Shown: positions 1-46,409 of the stretch, piece by piece | How positions within the stretch are numbered: position 1 is the first letter of the stretch | How the letters are laid out: every line of letters starts with the position of its first letter | Assembly (NCBI GenBank): GCA_025056305.1 | Contig: JANWWJ010000005.1 | Coordinates: 1 to 46,409 of the forward strand | From: Chitinophagales bacterium | GTDB lineage: Bacteria > Bacteroidota > Bacteroidia > Chitinophagales > UBA10324 | Reading direction: 5' to 3' | DNA: 46,409 bases | The notes under the pieces: generated by a model | Databases searched by the model: none | What the model was told of the DNA's origin: nothing | The model's input: the letters and a program-made list of their open reading frames with translations, nothing else | Position numbers and translations under genes: made by a program

Positions 1-597
1 AATGGTAAACAAGACGCTGTGCGTCATGGCCTGATCCACTGCGGCGTAATTGAGGTAATTGGTGCCGGCAACGTAGGCCAGCAGGATCAAGGCTACAACC
101 CGGTCGGAAAAATAGCGCAGCAACAGAAGGCGCAACAGAAAGACACCTAGCAGGCTGTAAAGAAACATGCCGGCGCCGATGGCAAACTGGTAGGGGAAGG
201 AAAATCCGTCGGCCGGTGCGGAGCGACTTATTAGAGCATAAGCATGGCCTGCAAGAAAAAAAGGCAACATGGTCAAAGCCAGGCCGGAAGGATATTTGAA
301 GACGCAATTGCCCGTGAGGGGATGTGTATGGGCTTGTTGCATTTTGGGAGCAAAGCGATACTGAATTATCACAGAGTCCAGGTAGGCGCAATGTTTGAGG
401 TCTTGATAGATGAACAGCGCTGGCAGGTATTGGTAATAGCCGCTTACATCCCAACCGAAAGTGGCCTCAGATTGTGTTTTGTTCCAACGCGGATAAAAGC
501 AAAAAGCCACATAACACATTAGCAAGTAACAGCCGATCAGGCAGAAAAAGGATAGCCGGTTTTCTGGTGCAGGGATGAGTAACCTGATTACATTCAT
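1..597 (-). CDS. Multi-pass membrane protein, GT-C glycosyltransferase-like (3' part cut off by window edge)
   Basis: An uninterrupted frame of 199 codons runs from an ATG at 597 off the left edge, so only the N-terminal part is present. It starts in the cytoplasm (MNVIRLLIPAPENR), then has a membrane segment at about residues 15-34 and more at about 104-125, 138-158 and 165-182. The first extracytoplasmic loop carries FGWDVSGYYQYLPALF (Asp50). An acidic residue in this loop followed by an aromatic GYYxYLPA stretch is typical of Bacteroidota GT39-like lipid-linked sugar transferases of the GT-C fold. Function is inferred from topology and this motif only; a non-enzymatic membrane protein is possible. 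No promoter with a good match is seen upstream. Confidence 0.7.
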   Translation of the reverse strand, partial: MNVIRLLIPAPENRLSFFCLIGCYLLMCYVAFCFYPRWNKTQSEATFGWDVSGYYQYLPALFIYQDLKHCAYLDSVIIQYRFAPKMQQAHTHPLTGNCVFKYPSGLALTMLPFFLAGHAYALISRSAPADGFSFPYQFAIGAGMFLYSLLGVFLLRLLLLRYFSDRVVALILLAYVAGTNYLNYAAVDQAMTHSVLFTI

Positions 598-758
598 AGA
601 ACACTTCACAAGGTAATTGAGCAAGCAGCAGCGGGAAGGTAAGATAACTTGTGATGGTATCGATATACGGCGTATGCACTTGCTTAGGTTTCGGAAACCA
701 GTTGCATTTTACTTAGCGTCAGGACCGGCGGGCGGTATGCTTCACATCCAAAAAGAAA

Positions 759-780
759 AAAGCCGCCTATCGGCGGCTTT
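759..780 (-). terminator. Rho-independent terminator of the small lipoprotein pair
   Basis: A 9-bp stem AAAGCCGCC / GGCGGCTTT with a 4-base loop lies 21 bases past the stop of the leftward lipoprotein gene. The A-rich stretch at 749-758 reads as a U-run in the leftward transcript, so the terminator works for that direction. Confidence 0.85.
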
Positions 781-801
781 AAGTATTAAGAAAATGGCAA
801 A

Positions 802-1212
802 TCACTTAGGCGGTTGCTGCTGCGTGGCTCCTTTACGATCTTTTACAGACGTGGGTCCCTGTTGCTGGGTACCCGGACGATCGGTCACACTTTGTGGACC
901 CTGCTGAGTGGTTCCTGGACGGTCTTGAACTGTTCCTCCCGTAGGTTCTTCTTTCTTTGGATGGGCCGAAGATTGCTTCTTGCTTCCGGTAGGCTTTTTC
1001 ATGGCCGCCGCCATCATGGAGTCGGCCCGATGTTTTGCCGTGGTCATGACCTCATCCATGCAGGCTTTCATCACTGAGTCGGTAAGTGCCTGCAACCGCG
1101 CTTGAGCAATGGAATCTGCTTTGGCAATAGCCTTACTGTTGTCAACGGGTTGGCAGGAAAGGGCGGTAAGTGCAACGGATAATGCGAAGATTGGAATTGC
1201 AATTGCTTTCAT
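802..1212 (-). CDS. Small lipoprotein with three C-terminal 14-residue repeats
   Basis: 136 aa. A lipoprotein signal peptide ends in LTALSC (lipidated Cys20), so the protein is probably anchored in the outer membrane facing the periplasm or surface. Residues 30-72 are an Ala-rich helix with the pattern ADS..A.....DS....C...........ADS..AA. Residues 95-136 are exactly three 14-aa units beginning VQDRPG, VTDRPG and VKDRKG, each followed by a Gln-rich end; this tail is polar and probably disordered. It lies 27 bp downstream of another small lipoprotein gene that shares the helical region (see findings), in the same transcript, and is followed by a strong terminator. No known function; no enzymatic motif. 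Confidence 0.75.
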   Translation of the reverse strand: MKAIAIPIFALSVALTALSCQPVDNSKAIAKADSIAQARLQALTDSVMKACMDEVMTTAKHRADSMMAAAMKKPTGSKKQSSAHPKKEEPTGGTVQDRPGTTQQGPQSVTDRPGTQQQGPTSVKDRKGATQQQPPK

Positions 1213-1239
1213 TTTTTTCAGTGCTTTTTGGTTTAACCA

Positions 1240-1485
1240 TTACATGCCCCCATGGGCAGCAGCCATCGCTTTGTAGATGGAGTCCGTTTTTTGCTGGATC
1301 CACGTCGCCTTATTGGTTTCGCAGTTTTGGACAGCTTGCTGTAAAGCAGCCTCTTTTCCAGCGTTGAATACTGAATCGGCACGTTGCATGATCGCAGCCT
1401 CATCCATCGGCTTTCCGCGCTGGCATCCGCTTGAGCCGATCCATATAGGAAGGCATGCCAGCAGCACTAAACGAAAGGTTTTCAT
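1240..1485 (-). CDS. Small lipoprotein, paralogue of its neighbour
   Basis: 81 aa. Signal peptide with lipobox IGSSGC (Cys21). The mature part (about residues 32-78) is a predicted helix with ADSVFNAGKEAALQQAV, one Cys and KTDSIYKAMAAAHGG. It aligns with residues 31-72 of the downstream lipoprotein: ADS at the start, a single central Cys about 18 residues later, and DS..KAMAAA at the end. It lacks the repeat tail. First gene of a two-gene unit read from a well-formed promoter at 1511-1542. Function unknown. Confidence 0.75.
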   Translation of the reverse strand: MKTFRLVLLACLPIWIGSSGCQRGKPMDEAAIMQRADSVFNAGKEAALQQAVQNCETNKATWIQQKTDSIYKAMAAAHGGM

Positions 1486-1510
1486 CGGTTCTGGTCAAAT
1501 TTTATTGCGC

Positions 1511-1542
1511 CAAAGGTACGGCTTTTGCCCTTTCTGCTGCAA
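1511..1542 (-). promoter_or_regulatory. Bacteroidota-type promoter for the small lipoprotein pair
   Basis: On the minus strand TTG (1542-1540), a 21-bp spacer and TACCTTTG (1518-1511) match the -33/-7 consensus of the Bacteroidota primary sigma factor. The start would fall near 1506, about 20 nt ahead of the ATG at 1485. Confidence 0.65.
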
Positions 1543-1597
1543 CATAATTATTGGCATGACGCCTGATGATGCATGCAAATCAGGGAAGCTCATTTTG

Positions 1598-1605
1598 TAT
1601 GTTTG
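1598..1605 (+). promoter_or_regulatory. Putative -7 element TATGTTTG for the EGF-type lipoprotein
   Basis: TATGTTTG matches the TAnnTTTG -7 consensus. It places transcription start near 1610 and therefore favours the ATG at 1624 over the upstream in-frame ATG at 1573. No clear -33 TTG is seen. Confidence 0.4.
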
Positions 1606-1623
1606 CTTGAGTTGCTTTCAGAC

Positions 1624-2115
1624 ATGCAGGGGCTGCCGCAAGTGTTTTCACTATTTATGGGAGTGGTAGTCTTTGTCTTTTGGTCGTGTAAAGATCCCTG
1701 CAAAGGTGTTTATTGTGTCCATGGTGCGTGTGTCGATGGGCGATGCCAGTGTAAGTCCGGCTACATCGGCGACAGTTGTTCTGTAGAGTGGAAAAGCCTG
1801 TTTTTCGGAACCTACAATGTTTATGACGTATGTAGCATGACGGGCATTTCCATGTACACGGTGAACATCAAGCAAGACTCAACAGGTTTGTTCAATGTTT
1901 TGATTGCCAACTTTGCCAATTCTTTTGCGGGCGACGTGCAAGCTAAAATTTCAGGTAACACGATTACCATTCCCTTACAAAGTCCGGACAACGATCACCG
2001 CGTCGTGAGCGGCTCAGGCACTTTTTACAACCAGGATAGCATCAGTATGTCATATCGAATTTCTTCAAGCCAGGGTTGGGAAAACATTTGTGATCAATCG
2101 TATTGGAAAAAATAG
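1624..2115 (+). CDS. Lipoprotein with an EGF-like domain and a C-terminal beta domain
   Basis: 163 aa from ATG 1624 (an in-frame ATG at 1573 would add 17 residues, but a -7 promoter element lies between them). The signal peptide is unusual in having no Lys/Arg before the hydrophobic core and ends FWSC (Cys22). Next comes an EGF-like module, roughly residues 22-53, with Cys spacing as in CKDPCKGVYC, then HGAC, GRCQC and SGYIGDSC. The remainder (about 60-163) is a beta-rich domain starting GTYNVYDVC with GNTITIPLQ and VSGSGTF motifs, a pairing seen in many Bacteroidota surface lipoproteins. Likely a cell-surface protein; ligand unknown. Confidence 0.75.
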   Translation: MQGLPQVFSLFMGVVVFVFWSCKDPCKGVYCVHGACVDGRCQCKSGYIGDSCSVEWKSLFFGTYNVYDVCSMTGISMYTVNIKQDSTGLFNVLIANFANSFAGDVQAKISGNTITIPLQSPDNDHRVVSGSGTFYNQDSISMSYRISSSQGWENICDQSYWKK

Positions 2116-2183
2116 AGGTGCCGGGAATTCGTTATTTTTCCCGTTGAGAATAGTTGGAACGGAAATTGTCCTAAGCTGTTAAG

Positions 2184-2753
2184 ATGAGAGCATTTTGGGT
2201 AAAGGGTCTGCTTTTGATGGCAACGGTATGCCAGGCACAGAGCGAGGGGCGGATGTTGCCGTTGATGGTTGTAGGGAGTGACACCTTTCCGGTATGTACA
2301 TTGCACGAGGTGGTGGTCGTTAGCAAGCGGACGTTTGCCTCGCAGGCTGATCAACACCGCTTTAATCAGTTAAGACGCAACATTCTTGTCGTTTATCCAT
2401 ATGCCAAAGAAGCCGCGGCATTGTTCCGTGAGATCAACAGCGATCTAGCGCGCATGGATAAGAAGAAAGATCGCAGAAAATACCTCAAGCAAAAGGAGCG
2501 CGAGCTGGATGCCATGTATAGTTATACGTTGCGAAACATGACCGTAACTCAAGGCGATTTGCTGGTAAAACTCATTGCGCGGGAAACGGGGATGAGCGTT
2601 TTTACCTTAATTGAGGAGTTAAAAAATCCACTTTCCGCTTTTTATTGGGATAAGGCCACCACCTTCTTCGGCTATTCCTTAAAACAACAATATGACCCCC
2701 AGGAACACCGTGATATAGAGCTGATTGTTCGTTCGCTGGAAGAAGCCTACTGA
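2184..2753 (+). CDS. DUF4294 family protein
   Basis: 189 aa. A short signal peptide ends near VCQAQ, so export to the periplasm is likely. The body has the DUF4294 hallmarks: VYPYAKEAAALFREIN, a basic KKDRRKYLKQKEREL helix, MTVTQGDLLVKLIARETGMS, and a late LKQQYDPQEHRDIE. This family is almost restricted to Bacteroidota and has no established biochemical role. Its stop overlaps the stop region of the convergent GT9 gene by 7 bp (2747-2753). The assignment to family is firm; any function is unknown. Confidence 0.85.
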   Translation: MRAFWVKGLLLMATVCQAQSEGRMLPLMVVGSDTFPVCTLHEVVVVSKRTFASQADQHRFNQLRRNILVVYPYAKEAAALFREINSDLARMDKKKDRRKYLKQKERELDAMYSYTLRNMTVTQGDLLVKLIARETGMSVFTLIEELKNPLSAFYWDKATTFFGYSLKQQYDPQEHRDIELIVRSLEEAY

Positions 2754-3736
2754 CCGTACATAGCTAGCTGAACAATAGTTTCAACCCGCAATTCATTCAT
2801 ACAGCGAAAGTGACCCAGGGGGCAGCGGTGAAAGCCTAACTTAGAGCAGGGACGACACCAAAGGCCTTTGCGCTCAACGATGAAACTTTCTGCAGGCTCC
2901 GAGCCAAAGTAGGGGGTCATTCCAAAGGCAGGTACCGTATTGCCCCAAACAGAGACCATGCGCTTGCGAAAGGCAGCAGCGATATGCATTAATCCGGTGT
3001 CGTGTGTGATCACCACTTTAGCTTGCCTTATCAAGGATGCAGACTGATGCAGGGAAAACATACCACAACCATTCACCACTTTGTAGGGAAAGGCCTGGTG
3101 TAGGAGGTCACCGGTGGCTTTTTCCTCTGGGCCTCCTAGTAGGACGATGGGCAGAGGTAAGCGTGCCGTCAACTGTTGTAACTGTGCCAAAGGAAGGCGT
3201 TTGGTGGCATGAGCGGCACCGATGGCAATAGCTGCATAACCGTGCACGTGGGATAAAGGCAATTGATCAAGGTTGATTTCCTCCTGTGCCGGGATGAAAT
3301 AGTCTAAACCGCGACCATCGTTTCGCACACCAAGGCTGCGTACCACATCGAGGTAACGGTCAACGACATGTACCGGAGGTAGCCAGTTGATTTTAAAATG
3401 CACCAGCAACCACTTTTCCAGGTTGAACTTATGCAGTGCGGCAGAGGGCTTGTTTAATAACCAGCGGACCAAAAGCGATTTGCGGTTGTTATGGAGGTCG
3501 GCAACGAAATCGTAGTTGTTGGAGCGCAATCGGCGCACCAAAGAGGGCAGCGACTCCCGGTTGTGCTGATAAAAAATGTTGTTCAAATATGGATTAGCCT
3601 CATGAATGTGTCGGTAGCGCTCGCTGGTTAATAGATCTATAGTGGCCTGCGGGAACGATTTACGTAAGCAGCGGATTACCGGGCTAATGAGGACCAGGTC
3701 GCCGATGCTGCTGTAGCGGATGAGCAAAACGCGCAC
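2747..3736 (-). CDS. Glycosyltransferase family 9 (ADP-heptose:LPS heptosyltransferase-like)
   Basis: 329 aa from GTG 3736, which gives the family-typical N-terminus MRVLLIRYSSIGDLVLISPVIR. A TTG at 3760 would add 8 residues but would sit upstream of the AACCTTTG promoter-like element at 3742-3749, so GTG is preferred. The C-terminal domain has ITHDTGLMHIAAAF and VWGNTVPAFGMTPYFG, the nucleotide-sugar binding region of GT9 enzymes, plus a Cys-rich tail (WCRPCSKLGFHRCPLGHFRC) frequent in Bacteroidota members. Expected role: addition of a heptose-like sugar to LPS core on the cytoplasmic side of the inner membrane. The exact donor and acceptor cannot be read from sequence. Divergent from the sulfatase pair, which may act on surface glycans. 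Confidence 0.85.
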   Translation of the reverse strand: MRVLLIRYSSIGDLVLISPVIRCLRKSFPQATIDLLTSERYRHIHEANPYLNNIFYQHNRESLPSLVRRLRSNNYDFVADLHNNRKSLLVRWLLNKPSAALHKFNLEKWLLVHFKINWLPPVHVVDRYLDVVRSLGVRNDGRGLDYFIPAQEEINLDQLPLSHVHGYAAIAIGAAHATKRLPLAQLQQLTARLPLPIVLLGGPEEKATGDLLHQAFPYKVVNGCGMFSLHQSASLIRQAKVVITHDTGLMHIAAAFRKRMVSVWGNTVPAFGMTPYFGSEPAESFIVERKGLWCRPCSKLGFHRCPLGHFRCMNELRVETIVQLAMYGQ

Positions 3737-3840
3737 GTCCGCAAAGGTTAAAAGGCTCAACTTATCTTTATTTAGCTTTAAGGCAACTTTTGAGATCTAT
3801 GTCCGTACCAGAAATATGGATTACTTAAATTTTTGAGCCA

Positions 3841-6036
3841 ATGCGTTTTGCCTTCTTTTTCTGTAATGCGCTGCTTGTGCTTGCATTGAGCATGTTTGAG
3901 GCAACAGCTCAGTGTTCCCTTGCATTACCCGGAAATGTAAAAGCTAAAAATCAGACAAGCTGTTCGGTGGATATCAGCTGGAAAGCCGTTTCGGGTAGCA
4001 GTTATTATAAGGTGCGTTACCGCATTCATGGTACATTGACATGGGAGTACAGTGCGGAGCTTTATGCCACTTCTTATACGGTAAACAACTTAGCTGCAAG
4101 TACGCTATATGAATTTGCCGTTGCCAGTTTTTGCAGCGATGGATCAACACAAGGATATTCCGCACCTGTTTCGAAAGAAACAAAAAAATGCACTGCGCCT
4201 GCGAACGTGACGGTATCTGCCGTTACTGTTTCATCAGCTACCATAAACTGGACAGGCTTATGTGGGAGCACGACGTTTACCCTGCAATACCGAACACAGG
4301 GTTCTTCGTCGTGGAATAAAATAAAAAACATTAACAGCTATTCTTACACGCTCACAGGTTTAACCATGAGCAGCACCTATGAGGTTCGCCTACAAACCAA
4401 TTGTGGCAGTGGAAATAGCGGCTGGACTTCCATCATAGCCTTCACGACGGCTTCCAATACGCTACCCGGGCGAAATATCATTCTCTATGTCCTTGACGAT
4501 GCCCGATACGATGCTTTCAGTGTGAACGGCGGGCCGTCATGGTTCGTAACGCCTGCTATCAACAGTTTGGCCAATGAGGGGGCAAACTTTAAGCTATCCA
4601 TACCCACCACTTCTCAATGCGCCCCAAGCAGAGCAAGCATCTACACCGGTGTTTATGCACACGTGCATGGGGTTGAGAAAAACGGCGACGCCATGAATTC
4701 GGGTGTGCCGCTGATACAGCAAATACTCAAGGATCACGGCTACCACACCGGCTTTGTTGGTAAGTATGGTCAATATTTAGGTGATCCTCAAGGATTTCAT
4801 TGGTGGGCTACCTCCGACGGCAATGTTTATGAAAATGCCACCTATCGGATAAACGGGGTGGACACCTTGATTGTCGGGCATATTACAGATGTCTATCAAC
4901 AGCTGGCAATGGATTTTCTCAACAGCGTGCCTGCCGGAAAACGATTCGCCCTGTTCTTTTTTACACGGGTTCCGCATGAACCCACTCAACCTCGAGCTTC
5001 CGATGCTTCTTTATATGTGAATGAACCGTTACCCTTTCCGTCAAATTTTTCTTTCTATACCAACAACTATCCTTCCTTTTATACATCGGGAATCTGGACT
5101 GCCGATTCCGCCGCAGTACGAGAAAAGATCTTGAAGACGTTTCAATCGCTAGCAGGTGCAGAAGCCAACGTTGCCGCTTTGCTTTCTTGGTTAGACAGCA
5201 AGGGCTTAAAAGACAGCACCCTGTTTGTATTGACTAGCGACAATGGCTACCTCATGGGTGAACATAAACTCAAAGAAAAAGTTCTTGCCCTCGAGGAATC
5301 CATACGGGTGCCGTTGTTTGTCCGATATCCCAAGTGGTTTGCTCCGGGAACGGTAGTCACTCAGTCGATCTCCGCAAACCTTGATATTGCAGTGACTTTA
5401 CTGGAATTGGCCGGAATTCCAAATATTTACGGAATGCAAGGGATAAGCTTGCGCAGCCAAGCTGCAGGCTCGGTGTCCAGAACAGCCTTGTTTTACCAAA
5501 CGGGTTGGGATCCTTATTACGCCAAACTCCGTGCAGTGCGAACCCTTACAGATATCTTTATTCGTTCGTATTGCAAGTCCACTTGTGAAGAGTTTTATGA
5601 CCTGGTTGCCGATCCGAAACAAAACAGCAATCAGATTTTCAATCCATCCTATGCATCGGTCATTGCCATGCGAAAGGTTACACTCGATAGTCTGCGTACC
5701 GTTTATGGAGATTACACGCCAACCAAGAAAACCTGTTCATTGGTTACTACAGGTTCGCGTGCCGGCATGCTAAACGCAGCATCACCGGACATTCGTCTTC
5801 TGGTTTTCCCCCAACCGGCTGACGAACAAATTACCATTACTGTAGATGAAATTGATTTTACAGAAGTAGCTCTGGCAATCACCGACCTGCAAGGTCGTTT
5901 GCTGTGGCAGGGAACAATTTGTGCAGGGGAGCCGCTAGCAAGGATTTACACGGCATCCTGGCCTGCAGGGGTTTATGTGGCCTCGGCAACAATTGCGGGA
6001 CAGCCCGTTGTTTACCGGACATTTGTTAAGAACTGA
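3841..6036 (+). CDS. Secreted FN3-FN3-sulfatase with T9SS type A sorting domain (copy 1)
   Basis: 731 aa. Signal peptide about 1-24 (cleavage near TAQ-CS). Two fibronectin type III domains follow (about 25-114 and 116-203), then an S1-type sulfatase domain (about 211-640) and a C-terminal type A T9SS sorting domain (about 655-731, ending GVYVASATIAGQPVVYRTFVKN-like). Sulfatase signature CAPSRASIYTG places the formylglycine precursor at Cys260; VLDDARYD and TSDNGYLMGEH supply metal-site residues. Expected to hydrolyse sulfate esters on the cell surface or outside the cell after Cys oxidation by a maturase not in this window. FN3 domains ahead of a sulfatase are unusual; they may bind glycan or act as spacer. 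Followed 14 bp later by a paralogue. Substrate cannot be assigned. Confidence 0.9.
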   Translation: MRFAFFFCNALLVLALSMFEATAQCSLALPGNVKAKNQTSCSVDISWKAVSGSSYYKVRYRIHGTLTWEYSAELYATSYTVNNLAASTLYEFAVASFCSDGSTQGYSAPVSKETKKCTAPANVTVSAVTVSSATINWTGLCGSTTFTLQYRTQGSSSWNKIKNINSYSYTLTGLTMSSTYEVRLQTNCGSGNSGWTSIIAFTTASNTLPGRNIILYVLDDARYDAFSVNGGPSWFVTPAINSLANEGANFKLSIPTTSQCAPSRASIYTGVYAHVHGVEKNGDAMNSGVPLIQQILKDHGYHTGFVGKYGQYLGDPQGFHWWATSDGNVYENATYRINGVDTLIVGHITDVYQQLAMDFLNSVPAGKRFALFFFTRVPHEPTQPRASDASLYVNEPLPFPSNFSFYTNNYPSFYTSGIWTADSAAVREKILKTFQSLAGAEANVAALLSWLDSKGLKDSTLFVLTSDNGYLMGEHKLKEKVLALEESIRVPLFVRYPKWFAPGTVVTQSISANLDIAVTLLELAGIPNIYGMQGISLRSQAAGSVSRTALFYQTGWDPYYAKLRAVRTLTDIFIRSYCKSTCEEFYDLVADPKQNSNQIFNPSYASVIAMRKVTLDSLRTVYGDYTPTKKTCSLVTTGSRAGMLNAASPDIRLLVFPQPADEQITITVDEIDFTEVALAITDLQGRLLWQGTICAGEPLARIYTASWPAGVYVASATIAGQPVVYRTFVKN

Positions 6037-6050
6037 AATTTGCCACATTT

Positions 6051-8219
6051 ATGAGGGTAAGTATAGTTTCAGTAATCATCATCACGATAGCGGCATTGCA
6101 TTTCGTAAATGCACAATGCTCATTATCTGTTCCGCAAGGGCTAAAAGCAAAGAACATCACCAGTTGCTCGGTTGAATTAACGTGGAAAAAGGTCAACGGG
6201 GCCAGTTATTATCAGGTGCGCTACAAGCTCGCTTCCGAATCGCTGTGGCATTATTCCGAATCCATTACCACCACCAAGCTGACGCTTACCGGATTGCTTG
6301 CTTCTTCCTCATACCATTTTGCCGTGGCCAGCTTTTGCAGCAATGGGACTACGGCCGGTTATTCCAATGCCCTTACGGCTACCACAGCAGCATGCACAAA
6401 ACCGTCGTCGCTATCCGTTATGGTACTGTCGGCTACTTCGGCAAAACTGTCATGGACCGTGGCATGTCCTATCACACAGTTTACCGTTCAATACCGCAAG
6501 ATGGGGGTGAGTACATGGACCACCATCAATGCAATTTCAGGACTTGAATATACCCTTAACGAACTTGAAGCCACGACCACTTATGAATGCAGGGTCCGAA
6601 GCGAATGTCCCGATGCCAATTCAGGCTACACCTCAATAGTCACCTTCTCCACACCCATGCATCCCCCGCATCCAAGTAAAAACATAGTAATTATTTTTTT
6701 AGACGATGGACGTTACGACTCTTATGTGCCTACGGGTGCTCCAGCATGGGTTCATACGCCGGCCATCAACCGGATCGCTTTGGAAGGGGCCAATTTCAAG
6801 ATCGCCATCCCTACTACTTCGCAATGTGCCCCGAGCCGGGCTAGTGTATATACCGGCTTATATGCGCATAGCCATGGGGTGTTGCGGAATGGCGATACGC
6901 TCAACAAATCGTTGCCGTTGATTCAAAGCATCCTGCAACAACGCGGATACTATACCGGCTTTATTGGAAAATTCGGACAAAAGCTGGGCAATCCCCGCGG
7001 CTTTCATTGGTGGGCAGAAAGCTCGGGGACTACCTTTATGAACGATACCTACACCATAAATGGAATAAAACAGACCAAGCCAGGTCATATTAGTGATGTT
7101 GATAATACCTTAATAAAGGAATTTTTAGCGACCGTGCCCCCCAATACCCCTTTTGCGCTGTTCTTCTTTACGCGCATCCCGCATTCTCCCACCACTCCAA
7201 GGCCCGAGGACGAAGGGCTCTATTTAAACGACACGATGCCGTTTCCTACCAACTTTGGCTTTTACACTAATCTTTATCCCAGTTATTACAAATTGCGCCG
7301 TTGGTCGGCTGATTCAGCGGAAGTGCAACAGGAAATATTAAAAACTTTTCAATGTTTAAATGGGGCTGAGGTCAATACCGACACCATCTTTCGCTTGTTG
7401 GAGCAACGTGGTGTTTTGGACAGTACACTCATCATCTTCAGCAGCGACAATGGCTATTTGATGGGGGAACACTCCATGCTAGGTAAGGTGGTGGCACTGG
7501 AAGAATCGATACGTGTGCCGCTTTTCGTGCGGTATCCGCCGTGGTTTCCAGCTGGCACTGTCGTGGACAATCAAATAGCAGCCAATATTGACATACCGGC
7601 CACCCTGCTCGAGTTTGCAGGTATTCCAAATACCTATGGATTCCAGGGGGTTTCGCTGCGGGCTTTAGCTCATGGGGAGATAACCCGCCAGGCCCTGCTT
7701 TATGAATTTGGCGGCGATTCCAAGATTCCTGCCATTCGTGCTGTGCGAACTTTAACCGATAAATACATCCGCAGCTACTGCACCAGTCAAACCGAAGAGT
7801 TCTACGATTTAATTGCTGATCCCAAGGAGAATAACAATCAAATTTTCAATCCTGCCTATCAGAGTATCATCCATCAACGAAGATTGTTGTTAGACAGCTT
7901 GCGTCAGCTTTTCAACGACACAGAGCCGCCACTAAGCAATTGCTATCTGGAGAATGTAAGCCGCTTGGAGCTCGCACAACAACCGGGCCTGGTACATCCC
8001 AATCCTGCCCAACACAGCGTGGTGGTACAGTCAGGTATAAAAGGTCCGGTGCATGTCGAAATCATAGATTTGTTAGGACGCTTGCAGAAAAGTTTTAATT
8101 TTCAAGATGGTCAACAGTTTGCGGTACCTCTTGATGGAATGAGCTCGGGTATTTATGTGCTGCATTGCACAAATGGAAATACACACAAGCGCATCCACTT
8201 AGTTGTACAGACACCTTGA
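6051..8219 (+). CDS. Secreted FN3-FN3-sulfatase with T9SS type A sorting domain (copy 2)
   Basis: 722 aa, same architecture and order as the gene just upstream: signal peptide about 1-23, FN3 domains about 24-113 and 115-202, sulfatase about 210-640, T9SS type A domain about 650-722 (VHPNPAQHSVVV ... GIYVLHC). Signature CAPSRASVYTG gives catalytic Cys259; FLDDGRYD and SSDNGYLMGEH are conserved. The two proteins align end to end with no domain gain or loss, so this is a tandem duplication that has since diverged widely, with many differences outside the active site. Both copies keep every signature residue, so both are probably active, perhaps on different sulfated glycans. The GT4 gene follows at once. 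Confidence 0.9.
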   Translation: MRVSIVSVIIITIAALHFVNAQCSLSVPQGLKAKNITSCSVELTWKKVNGASYYQVRYKLASESLWHYSESITTTKLTLTGLLASSSYHFAVASFCSNGTTAGYSNALTATTAACTKPSSLSVMVLSATSAKLSWTVACPITQFTVQYRKMGVSTWTTINAISGLEYTLNELEATTTYECRVRSECPDANSGYTSIVTFSTPMHPPHPSKNIVIIFLDDGRYDSYVPTGAPAWVHTPAINRIALEGANFKIAIPTTSQCAPSRASVYTGLYAHSHGVLRNGDTLNKSLPLIQSILQQRGYYTGFIGKFGQKLGNPRGFHWWAESSGTTFMNDTYTINGIKQTKPGHISDVDNTLIKEFLATVPPNTPFALFFFTRIPHSPTTPRPEDEGLYLNDTMPFPTNFGFYTNLYPSYYKLRRWSADSAEVQQEILKTFQCLNGAEVNTDTIFRLLEQRGVLDSTLIIFSSDNGYLMGEHSMLGKVVALEESIRVPLFVRYPPWFPAGTVVDNQIAANIDIPATLLEFAGIPNTYGFQGVSLRALAHGEITRQALLYEFGGDSKIPAIRAVRTLTDKYIRSYCTSQTEEFYDLIADPKENNNQIFNPAYQSIIHQRRLLLDSLRQLFNDTEPPLSNCYLENVSRLELAQQPGLVHPNPAQHSVVVQSGIKGPVHVEIIDLLGRLQKSFNFQDGQQFAVPLDGMSSGIYVLHCTNGNTHKRIHLVVQTP

Positions 8220-8250
8220 AACAATCTTGGAGGCAGAGCATCCGAGTCCG

Positions 8251-9384
8251 GTGGCAAAAATTATTCTGATAGGCTCGGCTCATCCTTTCCGCGGTGGGTT
8301 GGCAGCCTTCAACGAGCGCCTGTTGTCGGCATGGCTGAATCAAGGCCACCAGGCTTGCATCTACACTTTTACGGTTCAATATCCGGAGTGGCTTTTTCCC
8401 GGCAAGTCGCAGTACAGCAACCGGCCCAGGCCGGAATTACCCATTCGCCAGGCCATTCATTCGCTAAACCCGATTAACTGGTTCAGACATGGTTTGCATA
8501 TCCGTCGGCTAAAGCCAGACCTGCTGGTATTCAAATTTTGGTTGCCCTACATGGGGCCCTGCTTTGGCACGTTGGCGCGGCTGGTGCGTGGGAACCATGC
8601 GACCCGCGTAACGGCTATATTGGACAACGTGATCCCACACGAGCATCGTGTTGGAGACAAACTTTTTACCCGCTATTTTTTAAAAGCATGCGATTGCTTC
8701 GTGGTCATGTCGGCACAGGTGGAGCGTGACTTAAGCAATCTCGGATTCTTTCAGCCCATCCTGCGGTTGTTTCATCCGCCTTACGATTACGGTCCCGCAC
8801 CCGATCAAAAAACGGCACGAAAACTATTAAATCTGCCTGATGATGGCCTGTACGCCTTGTTCTTCGGCTTCGTTCGCCGATACAAAGGCCTTGACCTTTT
8901 GTTAGAGGCGCTGGCTGACGCCCGTTTGCGTTCGCTCAACATCAAACTCCTGGTGGCTGGTGAATTTTACGAGCCTGTTGCTTCATACCGCCACATGGTG
9001 GAGGAGCTAAACCTTGTCGGCAACGTGATCTTTCATGATTGGTTTATTGAAGACGAACACGTACCTCTATATTTAAGCGCCTGTGATCTGGTGGTACTTC
9101 CCTACCGGGAGGCAACGCAAAGTGGCATCGCGCATTTGGCCTTTCACTACGGTAAGCCAGTGCTGGCTACTGCAGTGGGAGGTTTACCTGAAGTAATCAT
9201 TCCGTATCGGAACGGATTGCTTGCCGATCCCCATCCAACAGCTCTGGCCGAGGCCTTATATAAGCTGGCCGACAGGGAATTGCTCTTTCGGCTAAGCCAA
9301 GGTACCAGCAGCCCTGTCGAGCAGTTGTGGGATCGATTTGCTGCCTCAGTGGTGGAGGGTTGTTTAGGCAAAATGAAAATGTAA
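8251..9384 (+). CDS. Glycosyltransferase family 4
   Basis: 377 aa from GTG 8251, which yields MAKIILIGSAHPFRGGLAAFNERLL, the usual GT4 start in Bacteroidota; an upstream ATG at 8203 would overlap the sulfatase gene and add 16 unrelated residues. A purine-rich TTGGAGG lies about 18-24 bases ahead of the GTG, too far for a standard ribosome binding site. GT-B fold features: FFGFVRRYKGLDLLLEAL, then ACDLVVLPYREATQSGIAHLAFHYGKPVLAT, the E-x7-E-like donor-binding region. Probably makes a lipid-linked or surface polysaccharide; sugar specificity is unknown. Cotranscription with the two sulfatases is likely from spacing. Confidence 0.85.
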   Translation: MAKIILIGSAHPFRGGLAAFNERLLSAWLNQGHQACIYTFTVQYPEWLFPGKSQYSNRPRPELPIRQAIHSLNPINWFRHGLHIRRLKPDLLVFKFWLPYMGPCFGTLARLVRGNHATRVTAILDNVIPHEHRVGDKLFTRYFLKACDCFVVMSAQVERDLSNLGFFQPILRLFHPPYDYGPAPDQKTARKLLNLPDDGLYALFFGFVRRYKGLDLLLEALADARLRSLNIKLLVAGEFYEPVASYRHMVEELNLVGNVIFHDWFIEDEHVPLYLSACDLVVLPYREATQSGIAHLAFHYGKPVLATAVGGLPEVIIPYRNGLLADPHPTALAEALYKLADRELLFRLSQGTSSPVEQLWDRFAASVVEGCLGKMKM

Positions 9385-9390
9385 AAATCA

Positions 9391-9398
9391 TATCTTTG
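9391..9398 (+). promoter_or_regulatory. -7 element TATCTTTG of rpsU
   Basis: Exact TAnnTTTG match, 22 bp ahead of the rpsU ATG at 9421; start of transcription near 9404. A matching -33 TTG at the usual spacing is not evident. No Shine-Dalgarno sequence lies between it and the ATG. Confidence 0.6.
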
Positions 9399-9420
9399 CG
9401 CCGCCAAAATCAAATTGCGA

Positions 9421-9609
9421 ATGCTCATCATTGACGCACGGGAAGCCGAGTCGTTAGATAAAGCGCTCAAGAAATACAAGAAAAAATTTGAAAAGGCAGG
9501 CATTTTGAAGGAGCTGCGCCGCCGTCAGGCGTATATTAAACCCTCCGTTGAGCGTCGGAATACCATTCTCCGTGCGATTTTCCGTGAAAAGATGAATCAT
9601 CAAAATTGA
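9421..9609 (+). CDS. rpsU: 30S ribosomal protein bS21
   Basis: 62 aa. Starts MLIIDAREAESLDKALKKYKKKFEKAG, the standard Bacteroidota bS21 start; a TTG six bases upstream is ignored for this reason. The basic helices KALKKYKKKFEK and LRRRQAYIKPSVERR match the family over the whole length. In Bacteroidota bS21 helps bury the 16S anti-Shine-Dalgarno tail, which fits the absence of Shine-Dalgarno sequences on most genes here. First gene of the conserved rpsU-xerC-hpf-tRNA-tuf block. Confidence 0.95.
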   Translation: MLIIDAREAESLDKALKKYKKKFEKAGILKELRRRQAYIKPSVERRNTILRAIFREKMNHQN

Positions 9610-9643
9610 CGACCCCATCTTTCGCTACTTAGGGGTGTTGCGG

Positions 9644-9674
9644 TTGGCTGCTCTACAGTGCTTTTTTACATTTG
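9644..9674 (+). promoter_or_regulatory. Promoter of xerC-hpf
   Basis: TTG (9644-9646), 20-bp spacer, TACATTTG (9667-9674): good match to the -33/-7 consensus. It lies 17 bp ahead of the xerC ATG. Confidence 0.6.
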
Positions 9675-9691
9675 CCTGAGGGCAGGCCTCG

Positions 9692-10576
9692 ATGGAGCTG
9701 GCGACTTTCTTCAATTATCTTCAATACGAAAAACGTTATAGCCCACATACGCTTGCGGCTTACCGCAACGATCTGCAGCAATTTTGTTCCTTTTTATCCT
9801 CGACCTACCAGATCCGGGAGGCCAGAGAAATAGCGGCGCAGCACATCCGTTCATGGATTGTATACATGGTAGAACACCAGGTGGGTGCCCGCAGCATCAA
9901 TCGAAAAATTTCGGCTTTACAGAGTTTCTTTCGTTTCCTGAAACGGAGTGGCAAGTTACAAGCCAATCCGATGCGCGGCATAACGGCACCTAAGGCCCCG
10001 AAACGGCTTCCGGACTTTATTCCGAGTAGTCATCTGCAGCATTTGTTCAACAGCATCGAGCATGGCAACGACTTTCCCGGCTTGCGCAACCGCCTGATCC
10101 TGGAATTGCTGTATGCTACCGGCATGCGTCGGGCCGAACTCATTGCGCTTAGCGATGACGCCATTGATTGGAACCGCAATTACGTGCGGGTGTTGGGTAA
10201 AGGCAACAAGCAGCGCTTGATTCCAATTGGAGTAAGTCTTCAAGAATCAATAAAAAAGTATCTTGAAGTAAGAAACCAACATTTCGGGCGAAGCAGTTTT
10301 GCACGTTTGGTTGTTTCGGATCGTGGAAAAGAAATGAATCCACGCAGCGTTTATGAAATTGTGCGGCGTTTGTTAAAGCAGATGTCTCATGTATCACGGT
10401 GCAGTCCGCATGTATTGCGCCATACGTTTGCTACGCACTTGCTTAGCAACGGAGCAGAACTACAGGCGATCAAGGAGCTGTTGGGGCATGCTTCGTTGGC
10501 CGCTACGCAGGTGTACACCCATAATACCGTGGAGCAACTTAAAGCCATCTACCGGAAAGCACATCCTAAAGCATAA
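9692..10576 (+). CDS. xerC: Tyrosine recombinase XerC/XerD
   Basis: 294 aa, full length for the family. N-terminal SAM-like core-binding domain about 1-85 (FFNYLQYEKRYSPHTLAAYRNDLQQF), catalytic domain about 105-285. Catalytic residues are all visible: Arg in TGMRRAEL, Lys in VLGKGNKQR, His-x-x-Arg in HVLRHTFATHLL, His in LGHASLAATQ and the nucleophile Tyr in VYTHN. Resolves chromosome dimers at dif. Its place between rpsU and hpf is conserved in Bacteroidota, so this is the chromosomal Xer protein and not an integrase. Whether it is better called XerC or XerD cannot be settled from one sequence. Confidence 0.9.
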   Translation: MELATFFNYLQYEKRYSPHTLAAYRNDLQQFCSFLSSTYQIREAREIAAQHIRSWIVYMVEHQVGARSINRKISALQSFFRFLKRSGKLQANPMRGITAPKAPKRLPDFIPSSHLQHLFNSIEHGNDFPGLRNRLILELLYATGMRRAELIALSDDAIDWNRNYVRVLGKGNKQRLIPIGVSLQESIKKYLEVRNQHFGRSSFARLVVSDRGKEMNPRSVYEIVRRLLKQMSHVSRCSPHVLRHTFATHLLSNGAELQAIKELLGHASLAATQVYTHNTVEQLKAIYRKAHPKA

Positions 10577-10580
10577 GATT

Positions 10581-10904
10581 ATGAAAGGAACACAAAACCG
10601 GAATTTGCCGATTCAAATTCACTCTATTCATTTTGACACCGACCGGAAGCTGGAGCAACGCATTCAAGAAAAGCTTAACAAGTTAAATCGCTTCTGTTCG
10701 CGTATTGACGGGATTCAGGTGATCCTAAAACTGGATCACAATAAAGGGGTGGTTAAGGACAAGATCGCCGAAATAAGGGTGCATGTACCGGGGAAAACTT
10801 TATATGCGGAAGAGAGCAGTAAACTCTTCGAAGAAGCAGTTGATTTCGCTGTTGATGCAATCGTGCGTCAGGTAAAAAAGCACATGGAAAAGATCCGTGA
10901 GTGA
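10581..10904 (+). CDS. hpf: Ribosome hibernation promoting factor (short HPF/RaiA type)
   Basis: 107 aa from ATG 10581, four bases after the xerC stop. Contains the beta-alpha-beta-beta-beta-alpha fold of HPF: IQIHSIHFDTDRKLEQRIQEKLNKLNRF, then VKDKIAEIRVHVPGKTLYAEE and LFEEAVDFAVDAIVRQVKKHMEKIRE. Binds the 30S decoding region in stationary phase and blocks translation. It is the short form without the C-terminal dimerisation domain. Cotranscribed with xerC. Confidence 0.9.
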   Translation: MKGTQNRNLPIQIHSIHFDTDRKLEQRIQEKLNKLNRFCSRIDGIQVILKLDHNKGVVKDKIAEIRVHVPGKTLYAEESSKLFEEAVDFAVDAIVRQVKKHMEKIRE

Positions 10905-10936
10905 GGGGGCCGGCACGGTAAAGTCAATTCTGTAAG

Positions 10937-10944
10937 TATATTTG
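10937..10944 (+). promoter_or_regulatory. Putative -7 element TATATTTG for the tRNA-tuf transcript
   Basis: Exact TAnnTTTG match in the 153-bp gap between hpf and the first tRNA. Just downstream, ATGGCC / GGCCAT (10974-10992) can form a small hairpin in the leader. No convincing -33 element. Confidence 0.45.
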
Positions 10945-11057
10945 CACACCTTTTTGAAAAAGGCAGCATAGTGGTATGGCCATTTCAAGGCCATGCATTG
11001 AAAAGAAGAGATAGCAGGCGCGTTCTGCGGTGGCTTGCCAACCGGAGTGGCCAACAG

Positions 11058-11131
11058 GCCGATGTAGCTCAGTTGGTTAGAGCTACTGATTTGTAATCAG
11101 TGGGTCGGGGGTTCGAGTCCCTCCATCGGCT
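11058..11131 (+). tRNA. tRNA-Thr (anticodon TGT)
   Basis: Acceptor GCCGATG pairs with CATCGGC (11124-11130); D-arm TAGCTCAGTTGG; anticodon loop TTTGTAA on a CTGA/TCAG stem; T-arm GGGGGTTCGAGTCCCTC. CCA is not encoded. Confidence 0.95.
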
Positions 11132-11173
11132 CGCAAGCAGCTTCGGAAACAAACGGAGCGGTTGCACTGCATC

Positions 11174-11257
11174 GGGGAGATACCAAAGTGGCCAACTGGG
11201 CCTGACTGTAAATCAGGTGGCTTTACGCCTTCGTAGGTTCGAATCCTGCTCTCCCCA
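11174..11257 (+). tRNA. tRNA-Tyr (anticodon GTA)
   Basis: Acceptor GGGGAGA pairs with TCTCCCC; anticodon loop CTGTAAA with GTA; long variable arm (GTGGCTTTACGCC) as expected for bacterial tRNA-Tyr; T-arm TAGGTTCGAATCCTG. CCA not encoded. Confidence 0.95.
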
Positions 11258-11315
11258 CGAAAGCCACCCCTTAAGCAGGTGAGGGAAATAAGCAGCCGGG
11301 GTTGGCTGATGGCAT

Positions 11316-11388
11316 GCGGGAGTAGCTCAGGTGGTAGAGCATCAGCCTTCCAAGCTGAGGGTCGCGGGTTCGAGTCTCGTCTCCCGCT
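11316..11388 (+). tRNA. tRNA-Gly (anticodon TCC)
   Basis: Acceptor GCGGGAG pairs with CTCCCGC; anticodon stem TCAGC/GCTGA with loop CTTCCAA; T-arm GCGGGTTCGAGTCTCGT. The following bases CCA (11389-11391) look encoded, unlike in the neighbouring tRNAs. Confidence 0.95.
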
Positions 11389-11417
11389 CCAAGGTTCTAA
11401 TCGCAGGACGCCCACAG

Positions 11418-11490
11418 GCCAATGTAGCTCAGTTGGTAGAGCACATCCATGGTAAGGATGTGGTCGCCGGTTCGATTCCGGCCATTGGCT
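11418..11490 (+). tRNA. tRNA-Thr (anticodon GGT)
   Basis: Acceptor GCCAATG pairs with CATTGGC; D-arm TAGCTCAGTTGGTAGAGC; anticodon stem CATCC/GGATG with loop ATGGTAA; T-arm GCCGGTTCGATTCCGGC. Second threonine tRNA of the cluster. Confidence 0.95.
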
Positions 11491-11508
11491 CGGCGCTCGC
11501 CATCAGCA

Positions 11509-11581
11509 AGCCTTGTAGCTTAAAGGAAAGAGCGGCTGCGCATCGGGCAGCAGGTGTTCTGATCGTGTCGGAACCAAGGCT
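11509..11581 (+). other. tRNA-like cloverleaf in the tuf leader (probable tRNA relic)
   Basis: A 73-base stretch between tRNA-Thr and tuf folds as a cloverleaf: acceptor AGCCTTG/CAAGGCT (7 bp), TA linker, D-stem GCTT/GAGC with GG in the loop, anticodon stem GCTGC/GCAGC with a 7-base loop, 4-base variable region, and a 6-bp T-arm GTTCTG/CGGAAC with a 7-base loop. Two canonical features are missing: U33 (the loop is GCATCGG) and the TTCRA motif of the T-loop (loop is ATCGTGT). It is therefore unlikely to be a working tRNA. The D-arm region TGTAGCTTAAAGGAAAGAGC is close to that of genuine tRNAs, so decay from a former fifth tRNA of the cluster is the simplest reading. It could also act as a leader structure for tuf. 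Confidence 0.45.
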
Positions 11582-11632
11582 CAGGATCTAAGATCCTTGA
11601 AAGAAAAATTATAAAAACAATTAATTTAAAAA

Positions 11633-12820
11633 ATGGCAAAGGAAAAATTTGAACGCACAAAACCTCATGTGAACGTAGGAACCATCGGCCACGTTGACCA
11701 CGGCAAAACCACGCTTACATCGGCCATTACGTACGTATTGTCCAAGCAGGGGCTGGCTGAGATGAAGACGTACGATGCCATCGACAATGCTCCGGAAGAA
11801 AAAGAGCGAGGCATCACCATCAACACAGCTCACGTGGAATACCAGACGGCCAATCGGCATTATGCCCACGTAGATTGCCCTGGCCATGCCGACTACATTA
11901 AAAACATGGTCACCGGTGCCGCTCAGATGGACGGGGCCATTCTGGTGGTCGCTGCTACCGATGGGCCCATGCCCCAGACCCGTGAGCACATCCTGCTGGC
12001 CCGCCAGGTTGGTGTGCCTAAAATTGTTGTGTATTTAAATAAGGTGGATTTGGTGGACGACCCCGAACTCCTCGACCTTGTTGAAATGGAGGTGCGCGAA
12101 CTGCTCAACTTCTATGGCTTTGATGGCACGAATGCAGCCGTAATCCGCGGTTCAGCCCTCGCTGCACTAAATGATGATCCCGCTGGCATTAAATCCATAC
12201 AAGACCTTTTGGATGCCATTGATCGCGAAATCCCAGTACCGCCTCGTGCCAAAGACAAGCCCTTCCTGATGCCAATTGAAGACGTATTCTCCATCACCGG
12301 ACGCGGTACGGTAGCCACTGGCCGAATCGAGCGTGGCGTTATCCGAACTGGCGACCCGGTAGAAATCGTGGGTCTGCAGGAGCAGTCGCTAAAATCAACG
12401 GTTACTGGCGTAGAAATGTTCCGCAAGATTTTAGATGAAGGCGAGGCAGGAGATAACGTCGGGCTGTTGTTGCGGGGCATAGAAAAAGACGACATTCGCC
12501 GCGGTATGGTGGTCTGTGCTCCGGGTACGGTGACTCCCCACACCGAATTCAAATGCGAAGTGTACGTGCTCAGCAAGGAAGAAGGTGGCCGTCATACCCC
12601 CTTCTTCAGCAACTACCGTCCTCAATTTTACATGCGAACCACCGATGTGACCGGCGAAATAAGACTGCCTGAAGGAGTGGAAATGGTCATGCCGGGTGAT
12701 AACGTGAGCTTATTTGTCAAGCTGATTACGCCGGTGGCTATGGAAAAGGGGCTGCGGTTTGCCATCCGGGAAGGTGGCCGCACAGTAGGGGCCGGTCAGG
12801 TTACGGAGATCATCAAGTAA
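11633..12820 (+). CDS. tuf: Elongation factor Tu
   Basis: 395 aa, standard length. GTPase motifs: GHVDHGKT near residue 19 (P-loop), DCPGHADY (switch II) and NKVDLVDD. Domains 2 and 3 are complete ([14 protein letters not shown]; ends [11 protein letters not shown]). Delivers aminoacyl-tRNA to the ribosome. Preceded by four tRNA genes and a tRNA-like fold on the same strand, probably one transcript processed at the tRNAs. A terminator follows at 12840-12871. The leader just before the ATG is A/T-rich with no Shine-Dalgarno sequence. Confidence 0.98.
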
Positions 12821-12839
12821 TTTTGCCATAACCAAGCAG

Positions 12840-12871
12840 AAGGTTACAGGTTTTGATCCCTGTAACCTTTT
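12840..12871 (+). terminator. Rho-independent terminator after tuf
   Basis: 11-bp perfect stem AAGGTTACAGG / CCTGTAACCTT with an 8-base loop and a T-run directly after, 20 bp past the tuf stop. It separates tuf from tRNA-Trp and secE-nusG-rplK, so the latter either rely on read-through or an unseen promoter in the 28 bp before tRNA-Trp. Confidence 0.85.
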
Positions 12872-12898
12872 GCCATTGACCACATGAGCGGAACGAAC

Positions 12899-12969
12899 AC
12901 GGGCATAGTTCAATGGTAGAATAGCGGTCTCCAAAACCGTTGATGGGAGTTCGAATCTCTCTGCCCGTG
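12899..12969 (+). tRNA. tRNA-Trp (anticodon CCA)
   Basis: Acceptor ACGGGCA pairs with TGCCCGT; anticodon stem GCGGT/ACCGT-like with loop CTCCAAA; T-arm GGGAGTTCGAATCTCTC. Its position between tuf and secE is conserved in bacteria. Confidence 0.95.
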
Positions 12970-12984
12970 CAAATTCATTAGTGC

Positions 12985-13179
12985 ATGAAGCGTGTTCGGG
13001 AGTATTTTTCCGACATGTACGTCGAAATGACGCAAAAGGTGTCATGGCCCACTTGGGAAGAGCTCCAAGAGAGTTTGGTGGTTGTGTCGGTAGCCATTTT
13101 GCTGCTCACCTTTGTGGTATGGATCATGAATGAAATTTCCAACCTGACCATGACCACTTTTTACCAACTGTTCAGATAA
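12985..13179 (+). CDS. secE: Protein translocase subunit SecE
   Basis: 64 aa, the short single-span form. Amphipathic N-terminal helix [30 protein letters not shown] with the conserved [10 protein letters not shown] motif, then one membrane segment [17 protein letters not shown]. Clamps SecY in the Sec translocon. Starts 15 bp after tRNA-Trp; nusG follows after 11 bp. Confidence 0.95.
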
Positions 13180-13190
13180 GATTGTGCTGC

Positions 13191-13736
13191 ATGACACAAG
13201 AGAAGAAATGGTATGTGATGAAGGTGCTCAGCGGCAAGGAGCGCAAGGTCCGCGATTACGTAGAAGGAGAGATCCGGCGCAGCGGTTGGCAACATATCAT
13301 AACGCAGGTACTGGTACCTATGGAAAAAGTATATAAAGTCAAAGAGGGCAAGAAGGTCATCAAAGAGCGCGTCTTCTTTCCCGGTTACGTTTTGATCGAA
13401 GCCGACCCGGCCTTAATGACCACCGACATTTTAAATGCCATACGTCAGGTAAGTGGTGTGTTGGGCTTTTTAGGGGGAAACAACCCTCAGGCCTTGAGGA
13501 AATCAGAAGTTAACCGCATCCTTGGAAAGGTAGATGAAATGGCTGAGGCCGGAGAAACACTTACCGAGCCCTTTTTGGTGGGCGAGAATGTTAAAATCAT
13601 TGATGGTCCCTTCAATACTTTTATTGGCGTGATTGAAGAAGTAAATGAACAAAAGAAGAAGCTTAAAGTAAACGTTCGCATTTTTGGACGTAAAACGCCG
13701 GTAGAACTTTCGTTTGGGCAGGTTGAAAAGGCATAG
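13191..13736 (+). CDS. nusG: Transcription termination/antitermination protein NusG
   Basis: 181 aa from ATG 13191 (a TTG at 13182 would add three residues, MCC). NGN domain about 1-115 starts [24 protein letters not shown] domain about 125-181 contains [22 protein letters not shown]. Binds RNA polymerase and couples it to ribosome or Rho. In the secE-nusG-rplK unit. Confidence 0.97.
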
Positions 13737-13779
13737 CCAAAAAGTTTTTTAATGCACAGAAATTTTAATTTTTCACACA

Positions 13780-14223
13780 ATGGCTAAAGAAATTGAGGCA
13801 TACGTTAAGCTGCAGGTTAAAGGAGGCCAGGCTAATCCGGCCCCGCCTATAGGACCGGCTCTTGGTTCCAAGGGGGTTAACATCATGGAGTTTTGTAAAC
13901 GCTTCAACGCCCAAACGCAGGATAAACTGGGCAAAACCTTACCTGTCATCATTACCGTTTACAAAGACAAATCGTTTGATTTTGTCATCAAGCAGCCACC
14001 GGTATCCGTAAGCATTCTGGAGGCGATCAAGAAAGAAAAAGGAAGCGCCGTACCTAACCGAAATAAGATTGGCACAATTACGTGGGAACAGATCCGTAAG
14101 ATTGCGGAGGAAAAAATGCCTGATCTGAACTGCTTCACACTCGAAAGTGCCATGAAAATGGTTGCAGGCACAGCCCGGTCTATGGGGGTGGTTGTAGAAG
14201 GTAAGGAACCCTGGAAATCATGA
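13780..14223 (+). CDS. rplK: 50S ribosomal protein uL11
   Basis: 147 aa, full length. N-terminal domain [36 protein letters not shown]-terminal RNA-binding domain [22 protein letters not shown] ... [15 protein letters not shown]. Normally followed by rplA-rplJ-rplL-rpoB-rpoC; here the next gene is pckA, and no trace of rplA is seen in the 123-bp gap. Confidence 0.97.
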
Positions 14224-14243
14224 TTAGTGATCAAGATGGTTGG

Positions 14244-14280
14244 CCGGAACGGTGTTCCGGAAAAGCCTCCTTTCTTTTTG
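14244..14280 (+). terminator. Possible terminator after rplK
   Basis: 7-bp stem CCGGAAC/GTTCCGG (14244-14260) with a 3-base loop. A T-rich tract (TTTCTTTTT) follows, but 10 bases later than usual, so the call is tentative. If real, it ends the secE-nusG-rplK transcript. Confidence 0.4.
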
Positions 14281-14321
14281 ATGCCGGCAAGCCCCAGCAT
14301 CAGTGTCGGGTAGCCCGGCAT
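14281..14321 (+). repeat. Inverted repeat in the pckA leader
   Basis: Arms ATGCCGG (14281-14287) and CCGGCAT (14315-14321) enclose 27 bases that contain a second pair CCCC/CGGG-like. It lies 25 bp ahead of the pckA ATG and could be an RNA structure or a protein site. No known riboswitch class is recognised. Confidence 0.35.
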
Positions 14322-14346
14322 AACGGTTTCCCTAAAACTTTTTTTT

Positions 14347-15963
14347 ATGCATGAACTGGGTACCCGCAATCCCGCTCACAGCATTGCTCAATACGGCATC
14401 CGGGGAAAACACACGGCATTCTGGAATCTAAGTCCCGACCAGCTCATCGATCGCACTGTCGAACTGGGTTTGGGTACCCTTACCTCCACTGGCGCATTGG
14501 CCGTAGATACCGGTGAATTCACCGGTCGCGCGCCGAAAGACAAGTACATCGTCCGTGATGCCGTAACCGATTCCACGGTCTATTGGGGAGAAGTAAACCA
14601 ACCTTTTGAGGAAAAGTATTTCGAGCCTTTGCTGGCGGAATTGTTGGAGTACCTTTCCAACAGGGACGTTTACATCAAAGACGCCTATGCCTGTGCAGAT
14701 CCGGCTTATCGTCTGAACGTACGGGTGATTACGGAATTGCCCTGGGCAGCTTTGTTTGTGAGCAATCTTTTTTTGCGTTTTGCTGAAGATGAGCTGCTGT
14801 CGGCAACTCCACACTGGGTGATTTTTCATGCACCGGGTTTTAAGGCTCGTCCTGAACGCTATGGGTTGCGAGCGGGCAACTTTGCCATTCTCAACTTTAG
14901 CCGACGCACCATTTTGATTGGAGGTACTGCCTATACGGGAGAGATCAAGAAAGGCATTTTTACGGTTCTGAATTATGTGTTGCCCCAGCAACGAAACATC
15001 TTAAGCATGCATTGCTCAGCCAATCAAGGCTCCCAGGGTGACACGGCCATTTTCTTTGGACTGAGCGGTACGGGCAAAACAACGCTGAGTGCCGACCCCA
15101 ATCGATGCCTGATCGGCGATGATGAACACGGTTGGAGCGACCACGGCATTTTCAACTTTGAAGGGGGCTGCTATGCCAAGTGCGTCAATCTGTCAGAGGA
15201 GAAAGAGCCTCAGATCTTTCGCGCTGTCCGACGCGGTGCTTTGTTGGAAAACGTGCGCTTTTTTGCAGGCACGAATCAAGTGAATTACGATGATATTTCC
15301 GTTACCGAAAATACACGGGTCAGTTATCCGTTGCATTATATCGAAAATGCATTAATACCTTCTGTGGGGGGCCATCCGCGAAATATCTTTTTTCTTACCT
15401 GCGATGCTTTCGGAGTGCTGCCTCCTATTGCGCGGCTTTCTACAGGTCAGGCCATGTATTGGTTTTTATCCGGCTATACCGCCAAGGTTGCGGGTACCGA
15501 AGCTGGCATTACCGAACCCAAAGTCACCTTCTCTACCTGTTTTGGTGCACCCTTCCTGCCGCTCGACCCCAACCGGTACGCTACTATGTTAGCCGACAAA
15601 CTTCGCAAACATCAAGCTACCGTTTGGCTGGTCAACACAGGTTGGACAGGGGGCCCTTATGGGGTAGGTAGCCGTATGAAACTGAGTTACACGCGCCAGA
15701 TGATAGCCGAAGCTTTAGCGGGCCGCCTTCATGAAGTCCCCTACAAGATTCATCCGGTATTTAGACTTCATTATCCCGTTCGGTGTGCCGGAGTGCCCGA
15801 TGAGGTCATGGATCCGCGCAACACGTGGGCTGACCCCTTAGCTTATGATGTTCAAGCGGACAAGCTTGCCATCCAGTTTCGTCGCAATTTCACCAAGTTT
15901 GAAGCCACAGCAAGCAAGGAAGCACTCGCCGCTGCCCCTCAGCTCATGAGCGCAGCCACCTAA
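14347..15963 (+). CDS. pckA: Phosphoenolpyruvate carboxykinase (ATP)
   Basis: 538 aa, normal length. Converts oxaloacetate and ATP to PEP and CO2, the first step of gluconeogenesis. Motifs: GRAPKDKYIV near the start, P-loop GLSGTGKTTLSADPNR, metal site LIGDDEHGWSDHGIFNFEGGCYAK, and the adenine-binding NTGWTGGPYGVGSRMKLSYTRQMI. It follows rplK where ribosomal protein genes would be expected. The rsmE frame begins at or just after its stop (TAATG), so the two are probably cotranslated or cotranscribed. Confidence 0.97.
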   Translation: MHELGTRNPAHSIAQYGIRGKHTAFWNLSPDQLIDRTVELGLGTLTSTGALAVDTGEFTGRAPKDKYIVRDAVTDSTVYWGEVNQPFEEKYFEPLLAELLEYLSNRDVYIKDAYACADPAYRLNVRVITELPWAALFVSNLFLRFAEDELLSATPHWVIFHAPGFKARPERYGLRAGNFAILNFSRRTILIGGTAYTGEIKKGIFTVLNYVLPQQRNILSMHCSANQGSQGDTAIFFGLSGTGKTTLSADPNRCLIGDDEHGWSDHGIFNFEGGCYAKCVNLSEEKEPQIFRAVRRGALLENVRFFAGTNQVNYDDISVTENTRVSYPLHYIENALIPSVGGHPRNIFFLTCDAFGVLPPIARLSTGQAMYWFLSGYTAKVAGTEAGITEPKVTFSTCFGAPFLPLDPNRYATMLADKLRKHQATVWLVNTGWTGGPYGVGSRMKLSYTRQMIAEALAGRLHEVPYKIHPVFRLHYPVRCAGVPDEVMDPRNTWADPLAYDVQADKLAIQFRRNFTKFEATASKEALAAAPQLMSAAT

Positions 15964-15989
15964 TGTGCCGAGCGATCTCCGGTTTATTC

Positions 15990-16721
15990 ATGGGCCCCGG
16001 TGAGCTCTTTTATATTGCCAACACCTCTGACACGCACTTGTTGCTTGATGCCGATGAAGCTCATCATTGCCTGCGGGTGCTTCGGCATCGCCGGGGTCAT
16101 CGAATATATCTAACCGACGGCAAAGGCGCTCTGTTTTCAGCCGTAATACGTGCCGACAACCCCCGACATTGCGAAGTGGAGCTTGCAGAAAAGCTGCAAC
16201 AAGAGGCCCCACCTAAACCGTCGGTACATTTGGCTGTCGCTCCCACCAAAAATCTGGATCGTTTTGCGTATTTGTTGGAAAAAGCAACAGAAGTTGGCGT
16301 CACGGCCATCACGCCACTGCTGTGCGAACGGAGCCAACGCGAGACGGTCCCGGAACAACGACTTCGAAAAATCATCATTTCGGCCATGAAACAATCGGGG
16401 CGCCTTTGGCTACCTTCCTTGCATGGGCCGACCTCGTTTCGGGCATTTGTTTTGCAAGAGGCAGCTAAGCCATTTCCCTGTTTCCTGGCCCATTGTCAAA
16501 ACAATAATTTGCCCGATCTGCTGTCGTCGTATAAAGGTGAGGCTGAATGTAGCTTGCTCATCGGCCCTGAAGGGGATTTTAGCAGTGAAGAGATCGCTTT
16601 TGCAGAGCAACACGGTATAAAAAGTGTATCGCTGGGGAGCAAGCGTCTTCGTACCGAAACAGCAGGGCTTGTAGCTTCGCTGACCGTACTGATTGCCTAT
16701 GCGTGGAGGCAGAGCGGCTAA
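15990..16721 (+). CDS. rsmE: 16S rRNA (uracil1498-N3)-methyltransferase
   Basis: 243 aa from ATG 15990 (MGPGELFYIANTSD). An ATG at 15963 that overlaps the pckA stop would add 9 residues and cannot be excluded. PUA-like N-terminus with EAHHCLRVLRHRRGHRIYLTDGKG, then the SPOUT knot with KNLDRFAYLLEKATEVGV and LLIGPEGDFSSEEI ... LGSKRLRTETAGLVA, the S-adenosylmethionine-binding knot. Methylates U1498 of 16S rRNA. Its 3' end overlaps the start of the DUF4159 gene by 23 bp. Confidence 0.93.
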   Translation: MGPGELFYIANTSDTHLLLDADEAHHCLRVLRHRRGHRIYLTDGKGALFSAVIRADNPRHCEVELAEKLQQEAPPKPSVHLAVAPTKNLDRFAYLLEKATEVGVTAITPLLCERSQRETVPEQRLRKIIISAMKQSGRLWLPSLHGPTSFRAFVLQEAAKPFPCFLAHCQNNNLPDLLSSYKGEAECSLLIGPEGDFSSEEIAFAEQHGIKSVSLGSKRLRTETAGLVASLTVLIAYAWRQSG

Positions 16722-17376
16722 AATTATTGCGGCTCTTTTCGTATGCGTGTTTGCCGTTGCAAGCACGACAGCAAGGCCGCCTTCGATACGGTTGGCCCTC
16801 TTGAAATACAGGGGAGGGGGCGATTGGTACAACGATGTAAATTCTTTGAAAAACTTAGCCCTGTTTTGCAATCGGGAATTGGGCACCAACCTGCATCCCG
16901 AGCATGCTATTGTGGAACCCGATGCGCCGGAAATATTTAATTATCCTTTTGTCTATATGACGGGTCATGGCAACTTCACCCTTTCGCCGGAGGAGGCAGC
17001 CAATCTGCGTAACTATTTGATCGGTGGCGGTTTCTTGTTTATCAACGATGATTACGGATTAGACCCATACGTCAGGCCGGCATTAAAAATGATATTTCCG
17101 GAACTGGAATTGGTAGAAGTCCCTTTTAGTCATCCGATTTATCGCGATCCCTATCCATTCCCAAACGGCTTGCCCAAGATTCATGAGCACGATCAACAAA
17201 GTCCGCGGGGTTATGGTCTGTTTTATGAAGGACGAATGGTGTGTTTTTACAATCACGAAACGGATTTAGGAGATGGCTGGGACGATGTGCACAATGATCC
17301 GCCTGAAGTGCGGCTTAAGGCCTTGCAGATGGGCGCCAACATTATTAAGTATGTGTTCTGTGGCAGCAACCTATGA
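16699..17376 (+). CDS. DUF4159 family exported protein
   Basis: 225 aa from ATG 16699 (a TTG two codons upstream is possible). Signal peptide MRGGRAAKIIAALFVCVFAVASTTA, so the protein is exported. Body has family motifs: LLKYRGGGDWYNDVNSLKNLALFCN, FVYMTGHGNFTLSPEEAANLRNYL, GGFLFINDDYGLD and FYNHETDLGDGWDDVHNDPPEVRLKALQMGANI. The fold resembles class I glutamine-amidotransferase-like proteins, but no catalytic set is evident. Function unknown. The start lies inside rsmE; the stop overlaps the stop of convergent pyrD by 6 bp. Confidence 0.85.
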   Translation: MRGGRAAKIIAALFVCVFAVASTTARPPSIRLALLKYRGGGDWYNDVNSLKNLALFCNRELGTNLHPEHAIVEPDAPEIFNYPFVYMTGHGNFTLSPEEAANLRNYLIGGGFLFINDDYGLDPYVRPALKMIFPELELVEVPFSHPIYRDPYPFPNGLPKIHEHDQQSPRGYGLFYEGRMVCFYNHETDLGDGWDDVHNDPPEVRLKALQMGANIIKYVFCGSNL

Positions 17377-18432
17377 GAGTTGCCCCTGTTGCAGTTGGCG
17401 CAGCATGCGGCGAATCAATGCTGGCCCTGCATATATCAAAGCAGTATAGAGCTGAACGGCCTGGGCTCCTGCACGGATTTTTTCTTTTACGTCTTCGGTA
17501 GAAAACACGCCCCCGCAAGCGATCAAGGTCAGGTGATTTCCGCAACGCTGCCGGATGAAGCGCACGATTTCTGTTGAACGGGCGGCTAGAGGTCGGCCAC
17601 TGATGCCGCCGGTACCGAGTTGCTCCAGCATTACGGCTGAGGTCTTCAAGTTGTGACGGCTCATCGTCGTATTGGTGGCAATAATGCCGGCAAGTTTGTG
17701 CTTTAGAGTGCAGTCCACCACTTCATCCACTTCGGCAAAAGTTAGGTCGGGAGCAATTTTGACAAAAAGAGGTCGTGGCACTGATGAGGCTGAGTTGTGT
17801 TGCTGCACCGCTTCCAGAATCCGATCCAGTCTTTGGCGGTGTTGCAATTCGCGCAACCCTTCTGTGTTGGGTGAGCTTATGTTGATCACCACATAATCGG
17901 CCCACTTGTGTAAACGCTGAAAGCAATACACATAGTCATTGACGGCCTGATCGAGTGGGGTGGAGCTGTTTTTGCCAATGTTGATCCCTATTAAAACAGG
18001 AAATTTTTTATCTGTTTTCCATTGATAAAATTCCTGGAGCCGTTGGGCGACCACATCGGCGCCTTGGTTGTTAAAACCCATGCGGTTGAGCAATGCCAGA
18101 TCGGCAGGCAAGCGAAATAGGCGTGGAGGATCGTTGCCGGGCTGTGGTAAAGGGGTCACCGTGCCTACTTCCAAAAATCCAAAGCCCAAAGCTGCAAGGG
18201 GTTTCAGGTAGTTGGCATCTTTATCCAGGCCCGCCGCAAGTCCGATGGGATTAGGGAACAAGAGATGGGGTGTTTGAACCTGCAACTTTGGTGAACTCGG
18301 CTTCTGAAGACGCATGATCAGAAAAAACAGCCCAGGGACGCGCAGCAACAGTTTCCAAAGTTTTAACGTTAGGCTGTGGGCCCATTCGGCAGGCAAGAGA
18401 AACAACAGAGGACGTATCAGCCTGTAACACAT
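17371..18432 (-). CDS. pyrD: Dihydroorotate dehydrogenase (quinone), class 2
   Basis: 353 aa from ATG 18432 (a TTG at 18444 is in frame but less likely). The N-terminal helix MCYRLIRPLLFLLPAEWAHSLTLKLWKLL is the membrane/quinone-facing segment of class 2 enzymes. FMN-site motifs: NPIGLAAGLDKDA, GFGFLEVGTVTPLPQPGN, VLIGINIGKNS, VINISSPNTEGLRELQ, IATNTT and GGISGRPL. Oxidises dihydroorotate to orotate in pyrimidine synthesis at the inner membrane. A TACATTTG element at 18449-18442 lies 9 bp ahead of the ATG. Confidence 0.96.
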   Translation of the reverse strand: MCYRLIRPLLFLLPAEWAHSLTLKLWKLLLRVPGLFFLIMRLQKPSSPKLQVQTPHLLFPNPIGLAAGLDKDANYLKPLAALGFGFLEVGTVTPLPQPGNDPPRLFRLPADLALLNRMGFNNQGADVVAQRLQEFYQWKTDKKFPVLIGINIGKNSSTPLDQAVNDYVYCFQRLHKWADYVVINISSPNTEGLRELQHRQRLDRILEAVQQHNSASSVPRPLFVKIAPDLTFAEVDEVVDCTLKHKLAGIIATNTTMSRHNLKTSAVMLEQLGTGGISGRPLAARSTEIVRFIRQRCGNHLTLIACGGVFSTEDVKEKIRAGAQAVQLYTALIYAGPALIRRMLRQLQQGQLS

Positions 18433-18485
18433 GATTACGCGCAAATGTAGCGGGCAGCAAAAAATGTATTAAGTTGAGTGACGCT

Positions 18486-19757
18486 ATGCAGAAGCGGAAA
18501 AACATTCCTTTGGCTGAGCGCATGCGTCCGAATCGGCTGGATGAGCTCATCGGGCAGCAGCATTTGGTTGGCCCGGGTCAGGTGCTGCGACGCGTGGTAG
18601 AAAGTGGGCAAGCTTATTCCATGATCTTTTGGGGGCCGCCAGGAAGCGGAAAGACTTCCTTGGCCCGTATTCTGGCCCGCGAGCTGAATTTGACCCTGCT
18701 GCCTTTAAGTGCCGTAGATGCCGGCGTGCGGGAAGTGCGGATGGCTTTGGAGCAGGCCCGCCGCCTGGGCCAGGCAATTCTTTTTATAGATGAAATCCAC
18801 AGATTTAACAAAGGGCAGCAAGATGCCTTGCTAGGGCCCGTAGAAAGGGGGCACGTTATCCTGATTGGTGCTACTACAGAAAACCCCTCACTGGAAGTTA
18901 TCGCTCCGCTGTTGTCCCGATGTCAAGTTTATCAGTTGCATCCTTTAACTCGTGATGATTTGCTTGCGTTATTGCATCGGGCGCTTCATGAGGATGAGGA
19001 ACTGAAAAGTCGAAAAATAGTATTGCAAGAAACGCAAGCCTTGATGCGGCTGAGTGGTGGGGATGCCCGAAAGCTCTTGAATCTGGTGGAGCAAGTCGTC
19101 AAGGTCTCTCCCAAAGATCCGATATGCATTGCCGACGACCTGATTATGCAGGTGGCCCAGCAACGCACCGTTTTGCATGACAAAGACGGCGAGCAACATT
19201 ACAATCTTATTTCTGCCTTTATCAAATCCATTAGGGGTAGTGACCCTAATGCTGCCGTGTACTGGCTTGCGCGTTTGGTAGCTGGCGGAGAAGATCCGCT
19301 GTTCCTTTGCCGGCGCATGATTATCCTGGCCTCAGAAGATATCGGCAATGCCGATCCCTTGGCGCTTCCGTTGGCGGTGGCCTGCTATCAGGCCTTGGAA
19401 CGCATTGGCATGCCGGAAGGACGCATCGTTATGGCGCAAACGGCAATATATCTGGCCTGCTGTGCAAAAAGCAATTCCAGTTATTTAGCGATTGAACATG
19501 CGTTGCAAAGCGTGCAACGACATGGTGAATTAGCCGTACCGATGCATTTGCGTAACGCGCCTACGTCTCTGATGCGTCAATGGGGTTACGGCCAAGGCTA
19601 CAAGTACGATCATAACCATCCGCAACATTTTTCTGGTCAAGAGTTTCTTCCAGAGCCTTTGCAAGGAACCCGATTTTATGATCCCTCCCTTAATGATAAG
19701 GAAGAAGAGCTGCGTCGCTTTTTACGCCAGCGATGGAACGATAAATACGGCTACTAA
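18486..19757 (+). CDS. rarA: Replication-associated recombination protein A (AAA+ ATPase)
   Basis: 423 aa from ATG 18486. AAA+ domain about 15-180 with Walker A GPPGSGKT, Walker B LFIDEIHRFNKGQQDALL, sensor 1 IGATTENPS and arginine finger LLSRCQVY. C-terminal MgsA/RarA tetramerisation domain contains IKSIRGSDPNAAVYWLARLVAGGEDPLFLCRRM and HLRNAPT. Acts at stalled replication forks, related to eukaryotic WRNIP1. Divergent from pyrD with a 53-bp gap. Confidence 0.94.
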   Translation: MQKRKNIPLAERMRPNRLDELIGQQHLVGPGQVLRRVVESGQAYSMIFWGPPGSGKTSLARILARELNLTLLPLSAVDAGVREVRMALEQARRLGQAILFIDEIHRFNKGQQDALLGPVERGHVILIGATTENPSLEVIAPLLSRCQVYQLHPLTRDDLLALLHRALHEDEELKSRKIVLQETQALMRLSGGDARKLLNLVEQVVKVSPKDPICIADDLIMQVAQQRTVLHDKDGEQHYNLISAFIKSIRGSDPNAAVYWLARLVAGGEDPLFLCRRMIILASEDIGNADPLALPLAVACYQALERIGMPEGRIVMAQTAIYLACCAKSNSSYLAIEHALQSVQRHGELAVPMHLRNAPTSLMRQWGYGQGYKYDHNHPQHFSGQEFLPEPLQGTRFYDPSLNDKEEELRRFLRQRWNDKYGY

Positions 19758-19786
19758 CCTTTCGCCGGCAAGTTAAATTTGCAACT

Positions 19787-20473
19787 ATGGCTTTGGAAAT
19801 TACTTACTACGGACATTCGTGCTTTGGCGTTAAAGCAGCAGGAAAGCATTTATTGTTTGATCCATTTATTACGGGAAATCCCAAGGCTGCCCACATTGAC
19901 ATAAAACAACTTCAGGCCGACTACGTGCTCATTTCGCATGCCCATGGCGATCATCTAGCTGATGCCTTGACCATATTGAAGAACACGCAGGCCTGTCTGA
20001 TTTCCAATTTTGAAATTGCTTCTTATTACGAAGCAAAAGGTGTAAAGCGGACCGAAAAGCTCAACTTTGGCGGACGAGTGGCTACTTCTTTCGGTCATGT
20101 CCGAATGGTCCATGCAATGCACTCCAGCCAGTTTCCTGACGGTACCTATGGAGGAAATCCCGGAGGGTTTGTGGTAGAAAGTGGCGATGGAAACTTCTAC
20201 TTTGCTGGCGACACCGCATTAACGTTGGACTTACAGCTCATTCCCCGCTATGCTACTCTTAAGTTGGCTTTCCTGCCTATTGGAGGCTACTTTACTATGG
20301 ATTATCATGACGCTGCTATTGCCGCTGAGTTTTTGCAATGCGACACCGTCATCGGCATGCATTATGATTCTTTTCCACCGATCACCATTGACCATGAAGC
20401 GGCCCTCAAAGTTTTTGCCGAGCAACAAATAAAGCTGCTGTTGTTGAAGGTGGGCGAGCGTATTACGATTTAA
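19787..20473 (+). CDS. UPF0173-type metal-dependent hydrolase (metallo-beta-lactamase fold)
   Basis: 228 aa, complete. Starts MALEITYYGHSCFGV; metal ligands in ISHAHGDHLAD (HxHxDH), MVHAMHSSQF, FAGDTALT and the final IGMHYDSFPPI. These match the UPF0173 family of metallo-beta-lactamase-fold hydrolases. The substrate is not established. A TAAATTTG element ends five bases ahead of the ATG, which would make the mRNA leaderless. kdsA follows after 10 bp. Confidence 0.9.
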   Translation: MALEITYYGHSCFGVKAAGKHLLFDPFITGNPKAAHIDIKQLQADYVLISHAHGDHLADALTILKNTQACLISNFEIASYYEAKGVKRTEKLNFGGRVATSFGHVRMVHAMHSSQFPDGTYGGNPGGFVVESGDGNFYFAGDTALTLDLQLIPRYATLKLAFLPIGGYFTMDYHDAAIAAEFLQCDTVIGMHYDSFPPITIDHEAALKVFAEQQIKLLLLKVGERITI

Positions 20474-20483
20474 GCAGGGAACC

Positions 20484-21311
20484 ATGGTCCCGGCTATTCC
20501 AGGTTTACGTATCTATGATAAACCATCTTTTTTTCTGATAGCAGGTCCATGCGTAGTAGAGAATCGAGAGGTACTTGATTCCATAGCAGCCACGCTCAAC
20601 AACGTTTGTGACGAACTTCAGATTCCATGGATCTTAAAAGCATCATACCGAAAGGCTAATCGGAGCCGTCTGGACTCGTTTACCGGCATTGGTGATACCG
20701 AAGCCCTGGAGATCCTCGCAGAGGTAGGGAAAAAGCACGGGGTTCCGGTATTGACAGACGTGCACAATCCCTGGGAGGCGGACAGAGCTGCCGCTTATGT
20801 CGATGTGTTACAAATACCAGCCTTTCTGTGCCGACAGACCGACCTGTTGATTGCCGCTGGGCGCACCGGAAAATGGATCAATATCAAAAAAGGGCAGTTC
20901 ATAGCTGCCGATCAAATGACATATGCCGCTGAGAAAGTGGCCGCAACAGGGAATCAGCATATCATGCTTACCGAACGCGGCACATTGTTTGGCTATCATG
21001 ATCTGGTAGTCGACTTCCGCTCGATTCCCGTAATGAAAAAGACAGGTTATGCCGTAGTGGTGGATTGTACGCATGCCGTGCAGCAACCCAATCAGCGGCA
21101 GGGTGTCAGCGGAGGTCAACCTGAAATGATCGAACCCATAGCCCGCGCCGCAATAGCCGTAGGTTGTGACGGTATTTTTTTAGAGACACATCCGGAGCCT
21201 TCTCGCGCCTTATCCGATGCTGCTACAATGTTGCCAACGGGAAAAGTGCGATTTCTTTTAGAACGGCTTCAGCTCTTGTACCGGGCCGTAAGTGAGCTGG
21301 AGCACCCATAG
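20484..21311 (+). CDS. kdsA: 3-deoxy-8-phosphooctulonate synthase (Kdo-8-P synthase)
   Basis: 275 aa. Condenses PEP with arabinose 5-phosphate in the LPS Kdo pathway. Motifs: FFLIAGPCVVEN, LKASYRKANRSRLDSFTGIG, VLTDVHNPWEA, VLQIPAFLCRQTDLL, GQFIAADQM and FLETHPEPSRALSDAATML. Cys23 in the IAGPC motif is the metal-ligand Cys of metal-dependent KdsA enzymes, where the E. coli type has Asn. Convergent with the PorE-like gene with a 2-bp gap. Confidence 0.95.
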   Translation: MVPAIPGLRIYDKPSFFLIAGPCVVENREVLDSIAATLNNVCDELQIPWILKASYRKANRSRLDSFTGIGDTEALEILAEVGKKHGVPVLTDVHNPWEADRAAAYVDVLQIPAFLCRQTDLLIAAGRTGKWINIKKGQFIAADQMTYAAEKVAATGNQHIMLTERGTLFGYHDLVVDFRSIPVMKKTGYAVVVDCTHAVQQPNQRQGVSGGQPEMIEPIARAAIAVGCDGIFLETHPEPSRALSDAATMLPTGKVRFLLERLQLLYRAVSELEHP

Positions 21312-21313
21312 CC

Positions 21314-23248
21314 TCATTTTGCTATGATCGTAATTTCTGTGCGGCGATTGCGAGCACGGCCTTCGTCGGTGAGGTTTGTAGCCACCGGTTGAGTTTCACC
21401 AAAGCCCTTATAAGATAACCGGGTGGGCTCGATTCCGTTTGCTGCCAGATATTCTAAGACGGCCCTAGCTCGGTTTTCTGAAAGCCGCTGATTGTGTTCG
21501 TGACTGCCCACATCATCGGTATGGCCGTCGATGCGGATGCGTACCGTTGGGTTTTGTCGAAGAAAAACAACCAGCCGTTGAAGCTCCACTTCCGATTCTG
21601 GTTTTAATGCGTAAGAATCGTGATCAAAAAAAATATTATACAAAGGCATGCTTTGACCGATTGCCAGGGCTTTGAGCTGTACCGGTAACGTATCGGGACG
21701 TATGGTAGCCCACTGGCTCAAAGAGAAATGCTTGGAGAAAAACAAATAGCCCCTGGCAATAGCGTGTAGGGCATAATCGGTGCCCGGACGTAGGGCAATC
21801 AGATAGCGGCCGTCGCTGACGTCTGACTTGGAAGCAGCCACCAAGGTACCGGTGCGGACATCGAAAAGTTGCAGCTCAGCTGCAAGCGGTTGTTCGGTGA
21901 CGGCGTCGGTGACGGTACCGGTGATGTAAGCGACGGGGGATGGACGGGCTTGTGTGTACAGCTCAAAGGCATACAGGTCGAAGTCGTTGCTGCCACTAAA
22001 GCGGTCAGAGGCGAAGTAGGCCGTTTGACCGCTGAGGGCAACGAACAGGCTGTTTTCGTCGTCTTTAGTGTTAATGGGATAACCCAAGTTAGAGGGGCGG
22101 CTCCAGGAGCCGTCGGGACGACGACGGGCCACAAAAATATCGTCGCCGCCCATGCCGGGATGACCATTCGAAGCAAAATAGAGAGTCACGCCATCGGGGT
22201 GTATATATGGAGATTTTTCATCATATATCGTATTGATGGAATCACCGGCATTTACCGGCTCAGACCACTGGCCGCTTTCGTTGCGTACCGAGATCCAGAT
22301 ATCGCTGCCTCCTTTGCCTCCGGGCCGGGTACTGACGAAATACAAGGTTCGGCCATCGGCAGCCACTGAAGGTTGTGTTTCCCAAGCCGCCGTGCAGACA
22401 GGCGGGCCCAAGTTTACCGGCTCGCTCCATCTCTGTCCGGCCCGTTCGGCGTAGTAAATGTCGCAGCTGCCCCAACCACCGGGTTTGTCGCACATCACAA
22501 AATACATGGCATTACCGTCGGCAGTGAGGGTTTGAGCTCCTTCATTTCGCACGCTGTTTAATGAACTGATCGGAGCTGCCGGCTGCCACCGTCCATCCAT
22601 GCGGCGCGAGAAGTAAAAATCTTCTTGTGCGGCCAACCCTTGACCGAGGCGTCGGGTGAATACGATGGTCTGTTCGTCACCAGTAAGGCATGGAAGGTAT
22701 TCTGGCAGGTCGGAATTAATGGTGGACGGCAGAGGCTTCGGTGAGAAAGGTACGGGGTGACGACGTGCTTCCTGAGCAAAAAGGGCATTGCGACGCAGGC
22801 GTTCCATAGCCTGCCTGCGTTCTGCAGAGGTGTTGCTCATCTGCAAAAACGAATCGCAGGCAGTAATGCATTGGGCTAAAGAATCCATTTGCCAATAACT
22901 CTGGGCCAGGAAAAGCCAGGCTTTAGGCGCATAGCGGCTGTCTAAGGCTACGACGCGTTCGAGCGCTTGTGCGCTTTGCTGGTAATGCTCAGCCAGCAAA
23001 AGCAATTCTCCCAACAGCAACGGTGCATCAATAAATCGGGGTTCCTTTTGCATCAAAACCTGGAGCTGATTGGCTGCCTCGGCGTACTGCTTTCGGGCAA
23101 TCAGGTCGTTGGCTCTCTGCCACTCGCGCAGCACACTCTTACCCGCCGTTCGGGCTGTAAAGTATTGCTGACCGTAAGTGTTTGTCGGCAGGCTGACGGC
23201 AAAAGTCGAAAGTGCCAGGGCTACAACAAACGGCCGGTTAGGGAACAT
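21314..23248 (-). CDS. OmpA-family protein with TPR, PD40 propeller and carboxypeptidase-regulatory-like domains (PorE-like)
   Basis: 644 aa from ATG 23248, which gives a good signal peptide (MFPNRPFVVALALSTFAVSLPTNTYG); in-frame codons further upstream lie in queE. Domain order: TPR-like helices (about 30-140), WD40-like PD40 propeller blades (about 180-410; repeats such as TLYFVSTRPGGKGGSDIW), a carboxypeptidase-regulatory-like beta domain (about 440-510; VAYITGTVTDAVTEQPL), and a C-terminal OmpA peptidoglycan-binding domain (RIRIDGHTDDVG ... NRRTEI). This is the arrangement of PorE of the type IX secretion system, though paralogues outside T9SS exist. Unlike many PorE proteins, it shows no lipobox Cys. 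Its start overlaps queE by 11 bp. Confidence 0.85.
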   Translation of the reverse strand: MFPNRPFVVALALSTFAVSLPTNTYGQQYFTARTAGKSVLREWQRANDLIARKQYAEAANQLQVLMQKEPRFIDAPLLLGELLLLAEHYQQSAQALERVVALDSRYAPKAWLFLAQSYWQMDSLAQCITACDSFLQMSNTSAERRQAMERLRRNALFAQEARRHPVPFSPKPLPSTINSDLPEYLPCLTGDEQTIVFTRRLGQGLAAQEDFYFSRRMDGRWQPAAPISSLNSVRNEGAQTLTADGNAMYFVMCDKPGGWGSCDIYYAERAGQRWSEPVNLGPPVCTAAWETQPSVAADGRTLYFVSTRPGGKGGSDIWISVRNESGQWSEPVNAGDSINTIYDEKSPYIHPDGVTLYFASNGHPGMGGDDIFVARRRPDGSWSRPSNLGYPINTKDDENSLFVALSGQTAYFASDRFSGSNDFDLYAFELYTQARPSPVAYITGTVTDAVTEQPLAAELQLFDVRTGTLVAASKSDVSDGRYLIALRPGTDYALHAIARGYLFFSKHFSLSQWATIRPDTLPVQLKALAIGQSMPLYNIFFDHDSYALKPESEVELQRLVVFLRQNPTVRIRIDGHTDDVGSHEHNQRLSENRARAVLEYLAANGIEPTRLSYKGFGETQPVATNLTDEGRARNRRTEITIIAK

Positions 23249-23885
23249 TGAGGTATTTGTGAATTTGCAATGAAATCTGCCATTTCGGATGGGCGCGCAC
23301 GTAATCGGTAAGTAGCGGCATGATGCGCTCGCGACGCGACCATTCGGGCTGCAAAAACAGCTGACAATGCGCAGAAACCTTTTCGGCATACTGCTCGGCC
23401 CATTGCAGGTCGCTGGAATGGTAGATGACGACCTTGAGCTCGTTAGCCAGCGGCAAATTCTGTTCCAGCGGTTTTTTGAACTTTTTAGGGGAAATACAAA
23501 TCCAATCCCACTTGCCAGAGATGGGTTCGGTTGCCGCTGTTTCCAGATGTGCTCTTTTGTTTACGGCGTGAATGATTTCCGTAAGTTGATCAAGGGGGTA
23601 TAAGGTTGGCTCGCCGCCGGTTACTACGCAAATGGAGGCAGGATATTGTTGCAAGCGTGCTGCTATTTCCTCATAGCTCAGCAGAGGGTAGCGAGAGGCA
23701 TCCCAGCTTTCTTTGACATCGCACCATACGCAGCCTACGTCGCAACCGGCCAGACGGATAAAAATAGCTGCATGTCCTTGATAAAAGCCTTCGCCTTGGA
23801 TCGAATAAAACAGCTCCATCACTGGCAGCTGTTTCGGCACATGGCGATGAGCCAGGGAAGCCCGTTCAGAGCGGATATCCTGCAA
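23238..23885 (-). CDS. queE: 7-carboxy-7-deazaguanine synthase
   Basis: 215 aa. Radical SAM enzyme of queuosine synthesis that contracts 6-carboxytetrahydropterin. The iron-sulfur motif CDVGCVWC fits the C-x3-C-x2-C spacing; SIQGEGFYQGHAAIFIRLAGC is the family start region, and VVTGGEPTLY follows. Start ATG 23885 keeps LPVMELFYSIQGEG in frame; an internal Met at 23819 is less likely because it removes residues before that motif. Overlaps folD by 20 bp and the PorE-like gene by 11 bp, so the three are one transcription unit. Confidence 0.93.
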   Translation of the reverse strand: MQDIRSERASLAHRHVPKQLPVMELFYSIQGEGFYQGHAAIFIRLAGCDVGCVWCDVKESWDASRYPLLSYEEIAARLQQYPASICVVTGGEPTLYPLDQLTEIIHAVNKRAHLETAATEPISGKWDWICISPKKFKKPLEQNLPLANELKVVIYHSSDLQWAEQYAEKVSAHCQLFLQPEWSRRERIMPLLTDYVRAHPKWQISLQIHKYLNVP

Positions 23886-24741
23886 GGTGAAACGTATTTA
23901 ATAAGAGGGCGGCAATGGTCATGGGGCCTACTCCTCCCGGTACCGGCGTAATGTAGCTGCACAGGGGCGCCACGCGCTCGAAATCTACATCACCCACCAG
24001 GCGGTATCCTAAGGGGTTTGGGCTATCGGCAATGCGGTTGATGCCCACATCTATCACTACAGCCCCAGGTTTGACCATGTCTGCAGTAATAAAATTAGGC
24101 TTTCCTATCGCGGCAACCAGCAGGTCGGCGCAACGACAATGGGCAGCCAGATCCTGTGTTTTACTGTGGCAGAGCGTGACCGTACAGTTTCCGGGGTATG
24201 CATTGCGGCTCAACAAGATACTCAAGGGGCGACCTACGATGTCGCTGCGGCCAACGATCACGCAATGTTTCCCTTCGGTAGGTACCCTATAGTGCTGCAG
24301 CAACAACAAAATGCCGTATGGCGTTGCGGGCAGGGGAGCAGGCATTCCTTTCAGCAGTTTGCCGGCATTGACCACGTGGAAGCCATCCACATCTTTTTCT
24401 GGAGCAATGGTTGCCATAACGGCCGCAGCATTCAAATGGCCGGGAAGGGGAAGCTGAAGCAGAATGCCGTGAACCGTCGGATCATTATTCAGGTCACATA
24501 TCTTTTTTATTAATGTTTGCTCCGAAACGTCCTGATCAAAATGAATCAACGAACTGTTGATCCCGATTTCGGCACAGGCCTTAATTTTTGCTTTGACATA
24601 GGTGCGGCTGGCTGCATCGTCACCGACAAGGATGGCCGCCAAATGAGGGACCGGCTTTTGCTGTTGTTTCAGTTCGTGCACGCGCTGCGCCAACTGACGC
24701 TGCAGCTGTGCTGCCAGGCTGCGGCCGTCAAGCCGTTGCAT
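23866..24741 (-). CDS. folD: Bifunctional methylenetetrahydrofolate dehydrogenase/methenyltetrahydrofolate cyclohydrolase
   Basis: 291 aa, standard length. Interconverts methylene-, methenyl- and formyl-tetrahydrofolate. Motifs: LVGDDAASRTYVKAKIKACAEIGI (catalytic Lys in YVKAK), HGILLQLPLPGHL, PEKDVDGFHVVNAGKL, VIVGRSDIVGRPLSILL, and C-terminal ITPVPGGVGPMTIAALLLNT. Lies 59 bp downstream of rpoC on the same strand. Confidence 0.97.
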   Translation of the reverse strand: MQRLDGRSLAAQLQRQLAQRVHELKQQQKPVPHLAAILVGDDAASRTYVKAKIKACAEIGINSSLIHFDQDVSEQTLIKKICDLNNDPTVHGILLQLPLPGHLNAAAVMATIAPEKDVDGFHVVNAGKLLKGMPAPLPATPYGILLLLQHYRVPTEGKHCVIVGRSDIVGRPLSILLSRNAYPGNCTVTLCHSKTQDLAAHCRCADLLVAAIGKPNFITADMVKPGAVVIDVGINRIADSPNPLGYRLVGDVDFERVAPLCSYITPVPGGVGPMTIAALLLNTFHLAGYPL

Positions 24742-24800
24742 GATGCTGCGATTGTGACGAAAACTTTAGCCGCTGCCCGTCGGTTCTAATTCGGCTGGCT

Positions 24801-27800
24801 TTATTCGTCCAGACTGGGTATTTCGGTCAGCAGCTCTTTCTTGGACTGCATGAGCTGTTGATATTCCTCCATGGAACCTACAATGATGTTTTCAAAGGCG
24901 CGCTGACCGGTACCTGCTGGAATGAGGTGGCCCACAATCACGTTTTCTTTCAGGCCCACGAGCTCATCGGTACGGGCACTGATAGAGCTACTGCTGAGCA
25001 CCTTGGTGGTTTCCTGAAACGATGCGGCCGAGATCCAGCTTTGGGTACCCAAAGAGGCCTTGGTGATGCCCTGCAACAGGGGACTGGCTGTTGCAGGCCG
25101 AGCATCGCGGTATTGAACGGTACGCTTATCAGCTCGCTTCAACAAAGAGTTTTCCTCTCGGATGGTGCGCAGCGACACGATCTGGCCCACACTGAGGTTG
25201 GTGGAATCACCGGCATCGGTGATCACCTTCTTATCGAAGATCTCTTCATTTTCCATCAAAAACTCATGTCGGTCTACGGCTTCTCCCTCCAGGAATCGCG
25301 TGTCTCCCGGATCGATGATATTGACCTTACGCATCATCTGCCGCACGATTACTTCGATATGTTTGTCATTAATCTTTACTCCCTGCAAGCGATATACTTC
25401 CTGGATTTCGTTAACCAGATATTCCTGTGCGGCATTTACGCCCTTGATGTTGAGAATGTCCGTAGGTGAAATAGCCCCATCCGACAAAGGCTGACCGGCT
25501 TTGACAAAGTCGCCTTCAGCAACCAAGAATAACTTCGACAGCGGCACATGGTATTTGCGCTGCTCACCGTCTTTTGAGGTGACGATGATTTCGCGATTGC
25601 CGCGTTTGATGCTGCCAAAACTGACCACCCCATCGATTTCAGTCACGATAGCCGGATTGGAAGGATTTCGTGCCTCGAAAAGTTCGGTAACACGGGGCAA
25701 CCCTCCAGTGATGTCGCCCCGCAGTTTGGCCAGTGTTCGCGGGATCTTGACGAGGATCATGCCGGCCTCTACATCCTCACCTTCTTCTACGTTGATGTGC
25801 GCCCCGACCGGTAGGTTATAGGTTTTTTCTTCATGCTTGCCTTTAACCTTTATGGTCGGAATCTTGCTTTTATCGCGGCTGTCGATGATGACTTTTTCCT
25901 TATGACCGGTCTGTTCATCCATTTCCTCACGGTAGGTGAGGCCTTCGATGACGTCTATGAATTCTATACGGCCCTTGATCTCAGAGAGAATGACTGCATT
26001 GTAAGGATCCCAGGTGCAAATAACCTGCCCGCGACTGATTCGATCCCCTTCTTTGACTTGCAGATAAGCACCGTAGGGCAGATGGTGTGAAATTAAGGTC
26101 TGTCCTGTTTTGGGATCATCAATGCACACTTCTCCATTGCGGCCGATGACGACCACTACCTTGCTTCCCGACGGCGTAGTGAACGATGAGGTCCGTGTGT
26201 CTTCAAAACGGACGACCCCGTCGAACTTGGACTTAAGTTCCGACTCGGATGCAAAGCCGGTGACAGCCCCACCCGTGTGGAAGGTACGCAGCGTAAGCTG
26301 CGTGCCGGGCTCACCTATGCTCTGTGCGGCAATGATGCCTACGGCGTCCCCGATTTCGGCTAACCGGTTTGTAGCTAAGTTGCGGCCGTAGCACTTTACA
26401 CAGACCCCCCGACGTGATTCACAAGTCAAAACAGAACGGATCTCTACCGTTTCGATGGCCGTAGCCTCGATTTTGTCGGCCATTTCCTGGGTGATTTCTT
26501 CACCTGCCTGCACCAGCAACTCATGCGTGATGGGGTCGTACACGTCGTTGAGGCTGATGCGCCCCACGATGCGGTCACTGAGGGGTTCTACAATTTCATC
26601 GTTATCGCGCAAGGCGGATATGGGGATGCCGCGCAGGGTGCCACAGTCTTCTTCGGTGATGACTACATCTTGCGCTACATCGACGAGACGACGCGTCAGG
26701 TAGCCGGCATCGGCTGTTTTTAGTGCAGTGTCGGCCAACCCCTTGCGCGCACCGTGTGTGGATATGAAGTATTCCAAAACGCTGAGCCCTTCTTTGAGGT
26801 TTGCCAGGATGGGATTTTCGATGAGCTCGCCTCCGCTGCTGCCACTCTTACGCGGTTTTTGCATGAGGCCGCGCAAACCGCTGAGCTGACGAACCTGTTC
26901 TTTAGAACCGCGGGCTCCCGAATGCAACATCATGAACACGCTGTTAAAGCCTTGCTTGTCGTTTTCCAACATCTTATACAAGCTTTCGGCAATGCGGTTG
27001 TTGACGCGCGTCCAGATGTCGATCACCTGGTTGTATCGCTCGTTGTTGGTGATGAAACCCATGTTGTAGTTCTGGATTACTTCATCCACCTCGCGCTGAG
27101 CCTGGCGCAACAACTCTTGTTTGTTTTCTGGAATCAACAGGTCCGTAAGATTGAACGACAGGCCGGCCTTGAAGGCCATGGTAAAGCCCAAGTTTTTGAT
27201 GTCATCCAAGAACTTTACCGTTGTTGGCACATCTGTGAGCTCGATGATTTCACCGATGACGTCGCGCAACACCTTTTTGGTGAGCAACTGATTGATAAAG
27301 CCAACCTGCGGTGGAACCACCGTGTTGAAGATGACCCGACCAACGGTAGTTTCGATGATCTTGGGCACCAGCTGGCCGTTTTCACGTACCGGCACCTTTA
27401 CTTTGATCCATGCATGCAGGTCGGCACGGCCTTCGTTGTGGGCAATGATGACTTCTTCGGGCGAATAAAAGATCTTGCCTTCTCCTTTGACGGTATCGTT
27501 GCCCTGACTCTTTTTCCCTTTCGTGATGTAATACAGGCCCAGCACCATATCCTGTGAGGGCAGAGTAATGGGTGTGCCGTTTTGCGGGTTGAGGATGTTG
27601 TGAGCCGACAGCATCAATAGCTGAGCTTCCAGTATAGCCGCATTGCTCAAAGGCACATGTACGGCCATTTGGTCGCCGTCGAAGTCGGCATTGAAGGCGG
27701 TGCAAACCAATGGATGAAGCTGGATGGCCTTACCTTCGATCAACTTAGGTTGGAAGGCCTGAATCGACAGGCGATGAAGGGTAGGAGCGCGGTTGAGTAA

Positions 27801-29099
27801 AACGGGATGGCCCTTGAGGATATTTTCTAATATGTCCCAGATGACCGGCTCTTTTCGGTCCACCAGCTTTTTGGCGCTTTTAACGGTTTTGACAATACCG
27901 CGTTCGAGAAGCTTACGGATGATGAAGGGCTTGAATAGTTCGGCAGCCATGTCCTTGGGCAGGCCACATTCGTACAGTTTCAGTTCGGGGCCAACGACGA
28001 TGACGGAGCGGCCTGAATAGTCCACACGTTTGCCCAAGAGGTTTTGGCGGAAGCGCCCTTGTTTGCCTTTGAGGATGTCGCTGAGCGATTTTAGGGCACG
28101 ACCTCCTTCGGCTTTGACCGCATTGGATTTTCTGGAATTGTCGAAAAGGCTGTCAACGGCTTCCTGCAACATGCGCTTTTCATTGCGCAGGATGACCTCA
28201 GGAGCCTTGATTTCCAGCAATCGCTTCAAGCGGTTGTTTCGAATGATGACTCGGCGGTACAGGTCGTTCAGGTCGGAGGAAGCGAAGCGGCCCCCATCGA
28301 GCGGCACCAGCGGACGCAGTTCAGGCGGTACTACCGGCAGATATTCAATGACCATCCACTCCGGCTTATTTACAGCATGCTGGTTGGCTTCGCGGAAGGC
28401 TTCCACTACGCTGAGGCGCTTAAGGGCTTCCTGTTTTCGTTGCTGGGAGCTTTCATTGGCGGCCTGCGCCCGCAGCTGATAGCTCAGTTGATTGAGATCG
28501 ATACGGGCCAATAAATCGCGTATGGCCTCGCCACCCATCTTGGCTATGAACTTTCGCGGGTCTTTATCATCCAGATGCTGGTTATCACGCGGCAACTGTT
28601 CCAAGATTTCCAAATACTCTTCTTCGGTGAGCAAGTCCAAATACTGTTTGTCTTCCCGAATACCTGGCTGAATGACCACATACCGTTCGTAATAAATAAT
28701 CATTTCCAGCTTTTTGGATGACAGCCCTAACAGATAGCCGATCTTATTGGGCAGGCTTTTGAAATACCAGATATGCACCACAGGCACTACGAGCTTAATG
28801 TGCCCCATGCGCTCGCGGCGCACTTTCTTTTCGGTGACTTCTACACCACACCGATCACAGACAATTCCCTTATAGCGAATTCGCTTGTACTTGCCGCAAT
28901 AGCATTCATAATCTTTAACCGGCCCGAAAATGCGCTCGCAAAACAGGCCGTCGCGTTCAGGCTTGTAGGTGCGGTAATTGATTGTTTCCGGCTTTAAAAC
29001 CTCACCAAAGGAACGTTCAAGGATGGAATCGGGAGATGCTAACTGGATGCGTACCTTGGTAAAGTTGGGTTTGATTTTGATGTCTTTCTTAAACGGCAT
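24801..29099 (-). CDS. rpoC: DNA-directed RNA polymerase subunit beta'
   Basis: 1432 aa, full length for Bacteroidota. N-terminal zinc site [20 protein letters not shown], catalytic triad region [12 protein letters not shown], bridge and trigger helices ([19 protein letters not shown] ... [23 protein letters not shown]), second zinc site [13 protein letters not shown], and a complete C-terminus with [21 protein letters not shown]. The gene is intact, but rpoB is not upstream: a divergent T9SS protein gene occupies that place. A well-formed promoter and a leader of about 140 nt precede it. Confidence 0.98.
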
Positions 29100-29242
29100 A
29101 TTTTTTTACTGTTTACTTGCTACGTCTGGGGTCCCCAGTAATCCCCACCTGAGTGTTGAACACACTTTCAGCTGGAGGCTTGATTTGTAAAATGATTTGA
29201 CCACGAACTGCAAAGCAGGGAGCCGACCGGTTAAGCAAGGCG

Positions 29243-29275
29243 CAAAGATATGTTTTTTATTTTTTCGTTTCCAAA
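29243..29275 (-). promoter_or_regulatory. Promoter of rpoC
   Basis: Minus strand TTTG (29275-29272), 21-bp spacer, TATCTTTG (29250-29243): both elements match the Bacteroidota consensus. Start near 29237 gives a leader of about 140 nt, which holds small inverted repeats CTGGG/CCCAG (29126-29138) and GTGTT/AACAC (29152-29162). The 290-bp gap between rpoC and the next gene holds only these promoter elements. Confidence 0.65.
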
Positions 29276-29377
29276 GCCTCCTAAGATTTTGATCCTGGCG
29301 CAATCAAGGAAGATCAAATTGAAAAATCAATTTTTATGCGCCATCCGAGTCCTAAAGCAAGCTGGGGGGGTGCAGCC

Positions 29378-29385
29378 TATCTTTG
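29378..29385 (+). promoter_or_regulatory. -7 element TATCTTTG five bases ahead of a start codon
   Basis: Exact TAnnTTTG match that ends five bases before the ATG at 29391. If used, transcription starts at or next to the start codon. No -33 TTG at the normal distance. Confidence 0.4.
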
Positions 29386-29390
29386 TGGTG

Positions 29391-30950
29391 ATGAAGCGGT
29401 TTTTAGTTTTTTTGTTCTTGACAGCACTTTCAGAACGGTCATGGGGCCAATGTCCCGCAGGTTTAGCGCCCGTCGGCCCTAATCTTGTGGTCAACGGAGA
29501 TTTCGAAAACGGAAACACAGGATTTTCCTCGGCATACACCTATTGCAATGCCAGTCAATGCCTAACAGCTACCGGTGCTTACACGGTGGGCAGCGATCCT
29601 GCATTTTACAACAACGTGTGGGTAGGGGCCGACCACACAACAGGTAGCGGCAAATTTTTTATGGCCAACGGGAGCACCTCGGCAGGCCAGGCGGTATGGT
29701 GTCAGACCGTGCCCGTGGATCCTAACAGCTATTACCAGATCAGCTACTATTTATGCTCACTTCAACCGCAGGCGCCAGCTTCTCTCCAATTGCAGGTGAA
29801 CGGGGTAAACTACTTTTCTGCTTTTGCTGCTCCTGCCACTACCCATACGTGGAAGCAGTTTTCGCAAGTCATGCAGACCGGTATGCAAACCTCGTTTACC
29901 ATCTGTTTAATCAACACCAAAACACAGGTTGATGGAAACGATTTTGGTTTGGATGATATTTCGGTGCGCAAATGTGAATGCGACTTGAGCATTAGCGCTG
30001 GTCCGGACCGCAGTATTTGTTACGGGGACACCGTAACCCTTGATGGCAGTGGTTCGATAGCTTATTTCTGGAGTCCCAACTACAACATTGACTGCACGAC
30101 ATGCGAAGATCCCAAGGTGTGGCCACTCACTACAACTACCTACTATGCCACAGTCAGTGGTCCGGGCGGATGCGAAGCTATTGACTCGGTAGTGGTTACC
30201 GTATTTCCTCCCATAGATTTACAAGCAAGGCCTGATACGACGATATGCCCCGGAGATGTACAACTATGGGCTCAAGGTGCCATTTCCTACCAATGGGAGC
30301 CTGCGGCTTTGCTCAACGATGCCACCATCGCCAACCCAATTGCCACCGTTACTGAAACCACCACCTTTTATGTCTATGGTACCGACATTCATGGTTGTGT
30401 TCATGTAGATAGTGTTCGCATCGAGGTGGAAGGTCAGCTTCAGGGCATTGTGGCCGGTCCCGACACGTCGGTCTGTGTGGGTCGTGAGCTGACCCTCTTT
30501 GCCCAAGGGGCTGATTATTATGAGTGGCGACCGGCCGAGGGACTGTCGTGCTCTGATTGTGCTACGCCACTGGTGCAAAATCCTTTGACCGATGTTACTT
30601 ATGTGGCTTATGGTTATAATGATCTTGGTTGTCTGGTGGGATTAGATAGCGTAACCATTGATGTGAATCAAAACTGTTTTTATGTCTTGCTGCCCACAGC
30701 TTTTTCGCCTAATCAGGACAACCGTAACGATTTCTTCCGCCCCCAACACAAAGGCGTGATTGAATACCAACTCTTGGTGTTTAACAGATGGGGCCAAATG
30801 GTGTTTCGCAGTACAAATCCCGATGCAGGCTGGGATGGTAAATTCGAAGGCACCGAGCAGCCGGTAGGAGTTTATGTGTGGATGTTGAATGCAACATTGG
30901 AAGACCGCACCCAAGTGCAGCAACAAGGAACCGTCACCTTAGTGCGCTGA
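29391..30950 (+). CDS. Secreted Ig/PKD-like repeat protein with T9SS type B sorting domain
   Basis: 519 aa from ATG 29391, which begins a signal peptide MKRFLVFLFLTALSERSWG. Residues about 30-195 form a beta-sandwich opening NLVVNGDFENGNTGF, like galactose-/carbohydrate-binding modules. Three short Ig-like repeats follow (about 200-440), the first and third marked by AGPDRSICYGDTVTL and AGPDTSVCVGRELTL. The C-terminal domain (about 445-519) has LPTAFSPNQDNRNDFF, FNRWGQMVF, GWDGKFEG and QPVGVYVWML, the type B (CHU_C) sorting signal for T9SS secretion. Probably an adhesin or surface-layer component. Convergent with the hydroxylase gene with a 3-bp gap. Confidence 0.88.
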   Translation: MKRFLVFLFLTALSERSWGQCPAGLAPVGPNLVVNGDFENGNTGFSSAYTYCNASQCLTATGAYTVGSDPAFYNNVWVGADHTTGSGKFFMANGSTSAGQAVWCQTVPVDPNSYYQISYYLCSLQPQAPASLQLQVNGVNYFSAFAAPATTHTWKQFSQVMQTGMQTSFTICLINTKTQVDGNDFGLDDISVRKCECDLSISAGPDRSICYGDTVTLDGSGSIAYFWSPNYNIDCTTCEDPKVWPLTTTTYYATVSGPGGCEAIDSVVVTVFPPIDLQARPDTTICPGDVQLWAQGAISYQWEPAALLNDATIANPIATVTETTTFYVYGTDIHGCVHVDSVRIEVEGQLQGIVAGPDTSVCVGRELTLFAQGADYYEWRPAEGLSCSDCATPLVQNPLTDVTYVAYGYNDLGCLVGLDSVTIDVNQNCFYVLLPTAFSPNQDNRNDFFRPQHKGVIEYQLLVFNRWGQMVFRSTNPDAGWDGKFEGTEQPVGVYVWMLNATLEDRTQVQQQGTVTLVR

Positions 30951-30953
30951 CGG

Positions 30954-31598
30954 TCAGCTTCTTTCTTCCGGATTATCGAACTTTCCTTTCGTCCGGGGGA
31001 CGGTACCAAAAACATGATCCCAAAACGGACTGGATACACCGAATCCTTTATCGGGTTCCCTGTAATGATGCAAATGATGATAACGCCACAGGGGCTTCAG
31101 GAAGGCAAAGGGAGGAGCCATAGCATGGATGGCATAATGCATGGTTCCGTATATCAAATAGCCGGTAACGAAGCCAGGCCAAAAAATGAATGCATCGTGT
31201 TTGAGTATTCCGAAAAATATTGAAAACAGAACTGTTGCGATGATCAGGCTGGGCACCGGGGGCATGAACAACCGGTCCTTATCACGCGGAAACTCATGAT
31301 GCACGCCGTGAGCTGTATAGAGGATGCGCTGGATTCGTGGATTTTCACTGTGGTGGTGAAAGACAAATCGGTGCATGAGGTACTCGAATAAGGTCCAGAA
31401 GGCCATACCTGCGATGAAGATCAGCAGTAGTCGCAGCCCGGGAGCGTGTAAAACGAAAGCCGCATAGGCCATCATGGCCAAAATCAAGGGGATGTAAATG
31501 CTGTATATAACCTGCGGACTGGTTTTTGTCAACCGTTCCAGCATACTGGACTGGAACAACGTTGCCTGACCTTTGTTCTTGATCTTGAAGGTATTCAT
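30954..31598 (-). CDS. Sterol desaturase/fatty acid hydroxylase superfamily membrane protein
   Basis: 214 aa from ATG 31598 (a TTG at 31610 is also in frame). Four membrane segments are suggested (about 30-50, 54-72, 121-140, 142-160). Histidine clusters of the di-iron site: HRFVFHHH, HGVHHEFP, HYAIHA and HHLHHY. This resembles FA2H-type fatty acid 2-hydroxylases, which in Bacteroidota may hydroxylate sphingolipid or other acyl chains. Substrate is inferred only. It stands just after the coaE-yajC block on the same strand (39-bp gap). Confidence 0.85.
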   Translation of the reverse strand: MNTFKIKNKGQATLFQSSMLERLTKTSPQVIYSIYIPLILAMMAYAAFVLHAPGLRLLLIFIAGMAFWTLFEYLMHRFVFHHHSENPRIQRILYTAHGVHHEFPRDKDRLFMPPVPSLIIATVLFSIFFGILKHDAFIFWPGFVTGYLIYGTMHYAIHAMAPPFAFLKPLWRYHHLHHYREPDKGFGVSSPFWDHVFGTVPRTKGKFDNPEERS

Positions 31599-31637
31599 AG
31601 TGGGCTGCAAAGTTAGCGCAACGGATTTCTTTCATTT

Positions 31638-32249
31638 TCAATCCGGGCCCCCTTTGTAGCCGCTGGTGCATAAGCTGTGGTGTAGTTGAAGCACTTGAGG
31701 GATTAGGGCTTGGCACTCATCGTTTACGATGCGGTATTTGGCCCGTTGCACGAGTGCTGATTCAGGCCATTGATACTGCTGTCGCAGCTGAAATTGATCA
31801 GCTGGCCAGCCCCGATGCTGCTGCTGCACACGCCGTAGCCGCAGCGGTTCGGGTGCCGTAACGACAACGACAAAATCCAGCAGTTTGTCCATAGCAGATT
31901 CAAAAACCAAAGCCGCTTCTAACAGGGTATACGGTCCGTGCTGCTTAGAGCGCCATACCAGATAGTCGGATTTTACAAGCGGATGAATTAAGGCATTCAG
32001 CCAGTGCTGGTGCTCGGGATTGGAAAACACTAATGCAGCCAATGCAGCATGGTCCACCTGTTGTTTTTTGAAAACGAGTAAGCCAAAGCGTTGGCGCAGG
32101 GCCTCTTTCACCTGATCCAGGCCAAGCAATTGTTTAGCCTTCCGGTCAGCGTCGTATATGGCGATGCCCAACGTGGCAAACAACCTGCTGACGGTGCTTT
32201 TGCCGGCACCTAAATTGCCGGTCAACCCTCCGTGCAAGGGCACGGTCAC
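31638..32249 (-). CDS. coaE: Dephospho-CoA kinase
   Basis: 203 aa. Last step of CoA synthesis. P-loop GLTGNLGAGKSTV, then IYDADRKAKQLL and DFVVVVTAPEPLRLRRV with the LID region after it. The start is GTG 32249, which overlaps the yajC stop by 4 bp (GTGA), a sign of translational coupling. Confidence 0.93.
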   Translation of the reverse strand: MTVPLHGGLTGNLGAGKSTVSRLFATLGIAIYDADRKAKQLLGLDQVKEALRQRFGLLVFKKQQVDHAALAALVFSNPEHQHWLNALIHPLVKSDYLVWRSKQHGPYTLLEAALVFESAMDKLLDFVVVVTAPEPLRLRRVQQQHRGWPADQFQLRQQYQWPESALVQRAKYRIVNDECQALIPQVLQLHHSLCTSGYKGGPD

Positions 32250-32578
32250 GACTTCTGGTTCAAGGCTTTGGTGTATTCCATCGAGATGCCGCTGCGTTCC
32301 ATGACCACGCGGGTGTTGGTATCGATTTCTACTTCAATGGTGGAGGAACCTTCATGGATTTTGGTGATGCGGCCGTGGATGCCGGAAACCGTAACCACCT
32401 TGTCGCCCTTTTGCAGGCTTTCGAGAAACTTGCGCTGTTCGCGTGCCTTTTTTGCTTGAGGACGTATCATAAAAAAATACATAATTGCAAAGATGCCCAA
32501 TAAAAAAATCAGGTTTACCCAGCCAGCGCCGCTCTGGCCGGATGCGGGCGGAGCCATCAACAACGAAAGTGCATTCAT
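32246..32578 (-). CDS. yajC: Preprotein translocase subunit YajC
   Basis: 110 aa from ATG 32578 (MNALSLLMAPPASGQ). One membrane segment, about 20-38 (VNLIFLLGIFAIMYFFMI), followed by the conserved RPQAKKAREQRKFLESLQKGDKVVTVSGIHGRITKI. Accessory part of the SecDF-YajC complex. An in-frame codon at 32614 lies in the upstream gene and is not used. Spaced 10 bp from the DUF1573 gene and overlaps coaE. Confidence 0.95.
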   Translation of the reverse strand: MNALSLLMAPPASGQSGAGWVNLIFLLGIFAIMYFFMIRPQAKKAREQRKFLESLQKGDKVVTVSGIHGRITKIHEGSSTIEVEIDTNTRVVMERSGISMEYTKALNQKS

Positions 32579-32588
32579 GGAATGAGTT

Positions 32589-33032
32589 TTATGAATCGGT
32601 TTTTCGGTACACAATGCCGGTAACTTTTAAGGTAGTCTTGTTCGGGTACGTATTGGCAATCACGACGATGTTTTTGCTGAATTCGCCGGTTTGCCCTTTG
32701 CTGTTGAAGAGCACGCGAATGTACGAGCTGTCGCCGACCTTCACGACACCTTTGGGCCAGAAGGGGGTGGTGCAACCACAGCCGCTCTGCACTTCGGAGA
32801 TGATCAGCGGGGCACGCCCTGTGTTCACAAACCAAAAGTCGTAAGAAACCTCTTCACCCTCCACCACACGCCCAAAGTCATGGCTGCGCTTTCGAAAGGT
32901 CATTTCCGGCAACAGTTCTTCCTCTCCCAGGCCGGGGTTGCGCACCAGCGAGCCGTCCAGAGTCGGCCTGGGGTCAGTGGCCTGCTGGCAACTTGCCCAT
33001 GCTACTGCCAACAACCATACCCAGCGTTTCAT
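32589..33032 (-). CDS. DUF1573 lipoprotein
   Basis: 147 aa. Signal peptide MKRWVWLLAVAWASC with lipidated Cys15. The mature part is a single immunoglobulin-like DUF1573 domain: SHDFGRVVEGEEVSYDFWFVNTGRAPLIISEVQSGCGCTTP, then GDSSYIRVLFNSKGQTGEFSKNIVVIANTYP. The SGCGC motif is diagnostic. Common in Bacteroidota next to yajC-coaE; role unknown. Confidence 0.9.
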   Translation of the reverse strand: MKRWVWLLAVAWASCQQATDPRPTLDGSLVRNPGLGEEELLPEMTFRKRSHDFGRVVEGEEVSYDFWFVNTGRAPLIISEVQSGCGCTTPFWPKGVVKVGDSSYIRVLFNSKGQTGEFSKNIVVIANTYPNKTTLKVTGIVYRKTDS

Positions 33033-33071
33033 AGCCCTGCGAAAGTATGAAAACCCGTGTGGTCGGCCGTT

Positions 33072-33752
33072 TCATTCCGGCGGTAATAAATCGGGCCGTC
33101 GCTGCCGCGTCCGCTGATGGCTTTGCTGCAAACGCCATGCTTCAATGGCTTTGTGATTGCCGGATAGAAGGACTTCAGGAACTTTCCAACCTCGGAAGTT
33201 TTCCGGTCTTGTATAAACCGGGGGAGCCAGCAAATTGTCTTGAAATGAATCAAACAATGCAGATTCTTCATCGTTCAATACACCCGGAATCAGACGGGCC
33301 ACGCAATCCACCAGTACAGCGGCGGCCAACTCCCCCCCACTCAACACATAATCACCTATAGAAATTTCTTTGGTTACGTAGTGTTCTCTGATGCGCTCGT
33401 CGATGCCCTTATAGTGGCCGCACAGCAGAATCAGGTTTTGACACAGCGACAAACGGTTGCATAGCGCCTGCGTTAACCGCTCTCCATCAGGAGTGAGGTA
33501 AACGATTTCATCGTAGCTGCGCTGCGCCTTCAGGCTGTCCAGACAGTTGGCCAGGGGTTCGGGCATTAACACCATGCCTGCCCCTCCGCCGTAGGGATAA
33601 TCATCCACCGTACGATGACGGTCGGTAGCATAGTCACGCAACTGGACCAAATGAATTTCCAGCAGTCCCTTTTCTTGAGCCCTTCGTAAGATGGAATGTT
33701 TGAAAGGCCCATCAAACATTTCCGGAAACAGGGTGATGATGTCGATGCGCAT
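33072..33752 (-). CDS. trmD: tRNA (guanine37-N1)-methyltransferase
   Basis: 226 aa from ATG 33752 ([17 protein letters not shown], the standard start; an in-frame codon at 33773 adds seven residues). SPOUT knot motifs: [60 protein letters not shown], and C-terminal [26 protein letters not shown]. Methylates G37 of tRNAs to keep the reading frame. Follows rimM by 28 bp. Confidence 0.97.
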
Positions 33753-33780
33753 GCCAGAGCAAAGTTCCGCCACTGCGGCC

Positions 33781-34299
33781 TTAAGTCAGATAACAGTCCA
33801 ACAAACCCTCGGGCAACCGCAGCTTCAGTTTTTTGGTTGAGGCACTGACTTGAACGATGAAATCGTCATGTAGCGGGATAAGCACTTCTTTTCCCTGAAC
33901 ATGCAGCACGCCTACGGGGTGATGGGGAAACAAGAGCACATCGTCAAGCACGCCCAAGGCACCCAGCTTTTGGTCTTGTACGGAAAAGCCGACCCATGAT
34001 GCCGGGCCCTTAGGCTTTGGCGGCTTGCGCAGCTTTGAAGCTTCTACCATTAACTTGCGGCCTACGAACTGCTGGGCTTCAGCCCGATTGCTGATGCCTT
34101 CAAGCAACATAAGTCCATGGCCTGATGCCTGAAGCGAAAATTCCTGCACGGCAAAAGGCAGAACGGTTTGGCGGTAGGCGATAAAAAAAATCAAAGGCCT
34201 TTTGAGGCGATGCAAGTAGGCTGGTTCAATAAAGAAACGCAGATGACCTTTGAGGCCAAAGGCACGATTAACCCTGCCAACGCAAACCAGCTGCTGCAT
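33781..34299 (-). CDS. rimM: Ribosome maturation factor RimM
   Basis: 172 aa. N-terminal RimM domain ([18 protein letters not shown]) and C-terminal PRC-barrel ([33 protein letters not shown], then [13 protein letters not shown]). Assists 30S head assembly by binding uS19. Between rpsP and trmD as in most bacteria. Confidence 0.94.
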
Positions 34300-34315
34300 G
34301 GTCAGGGTTTAGGGT

Positions 34316-34726
34316 TTAGGATTCTGCAGCCGAAGCTTTCTTGACTTTCTTTTTTCGCTTTGGACTTTGAGCGGCAGCGGTACTTTTCTTGATGCGCTGG
34401 CTTTCCAGCCATTTATTCCATTTGTCTTGTGCCATTTCCTGCGTAAGCACTCCGAGGCGGATGCCTCGCTGTAGGTGTCGGTAGTACAAGACGCCGGCAG
34501 CGCGCAATAAGCGACGTACCGTAGGGGTGGGTTGAGCGCCTTTGTCCAGCCAATTTATGGCGCGGTCGCGGTCTATTTCTATGGTTTCGGGCTGAGTGGT
34601 GGGATCGTAGTAACCGACTTTTTCAATAAACCGTCCGTCGCGGGGGGCCTGTTGTGGGGCCGCTACCACATGATAAAAAGGGTGCTTCTTGCGGCCATGC
34701 CGCTGAAGCCGTAATCGTACTGCCAT
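34316..34726 (-). CDS. rpsP: 30S ribosomal protein bS16
   Basis: 136 aa. Conserved core at the N-terminus: MAVRLRLQRHGRKKHPFYHVVAAPQ, RDGRFIEKVGYYDP, DRAINWLDKGAQPTPTVRRLL. The C-terminal 50 residues are a Lys/Ala-rich extension (PKRKKKVKKASAAES) frequent in Bacteroidota. First gene of rpsP-rimM-trmD; the usual rplS is not downstream. Confidence 0.96.
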   Translation of the reverse strand: MAVRLRLQRHGRKKHPFYHVVAAPQQAPRDGRFIEKVGYYDPTTQPETIEIDRDRAINWLDKGAQPTPTVRRLLRAAGVLYYRHLQRGIRLGVLTQEMAQDKWNKWLESQRIKKSTAAAQSPKRKKKVKKASAAES

Positions 34727-34766
34727 TTTACTTTAAAAAAAGTTTTATGGGTTTTATTTGAAGCGG

Positions 34767-34799
34767 CAAAGATAGGCATTGGCATCCAGATCTGCTCAA
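34767..34799 (-). promoter_or_regulatory. Promoter of rpsP-rimM-trmD
   Basis: Minus strand TTG (34799-34797), 22-bp spacer, TATCTTTG (34774-34767). The -33 element overlaps the last codons of prfB. Start near 34761 leaves about 35 nt before the rpsP ATG. Confidence 0.6.
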
Positions 34800-35882
34800 T
34801 TGTGTTTTTGAGCCAGCAGATAGGCTTTAATGAAGTCGTTCAATTCACCATCGAGTACAGCCTGTGGGTTGGTGCTTTCATGGCCGGTGCGCAAATCTTT
34901 GACCAGCTTATAGGGATGCAGCACGTAGTTGCGGATCTGAGAGCCCCACTCGATTTTTCGCTTGCTGGCTTCCAACTTTTCTCGCTCGGCGCGCCTTTTT
35001 TCCAGTTCCAATTCATAGAGCTTTGAGCGCAACATTTTGAGGGCCTTCTCGCGATTACCCCCTTGGGTGCGTTCGGTCTGACACATGACCGTTATGCCGG
35101 TAGGAATGTGGGTTAGAATCACCTTGGTTTCAACCTTGTTTACATTTTGACCTCCTGCTCCTCCGCTGCGTGCCGTTTCCATTTTTATATCCGATTCCTT
35201 GAGGTCGATTTGGATGGTGTCGTCAACGAGTGGGTAAACAAACACAGAAGCAAAGGAAGTATGGCGGCGTGCATTGGCGTCGAAAGGGGAAATACGTACC
35301 AGTCGATGCACACCGCTTTCCGATTTCAGATGACCAAAAGCATATTCTCCCTCGAATTCCAATGCTACCGATTTAATGCCTGCTACTTCACCATAGCTGA
35401 CGTCAAGTTCACTGACCCGATAACCGTTTTTCTCGCCCCACATGGTGTACATGCGCATGAGCATGGCAGCCCAGTCACAGCTTTCGGTACCTCCGGCGCC
35501 GGCATTGATTTCTAACACGGCGCCCAGCTTATCTTCCGGGGCCGTCAGGGTACTGCGCAATTCCAGGTCTTCAAGAGCCTGAATGGCTTTTTGATAATAT
35601 TCGTCCACGGCTTCCGGTCCTGTTTCACCTTCTTGAAAGAAGGCAAAAAGAACTTCTGCGTCTTCGACGGCGCTTTGTGCTTGTTCGTATTGCGTTAGCC
35701 AATACCGATGGTTCTTTAGCTGTCTGAGCGTTTGTTCGGCCTTTTGGGGATCGCTCCAAAAGTCGGGCATGGTAGCCAAGGCCTCTTCGTGGCGTATTTT
35801 TTCCTTTCGCCCATCAATGTCAAAGAAACCTCCTTAAAGCCTGCAGCCGGCTTTTGAGATCTTTGAGTTGTTCTGCTGTCAT
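34796..35882 (-). CDS. prfB: Peptide chain release factor 2, made by programmed +1 frameshift
   Basis: The first reading frame starts at ATG 35882 ([20 protein letters not shown]) and stops at in-frame TGA 35822-35820. The site reads AGGAGG-TTT-CTT-TGA-C: a Shine-Dalgarno-like AGGAGG three bases ahead of CTTTGAC, the classic RF2 slip site. A +1 shift on CTT continues as [22 protein letters not shown] to the end, giving about 361 aa, the usual RF2 length. RF2 marks: SPF tripeptide in [16 protein letters not shown] (stop-codon recognition of UGA/UAA) and GGQ in [13 protein letters not shown] (peptide release). Low RF2 raises frameshifting, so it autoregulates. Start lies 15 bp after mutS, probably one transcript. 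Confidence 0.93.
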
Positions 35883-35897
35883 GGAGCGAAGATAACG

Positions 35898-38498
35898 CTA
35901 CAACAGCCGCTGTTTCAGCTCGGCCAATTTTAGCAGGGCTTCGACCGGCGTTAGCGTGTTGATATCGAATTGCTGCAGCCATTGCCGCAAATGTGCCAGC
36001 TCTGGATCCTGGGCAAACAAGGTAAGCTGTGCCGAGGGCTGTGGAATTTTTTCAGCCCGCGGCTGGCTGCTGCGTTTCTGTTCCAAGGCAGTGAGGATCT
36101 CTTCAGCCCGGTGAATGACGGCTTTGGGCAGCCCTGCCATGGCCGCTACATGAATGCCAAAACTATGTTCGGCTCCGCCGGGCCGCAGTTGATGCAAAAA
36201 CAAAACCTTGTTGCCCACTTCTTTCACAGCCATGTGGTAGTTGACTACCCGCGGCAGCCGGCCGGCCAATTCATTTAACTCATGGTAATGGGTGGCGAAA
36301 AGAGTGCGAGGGCGGCCCCGCGGATGGTCGTGAAGGTACTCGGCCACGGCCCATGCTATACTGATGCCATCGAACGTAGAAGTGCCGCGGCCTATTTCAT
36401 CCAGCACGATCAGGCTGCGTCCTGTAGCATTGTTTAGGATTGATGCCGTTTCCAACATTTCCACCATAAAGGTGGATTCCCCGGCCGACAGGTTATCGGA
36501 AGCACCTACACGGGTAAAAATCTTATCCACCACTCCAATGGTTGCCTCACGGGCAGGAATAAAGCTGCCCACTTGAGCCATCAATACCAGCAATGCATTT
36601 TGACGGATGTAAGCCGACTTACCCGCCATATTGGGGCCGGTGATGATCAGGATCTGCTGGCGCTCATCGTCCAGGTAGCAGTCATTGGGTACAAAGGGCT
36701 GTTTGGTGCCCAGCTGTTTTTCGATGACGGGGTGCCTTCCTTCTCGGATGTCTATAGGGCCTTTTTCCAAGAGCCGGGGTCGGCACCAGCGCTCTCTGAT
36801 GGCCAGCCGTGCAAAACACAGCAAGACATCGAGGCGGCCCAGCACCCGTGCATTTTGCTGAATATGGGCAATGTATTCCCGCAGTGCTTCCACCAACTGT
36901 TGGAACAATTCCTGTTCTAAAGCCTGAATCTGGCTTTCAGCAGAAAGGATTTTTTCCTCCAGCTCCTTGAGCTCAGGCGTTACGTATCGCTCGGCTTGTG
37001 TCAGCGTCTGCTTGCGGATCCAATCGGAAGGCACCTTATGGCGGTGGGCGTGGGTGACCTCCAGATAGTAGCCGAATACCTGATTGTAGCTGACCTTCAG
37101 GGAAGTAATACCGGTACGCTGGGCTTCCCTTTTCTGAATTTCCAGCAGGTAATCCTTACCGTTTGTGGCCAGCCGCCGCAGCTCATCAAGCTGCGCATTA
37201 ACGCCGGGATTGAAGATGTGGCCTTTGGCAGCAAGGGCTGGGGCATCTGGACGGATTTCGCGCTGGAGGCGCTCGCGGATCAGCAAACAAGGATGCAACT
37301 GATCGGCCTGAGCAGAGAGACAAGCGGGGGCGGCTTTTAACACTTGTTGAATCCGTTCGCAGGCTTCCAGAGCACGACGCACCTGAAGCAGATCTCTGGG
37401 CCCGATCTTTCCCGTTGCCGCTCGTGCAATCAGGCGTTCCAAATCGCCACAGTGCCTTAACTGTTCGGCCAACCGCTCACTGAGTTGAGGGTCCTTGATC
37501 AGCGCTTCGACTTGGTCCAGTCTCTGATTGAGGGCATGCACGTCGGTCAGGGGAAGGGCCAACCATTGGCGCAACATTCTGCTGCCCATGGGCGTGATGG
37601 TGTCGTCCATAACCTGAAGCAGGGAAAGCCCATCGGCAGCCATGGGTTGGAGCACCTCCAGGTTGCGCAGGGTAAACCGGTCCATCCACACGTGCTGGTC
37701 GGGGTCGAGCCGGGCTAAACGGTTCAGGTGTTCCAGCCTTGTGTGTTCCGACGCTTTTAGGTAGTGCACAATGGCGCCGCAGGCCACGACGGCTTCCGGA
37801 AATGCTTCCAGCCCGAAGCCTTTCAGAGAATGGCATTGAAAGTGCTGCAGCAAAAGGTCGTGGGCATAGTCGTATTGAAAAATCCAATCGTCCAGAGCAT
37901 AGGTATAAAAACCATCGCCAAAGATTTGAATAAATTTTTTCTTATATGTTTTACTGAAGATGATTTCTGCTGGCTGCAGCGACTGCAGCAACTTATCGGC
38001 AAAAGAGGCATCGGCAGCGGCATAATAGAACTCCCCCGTAGAAATGTCGGCAAAGGCCAGGCCGATGCGTTCGGTGCCTGCATCAATGGCACACAGGAAG
38101 TTGTTGGTTTTGTGGTCCAGAATGCGCTCGTGATCGGTGATGCCCGGCGTGATCAATTCGGTGACATCGCGGCGCACGATGGTTTTGGCCAGCTTGGGGT
38201 CTTCCAACTGGTCACAAATAGCTACCCGGTAGCCGGCTCGGACCAACTTGGGCAGATAAGTATCCAATGCATGATAGGGGAATCCGGCCATGTCCTGTGC
38301 ATAGGCTGCGCCGTTAGCCCGCTTGGTCAGAACGATGCCCAACACCTGTGAAGTGATGACGGCGTCTTGATCAAAAGTTTCATAAAAATCCCCTACGCGA
38401 AACAAAAGGATGGCATCTGGGTAGCGGGCTTTCAGGGCCGCATATTGCCTCATCAGCGGCGTTTCTGCAGCTGTTGCAGTCTTTTCTGCTTTAGCCAT
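35898..38498 (-). CDS. mutS: DNA mismatch repair protein MutS
   Basis: 866 aa from ATG 38498; the frame is open further upstream but without family similarity. Mismatch-binding domain with VGDFYETFDQDAVITSQVL (Phe-x-Glu mismatch wedge in the DFYETF context), connector and lever domains, clamp, then the ATPase: Walker A ITGPNMAGKSAYIRQ, ENLSAGEST-like DNLSAGESTFMVEM, Walker B LIVLDEIGRGTSTFDG and FATHYHELNELA. Recognises mispaired bases and recruits MutL. prfB follows with a 15-bp gap. Confidence 0.97.
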   Translation of the reverse strand: MAKAEKTATAAETPLMRQYAALKARYPDAILLFRVGDFYETFDQDAVITSQVLGIVLTKRANGAAYAQDMAGFPYHALDTYLPKLVRAGYRVAICDQLEDPKLAKTIVRRDVTELITPGITDHERILDHKTNNFLCAIDAGTERIGLAFADISTGEFYYAAADASFADKLLQSLQPAEIIFSKTYKKKFIQIFGDGFYTYALDDWIFQYDYAHDLLLQHFQCHSLKGFGLEAFPEAVVACGAIVHYLKASEHTRLEHLNRLARLDPDQHVWMDRFTLRNLEVLQPMAADGLSLLQVMDDTITPMGSRMLRQWLALPLTDVHALNQRLDQVEALIKDPQLSERLAEQLRHCGDLERLIARAATGKIGPRDLLQVRRALEACERIQQVLKAAPACLSAQADQLHPCLLIRERLQREIRPDAPALAAKGHIFNPGVNAQLDELRRLATNGKDYLLEIQKREAQRTGITSLKVSYNQVFGYYLEVTHAHRHKVPSDWIRKQTLTQAERYVTPELKELEEKILSAESQIQALEQELFQQLVEALREYIAHIQQNARVLGRLDVLLCFARLAIRERWCRPRLLEKGPIDIREGRHPVIEKQLGTKQPFVPNDCYLDDERQQILIITGPNMAGKSAYIRQNALLVLMAQVGSFIPAREATIGVVDKIFTRVGASDNLSAGESTFMVEMLETASILNNATGRSLIVLDEIGRGTSTFDGISIAWAVAEYLHDHPRGRPRTLFATHYHELNELAGRLPRVVNYHMAVKEVGNKVLFLHQLRPGGAEHSFGIHVAAMAGLPKAVIHRAEEILTALEQKRSSQPRAEKIPQPSAQLTLFAQDPELAHLRQWLQQFDINTLTPVEALLKLAELKQRLL

Positions 38499-38513
38499 CT
38501 TGACGACCGTTTT

Positions 38514-38521
38514 CAAAAATA
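38514..38521 (-). promoter_or_regulatory. -7 element TATTTTTG of mutS
   Basis: Minus strand TATTTTTG matches TAnnTTTG and lies 15 bp ahead of the mutS ATG. No clear -33 element. It sits in the short divergent gap with the RNA methyltransferase gene. Confidence 0.4.
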
Positions 38522-38541
38522 GTACTTTGGGCTGCCGAAGG

Positions 38542-39078
38542 TTGAGAAAGTTAAGCACATCGGAATTGGGGCGACCAACGTTAGCTGCCCTGCAGCATTT
38601 ACCGCGCATCCCCCTACATGTGGTTTTGGACAATGTGCGCAGCGCTTACAATGTGGGCAGCATTTTCCGTACAGCCGATGCCTTTCGGGTGGGTCAAGTG
38701 ATTTTGTGCGGCATCACGGCCCAGCCTTCTAATCGAGAAGTACAGAAGACTGCGCTGGGCAGCACGGCCAGTGTGCCATGGCAGTATTTTCCCGATACGG
38801 TGCATGCAGTACAGATGTTAAAAGAGCAAGGCTTTCGTATTGTAGCTGTGGAACAAACCGATGAAAGTTACAGTTTGGATGTTTTTGCTTCCGATCAAAG
38901 GCCACTGGTGCTGATCTTTGGAAATGAAGTGCAGGGCATAGGTCCCGCCCTGCAGTTGGCCGATGAAGCCTTAGAAATTCCTCAGTGGGGTATGAAACAT
39001 TCCCTGAATGTAGCGGTAGTAGCCGGCATCGTCCTTTGGGAAGTTTGTAAACGCAGCGGCTGGCTGCTTCGGCCTTAA
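38542..39078 (+). CDS. SpoU-family (TrmH-like) RNA methyltransferase
   Basis: 178 aa from TTG 38542, read as MRKLSTSELGRPTL, the usual N-terminus of this Bacteroidota family; an in-frame TTG at 38500 would add 14 residues. SPOUT knot motifs: VVLDNVRSAYNVGSIFRTADAF (motif 1), LVLIFGNEVQGIG (motif 2) and SLNVAVVAGIVLWE (motif 3). Uses S-adenosylmethionine for ribose 2'-O methylation of tRNA or rRNA; the exact nucleotide is not known. Its TAA stop is shared, by palindrome, with the convergent ferritin gene. Confidence 0.88.
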   Translation: MRKLSTSELGRPTLAALQHLPRIPLHVVLDNVRSAYNVGSIFRTADAFRVGQVILCGITAQPSNREVQKTALGSTASVPWQYFPDTVHAVQMLKEQGFRIVAVEQTDESYSLDVFASDQRPLVLIFGNEVQGIGPALQLADEALEIPQWGMKHSLNVAVVAGIVLWEVCKRSGWLLRP

Positions 39079-39572
39079 TCCACCTTCATACTGCCCAGCT
39101 CGCGGTCCACCCAATACAAGCCGCGCGGACCTTCGCATTCCAGCAATTTGATCTTGTCGATGATGGAGCGAAATAATTTTTCTTCCTCATGCTGTTCGGC
39201 AACGTACCACTGCAGGAAGTGATGAGTTGAATAATCTTGTTCCTGAAGACAAAGAGTGACCATGCGGTTTATGCGGGCGGTTACTTCCAATTCATGCTGC
39301 AGCAAGGATTCGAATAAGGACAATAAAGATTCGAACTCGTTCGGAGGTTGACGAAATGCTGGCACCAGGGCATGCCCACCGGAATCATTGATGTAGGTAA
39401 ACAACCGCATCATGTGGCCCCGTTCTTCTTCGGCGTGGCGATACAAAAAGCGGGCTGCGCCTTCCAGATTGCGGGCGTCGGCCCAACTGGCGGCAGCCAG
39501 GTAATAATTCGAGGCATAGCCCTCGTATTCTATCTGCTGATTGAGTGCTTGTTCGATGGTTTTAGATAGCAT
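39075..39572 (-). CDS. ftnA: Ferritin (non-haem, FtnA-type)
   Basis: 165 aa from ATG 39572 (MLSKTIEQALNQQIEYEGYASNYY). Ferroxidase residues align with E. coli FtnA: Glu17 in IEYEGY, Glu-Glu-x-x-His in HAEEERGHMM, and Glu in LQHELEV; the C-terminal stretch FLQWYVAEQHEEEKLFRSIIDKIKL is nearly identical to FtnA. Stores iron as ferric mineral in the cytoplasm. Last gene of the pspC-TonB receptor-ferritin unit (35 bp after the receptor). Stop overlaps the convergent methyltransferase stop by 4 bp. Confidence 0.93.
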   Translation of the reverse strand: MLSKTIEQALNQQIEYEGYASNYYLAAASWADARNLEGAARFLYRHAEEERGHMMRLFTYINDSGGHALVPAFRQPPNEFESLLSLFESLLQHELEVTARINRMVTLCLQEQDYSTHHFLQWYVAEQHEEEKLFRSIIDKIKLLECEGPRGLYWVDRELGSMKVD

Positions 39573-39607
39573 GTCGCAAAAATTGTGGGGTAAAAAAAAA
39601 GGATTTT

Positions 39608-42442
39608 TCACTGAATACGTAAGGCAATTCCCAACAACAGGTGTCGGCCTTCGTAATAGCGGGCCGGATTGTCAGGCGGAAGGTTGGAAGAGCGCGGATC
39701 GCGCGGATCGTTGTATCGCGGGTCGCGCCATTCGGAAGGTACATCGTCACCGTATTCATAGGCCCGCCCGGTAACTGGATTTACGATGGCGGTGTTCTTA
39801 TTGTTGAGGGCATTGGTCAGCTCACACGTAAAGGCTAATTGTTGCGTTCCAAGGTCAAACCATTTCCTCAGGTTTAGGTTAAGCCAAAAGCCGGGAGCTC
39901 CAAGGGCACTGTAGCGGGCTTCTGGATTGCTGTTGATTTCATAGATGGGGCGTCCACTATAAGGCTCATAACCTTTGAACAGATAAGGGGTGTAGCGGCG
40001 CCCACTGCGGTATATGGCTTCTACATACAGTGTAGCCTTATTTAAAAGACGCATTCCCCAAAGCCCTTGTTCGCGATTGATGGTAAACAGGCAATAGCCT
40101 TTGACATCAAGGGGAGCGTCCCAGGCCAGCGGTGTTTCTTTTACCGTTTCGCGATTTCCAGTTGCCAAAATGTCTTGTAAGGTCTGGGAGGCAGAAGAAC
40201 TCTGTCCGGTGGCTACGCTGTAAGAAAAAGAGAGGCTTGCCTCCAGCCAGCGCCCTACGCGTTTAAAATAAGCAGCTTCCACCCCTCTGATGCGTGCGTA
40301 ATCGCTGTTGATGCGGATGGTTCGGCTCACTTCCCGCCCCGTCACATCACGCAGCAGGATTGCCGATGAGGTGATAAAGTCATACTGATCTTTCCAAAAG
40401 GCCGCAACATTGAGGGCATCGTTGTTGCCGATTTGTGACTTCAAGCCCAGCTCATAGCTGATGTCCACTTCGGGATTTAAGGCTGGATTACCGATAAAAC
40501 CCAGCGTAGAACGGTCGGCATAGAAGGGATCTAAGCCGGCATAGACATAGCTGGGGTGAGGGTAAACCGTGCTTACGCCATAGTTAAAATACATCACTTG
40601 ATTTTCACGAATGGGAAATGATGCAGCCAGTTTTGGCAGCAGGCGCAGCTTGGTTCTCCGTCCGAAGAGGCTAAAGGATTGGTCAAGGTAGGTTTGACGG
40701 AATTCCTCCGCAATCAGGGCTTTGGGGTTTCGCACGGCTTCGTCCACATATCGGCCAGGCATCCAGTATTCGAGGCGTAAGCCCACATCGGCAACCAAGC
40801 CCAGGTACCGGTATTTGTTGGTCACGAAGAAAGCTCCTTTCATCGGTTTTACGTTCCAGATGTCGCTTACATCGCCCAACCGAAACGACTGGGTGAACTG
40901 CGAGTCGGGCAACTGGATGGGTGCCCCGATCCAAGGGCGATAGATGTCAATCCATTGCATGTGTTGGTGCTTGAATTCAGCACCCACCATAAGGCGGTTT
41001 CGTGTATTGGCCGAGTAAAAGGTTGCGGTGCTTTTGAAAGTGTATTCTTCCACAAAATGGTCATGCCACAGTGTGGCTATGCCATCGTTGTTGTAAAGGC
41101 CGGGTGGGGAAAGCACAAAGACTACCGAATCGTTAGCCGGAAAGTAGGTAACTGGAAATTCAACGATCGACGCCGGGTCAAATTCTGTATTGACTTCAGC
41201 CGGTCGCCAGGGGCGACCATTGGCATCGGCGCGCAGCCGCACAAACAGACGCGACAAATTGATCCGATAATTGTAAGACGGCTTTGGCGTATGGTTCCAT
41301 TGCAGCGATTCCAAATTGGTGTCGTGGGTGTACGTATTGGCGTGGTCGGGCTGTAAGTGAAAGCTCCACTGATAGCCAGGAGTGTAGGGAACGTCGGCAC
41401 CGGTGATGCGCAACATGTTGAAATCCTGATTGACAGTAAGCGACTTCAGGTAGGAAGCACTCAGGCGCTGTGTCGGTGTCAGGTCGTAATTCAGTTTGAA
41501 CATGCCGGTCCACCGGTTATCCTGCCGGGGAGACCAGAACGGCTTTGGGTATAAGGAAGAGATCAGTTGATCAGCAGGATTTTTTATATAAGTATCGGTA
41601 AAATGCAAACGCAGGGAGGTGAAGTAGCGCAGGCGCCGTGTGCCCCGGCTGCGGAGCGGACCGCCGGCTGAGGCATCCACCGTTGTTTGGTTGAAGACCG
41701 AAGCCCAGTGGCTGTTAAACCCCAGATTGTCCTGTTTCACCGAAGCGTCGAGCGCAAAGCGGTCCCCTCCGCTGCGCGTGCGGGTGTTGACAATACCTGA
41801 GGCCGCATCGCCGTATTCTGCCGTGGGTGCTGAAGTGTTGACTTCAAGCTGGTCGATGGCATTGCTGCCCAGTTCGATGCCAAATCCGGTGCCGGCCAAG
41901 GGATCGCTTGCCGACACATCATCGATGTAAAAACCGGTCTGATAGGTACGTCCACCGCGGATGTGTAGGCCTTCCGGGTTGAGGACGATGCCGGTTTGGG
42001 TGTTGAGTAAGCCTTGCACGTTGCGTACCGGAACGGCTTCAATGAGGTCGCGGTTCAGTTGGCTGCGGCTGCGGCTGTCTTCCACGTCGATCAACGGGCG
42101 GTCGCCGATAATGACCACATCTTGATCCAGCGTCACCGCCGTCACCTTAAGGCGAATGTCCAGGTTGCGTATTTCGCCTGCTTTCAATGTAATTCCTGTA
42201 TATAAAACTTTTTCATATCCGATATAACTGGCTTCGACTTGATAAGTGCCCGCCGGTAGTTCCAGCCGATAGCTGCCGACCTCATCGCTCACGGTGCCGT
42301 AGCGCGTGCCTTTGGCCACGATGGTTACGCCGATCAGTTCGGAGCCGTCGGCAGCGTCGCGCACCGTGCCCGACAACACAGCGGGCTGCGCCGCGGCACT
42401 GCACACGGCGCCTAGGCAAACCACCATCGCAGCAGTTTTCAT
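39608..42442 (-). CDS. TonB-dependent outer membrane receptor
   Basis: 944 aa. Signal peptide MKTAAMVVCLGAVCSAAA, then a carboxypeptidase-regulatory-like domain (about 22-105; LSGTVRDAADGSELIGVTIVAKG), a plug (about 110-225; LRGG-like HIRGGRTYQTGFYIDDVSA and ASGIVNTRTRSGG), and a beta-barrel to the C-terminus ending in GIALRIQ. Imports a large or scarce ligand across the outer membrane with TonB energy. No SusD partner is next to it, so a glycan-import Sus pair is unlikely. The adjacent ferritin gene suggests iron or an iron complex, but that is inference only. Confidence 0.9.
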   Translation of the reverse strand: MKTAAMVVCLGAVCSAAAQPAVLSGTVRDAADGSELIGVTIVAKGTRYGTVSDEVGSYRLELPAGTYQVEASYIGYEKVLYTGITLKAGEIRNLDIRLKVTAVTLDQDVVIIGDRPLIDVEDSRSRSQLNRDLIEAVPVRNVQGLLNTQTGIVLNPEGLHIRGGRTYQTGFYIDDVSASDPLAGTGFGIELGSNAIDQLEVNTSAPTAEYGDAASGIVNTRTRSGGDRFALDASVKQDNLGFNSHWASVFNQTTVDASAGGPLRSRGTRRLRYFTSLRLHFTDTYIKNPADQLISSLYPKPFWSPRQDNRWTGMFKLNYDLTPTQRLSASYLKSLTVNQDFNMLRITGADVPYTPGYQWSFHLQPDHANTYTHDTNLESLQWNHTPKPSYNYRINLSRLFVRLRADANGRPWRPAEVNTEFDPASIVEFPVTYFPANDSVVFVLSPPGLYNNDGIATLWHDHFVEEYTFKSTATFYSANTRNRLMVGAEFKHQHMQWIDIYRPWIGAPIQLPDSQFTQSFRLGDVSDIWNVKPMKGAFFVTNKYRYLGLVADVGLRLEYWMPGRYVDEAVRNPKALIAEEFRQTYLDQSFSLFGRRTKLRLLPKLAASFPIRENQVMYFNYGVSTVYPHPSYVYAGLDPFYADRSTLGFIGNPALNPEVDISYELGLKSQIGNNDALNVAAFWKDQYDFITSSAILLRDVTGREVSRTIRINSDYARIRGVEAAYFKRVGRWLEASLSFSYSVATGQSSSASQTLQDILATGNRETVKETPLAWDAPLDVKGYCLFTINREQGLWGMRLLNKATLYVEAIYRSGRRYTPYLFKGYEPYSGRPIYEINSNPEARYSALGAPGFWLNLNLRKWFDLGTQQLAFTCELTNALNNKNTAIVNPVTGRAYEYGDDVPSEWRDPRYNDPRDPRSSNLPPDNPARYYEGRHLLLGIALRIQ

Positions 42443-42458
42443 ATCGGCACAATGTGGG

Positions 42459-42671
42459 TTACTCCCACACCGGATTGCGGCGATGAAGATAACGTTTCAT
42501 GTTCAGCCAAAAGGCCAGCATCAGATATATCAAGACGGGCGACAAAACCGTAAGGCAGGTCAGGTAGATAAAATACAGGCGGATTACAGTTGCGGGGATG
42601 CCCATGCGTTCGCCCAAAAAAGCACATACGCCGAAGATTTTTCCTTCGATGAAAAATTTCAGCTGCTGCAT
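42459..42671 (-). CDS. PspC-domain small membrane protein
   Basis: 70 aa. Starts MQQLKFFIEGKIFGVCAFLGERMGIPATVIRLYFIYLTCLT, the PspC domain, with one or two membrane segments (about 32-60, IRLYFIYLTCLTVLSPVLIYLMLAFWL), and a short basic tail. PspC proteins sense or respond to envelope stress in some bacteria; short Bacteroidota forms are uncharacterised. First gene of a leftward unit with the TonB receptor 16 bp downstream. TATCTTTG ends five bases before its ATG. Confidence 0.85.
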   Translation of the reverse strand: MQQLKFFIEGKIFGVCAFLGERMGIPATVIRLYFIYLTCLTVLSPVLIYLMLAFWLNMKRYLHRRNPVWE

Positions 42672-42676
42672 GCCCG

Positions 42677-42684
42677 CAAAGATA
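42677..42684 (-). promoter_or_regulatory. -7 element TATCTTTG of pspC-receptor-ferritin
   Basis: Exact consensus match on the minus strand, five bases ahead of the pspC ATG; suggests a leaderless or near-leaderless mRNA. Confidence 0.5.
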
Positions 42685-42690
42685 TTTTCC

Positions 42691-42715
42691 GCCGCAGCAA
42701 GCTGCTTGCTGCGGC
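42691..42715. promoter_or_regulatory. Perfect 25-bp palindrome between divergent promoters
   Basis: Arms GCCGCAGCAAGC (42691-42702) and GCTTGCTGCGGC (42704-42715) flank one base with no mismatch. It lies between the leftward -7 element (42677-42684) and the rightward -7 element (42716-42723), in the spacer zone of both promoters. Fits an operator for a dimeric regulator; it is not followed by a T-run on either side, so it is not a terminator. Confidence 0.6.
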
Positions 42716-42723
42716 TATCTTTG
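42716..42723 (+). promoter_or_regulatory. -7 element TATCTTTG of the M20 dipeptidase gene
   Basis: Exact consensus match directly abutting the palindrome; 18 bp ahead of the ATG at 42742. Confidence 0.55.
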
Positions 42724-42741
42724 GCCCCCTAAATTGGCCCC

Positions 42742-44121
42742 ATGGACGTACAACCTTATTTGGAGCAACATAAACAACGTTTTGTGGAAGAATTGTTTGG
42801 CTGGCTGCGTATTCCTTCAGTGAGTGCCGACCCCAAGTTTCGAGATGATGTCTTTGAGGCAGCCGAATACGTACGCATGCGGCTGGAAGAAGCCGGAGCA
42901 GAACAGTGCCGGCTGATTCCTACCGAAGGATTTCCAATCGTCTATGCAGAGAAAACAGTTGGGCCTGAATTGCCCACGGTGCTCGTTTACGGGCATTACG
43001 ATGTACAACCTGCAGACCCATATGACTTGTGGCATTCCCCTCCCTTTGAACCGCAAGTTCGGGATGGAAAAATTTATGCACGCGGAGCCTGCGACGATAA
43101 AGGCCAAACCTACATGCACGTAAAGGCGCTTGAGTTGATGACCAAGACCGGTCAGTTGCCTTGTAATGTGAAATTTATGATTGAGGGAGAAGAGGAAATC
43201 GGTTCAGTACATCTGGAATCGTTTCTGCAAGAAAACAAGCAACTGCTTCAAGCCGATGTGGTTTTGGTCAGCGATACAGCCATGATCGGTTTGGACTGTC
43301 CGTCCATCACCATTGGCTTGCGGGGATTGTGCTATTTTGAAGTGGAAGTTACCGGCCCCAACCGGGACTTGCATTCCGGCACGTATGGCGGTGCGGTGGC
43401 CAACCCCATACAGGTGCTGGCCCGCATGATTACGGCACTAAAAGATGAAAATCAACACATCACCATTCCCGGTTTTTACGATGATGTTATTGAATACACA
43501 GCAGAGCAAAGAGCAGAGATGGCTCGCCGCCCTTTTGATTTGGAAGCTTATAAAAAAGAGCTGGGTATAGAGGAGGTGGAAGGAGAGGCGGGATTCAGCA
43601 CCATTGAGCGTACTACCATAAGACCTACGTTAGAGTGCAACGGTATCTGGGGCGGATATACGGGGGCCGGTGCCAAAACGGTATTGCCTTCCAGAGCCTT
43701 TGCAAAAATTTCATGCCGATTGGTGGCCAATCAACAGCCTGAAAAGATAGCTGAGTTGTTTGCTAAGCATTTTGTTTCGTTGGCACCGAAATCTGTAAAG
43801 GTGCAGGTGCGGTTGCTCAGTGCCGGAAGGGGGGTAATCGTTCCCACCGATAGCCTTGCCTATCGGGCGGCGGCAATGGCCATAGAACGCACCTTTGGCA
43901 AAAAGCCCATACCCACCATGGAAGGGGGCAGCATACCGGTTGTAGCTTCCTTTGAAAAGATTTTGGGGCTGAAAACGGCATTGATGGGTTTCGGTTTAGA
44001 TACCGATGCTTTGCATTCGCCCAACGAGAATTTCGGGCTGGCAAATTTTTTCAAGGGCATAGAGACGATTCCTTTCTTTTATCATTACTTCACCCAACTG
44101 AGCCAACAAAACGGTAGATAA
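42742..44121 (+). CDS. M20 family dipeptidase
   Basis: 459 aa. Zinc ligands and catalytic residues in order: His and Asp in VYGHYDVQPADP, Asp in RGACDDKGQ, the general base pair in IEGEEEIGS, Asp in LVSDTAM, and a late His in DALHSPNENFGL. Dimerisation (lid) domain about 190-350. Similar to cytosolic dipeptidases of the CNDP/DUG1 type; no signal peptide. Cleaves dipeptides or related small amides; the precise substrate is unknown. Confidence 0.9.
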   Translation: MDVQPYLEQHKQRFVEELFGWLRIPSVSADPKFRDDVFEAAEYVRMRLEEAGAEQCRLIPTEGFPIVYAEKTVGPELPTVLVYGHYDVQPADPYDLWHSPPFEPQVRDGKIYARGACDDKGQTYMHVKALELMTKTGQLPCNVKFMIEGEEEIGSVHLESFLQENKQLLQADVVLVSDTAMIGLDCPSITIGLRGLCYFEVEVTGPNRDLHSGTYGGAVANPIQVLARMITALKDENQHITIPGFYDDVIEYTAEQRAEMARRPFDLEAYKKELGIEEVEGEAGFSTIERTTIRPTLECNGIWGGYTGAGAKTVLPSRAFAKISCRLVANQQPEKIAELFAKHFVSLAPKSVKVQVRLLSAGRGVIVPTDSLAYRAAAMAIERTFGKKPIPTMEGGSIPVVASFEKILGLKTALMGFGLDTDALHSPNENFGLANFFKGIETIPFFYHYFTQLSQQNGR

Positions 44122-44211
44122 CATAGGAGCCGTGCGAAAATGTGTCAGCTTTTCAACCATATCGGGAAATAATTGCAGCCATTTCTGACAATTTTTTGCA
44201 TTACCGGGCAC

Positions 44212-44227
44212 TGGCACAGCAAATGCT
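44212..44227 (+). promoter_or_regulatory. Sigma-54-type -24/-12 promoter of groES-groEL
   Basis: TGGCAC, five bases, ATGCT, against the consensus TGGCAC-N5-TTGCW: 10 of 11 specified positions match, and GG and GC are exactly 10 bases apart. Start would be near 44238, about 50 nt ahead of the groES ATG. Upstream, AAAATGTGTCAG (44137-44148) and CTGACAATTTTT (44185-44196) form an inverted repeat (10 of 12) that could be an activator site. Confidence 0.55.
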
Positions 44228-44286
44228 ATAGGCAAGGCGTCAATTTGATTCACTTGAATCGTAAACCCAAAAAATCCAAAAAGACT

Positions 44287-44565
44287 ATGGCAAAGATCAA
44301 TTTCAAACCTAACGAAGATCGTGTGCTGGTACAGCCCGAGCCAGCCGAAGAAAAGACAGCTGCTGGAATCATTATTCCCGACACTGCTAAAGAAAAGCCC
44401 CAGCGCGGTAGAGTAGTCGCTGTGGGTGACGGCTCTAAAGACAAGCCGGTAACCGTAAAAGTGGGCGATCGGGTGCTCTACGGTAAATACGCAGGCACCG
44501 AGATCACGATTGACGGAGAGGAATACCTCATCATGCGCAATTCAGACATCTTTGGAACTTTTTAA
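44287..44565 (+). CDS. groES: Co-chaperonin GroES
   Basis: 92 aa from ATG 44287. Mobile loop [27 protein letters not shown] and C-terminal [13 protein letters not shown]. Seven-subunit lid of GroEL. groEL follows after 79 bp. No CIRCE element is seen in the upstream gap; a sigma-54-like promoter is. Confidence 0.97.
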
Positions 44566-44626
44566 GATGGGGCATTCCGAACGGTCCGTTTTTTGGTCGA
44601 GAAAAAAATTAAACAAAACTTAATAA

Positions 44627-46270
<1,644 letters not shown>

Positions 46271-46297
46271 GCCGATACCCAAACGGAAAGGCGGGGC

Positions 46298-46314
46298 GGC
46301 GCCCGGAGGGCGCC
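46298..46314 (+). terminator. Hairpin after groEL
   Basis: 7-bp stem GGCGCCC/GGGCGCC with loop GGA, 28 bp past the groEL stop. A run of C's, then TAATTTTTTAA, follows, so a T-tract is not directly adjacent. The sequence from 46313 on is low-complexity and may be unreliable, which limits the call. Confidence 0.4.
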
Positions 46315-46409
46315 CCCCCCCATAATTTTTTAATAAAAAAAATTTTTAAATAATGGGAGGGGGCCCAGTAGCCCGCGGCGTATCGGGGCATTGTTTTGCC
46401 ACGCGCCCA

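Follow-up and report, generated by a model that had tools for sequence, protein, structure and literature searches.

The HrcA/CIRCE system, in which a repressor acts together with an operator of the form TTAGCACTC-N9-GAGTGCTAA, is one of the models of chaperonin control. A sigma-54 type of control is also known for groESL operons, as groESL3 of Bradyrhizobium japonicum is under NifA/sigma-54 control. The closest described system is that of Flavobacterium psychrophilum, in which 5'-end mapping assigned sigma-54-type (SM4) starts to groES-groEL, dnaK, grpE-dnaJ, htpG, clpB, lon, skp and a rhomboid gene (PMC9723704). For this species, groESL control by sigma-54 is thus a published finding; three PF00158 proteins were reported there, and the sections of that paper considered here name no activator or box array (PMC9723704). 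In addition, a 2025 prediction study reported that chaperone genes (GroES, GroEL, DnaK, DnaJ and GrpE) were enriched under sigma-54 in Bacteroidota, and the parts of it considered here mention neither activator sites nor an HrcA contrast and propose no activator (PMC12316311). Chaperonin control in Bacteroidia has been traced to sigma-54 only recently, and in the portions of these sources used here the activator is unnamed.

Here, we have analyzed a stretch of 46,409 nucleotides from a Chitinophagales bacterium (contig JANWWJ010000005.1; hereafter the window), which carries the following features at and around its chaperonin operon:

42742 to 44121, plus strand: M20 family peptidase (Pfam), the upstream neighbor, outside the switch
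44212 to 44227, plus strand: predicted sigma-54 -24/-12 promoter element TGGCAC-N5-ATGCT (motif; 18/18 block in the congener; class-wide TGGYAYR)
44238, plus strand: predicted transcription start, 12 bases past the -12 C according to general sigma-54 geometry
44287 to 44565, plus strand: groES, 92 aa (Pfam Cpn10, E 8.7e-32)
44645 to 46270, plus strand: groEL, 541 aa (Pfam Cpn60_TCP1, E 1.1e-83)

The element (TGGCAC-AGCAA-ATGCT) is located in the gap between the peptidase gene and groES. It has the features of a sigma-54 promoter, that is, TGGYAYR at -24, a TTGCW-like -12 part and GG-N10-GC spacing (GG at 44213-44214, GC at 44225-44226, 10 bases between), and differs from TGGCACN5TTGCW by one mismatch. 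It starts 75 bp and ends 60 bp before the groES ATG (44287), so the first-pass annotation of this DNA, which had placed such an element about 60 bp ahead of groES with this spacing, was correct. No CIRCE was found in 44122-44286, again as first claimed, and the genome had no HrcA match either. A GATTCA-CT-TGAATC repeat at 44247-44260 was set aside, as it is not conserved in the congener. Behind groEL, at 46290-46360, a possible terminator of the operon was noticed: a G+C-rich inverted repeat (GGCGCCCGGAGGGCGCC) and a C run, with A+T-rich DNA after them. When the whole genome (2.41 Mb, both strands) was searched, 88 sites with no or one mismatch to TGGCACN5TTGCW were counted, against about 73 expected from base composition. 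Thus, the single site in the window is not significant alone, and it is conservation that makes it so. Genome-wide motif counts were dropped as evidence because they were near chance and most of the matches examined lay inside genes.

Comparison with relatives provided this evidence. In a congener whose GroES is 95% identical, the gap ahead of groES is diverged, and only a few blocks are kept: TGTGTCAGCTTTTC, GAAATAATTGC, CTGACA with a T run, CTGGCACAGCAAATGCTA, which covers the promoter element (18/18), and CGTAAACCCAAAAAATC, nearer the ATG. We then used groES upstream regions of 30 relatives and of 80 named records (including Flavobacteriales, Bacteroidales, Cytophagales and Chitinophagaceae), two sets that may partly overlap. 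In 101 of these 110 Bacteroidia sequences, TGGYAYR was present on the sense strand 25-130 bp upstream of the ATG, compared with 4/110 on the antisense strand, 4/109 in the region from -350 to -245 and a mean of 6.7 in dinucleotide shuffles. The longer motif TGGYAYRN4TTGCW, with up to two mismatches, was found in 80/110 (7.4 expected). Among the 106 aligned sites, a G at -13 with fixed spacing from GG occurred in 103. The -12 base was looser than in the textbook promoter (A in 51, C in 37 and T in 16; the window has C). Thus, Bacteroidia as a class keep the element ahead of groES, with its spacing and position. It was also observed that in seven of the 106 upstream regions a TAnnTTTG box directly follows the sigma-54-like element, possibly as overlapping promoters for two sigma factors. 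In eight others of the locus set, the element is closely preceded by a AATGCCAGC..GCTGGCATTTTT hairpin whose loop contains TGACA/TGTCA, perhaps a terminator and an activator site combined.

The first-pass annotation had made its reading depend on rpoN, and this gene was identified in the genome of the window with its RpoN box (ARRTVAKYRE) intact. It should be noted that rpoN is nearly universal in the phylum (388 of 392 genomes), so that rpoN-less controls are few and weak. Two rpoN-less genomes have both HrcA and CIRCE; a third has HrcA, and its groES upstream region is unreadable. In a sister-class genome in which rpoN was not detected, HrcA and CIRCE are both absent and a sigma-54-like site lies 135 bp ahead of groES. 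None of the 43 class genomes tested, among them that of the window, has HrcA. In the sister class 20 of 29 genomes have it, and these mostly carry CIRCE at groES in place of the sigma-54 element. The contrast with the HrcA/CIRCE model that had been drawn at the outset is therefore borne out on both sides, by the missing HrcA in the class and by CIRCE in the sister class. Several HrcA-less sister-class genomes have a TGGTAC..TTGCA or TGGCAC element ahead of groES; five loci from HrcA-less genomes of one family in that class carry TGGTAC-N5-TTGC[AT] 85-113 bp before groES. Judging from these motifs, sigma-54 control of groES may extend beyond Bacteroidia. At groESL, sigma-54 and HrcA/CIRCE tend to be mutually exclusive, and in Bacteroidia an activator-type switch would occupy the place of the HrcA/CIRCE repressor.

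Upstream of the promoter element, the window contains an inverted repeat with arms at 44133-44148 and 44185-44200 (16 nt, 81% complementary, 36 nt apart). Such a repeat around TGTCAG/CTGACA had been noticed before, with a length of 12 bp that did not hold. On the basis of the class-wide comparison, its use as a single operator was replaced: the arms would be half-sites of two outer dyads, with a third dyad between them. These predicted sites, scored with a palindromic model retrained without the window's family (7.0 to 9.3 bits), are:

44133 to 44149, no strand: activator-like dyad, center 71 bp before TGG, contains TGTCAG (7.9 bits; TGTGTCAGCTTTTC kept in the congener)
44141 to 44157, no strand: alternative register of the first dyad, center 63 bp before TGG (9.3 bits, family left out of training)
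44163 to 44179, no strand: activator-like dyad, center 41 bp before TGG (8.1 bits; GAAATAATTGC kept in the congener)
44184 to 44200, no strand: activator-like dyad, center 20 bp before TGG, contains CTGACA (7.0 bits; CTGACA kept in the congener)

The dyads coincide with the three blocks that the congener keeps upstream of the element, and they start nearer the promoter than usual enhancers. The window has roughly one site of at least 7 bits per 700 bp, so an isolated dyad elsewhere means little. A count of triple dyads in the window at the 7.0-bit cut-off gave no stretch, as the third site sits on the cut-off, and was not used.

Class-wide, CTGACA/TGTCAG was found in 69 of the 106 element-bearing upstream regions (4.5 in shuffles). 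The distances from TGTCA/TGACA to TGG were periodic, with a best period of 10.40 bp (R 0.69, n=168, 96 dereplicated sequences). Since kinship inflates simple p values, a shift control was used in which all boxes of one sequence were moved together by a random offset. The observed R was 0.665, against a maximum of 0.289 in 5000 draws, and within-sequence spacing is thus not the cause of the periodicity. A palindromic model trained without position information gave TGNCA-N3-TGNCA, again with a period of 10.4. The boxes occupy many different helical turns, up to about 100 bp before the promoter, and besides the TGNCA dyads no other conserved box was found in the groES upstream regions. A-tracts in these regions were phased too, more weakly. 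The inverted repeat is therefore better read as half-sites of separate putative activator dyads that are helically phased to the promoter. The early guess that it binds an activator appears right in kind, the repeat being part of a phased dyad array and not one site.

Four PF00158 matches were found in the genome, including two true bacterial enhancer-binding proteins (bEBPs) and two weaker ones resembling ClpC and ClpB. Thus, both activator proteins and upstream candidate sites (the phased predicted dyads) appear to be available to the promoter. The first, bEBP1 (456 aa, L056:8280-9650, minus strand), is an orphan NtrC-type response regulator of REC-AAA-HTH architecture. The usual loop of sigma-54 activators is GAFTGA, in place of which bEBP1 has GAFTSA. 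The second, bEBP2 (393 aa, G000:C31:124144-125322), consists of AAA+ and a Fis-type HTH and has no N-terminal sensor domain, so it would need a regulator acting in trans; free chaperones in this role are a speculation. Its gene lies in the order miaB-bEBP2-lptE-TPR-secG, in which the last three names were assigned from sequence. This array is followed by groESL in seven genomes of the order (bEBP2 55-68% identical), and about 36 of the 80 named records have TPR or lptE homologs no more than 1.5 kb upstream of groES. The genome of the window has bEBP2 and groESL at separate loci. bEBP2 was found in each of the 35 genomes of the class that were tested, and its recognition helix is near-invariant (GISERTLYRK in most), in keeping with the constant boxes. 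On balance, bEBP2 is, slightly more probably than not, the groESL activator. Among open-licence papers, we found no report of the activator candidate, the phased box array, the miaB-bEBP2-groESL synteny or the HrcA contrast.

We also compared the regions upstream of dnaK, the rhomboid gene, clpB and clpC (the last two named from sequence alone) in the same genome. The scan of other chaperone genes suggested in the first-pass annotation gave a mixed outcome: dnaK has an element (TGGCACATAGATTGAC) some 42 bp upstream of the start codon, together with dyads at around 18 and 30 bp, and the element of clpB is poor (TGGCATAATTGATCTT). The rhomboid gene has TGGCACTATTATTGTT 81 bp ahead and is without dyads, and no element was found upstream of clpC. 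Among elements common to two congeners before other genes, there was one clearly intergenic case, TGGCAT-N5-TTGAA (L210:1466 and L164:1501), which lies in the gap before a lipoprotein gene; a longer stretch behind the element is conserved as well. By its motif, this gene is a possible further sigma-54 target.

We propose that sigma-54 RNA polymerase would transcribe groES-groEL from the 44212-44227 element, with a start near 44238. The promoter would be opened by a bEBP bound to TGNCA-N3-TGNCA dyads on one helix face, positioned near -46, -67 and -97. The sensorless bEBP2, encoded between miaB and lptE and just upstream of groESL in many relatives, would be the likeliest activator, and the signal would be protein-folding stress. 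We give a sigma-54 and bEBP switch, as the whole explanation, a probability of roughly 0.85. The promoter element, its conservation, the phasing, rpoN, the absence of HrcA and the synteny suggest such a switch, and from there we infer the use of the promoter in this organism, the binding of a bEBP to the boxes, which bEBP it is and the stress signal. The original claim that groES-groEL is read from a sigma-54 promoter is likewise supported by the class-wide element, rpoN and the start mapped in F. psychrophilum.

A different account of the promoter would be that a primary-sigma promoter (sigma-A, TAnnTTTG) accounts for most groESL transcription, with the TGGCA element and the boxes bound by another regulator. 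The variable -12 base and the seven relatives with TAnnTTTG directly after the sigma-54-like element agree with this account, as does a weak TAnnTTTG-like TCAATTTG at 44240-44247. However, TCAATTTG is not kept in the congener and was all that was seen of a -7 box ahead of groES, which bears out the first view that the gap holds no good promoter of this kind. TAnnTTTG occurs between element and ATG in only 11 of the 106 upstream regions, the -13 G keeps its spacing from GG in nearly all of them, and mapping in F. psychrophilum puts groESL in the -24/-12 class (PMC9723704). We regard a primary-sigma promoter as quite improbable. A chance match, to which the near-chance number of sites in the genome would lend itself, is hardly credible, as it is already refuted by the class-wide conservation upstream of groES.

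If the promoter is of the sigma-54 type, the phased boxes might still bind a repressor or a DNA-bending protein instead of an activator. The nearest box is centered about 20 bp before TGG, where a bound protein could hinder polymerase, and the weaker phasing of the A-tracts points the same way. However, a repressor must overlap the promoter, sigma-54 promoters require an activator and only the TGNCA dyads were found conserved; boxes on many turns, to about 100 bp, suit an activator on one polymerase face better. Such a role for the boxes seems improbable. It is also conceivable, and in our view unlikely, that the activator is bEBP1 and the signal comes by phosphorylation. Apart from bEBP2, this protein is the genome's sole true bEBP, and its receiver domain could accept a signal. 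However, in the stretches examined its gene showed no linkage to groESL, unlike that of bEBP2, and the bEBP1 loop departs from GAFTGA. As for bEBP2, a wider and only tentative proposal, which we hold to be possible but doubtful, is that one ancient sensorless protein switches on groESL across Bacteroidia through a variable number of TGNCA-N3-TGNCA dyads, placed at whole 10.4-bp turns about 20-100 bp before the -24 box. This activator system would have taken over from HrcA/CIRCE when the class arose, and the activator would be controlled in trans, perhaps by free chaperones.

The phased boxes and the class-wide, groESL-linked bEBP offer a specific candidate for deletion and binding tests. Compared with the SM4 group of F. 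psychrophilum, the sigma-factor class, the operon and the phylum are the same, groESL lies under a -24/-12 element in the window as well, and dnaK and the rhomboid gene also have the element in the window's genome; the start was mapped there, according to the sections of that paper considered here, whereas it is predicted from sequence here (PMC9723704). Sensorless bEBPs of the PspF type resemble bEBP2 in having AAA+ and a Fis-type HTH and no N-terminal sensor domain, whereas the targets of bEBP2 would be chaperone genes. The B. japonicum groESL3 operon is likewise read by sigma-54 with an activator, but it is one special copy under nitrogen-fixation control, whereas the Bacteroidia operon is the sole chaperonin operon, class-wide. 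The HrcA/CIRCE system acts on the same operon and is used by sister-class genomes of the phylum, whereas its repressor is absent from the window's genome and its operator from the gap. If true, the proposed arrangement would make this chaperone switch an activator-driven one, which sets it apart from the sigma-32 and HrcA models.
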